From Candidatus Nitrosopumilus sp. (GTDB lineage Archaea; Thermoproteota; Nitrososphaeria; Nitrososphaerales; Nitrosopumilaceae), in contig JAOTSS010000056.1 in assembly GCA_029864805.1 (NCBI GenBank), forward strand, positions 1 to 11,724: a DNA stretch of 11,724 nucleotides, read 5' to 3'. Of this stretch, positions 1-11,724 are shown in pieces (position 1 is the stretch's first letter; every line of letters begins with the position of its first letter). The position numbers and the translations under genes were made by a program. The notes under the pieces were generated by a model that was not told the DNA's origin, did not search any database, and saw only the letters and a program-made list of their open reading frames with translations.

Positions 1-39
1 CAAAATGGCTAGTAGCGCGAACGACGTACGACTGTTCAT
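1..39 (-). CDS. Exported protein, N-terminal 13 codons only (runs off the left edge)
   Basis: An ATG at 39-37 opens a minus-strand frame reading MNSRTSFALLAIL to the window edge with no stop. A short start with one or two arginines followed by a hydrophobic run is the beginning of a signal peptide and resembles the start of the neighbouring 285-residue secreted protein (MNFKRSTTSM...). A TATA element identical to that of the neighbouring gene lies 44 nt upstream of the ATG, at almost the same distance as there (45 nt), which supports both the gene and its start. It is probably another member of the tandem secreted set. Nothing is visible of the mature protein, so a PEFG-CTERM ending is inferred from context only. 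Confidence 0.6.
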   Translation of the reverse strand, partial: MNSRTSFALLAIL

Positions 40-63
40 CTTGTTGCGAATTGAATTCGTCTC

Positions 64-83
64 TATTTATGTATATTTAAAAA
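64..83 (-). promoter_or_regulatory. TATA-box promoter of the partial gene at 1-39
   Basis: On the minus strand this reads TTTTTAAATATACATAAATA, a strong archaeal TATA (box A) sequence. Placing transcription start about 28 nt below TTAAAT gives a start near position 52 and a leader of about 13 nt before the ATG at 39. The same 20 bases occur at 985-1004 upstream of the next gene in the array. Confidence 0.65.
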
Positions 84-93
84 ATGAAAAAAG
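79..93 (-). terminator. Oligo-T terminator after the 102-959 gene
   Basis: Read on the minus strand, two T runs (CTTTTTTCATTTTTT) begin 9 nt after the stop codon. Archaeal RNA polymerase terminates at such U-rich stretches without needing a hairpin. The second run merges with the TATA box of the next gene, so terminator and promoter share bases. Confidence 0.5.
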
Positions 94-101
94 TTGTGAA
101 C

Positions 102-959
102 TTAGTATCTTGGCATAATGCTAAGTCTTGACTTTGCAGATACTGCAATTATTGAGATAATTGCTACTGCTAGAATCATGGCTGCAATTGTACCAAATTC
201 TGGTACTACGACTCCATCTTTAATATCGACTTCAGTTGAAGCGGTATATTTTGGATCGTCAAATTGTTTTGCACTTACCGTGTAGAATCCATCTTGTTTC
301 CATAGTGGTCCGCCAGTGGTGATTACTTTGGTAAATTCACCATTGAGCATTGGTGTTACTTGCGCAACAGATACCACATTTCCATTTGGTGCAGTTATTG
401 TCAAAGTAATATCTTGACTTACTCTATCAGTTGTACCTTCTATGTTGATTGTTGTAGATCCTATAACAGCATCTGCATAAATTTCAAGTCCTTTATCTAT
501 TGCAACATTTGGAGTAACATATACTAGTCCTGATTCCATATTGGTTTCAGTCACAAGAGTTTTTTTTGCCATTCCGTTTGTTACTTCAACAAGCACCTTT
601 AGTGTATACAATGAGTTTTGCTGTGGGCTTTGCATAGCCTTGATTGTGTAGAATCCATTTTCAGTCCATGTTGGGCCTATCTTGAATTCTGTTGCAAATT
701 CTCCATTGACATCTGGCGAAACTTGACCAATTCCTACTACATTATTTCCACTTGGAGATGTTACTCTAAATGTAATGTCTGTAATTTTTGAAATTGTCTT
801 GCCTGTTACCGTTATGGTATCTGAGTTTCTATCAGCTTTGGCAGTAATACTCATTCCTTGACTTTGAGCAAAAGCATCTTGTTGAATTGAGGTCATTGAA
901 ATTAATGACAATGCCATGAGGGCTATCGCCATTGATGTTGTAGAACGTTTAAAATTCAT
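102..959 (-). CDS. Secreted two-repeat Ig-like protein with PEFG-CTERM sorting signal
   Basis: A 285-residue exported protein. Residues 1-31 are a signal peptide (K4/R5, hydrophobic stretch, likely cleavage after AFA near 31). The mature part holds two related beta-rich modules, about 37-110 and 158-232. By eye roughly half of some 50 aligned positions are identical, with shared landmarks DIT, P-x-GN, QV-x-P, NGEF, W and GFYT. The C terminus carries the PEFG-CTERM signal: P253-E-F-G256, a hydrophobic segment to about 274, then a basic tail SAKSRLSIMPRY. In thaumarchaea such tails are taken to be archaeosortase targets, so the protein is probably cleaved and anchored on the cell surface. The modules recall Ig-like or macroglobulin MG2-like folds, which is inference. 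The ATG at 959 sits about 14 nt below the predicted transcription start. The ligand or role is unknown. Confidence 0.88.
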   Translation of the reverse strand: MNFKRSTTSMAIALMALSLISMTSIQQDAFAQSQGMSITAKADRNSDTITVTGKTISKITDITFRVTSPSGNNVVGIGQVSPDVNGEFATEFKIGPTWTENGFYTIKAMQSPQQNSLYTLKVLVEVTNGMAKKTLVTETNMESGLVYVTPNVAIDKGLEIYADAVIGSTTINIEGTTDRVSQDITLTITAPNGNVVSVAQVTPMLNGEFTKVITTGGPLWKQDGFYTVSAKQFDDPKYTASTEVDIKDGVVVPEFGTIAAMILAVAIISIIAVSAKSRLSIMPRY

Positions 960-984
960 CCTAATTCAACTTCTGATATCTTGT

Positions 985-1004
985 TATTTATGTATATTTA
1001 AAAA
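985..1004 (-). promoter_or_regulatory. TATA-box promoter of the 102-959 gene
   Basis: Identical on the minus strand to the element at 64-83 (TTTTTAAATATACATAAATA). TTAAAT begins at 1001, so transcription should start near 973, leaving a leader of about 14 nt before the ATG at 959. No clear Shine-Dalgarno site is seen in that leader. Confidence 0.7.
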
Positions 1005-1015
1005 TAGAAAAAAAG
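1000..1015 (-). terminator. Oligo-T terminator after the 1023-1850 gene
   Basis: The minus strand reads CTTTTTTTCTATTTTT starting 8 nt after the stop codon. This is a plausible archaeal U-tract terminator running straight into the TATA box of the next gene, as at 79-93. Confidence 0.5.
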
Positions 1016-1022
1016 ATGAAAT

Positions 1023-1850
1023 TTAGTATCTTGGCATAATGCTAAGTCTTGACTTTGCAGATACTGCAATTGTTGAGATAATTGCTACTGCTAGAATCAT
1101 GGCTGCAATTGTACCAAATTCTGGAACTACAAATGTACCGATTATTTCGATCTCTTCAGCTCCTGCTGGGAATGCTATGGTAAGAACTCTGTTCATTGAT
1201 GATATTGTTTCATCAAAGTCCACTTCTTCTCCATCAACTAAGACAAAGAAATCGTCATCTTCATTATTCATTGTTGCATCCAACACAGATCTTGGGATTG
1301 TCAGGGTTAGTGAACCATCATTTGTTGCATCAATTGATACAATGAGTGAATTTGCTTCAACATCAGGTACGATGCTTAATAATTTTCCACCTGTAATTGT
1401 GTATTTTATTAAATCATTAGATCCTTCAACTGAAACTGTTTTGTCAGTTACATTAGAACTGCTTTTTGGTGGGACCATCGTAGATCCTCCAAATTCAAAT
1501 GATGTTGTTGCTATACGATTTTGGGTTCCATATGTGACTTCAACTGTATAAGTTCCGGCTGTTCTCATTGTTCCACCCGCAGTAATTTCAGCACTGAATT
1601 TCTTATCAACGCCTACTGTAAGTTGAGCAAGAGCAACAATAGCCTTGTCATTCTTAACTATCAAACTTACTGGAGTACCAGAATACAGATCTCTCACTTC
1701 ACCTGTTACTAGAATTGTTTCACCTTCTGAATATGATGATTTGTCCGTAGTAACAACAATCGAGTTTTGTATTTGTCCAAACACTGGTGTCATGCCAATA
1801 CTTGCAATCAAAATTGCAGATAAGGTAAACACCATTAGATGAGCTTTCAT
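1023..1850 (-). CDS. Secreted Ig-like protein with PEFG-CTERM sorting signal
   Basis: A 275-residue exported protein. Residues 1-25 are a signal peptide ending PVFG. Residues 28-120 form an Ig-like module with the pattern TDK-x2-Y-x2-G...V-x-G...G-x-YTV-x-V-x-YG, also found in the gene starting at 10941. Residues about 125-135 are a Ser-rich linker. Residues 138-240 form a second beta-rich domain containing LTIPRSVLDA (183-192), an acidic stretch NNEDDDFF and a hydrophobic FVLVDGEEVDF, ending EIEIIGTF. I recall this domain as common in thaumarchaeal PEFG proteins. P243-E-F-G246, a membrane segment and the SAKSRLSIMPRY tail make the sorting signal. A TTG at 1853 is in frame, but the ATG at 1850 fits better: the TATA box predicts transcription starting at about 1852, making the mRNA almost leaderless. 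Function unknown; cell-surface display is inferred. Confidence 0.87.
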   Translation of the reverse strand: MKAHLMVFTLSAILIASIGMTPVFGQIQNSIVVTTDKSSYSEGETILVTGEVRDLYSGTPVSLIVKNDKAIVALAQLTVGVDKKFSAEITAGGTMRTAGTYTVEVTYGTQNRIATTSFEFGGSTMVPPKSSSNVTDKTVSVEGSNDLIKYTITGGKLLSIVPDVEANSLIVSIDATNDGSLTLTIPRSVLDATMNNEDDDFFVLVDGEEVDFDETISSMNRVLTIAFPAGAEEIEIIGTFVVPEFGTIAAMILAVAIISTIAVSAKSRLSIMPRY

Positions 1851-1869
1851 CAATTTTAGGCGAAAAATT

Positions 1870-1882
1870 ATGCTATTTAAGG
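1870..1882 (-). promoter_or_regulatory. TATA-box promoter of the 1023-1850 gene
   Basis: The minus strand reads CCTTAAATAGCAT. TTAAAT starts 30 nt before the ATG at 1850, placing transcription start within a few bases of the start codon. This argues for an almost leaderless message and against the TTG at 1853. A second, weaker TATA-like stretch lies further upstream at 1889-1899. Confidence 0.55.
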
Positions 1883-1938
1883 TTGTGATAAAATTTATTG
1901 ACTAAAAAGAAAAAACACAATCTCTGCCGAATTTCAGA

Positions 1939-1953
1939 TTAGATATATATTAA
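1939..1953 (+). promoter_or_regulatory. Probable TATA-box promoter of the rpoH-rpoB-rpoA-lsm operon
   Basis: TTAGATATATATTAA is the best TATA-like sequence upstream of rpoH. It predicts transcription from about 1970 and a leader of some 55-60 nt, consistent with the strong ribosome binding site before rpoH. It lies back to back with the minus-strand promoter at 1870-1882, about 70 bp apart. A weaker alternative, ACATTTAATG at 1998-2007, would make rpoH leaderless and waste the ribosome binding site. The rest of 1851-2028 shows only AT-rich sequence. Confidence 0.5.
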
Positions 1954-2015
1954 CCCGAGCGTGAGTTTTTGACAGTTTGTGTGTGTTATTTACCATTACA
2001 TTTAATGTTCTACGT

Positions 2016-2020
2016 GGAGG
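2016..2020 (+). promoter_or_regulatory. Shine-Dalgarno site of rpoH
   Basis: GGAGG, 8 nt before the ATG at 2029, matches the CCUCC of the archaeal 16S rRNA tail. It fixes the rpoH start and contrasts with the secreted protein genes in this window, which lack such a site. Confidence 0.8.
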
Positions 2021-2028
2021 TTTTATAG

Positions 2029-2280
2029 ATGGCAACTAAAAAAAATCAAGTTTTAGTTCCTGATCATATCTATGTTCCAAAACATGAGATTATTTCAAAA
2101 CAAGAAGCTGAAGGTGTTTTAAAAAAATACAATTGTAAACCTACAGAATTACCCTTAATCTTTGTAAACGATCCTGCAATTTTAGGGCTAGGAATAAAAC
2201 CTGGTGATATGATAAAGATCACCAGAAAAAGTCCCACTGCTGGTGAGAGCTTCTATTATCGATACGTGGTGGAAGTATAA
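2029..2280 (+). CDS. rpoH: DNA-directed RNA polymerase subunit H (RpoH/Rpb5 C-terminal homologue)
   Basis: This 83-residue protein is the archaeal counterpart of the C-terminal assembly domain of eukaryotic RPB5. It binds the largest subunit at the jaw/clamp region of RNA polymerase. Visible family signatures are VPDHIYVPKHE (10-20), the helix with E-x2-GVLKKY, LP-x-I-x2-NDPA, the PGDMIKITRKS strand (58-68), and the closing TAGESFYYRYVV. The length is usual for archaeal H subunits. It is first in the operon, and its stop codon overlaps the rpoB start by one base (TAATG), suggesting coupled translation and balanced subunit supply. The start at 2029 is fixed by GGAGG 8 nt upstream. The identification is firm. 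Confidence 0.97.
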   Translation: MATKKNQVLVPDHIYVPKHEIISKQEAEGVLKKYNCKPTELPLIFVNDPAILGLGIKPGDMIKITRKSPTAGESFYYRYVVEV

Positions 2281-5200
2281 TGGTGGACCCTTCTACAAAA
2301 CGTTGGCCAGTAATTCAAGATATTTTAAAACGTGAAGGTATTGCACGTCAACATTTGAACTCCTTCGATGAATTTTTAGAAAGAGGATTACAAAGTATCA
2401 TCAATGAAGTAGGACAAATTGATATTGAAAATGCTGAATACCCTTACAAAATTCAACTAGGAAAAGTTAAACTTCAACAACCAAGAATGATGGAACTTGA
2501 TGGTTCTATTACCCATATTACTCCAGCTGAGGCAAGACTGAGAAATGTTTCATATTCTGCACCTGTAATGATGGAGGCAAGTGTTGTAGAGGATGGAAAA
2601 ATTTTGGAATCAAGGTTTGTTCATATTGGTGATGTACCAGTAATGGCAAAATCAAATGCGTGTATATTACATAATTTCTCCACTCAAAAATTAATTGAAC
2701 ATGGAGAAGATCCAAATGATCCCGGTGGCTATTTTATCATTAATGGTTCTGAAAGAGTCATTGTAGGATTAGAAGATCTTTCATATAACAAAATTATTGT
2801 TGACAGAGAGACTGTTGGTGGAAATATTGTTTTCAAAGCTAAAGTGTATTCATCAATTGTTGGTTATCGTGCAAAATTAGAACTTGTTATGAAAAATGAC
2901 GGTTTGATTGTAGCTAGAATTCCAGGCTCCCCCGTTGACATTCCGGTTGTTACATTAATGAGAGCACTTGGATTAGAATCTGATAGAGAAATTGCTGCAG
3001 TAGTTTCATTAGTAGATGATCTTCAAGATGAATTGGAAGGCTCTTTTGAAAAAGCAGGAGACGTTTCAACTTCTAAAGATGCTATCGTTTACATCAGTAA
3101 AAGAATCGCACCTGGAATGTTAGAGGAATTCCAAATTAAACGTGCTGAGACTTTGCTTGACTGGGGTCTATTACCACATCTGGGTAAACATCCTGAGAAT
3201 AGAAAAGAAAAAGCACAATTCTTAGGTGAAGCTGCTTGTAAACTATTAGAATTAAAACTCGGTTGGATTACTCCTGATGATAAGGATCATTATGGAAATA
3301 AAGTAATCAAATTTGCAGGACAAATGTTGGCAGATCTCTTTAGAACTGCATTTAGGAATCTGGTTAGAGACATGAAATACCAATTAGAAAGATCTGGTCA
3401 AAAACGAGGAATTAATGCAGTAGCTGCTGCAATCCGTCCTGGAATTATTACTGATAAACTAAATAATGCAATTGCCACTGGAAACTGGGGACGAGGACGT
3501 GTAGGTGTTACCCAATTACTTGATAGAACAAACTATCTTTCAACAATTAGTCATCTTAGAAGAATTCAATCTCCTCTTAGTAGAACCCAACCAAACTTTG
3601 AGGCAAGAGATTTACATGCAACTCACTTTGGAAGAATTTGTCCAAGTGAAACTCCAGAAGGCTCAAACTGTGGTTTGGTAAAAAATCTTGCGCTGTCTGG
3701 AATTATTTCAGTTAATGTCCCATCTGAAGAAATTGTAGAAAAACTCTATGATCTTGGAACTGTACATTTCTTTGATGCAAAAGATGATTTGAAGAAAGAC
3801 GGAACCCGAGTATTTGTAGATGGTCGTCTAATTGGATATTTCAAAGATGGTCAAGAATTGGCCGAATCTCTAAGAGACCTAAGGAGAAATTCAAAAATTC
3901 ATCCTCACGTTGGAATCTCATTTCATAAATCCGATATTGAAGGTTCAACAAGAAGACTTTATGTAAATTGCAATGCTGGTCGAGTTTTACGACCATTAAT
4001 AATTATCAAAGATAACAAATCATTATTGACACAAGATCTCTTAGATAAAATCTCTAAGAAATTACTTTCTTGGACTGATCTATTGAGAATGGGTGTCTTA
4101 GAAATGATTGATGCCAATGAAGAAGAAAACTGTTATGTCACTTTAGATGAAAAAGATACAAAGAAACATACCCACCTTGAAGTATTTCCTCCAGCAATCT
4201 TAGGTGCAGGAGCTTCTATCATTCCATATCCCGAGCATAACCAGTCTCCAAGAAATACATACGAGTCTGCAATGGCAAAACAAAGTTTAGGATTCTCAAC
4301 ACCAATGATGAACACTAGTACTTATGTTAGACAACACTTTATGCTATATCCACAAGTCCCAATTGTAAATACAAAAGCAATGAAGCTTTTAGGATTAGAA
4401 GATAGACCTGCAGGTCAGAACTGTGTAGTTGCAGTACTTCCATTTGATGGTTATAATATCGAAGACGCAATTGTACTTAGTAAAGCATCTGTTGATAGAG
4501 GTTTGGGAAGAACTTTCTTCTATAGAATTTATGATGCTGAGGCAAAACAATACCCCGGTGGGATGCGTGACACTTTTGAAATCCCTAACGCTGAAGATAA
4601 CATTAGAGGTTACAAGGGAGAGCGTGCATATAGATTGCTTGAAGAAGATGGCGTTGTTGCATCAGAAGCCCCAGTAAAGGGCGGTGATATTCTAATTGGA
4701 AAAACAAGTCCTCCTAGATTCATGGAAGAATACAAAGAATTTGAATCATCTGGTCCATACAGAAGAGATACTTCAATTGGTGTTAGACCATCTGAAACTG
4801 GCGTTGTGGATACTGTAGTTATGACTCAATCAAATGAAGGCGGAAAAATGTATAAAATTAGAGCAAGAGATATGAGGATTCCTGAAATTGGCGATAAGTT
4901 TGCATCAAGACACGGACAAAAAGGTGTGCTTGGGATTTTAGCAAAAGCTGAAGACTTACCATATACTGCAGAAGGCATGTCTCCTGATGTTTTAATTAAT
5001 CCCCATGCATTCCCATCACGAATGACTGTTGGAATGATGATGGAATCTATTTGTGGTAAAGCTGCTGCATTTCGTGGAAAACGATTTGATGGTTCAGCAT
5101 TTGTTGGAGAAAAAATGGATGAAGTAAAAGAGGTAATGGATACACACGGTTTCAAATATTCTGGTAAAGAAATAATGTATGATGGAAGAACTGGGAAACC

Positions 5201-5627
5201 ATTTCCGGTTGATGTCTTTGTTGGAGTTGTATACTATCAAAAACTTCACCATATGGTTGCAGATAAAATTCATGCAAGAGCACGTGGACAAGTTCAGATG
5301 TTAACTAAACAACCTACTGAAGGTAGAGCAAGAGGTGGTGGATTAAGATTTGGTGAAATGGAAAGAGACTGCTTGATTGCTTATGGTGCTTCAATGATTC
5401 TAAAAGATAGATTATTAGATGAATCTGACAAATCTGACATCTTTGTATGTGAAAGATGTGGATTGGTTGCTTATCATGATGTTAAACAAAGAAAATATGT
5501 CTGCAGAGTTTGTGGTGATAAAGCCAAAGTCTCTTCAGTATCTGTAGCATATGCATTCAAATTACTCTTGCAAGAAATGCAAAGTCTTAACGTTGCACCA
5601 CGTCTATTAATTAAGGAGAAAATTTAA
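2280..5627 (+). CDS. rpoB: DNA-directed RNA polymerase subunit B, unsplit (RpoB/Rpb2)
   Basis: The second-largest RNA polymerase subunit, 1115 residues, full length and in one piece. Some euryarchaea split it into B' and B''. Conserved blocks appear in order: HATHFGRICPSETPEG (446-461), a hallmark of Rpb2 proteins; GYNIEDA (724-730) with the acidic ED pair near the active centre; GDKFASRHGQKG (871-882), containing the lysine and arginine that contact the nascent RNA/NTP region; and GGGLRFGEMERD (1019-1030) near the anchor/clamp. A C-terminal zinc ribbon uses C1057, C1060, C1075 and C1078. With RpoA it forms the catalytic cleft. A GGTGG 7 nt upstream and the 1-nt overlap with rpoH support the start. 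Its own stop overlaps the rpoA start in the same TAATG fashion. No missing motif or frameshift is seen. Confidence 0.98.
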   Translation: MVDPSTKRWPVIQDILKREGIARQHLNSFDEFLERGLQSIINEVGQIDIENAEYPYKIQLGKVKLQQPRMMELDGSITHITPAEARLRNVSYSAPVMMEASVVEDGKILESRFVHIGDVPVMAKSNACILHNFSTQKLIEHGEDPNDPGGYFIINGSERVIVGLEDLSYNKIIVDRETVGGNIVFKAKVYSSIVGYRAKLELVMKNDGLIVARIPGSPVDIPVVTLMRALGLESDREIAAVVSLVDDLQDELEGSFEKAGDVSTSKDAIVYISKRIAPGMLEEFQIKRAETLLDWGLLPHLGKHPENRKEKAQFLGEAACKLLELKLGWITPDDKDHYGNKVIKFAGQMLADLFRTAFRNLVRDMKYQLERSGQKRGINAVAAAIRPGIITDKLNNAIATGNWGRGRVGVTQLLDRTNYLSTISHLRRIQSPLSRTQPNFEARDLHATHFGRICPSETPEGSNCGLVKNLALSGIISVNVPSEEIVEKLYDLGTVHFFDAKDDLKKDGTRVFVDGRLIGYFKDGQELAESLRDLRRNSKIHPHVGISFHKSDIEGSTRRLYVNCNAGRVLRPLIIIKDNKSLLTQDLLDKISKKLLSWTDLLRMGVLEMIDANEEENCYVTLDEKDTKKHTHLEVFPPAILGAGASIIPYPEHNQSPRNTYESAMAKQSLGFSTPMMNTSTYVRQHFMLYPQVPIVNTKAMKLLGLEDRPAGQNCVVAVLPFDGYNIEDAIVLSKASVDRGLGRTFFYRIYDAEAKQYPGGMRDTFEIPNAEDNIRGYKGERAYRLLEEDGVVASEAPVKGGDILIGKTSPPRFMEEYKEFESSGPYRRDTSIGVRPSETGVVDTVVMTQSNEGGKMYKIRARDMRIPEIGDKFASRHGQKGVLGILAKAEDLPYTAEGMSPDVLINPHAFPSRMTVGMMMESICGKAAAFRGKRFDGSAFVGEKMDEVKEVMDTHGFKYSGKEIMYDGRTGKPFPVDVFVGVVYYQKLHHMVADKIHARARGQVQMLTKQPTEGRARGGGLRFGEMERDCLIAYGASMILKDRLLDESDKSDIFVCERCGLVAYHDVKQRKYVCRVCGDKAKVSSVSVAYAFKLLLQEMQSLNVAPRLLIKEKI
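5613..5618 (+). promoter_or_regulatory. Shine-Dalgarno site of rpoA inside the rpoB 3' end
   Basis: AAGGAG ends 8 nt before the rpoA ATG at 5627 and lies within the last rpoB codons. Its spacing matches that of rpoH and supports the start that overlaps the rpoB stop. Confidence 0.75.
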
Positions 5628-8600
5628 TGTCACTTCAGGCAATCAAATCAATTGATGGGATTCGTTTTTCAGTATGGTCTCCAACAGAAGTTAGGAAATA
5701 CTCTGTTGCCGAAATTACTGCACCTGAAACATATGATGAAGATGGAATGCCGGTTCAGGGAGGTCTTATGGATGGACGTCTTGGTACTCTTGAACCTGGA
5801 CAAAAATGTCTAACTTGTGGAAATACCGCAGCTAGATGTCCTGGCCACTTTGGACATATTGAACTTGCAGAACCAATATTGCATATTGCATTTATTGATA
5901 ACATCTACAAACTATTACAATCAACATGTCGTTCTTGTGCAAGACTCAAAGTTCCACAAGAAGATTTAGATGAATTCAAAAAAATCAAAGATAAGCATGC
6001 CGCGTATACTGTGATTTCTCAAAAACGTATTCCGGAGCAAATTATAGAAAAAGCAAAGAAAGCAAAAGAATGTCCTCACTGTGGAAAGACACAGTATGAA
6101 TTAGTCTTTACAAAACCAACTATATTTGTTGAAAAAACCGAAATTGGTGAACATAGATTACTTCCAATTACAATCAGAGAAAGATTTTCACAAATTCTTG
6201 ATGAAGATTTAATGTTGTTATCATATGATCCTGTTACTGCAAGACCTGAATGGTTTATCCTTCAGGCATTACCTGTACCACCTGTAACTGTAAGACCATC
6301 AATCATTCTTGAGACAGGAATAAGATCTGAAGATGACTTGACACACAAAATGGTTGACATCATTAGAGTCAATCAAAGATTAAAAGAAAGCAAAGAGGCG
6401 GGAACCCCACCACTTATCGTGCAAGACCTGGTTGACTTGTTACAATATCATTCTACAACATATTTTGATAATGAAGTCTCTGGAATTCCTCAAGCACACC
6501 ATCGTTCAGGACGTCCACTTAAAACTTTGACTCAAAGACTCAAAGGAAAAGAAGGACGATTTAGAGGATCACTCTCTGGAAAGAGAGTTGATTTTTCAAG
6601 TAGAACTGTAATTTCACCTGATCCTAACTTGGATTTATCTGAAGTTGGTGTTCCTGAACAAGTTGCCATGAAATTAACAATTCCTGAAATTGTTACAGAA
6701 TGGAATATTGAGAGAATGCAAAAACTTGTAATTAATGGACCTGAAAAATTTCCAGGTGTAAATTATATTGTTAGACCTGATGGTGTAAAGATTAGATTAG
6801 ATTTTGTAGAGGACCGTTCAACTATCGCAGAAACTCTTGAAATTGGTTATCTGATTGAAAGGCATCTTGCAGATGGTGATATTGTCATGTTTAACAGACA
6901 ACCTTCACTTCACCAAATGTCTATCATGGCTCACTATGTCCGAGTTCTCCCAGGTAAAACTTTCAGATTGCACCCTTCAGTGTGTCCTCCATATAACGCA
7001 GACTTTGATGGGGATGAAATGAACCTACACGTTCCTCAAAGTGAGGAAGCAAGAGCAGAAGCGATTCTTTTGATGAGGGTTCAAGATCAATTAATCTCTC
7101 CTAGATATGGTGGTCCAATCATTGGAGCACTAAGAGACTTTGTAACTGGTGCATATCTTCTAACTAAAGACGAAACAATACTTTCTGTTCAGGAATTCTC
7201 AAACCTTGCAATGCTTGGTGGTTACAAAGATATACTTCCAAAACCTGCTACAAAAACAAAAGATGGTCCAGCATACACTGGAAAACAACTATTTTCACTA
7301 TTCCTCCCAAAAGACTTCAACTACGTCCTTACATCAAAATGGTCCAAGGGAACAAATGGTCCTGCAAAAGATGTTGTGATTAAAAACGGTGAACTAATCA
7401 GCGGTGTGATTGATAAAACATCCATTGGTGCAGAAGAACCAGAAAGTGTCTTGCACAGAATTACAAAAGACTATGGAAATGCAGTTGGCAAGAATTTCTT
7501 AAACTCTATTCTCATTATGGTCAAACAATTCATTACAAGTTATGGATTTAGTTATGGGTTTGGTGATCTTGAAGTACCAGAAAAAGAAAAACAGCAGATT
7601 CTTGATGACATTCAAGCAACTTATGATATTGTGTCTGATTTGACTGATCAATATGAAAAAGGAACTCTTAAACTCACAAGAGGTATGAAACCTGAAGAGG
7701 CACTTGAGGCATACATTGTAAATGAATTGGGTAAGGCAAGAGACAAAGCTGGTTCTACTGCAAACCATTCTCTTGATGATTCCAATGCTGGTAAAATTAT
7801 GGCTACAACTGGTGCCAGAGGTTCATCATTAAATGTAGGTCAAATGGCAGGTGCATTAGGACAACAGTCCAGGAGAGGTAACAGACTTCATGATGGTTAT
7901 CACAATCGTGCATTGACACATTTCCAAGAACATGACAATAATCCAGATGCACACGGATTTGTAAAATCCAATTATAGAGAAGGTCTATCTGCGTTAGAAT
8001 TTTTCTTCCACGCAATGGGTGGTCGTGAAGGACTTGTAGATACTGCAGTTAGAACGCAACAAAGTGGTTATATGCAACGTAGATTGATCAATGCATTAGA
8101 ACATATTCGATTAGAGTATGATGGAACAGTAAGAGATCCGCATGGCCATATTGTACAATTTCTTTATGGTGAAGATGGGATAGATGTTGCAAAAAGTGAT
8201 CATGGTGAAGCATTCAACGCTCATAGATTAGCTGAATCTCAAACCATGATTGATTCTGGTAAAAAGGCAACAAAAGATGAGATTGATACTTTAATTAAAA
8301 AATATGCAAAGACGTTCAGTCCAAGACTCACTTCGTTGATATCTGAAGCCTTGCATGAATCTAGTCTAAGTAAAGATGGCGTAGAAGCAGTTTGTAAGAA
8401 GGGGTTATCTCTTTACAACAAAGCTAAAGTCGAACCTGGACAAGCAGTAGGAATTATCACTGCTCAATCAATTGGTGAACCTGGTACTCAAATGACTTTG
8501 AGGACATTCCACTTTGCTGGAATTAAAGAAAGAAATGTAACCTTGGGCCTTCCAAGATTAATTGAATTAGTTGATGCAAGAAAGAAACCAGTTACTCCAA

Positions 8601-9418
8601 CTATGGATATTTATCTTGATAACGAATCAAAAAAATCTCGAGAAAAAGCAATTGAAGTTGCAAGAAATGTATTACAAACTAAAATTAGTGCATTAATTGC
8701 AAACAGTGAAACTGACTATGCCACTGAAATTAAATTAATCCTAAGTGAAAATAGACTAAGAGAAAGAGGATGCTCAATTGCTGAAGTTGAGGCATCACTT
8801 GCATCAAACAAGAAATTCAAAATGGAAACAGTTGGTGAACTAATTACTCTCAAACTAGTTGAAGAGTCTGACACTGCAACAGTAATTGCAATTAGAAATA
8901 AAGTTCTAAACACTACAGTGAAGGGAGTTCCAGATATTGAACGTGTAACCCTTGTCCAAAAAGATGATGAATGGGTTATCCAGACAACTGGTTCTAACAT
9001 TGCTAAAGTACTTGAAGTAAAAGGCATTGATAAAACAAATGTACGAACAAACAATGTGTTTGAAATAGCAGGAACTCTTGGAATTGAAGCTGCGAGAAAT
9101 GCATTGATTAACGAACTCAATCATACTCTAGGTGATCAAGGATTGGAGGTTGATAATAGATACATCATGCTAGTATCTGATTTGATGTGCTCAAGAGGTT
9201 ACATGCAACAAATTGGTAGACACGGAATTGCAGGTACCAAAGATAGTGTTCTTGCAAGAGCAGCATTTGAAATTACAGTTCCTACAATTGCACATGCTGC
9301 ACTTGGAGGAGAAGTAGAACAACTCAAAGGTATCACTGAAAATGTAATTGTTGGCAGTAACATTCCAATTGGAAGCGGAACTGTTGACCTATACATGCAA
9401 GTAAGCAAGAAAAAATAA
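5627..9418 (+). CDS. rpoA: DNA-directed RNA polymerase largest subunit, A' and A'' in one chain (RpoA/Rpb1)
   Basis: The catalytic largest subunit, 1263 residues. Most archaea encode it as two genes (A' and A''); here the frame runs uninterrupted through the usual split region (about residues 860-900), a trait known from Thaumarchaeota. The clamp has two zinc sites: C61, C64, C71, H74 and C101, C104, C149, C152. RGSLSGKRVDF begins at 313 (lid/switch region). The active-site NADFDGD is at 457-463, with D459, D461 and D463 holding the catalytic magnesium. The bridge-helix region lies around GGREGLVDTAV (798-808). EPGQAVGIITAQSIGEPGTQ (936-955), followed by MTLRTFHFAG, is the trigger loop in the A'' part. 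The C-terminal heptad tail of eukaryotic Rpb1 is absent, as expected for archaea. The 1-nt overlap with rpoB and AAGGAG upstream support the start. Confidence 0.98.
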   Translation: MSLQAIKSIDGIRFSVWSPTEVRKYSVAEITAPETYDEDGMPVQGGLMDGRLGTLEPGQKCLTCGNTAARCPGHFGHIELAEPILHIAFIDNIYKLLQSTCRSCARLKVPQEDLDEFKKIKDKHAAYTVISQKRIPEQIIEKAKKAKECPHCGKTQYELVFTKPTIFVEKTEIGEHRLLPITIRERFSQILDEDLMLLSYDPVTARPEWFILQALPVPPVTVRPSIILETGIRSEDDLTHKMVDIIRVNQRLKESKEAGTPPLIVQDLVDLLQYHSTTYFDNEVSGIPQAHHRSGRPLKTLTQRLKGKEGRFRGSLSGKRVDFSSRTVISPDPNLDLSEVGVPEQVAMKLTIPEIVTEWNIERMQKLVINGPEKFPGVNYIVRPDGVKIRLDFVEDRSTIAETLEIGYLIERHLADGDIVMFNRQPSLHQMSIMAHYVRVLPGKTFRLHPSVCPPYNADFDGDEMNLHVPQSEEARAEAILLMRVQDQLISPRYGGPIIGALRDFVTGAYLLTKDETILSVQEFSNLAMLGGYKDILPKPATKTKDGPAYTGKQLFSLFLPKDFNYVLTSKWSKGTNGPAKDVVIKNGELISGVIDKTSIGAEEPESVLHRITKDYGNAVGKNFLNSILIMVKQFITSYGFSYGFGDLEVPEKEKQQILDDIQATYDIVSDLTDQYEKGTLKLTRGMKPEEALEAYIVNELGKARDKAGSTANHSLDDSNAGKIMATTGARGSSLNVGQMAGALGQQSRRGNRLHDGYHNRALTHFQEHDNNPDAHGFVKSNYREGLSALEFFFHAMGGREGLVDTAVRTQQSGYMQRRLINALEHIRLEYDGTVRDPHGHIVQFLYGEDGIDVAKSDHGEAFNAHRLAESQTMIDSGKKATKDEIDTLIKKYAKTFSPRLTSLISEALHESSLSKDGVEAVCKKGLSLYNKAKVEPGQAVGIITAQSIGEPGTQMTLRTFHFAGIKERNVTLGLPRLIELVDARKKPVTPTMDIYLDNESKKSREKAIEVARNVLQTKISALIANSETDYATEIKLILSENRLRERGCSIAEVEASLASNKKFKMETVGELITLKLVEESDTATVIAIRNKVLNTTVKGVPDIERVTLVQKDDEWVIQTTGSNIAKVLEVKGIDKTNVRTNNVFEIAGTLGIEAARNALINELNHTLGDQGLEVDNRYIMLVSDLMCSRGYMQQIGRHGIAGTKDSVLARAAFEITVPTIAHAALGGEVEQLKGITENVIVGSNIPIGSGTVDLYMQVSKKK

Positions 9419-9422
9419 ACTA

Positions 9423-9427
9423 GTGAT
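9423..9427 (+). promoter_or_regulatory. Shine-Dalgarno-like site that decides the lsm start
   Basis: GTGAT is complementary to the AUCAC part of the archaeal 16S 3' end and lies 4 nt before the ATG at 9432. In that register the GGAGG part of the pairing would sit at the same distance as at rpoH. The GTG at 9423 could be read as an in-frame start, but it is better explained as part of this site. Confidence 0.5.
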
Positions 9428-9431
9428 AACT

Positions 9432-9662
9432 ATGGCTGATGAAATTACTAATCTAATGAACAATAGCAAAGATAAGATAGTTTTACTTCGATTGCGAAAC
9501 ACTAAAACTATTCAAGGAATTCTAAAAGACTTTGACATTCATATGAATTTGACATTAGAAGATGCTGAAGATGTAACTGGTGAAAAACATGAGAAGATTG
9601 GCAAGACCCTACTACGTGGAGATAACATTTTACTAATTTCTCTTCCTGAAGAAAAATCTTAG
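9432..9662 (+). CDS. Lsm/Sm-like archaeal RNA-binding protein
   Basis: A 76-residue protein of the Sm/Lsm family, which forms ring oligomers that bind U-rich RNA and act in RNA processing and stability. The Sm1 motif covers about residues 16-46: LLRLRNTKTIQGILKDFD, then HMNLTLEDAED with the conserved N-L pair. The Sm2 motif is LLRGDNILLISLPE (60-73) with the typical RG-x-NI core. The length is that of archaeal SmAP1-type proteins. The ATG at 9432 (MADEITNL) is preferred over the in-frame GTG at 9423, which falls in a Shine-Dalgarno-like GTGAT. It begins 13 nt after the rpoA stop, with no promoter visible between them, so it is probably co-transcribed with the polymerase genes. It could supply an RNA chaperone alongside transcription, which is inference. 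Confidence 0.92.
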   Translation: MADEITNLMNNSKDKIVLLRLRNTKTIQGILKDFDIHMNLTLEDAEDVTGEKHEKIGKTLLRGDNILLISLPEEKS

Positions 9663-9677
9663 AATTAATCCATCAAA

Positions 9678-9685
9678 CATTAAAT
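9678..9685 (+). promoter_or_regulatory. TATA-box promoter of the 9708-10889 gene
   Basis: CATTAAAT occupies -30 to -23 relative to the ATG at 9708. ATTAAAT begins 29 nt before that start codon, exactly the distance seen for the gene at 10941. It lies within the 45-nt gap after lsm and predicts a leaderless transcript. Confidence 0.5.
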
Positions 9686-9707
9686 TCAATCTTTGATAAT
9701 TAATGAC

Positions 9708-10889
9708 ATGTATCTTTTTTTTATGATAATTTCATTGATTTTGCTTCCTGTATTTGGTGAACCTATTCCTGATTATAAAAATCCGTACTCTCCAATATTT
9801 ACAGATAAGCCCATGTATTCTTGGACTGACAAAATAAAAATGACTATCATTGCTCCCAGTTGGAATACTGATAGACACTTAATTGATTCAATTGGCGATA
9901 CACATGATCATCCAATTAAAATTTCAACAAGAGAGCACTCCCTTGAACCATATAGATTTACAGAAACTGACGTTAACTCGGGAATTTTTAAAGCTGAAGT
10001 AATCCTTACAGGATTTGCACATGACGCAGATGGGGATGGCTACATTGATACCACTCCTAGAACCATGGGTACTGGTCCAACAAGCGGATTTTTAGAAGTC
10101 GATAGGGATTCAGCAGTCACCATATCCTTTGAATTTGCAGACGGAGTAATCTTAACTGAATCAGCACCAGTAAGCTGGAATATTGGAACTATTCAATTTA
10201 ATCAGGAAATTTTTCTCTTAGATGATGCTGTAACTATTCGTATAATTGATTCTGATATGAATCTCAATCCTGAAGCGTTAGATCATATTCCGATTCAAGT
10301 TTCATCAAACTCTGATATTGCAGGAATAGAAGTTGACGGAGTTGAGACATCAGAAAATTCTGGAATGTTTGTCGCAACAATTTTTCTATCACCTACTTCA
10401 ACTAGTAGTGGAAATCGACTTTATTCAGCACTTGGTGATAATATCTCTGCAAAATATAATGATTATACTTTACCAAAACCATACTCCGTTTCAGATAATC
10501 TACAAATAGAAACTTCTGCCCTTGTTGACTCTTCTATCCCTCCAATAGAGCGAATAGAAAATCTTCCCATCAAATTTTCTGATGGGTTAGGAAATTCATT
10601 ACAATCATTTTCATCAGATAATCAGTTACAAATAGTTGGAACTATAGCTAACCCAAATGATTTTGAACAAAAGTTTGTCTATCTATTTCAGGTAAAAAAT
10701 GACAATAATGTTGTAGAATCAATCTCTTGGGTTCAAGGTCAATTGTCATCTGCACAAAGTCTTGACGTTTCTCAATCATGGACTCCAAAAAAATCTGGTC
10801 TTTATAAAATTGAGACATTTGTCTGGGATTCTCTTATAGATCCAATTGTGTTGGCACCAATAATGTCTACTTTGATCACAGTTGAATGA
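9708..10889 (+). CDS. Exported beta-rich surface or extracellular protein with two NSG-F modules
   Basis: A 393-residue protein of unknown function. Residues 1-17 form a short signal peptide without basic residues, ending PVFG. Two related modules follow, marked by TETDVNSGIFKAE (85-97) and VETSENSGMFVAT (212-224). I recall similar 'NSG-x-F' modules in large thaumarchaeal surface proteins. Between them, D106-x-D108-G-D110-G-x2-D114 is an EF-hand or thrombospondin-3-like calcium loop. Residues about 305-393 form a separate C-terminal beta domain (VYLFQVKNDNNVV, SWVQGQL, SWTPKKSGLYKIETFVWDS). There is no PEFG signal or C-terminal membrane segment, so release or non-covalent attachment is likely. 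The ATG at 9708 is chosen over an in-frame TTG at 9693 because the TATA box fits a leaderless start there; the ATG at 9723 is also possible. Confidence 0.82.
   Translation: MYLFFMIISLILLPVFGEPIPDYKNPYSPIFTDKPMYSWTDKIKMTIIAPSWNTDRHLIDSIGDTHDHPIKISTREHSLEPYRFTETDVNSGIFKAEVILTGFAHDADGDGYIDTTPRTMGTGPTSGFLEVDRDSAVTISFEFADGVILTESAPVSWNIGTIQFNQEIFLLDDAVTIRIIDSDMNLNPEALDHIPIQVSSNSDIAGIEVDGVETSENSGMFVATIFLSPTSTSSGNRLYSALGDNISAKYNDYTLPKPYSVSDNLQIETSALVDSSIPPIERIENLPIKFSDGLGNSLQSFSSDNQLQIVGTIANPNDFEQKFVYLFQVKNDNNVVESISWVQGQLSSAQSLDVSQSWTPKKSGLYKIETFVWDSLIDPIVLAPIMSTLITVE
9715..9722 (+). terminator. Possible U-tract terminator of the polymerase operon inside the next gene's start
   Basis: Eight consecutive T residues lie 53 nt after the lsm stop and are the only long T run there. 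They also code Leu-Phe-Phe of the next protein's signal peptide. Termination at this site would have to be partial, or shared with initiation of the downstream gene. Confidence 0.3.
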
Positions 10890-10910
10890 AAAGTATGATT
10901 CCTACGTGAT

Positions 10911-10924
10911 TATTAAATATAAAA
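10911..10924 (+). promoter_or_regulatory. TATA-box promoter of the gene starting at 10941
   Basis: TATTAAATATAAAA is a near-ideal archaeal TATA box. Its core occupies -30 to -23 relative to the GTG at 10941, predicting a leaderless mRNA that begins at the start codon. A T6 run (10933-10938) between this box and the gene could also end transcripts from the 9708-10889 gene. Confidence 0.65.
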
Positions 10925-10940
10925 TTACAAAATTTTTTGT

Positions 10941-11724
10941 GTGTTAGGATATTTGCTTGGGGTAACATTAGTGTTAACCGTACTGTCTCCTTTAAGTTTC
11001 TCGGATGTTTTTGCTGAAACGTTTCTTGTAAATACCGATAAACAATCCTACAATACTGGTGACTCCATCACTATTTCTGGGGAAATTCTTGATTTTGGAA
11101 TGCCGGTAATAGCTCTGAGCATCTATGATCCTGATGAAAAAATTTTGTCTGCAAACAATTTGGAAATCTCACCTGAAAAAATATTTACAAAGACAATTCA
11201 TCTTGACTCTCCATTTTATGAAAAAACCGGGGAATATCGAATAAAACTAGATTATGGGCAAATCTCCAAAAATAACTATTTTACAATAGGGGATAATTCC
11301 GCAAAAACTCAAGTCCCTGTTCAGATAACCGAAAAACCAGAAATTTCTCTTCTTTACACCGACAAAAATCAATACGCTGACAATGATATGATACACATCA
11401 CAGGTCTTGTTTCTGCATTAGATTCACCTACTGCATTGATAGGAATTTATGATCCATATGGAATGCCTGCAGGATTTTATTTTGGAACAATAGACTCTGA
11501 TTTGGAATTTTCAACCAGTTTTCTTGTAAAAGATGGTGTCAATTTTAGAACAGAAGGAACATACTCGATTAAAGCTCATTATGGAGAATCTGAAATAATA
11601 TCTTTTTTTGACTATTACAAAGAATCTCAAACTGTAACTGATGAAACAATTGATGAAACAATTGATGAAACAATTGATGAAACAATTGATGAAACAATTG
11701 AAATAGAAATTGATATCTCAAAAC
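10941..11724 (+). CDS. Exported two-domain Ig-like protein with a DETI repeat linker (partial, runs off the right edge)
   Basis: An open frame of 261 codons with no stop before the window end. The frame is closed upstream by a TAA at 10920-10922 and holds no ATG before the hydrophobic stretch. GTG at 10941 is therefore the likely start, and the TATA box places transcription start on it. Residues 1-25 (MLGYLLGVTLVLTVLSPLSF... ending VFA) are a signal peptide. Two Ig-like modules follow, about 27-117 and 135-216, each with TDK-x-(S/N)-x-Y or TDKNQY, I-x-I-(S/T)-G, IYDP-x2 and G-x-Y-x-IK-x-x-YG. The first module of the 1023-1850 PEFG protein has the same layout. From residue 234 a perfect (DETI)5 acidic linker begins, followed by EIEIDIS. 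The rest, including any sorting signal, lies outside the window. Surface display is inferred; the role is unknown. Confidence 0.8.
   Translation, partial: MLGYLLGVTLVLTVLSPLSFSDVFAETFLVNTDKQSYNTGDSITISGEILDFGMPVIALSIYDPDEKILSANNLEISPEKIFTKTIHLDSPFYEKTGEYRIKLDYGQISKNNYFTIGDNSAKTQVPVQITEKPEISLLYTDKNQYADNDMIHITGLVSALDSPTALIGIYDPYGMPAGFYFGTIDSDLEFSTSFLVKDGVNFRTEGTYSIKAHYGESEIISFFDYYKESQTVTDETIDETIDETIDETIDETIEIEIDISK
11640..11699 (+). repeat. Five perfect tandem copies of a 12-bp repeat encoding DETI
   Basis: The unit GATGAAACAATT occurs five times without a mismatch, in frame, encoding (Asp-Glu-Thr-Ile)5 in the secreted protein. It is followed by the degenerate GAAATAGAAATTGAT. A 12-bp unit keeps the frame when copies are gained or lost, so the length of this acidic linker may vary between strains. 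Confidence 0.95.

Follow-up and report, generated by a model that had tools for sequence, protein, structure and literature searches.

The window considered here, a stretch of 11,724 nucleotides from Candidatus Nitrosopumilus sp., contains two neighbouring PEFG-CTERM genes, A and B, and raises the question of how two genes with unlike bodies come to end in almost the same DNA. On the minus strand, the tails of A and B, counted from the PEFG Pro codon up to and including the stop, differ at one of 102 bases: on the sense strand, position 151 is T (Ile, ATA) and position 1072 is C (Thr, ACA), giving one non-synonymous and no synonymous difference. Both edges of the block are equally sharp. Immediately before PEFG, Val is encoded by GTA in A and by GTT in B; immediately after the stop, A continues with GTTCAC and B with ATTTCA. 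The initial annotation of this DNA had pointed out the near-identity, the edge at the Pro codon and the lack of synonymous differences, and all of these observations hold. Its further statement that the rest of the two proteins is unrelated at the DNA level is also correct; at the protein level, 28 of 109 residues are identical (E 3e-4 for a single comparison), and from their sequences the bodies look like those of very distant paralogues.

The PEFG-CTERM Gene Array

A and B are members of a conserved array, B-A-C(-D), of PEFG-CTERM genes found in Nitrosopumilus and its relatives (Table 1). All 38 loci in which one contig spans the three genes B, A, and C have them in this order on one strand, and in 29 of them the motif of D was identified as well. 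The common tail is carried by B, A, and C; D has a different one. Both tails of the window pass the TIGR04296 model of PEFG-CTERM with 45.9 and 44.8 bits (cut-off 25), and C and D of genome G013 also lie above this cut-off. Gene A has, judged by eye, a signal-like segment at its N-terminus, and its matches to MG2/Ig-like domains are below cut-off. A TATA-like stretch of 20 nt, tatttatgtatatttaaaaa, recurs past both stops; located upstream of the next gene, it is read as probably the promoter of that gene, outside the tail block. The ORFs that diverge from the array and serve as landmarks of the locus were named by eye and are presumably rpoH and rpoB.

Table 1. Features of the window and insertions in related arrays.
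Feature	Position	Strand	Basis
First 13 codons of gene C, third array gene, cut by the window edge	1..39	-	Agrees with the start of C, located after A, in other genomes
Probable C promoter, TATA-like, in the A–C spacer	64..83	-	Sequence; same stretch in most listed relatives; promoter role inferred
Tail of A, homogenised block: 33 codons, PEFG..MPRY, and stop	102..203	-	Sequence, tail comparison
Base separating the A tail from the B tail (ATA vs ACA)	151	-	Sequence
Gene A, 285 aa, PEFG-CTERM	102..959	-	ORF, TIGR04296
Probable A promoter, TATA-like, in the B–A spacer	985..1004	-	Sequence, relatives; promoter role inferred
Tail of B, 101/102 bases as in the tail of A	1023..1124	-	Sequence comparison
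B-tail base absent from the B tails of G001, G014, G032, and L087	1072	-	Tail comparison
Gene B, 275 aa from ATG (276 from TTG), PEFG-CTERM	1023..1850	-	ORF, TIGR04296
rpoH and rpoB, divergent from the array	2029..5627	+	ORFs; names recognised by eye
Array insertions >2 kb	L087:3372-6000, L051:2968-6470, L101:6868-9870, L120:2762-5985		Profile matches

The genome nearest to the window is G001, with 30% of the sampled 31-mers in common. Of 61 related genomes, 37 contained the tail in a DNA search; 34 of these belong to one genus, and the remaining three were found by weak matches. At the protein level, gene A as query matched 36 named loci, most of them from Nitrosopumilus, and in addition two from Nitrosarchaeum, one from Cenarchaeum and others from further Nitrosopumilaceae or thaumarchaeal bins; loci whose gene was identical to one in a genome already read were treated as duplicates.

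Some other features of the locus are also worth mentioning. The window itself begins 101 bases from a tail. The start of gene C consists in most of the 30 genomes listed of G/C-rich codons (CGT ACG TCG TTC GCG), which is odd beside the mostly A/T-ending codons of the array gene bodies. All four of the insertions larger than 2 kb that were examined inside the array hold an ORF resembling a DDE transposase (DDE_Tnp_IS240 in three, DDE_Tnp_1 in one), three being located between B and A and one between A and C; the spaces beside the tails thus repeatedly take IS-like elements. A similar gap of about 4 kb is present in the array of L115.

Comparison of Tails Within and Between Genomes

The main data set came from 50 genomes, most of them metagenome bins, and comprised 137 tails of the genes A, B, and C. 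Incomplete tails, tails with N and tails of a length other than 102 nt were excluded (e.g., G016 C, G028 A, G021 B, and A and B of G035), as were the dispersed copies L075, L076, L085, and L121, the Cenarchaeum locus L118 and one opposite-strand gene of L114. Different genes of the same genome differ on average at 3.0 of 102 positions (127 pairs, 27 of them identical), and the same gene in two genomes at 8.6 (3061 pairs). When genome labels were shuffled 1000 times the within-genome mean was 8.65 and never fell below 7.97. Synonymous differences taken alone behave like the total (1.93 within a genome against 4.88 after shuffling, the lowest of 500 shuffles being 4.55), and selection on the peptide is therefore not enough to account for the likeness. 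The same pattern is seen in the five single-contig genomes (2.6 differences within, 15 pairs, vs 7.9 between, 30 pairs), and homogenised tails were also found in the two Nitrosarchaeum records and in another Nitrosopumilaceae bin.

Among the 134 tails with a partner, 79 are nearer to a paralogue of their own genome than to any orthologue elsewhere, 24 are tied and 31 are not; conversion is thus incomplete. Against the nearest relative, the mean is 2.69 differences within the genome and 4.92 to the orthologue, with the paralogue nearer in 74 of 106 comparisons, equal in 10 and farther in 22. The largest differences within a genome are 11 (G030) and 10 (G036 and L110), and copies of one genome keep private differences.

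In a tree of 57 tails, from 19 hand-picked genomes out of the 40 with three tails, A, B, and C require 19, 17, and 19 changes and no grouping by gene appears, in a topology that is weakly supported (1 of 38 inner branches starred). The AU test rejects the A, B, and C tails as clades, with p values of 0.00056, 0.024, and 0.0005, respectively. The bodies of B and C, by contrast, split cleanly, each forming one clade with a support of 100. The tails thus follow the genome and the bodies follow the gene, and in this respect the gene conversion proposed in the initial annotation is well supported.

Extent of the Homogenised Tract and a Proposed Mechanism

The footprint of the exchange was expressed as the ratio of differences between paralogues within a genome to differences between orthologues of two genomes, in 12-nt bins counted from the Pro codon. 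Along the tail the ratios are 0.52, 0.31, 0.46, 0.22, 0.28, 0.12, 0.68, and 0.39, and the final 6 nt give 0.76. The middle shows the strongest signal (0.12 at nt 60–71 and 0.22–0.28 at nt 36–59), and the profile is not smooth, as the values at nt 24–35 and nt 72–83 indicate. In the 48 nt located 5' of the tail the ratio is 0.84–1.5 for B vs C and above 2 for A vs either; in the first 18 nt past the stop it is 0.56–0.70 for A vs C and 0.9–1.7 for pairs with B. Individual mosaics are visible in the tail sequences. The B tail of G007 equals those of A and C except for six positions in the last 18 nt, four of which agree with G030 B. In G023 both the B tail and its 3' flank are A-like, which indicates a converted tract extending past the stop. 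The mapping of breakpoints, which had been suggested as a check, gave tracts reaching from near the Pro codon to about the stop and sometimes beyond.

These observations are best explained, with a probability that we put at roughly 0.88, by concerted evolution through gene conversion limited, within a surface-gene array, to the sorting-signal tail. A, B, and C would be old tandem paralogues whose bodies have diverged past easy DNA homology, and whose 3' ends would still form direct repeats of about 102 bp. Homologous recombination, presumably RadA-dependent, would copy one tail onto another, starting near the PEFG Pro codon, where homology ends; a crossover-free mode is suggested by the preserved gene order. 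A change arising in one copy would then be either erased or spread to the others. Selection for a uniform signal fitting one sorting or anchoring machinery may keep the tails alike enough to convert.

Synonymous Conservation Across the Genus

At four-fold degenerate sites the tails of different genomes have identities of 0.90 (A), 0.88 (B), and 0.87 (C) in 24, 27, and 26 genomes, the 26 C genes including one dispersed C-like copy (L076 of G025) that is absent from the set of 137 tails. The corresponding values are 0.61, 0.65, and 0.72 for the bodies, 0.62 for rpoB (98% amino-acid identity, 19 genomes), and 0.45 for the tail of D (20 genomes). Over body identities between 0.5 and 0.8 the tails keep an identity of 0.88–0.89 (about 0.885), with 0.78 in the most distant pairs; total tail divergence rises with body divergence, from about 0.04–0.05 to 0.12. 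For residues conserved to at least 90%, a single codon makes up at least 95% of the cases at 18 of 28 tail sites in A, 15 of 27 in B, and 16 of 28 in C, compared with 13 of 71, 10 of 87, and 19 of 91 body sites, respectively. Codon choice is position-specific, with GCA at tail codon 11 in 137 of 137 tails and mostly GCC or GCT at codon 7; as the bodies of the same genes also differ, a general codon preference was rejected as the sole cause. Conservation is apparent at the gene starts, too. In a further comparison, the windows for D and for the gene starts suffered from alternative start codons and were set aside.

Two dispersed groups of PEFG genes were compared in the same way. In P1, present in eight genomes (one match in seven of them and two in G035), the tail has a four-fold identity of 0.84 against 0.585 for the body, with codons of its own. 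In P2, from six genomes, the values are 0.61 and 0.51, hardly any excess, and synonymous conservation is therefore not universal in PEFG genes. The P1 loci are L126–L131, L145, and L150; in the four that were read, the gene is convergent with one ending in a hydrophobic tail.

Such high synonymous conservation between species, found in the P1 tail as well, is not predicted by unbiased conversion and counts against conversion acting alone; on these comparisons conversion seems unlikely to have produced it merely in passing, and a second layer is suggested. It can be asked whether purifying selection at the nucleotide level, for RNA structure, codon choice or a 3'-end signal, might keep all tails alike with no conversion whatsoever. 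The four-fold identities, the position-specific codons and P1 are all in line with this, as is the fold energy of 20 non-independent tails, whose mean z is −1.38 relative to shuffles of synonymous codons and −0.69 relative to synonymous codons drawn at random. What such selection does not explain is the residual variation common to non-orthologous genes of one genome. In addition, RNAalifold predicted two hairpins in 23 tails with a double change in none of the 19 pairs, the third-position entropy of paired and unpaired sites gave p 0.10, and Rfam returned no match at E up to 1 in positions 1–2400 of the window. As the sole explanation it is improbable, and nucleotide-level selection is probably the second layer and not the cause of the A/B identity.

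An RNA element was rejected because of the lack of double changes, the mild fold energy and the lack of an Rfam match. A dyad in the middle of the tail, GCAATTAT-N4-ATAATTGC, is perfect in 90 of 137 tails; it was rejected as a dispersed operator because its exact matches in seven genomes are confined to array tail positions, with none in G007. The nucleotide-level function considered in the initial annotation is still conceivable in view of the unusual conservation of synonymous sites across the genus; an RNA structure, an Rfam family and a dispersed motif were looked for and none was shown.

Age of the Homogenisation in the Window

The word "recent" that had been attached to the conversion is harder to uphold. 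In G001, G014, and G032 the bodies are diverged by 6–11% from those of the window and the tails are within 0–1 of 102 bases of its A and B tails; since relatives carry the same tail, the zero synonymous differences between A and B do not alone show a recent event. L087, with a body divergence of 5.7%, nevertheless differs from the window at six (A) and five (B) tail bases, so that tail turnover is uneven and can be quick; no close donor of the L087 tails was found among the 137. Judged by bodies, L087 and G001 are equally near to the window (5.7 and 5.9%), and their tails differ from it at 5–6 and 0–1 positions, respectively. The base at 1072 in B is probably a point change that followed homogenisation, because none of the B tails of G001, G014, G032, and L087 has it.

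Unlinked PEFG Genes

Five dispersed PEFG genes that match the tail consensus in 28 of 33 residues use the same codon at 14–18 of 27 sites (52–67%); array tails, from which the consensus was made, use it at 89% on average. Judged by their codons, most of the selected dispersed PEFG genes that were examined are outside the tail exchange. The cassette-like swapping envisaged earlier therefore applies to A, B, and C of one array and to a few unlinked genes, and not to PEFG genes in general. D takes no part either, its tail not being conserved.

The unlinked exceptions are of several kinds. In G007, L085 is a chimeric gene of 388 aa with a 394-nt match to array gene C that ends at the stop and contains no more than two mismatches, none of them in the 102 nt of the tail. 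L121, from the same assembly as L093, carries a three-letter combination found among the 137 tails only in L093 and L096. L075 of G035 and gene C of the same genome have the only tails with a certain six-letter combination, and the differences between the two are all in the last third. L157, unlinked in G017, contains a four-letter mid-tail combination that among the 137 tails occurs only in G017 A and B; it has its own tail ends and six differences in all (the nearest other genome has seven). L156, a second array-like unlinked tail of G017, has 10 differences to its own array and 10 to L099/L100, with no special tie to the G017 array tails. Finally, L139 and L140, on different contigs of G019, have tails of their own type that are identical at 100 of 102 bases; the likeness begins exactly at the Pro codon and continues for about 50 nt beyond the stop, and their bodies are unrelated, the best local stretch being 9 of 34 residues. 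The G019 contig ends C10 and C16 matched in the tail search and may hold further copies of this type; a closer look at G019 did not confirm them there.

It is conceivable, if rather unlikely, that the tail is a DNA module which is under nucleotide-level selection across the genus and serves as a recombination landing pad for linked and unlinked PEFG genes, with G019 and G017 as examples of unrelated bodies that would have captured a tail. Isolated cases, L139/L140 among them, would also fit recent duplications of tail cassettes in place of continuing conversion. As a general account this is very improbable: gene order is kept in 38 of 38 loci and the bodies of B and C each form one clade, so the duplications would have to recur in place in every lineage, which is conversion under another name, and the mosaic tails of G007 and G017 have internal breakpoints.

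Protein-level convergence of the tails through coevolution with the anchoring machinery has still less to recommend it. Amino-acid variants are indeed shared by the genes of one genome, NVLPKY, for instance, being present in all three genes of L117, and non-synonymous differences number 1.07 within a genome against 3.75 after shuffling; synonymous variants are shared in the same manner, however, and neither D nor most of the dispersed PEFG genes examined follow. That identity is an artefact of repeats collapsed in assembly is scarcely credible, for although draft contigs often end inside or beside tails (e.g., G001:C99, G035:C9/C21, G026:C155, G027:C139), the five single-contig genomes and contigs spanning two or three tails show the same pattern and the copies keep private differences.

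Sorting Enzyme and Relation to Known Systems

The exosortase/archaeosortase model PF09721, the one model tried, gave no match at E 0.01 in six genomes of relatives (G001, G007, G008, G014, G023, and G037), which carry 6 to 15 PEFG tail matches each; among 14 controls it matched in one, Methanocaldococcus jannaschii. TIGR04485, considered as a sorting-enzyme model, describes a different family and was discarded. It may be that the enzyme has diverged too far for a match, or that the tail is no more than an anchor.

In antigenic variation, e.g., of vls or pilin, conversion exchanges the variable part of surface-protein genes. The array resembles such systems in intragenomic conversion among surface-protein genes, and differs in that the conserved end is exchanged while the bodies stay orthologous. 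A cassette with silent donors and a variable expressed body does not fit the array, as B, A, and C appear in 38 of 38 loci in the same order, with open frames assignable by body similarity.

The process itself is known; the scope, homogenisation limited to the tail, appears to be new. Long-lasting concerted evolution of prokaryotic paralogues, in which those of one genome are nearer to each other than to their orthologues over long times by conversion, is described in the part of Wang and Chen (2018; PMC6053082) drawn on here, for 19 bacterial and seven archaeal genes. The archaeal genes in that account are all from methanogens and treated as whole genes, whereas here only the last 102 nt are homogenised, in genes with diverged bodies and in ammonia-oxidising archaea. 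A passage on tandem giant surface-protein genes of Apilactobacillus kunkeei (PMC12863079) likewise reports homogenising recombination shaping consecutive surface-protein genes; the exchange it describes is between strains and genera and often in long tracts, unlike the short 3' module within one genome. The TIGR04296 model of Nitrosopumilus PEFG-CTERM, which the tails pass, describes the peptide and not homogenisation at the DNA level. Three PEFG-CTERM proteins were more abundant in cultures without catalase according to a passage of PMC6593220 that is silent on tail evolution. The literature search yielded no report of tail-limited conversion in PEFG genes, which is not proof that none is in print, and no work joining PEP-CTERM and gene conversion.

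The array thus appears to be a case in which conversion maintains only a common targeting signal while the proteins served by it diverge, across the genus and beyond. It suggests that about 100 bp of homology is enough for long-term homogenisation in these archaea. PEFG tails are, as a warning, unsuited to phylogeny, and their homogenisation may explain contig breaks at array loci. At the same time, short-tract recombination in Nitrosopumilus becomes measurable from existing genomes.
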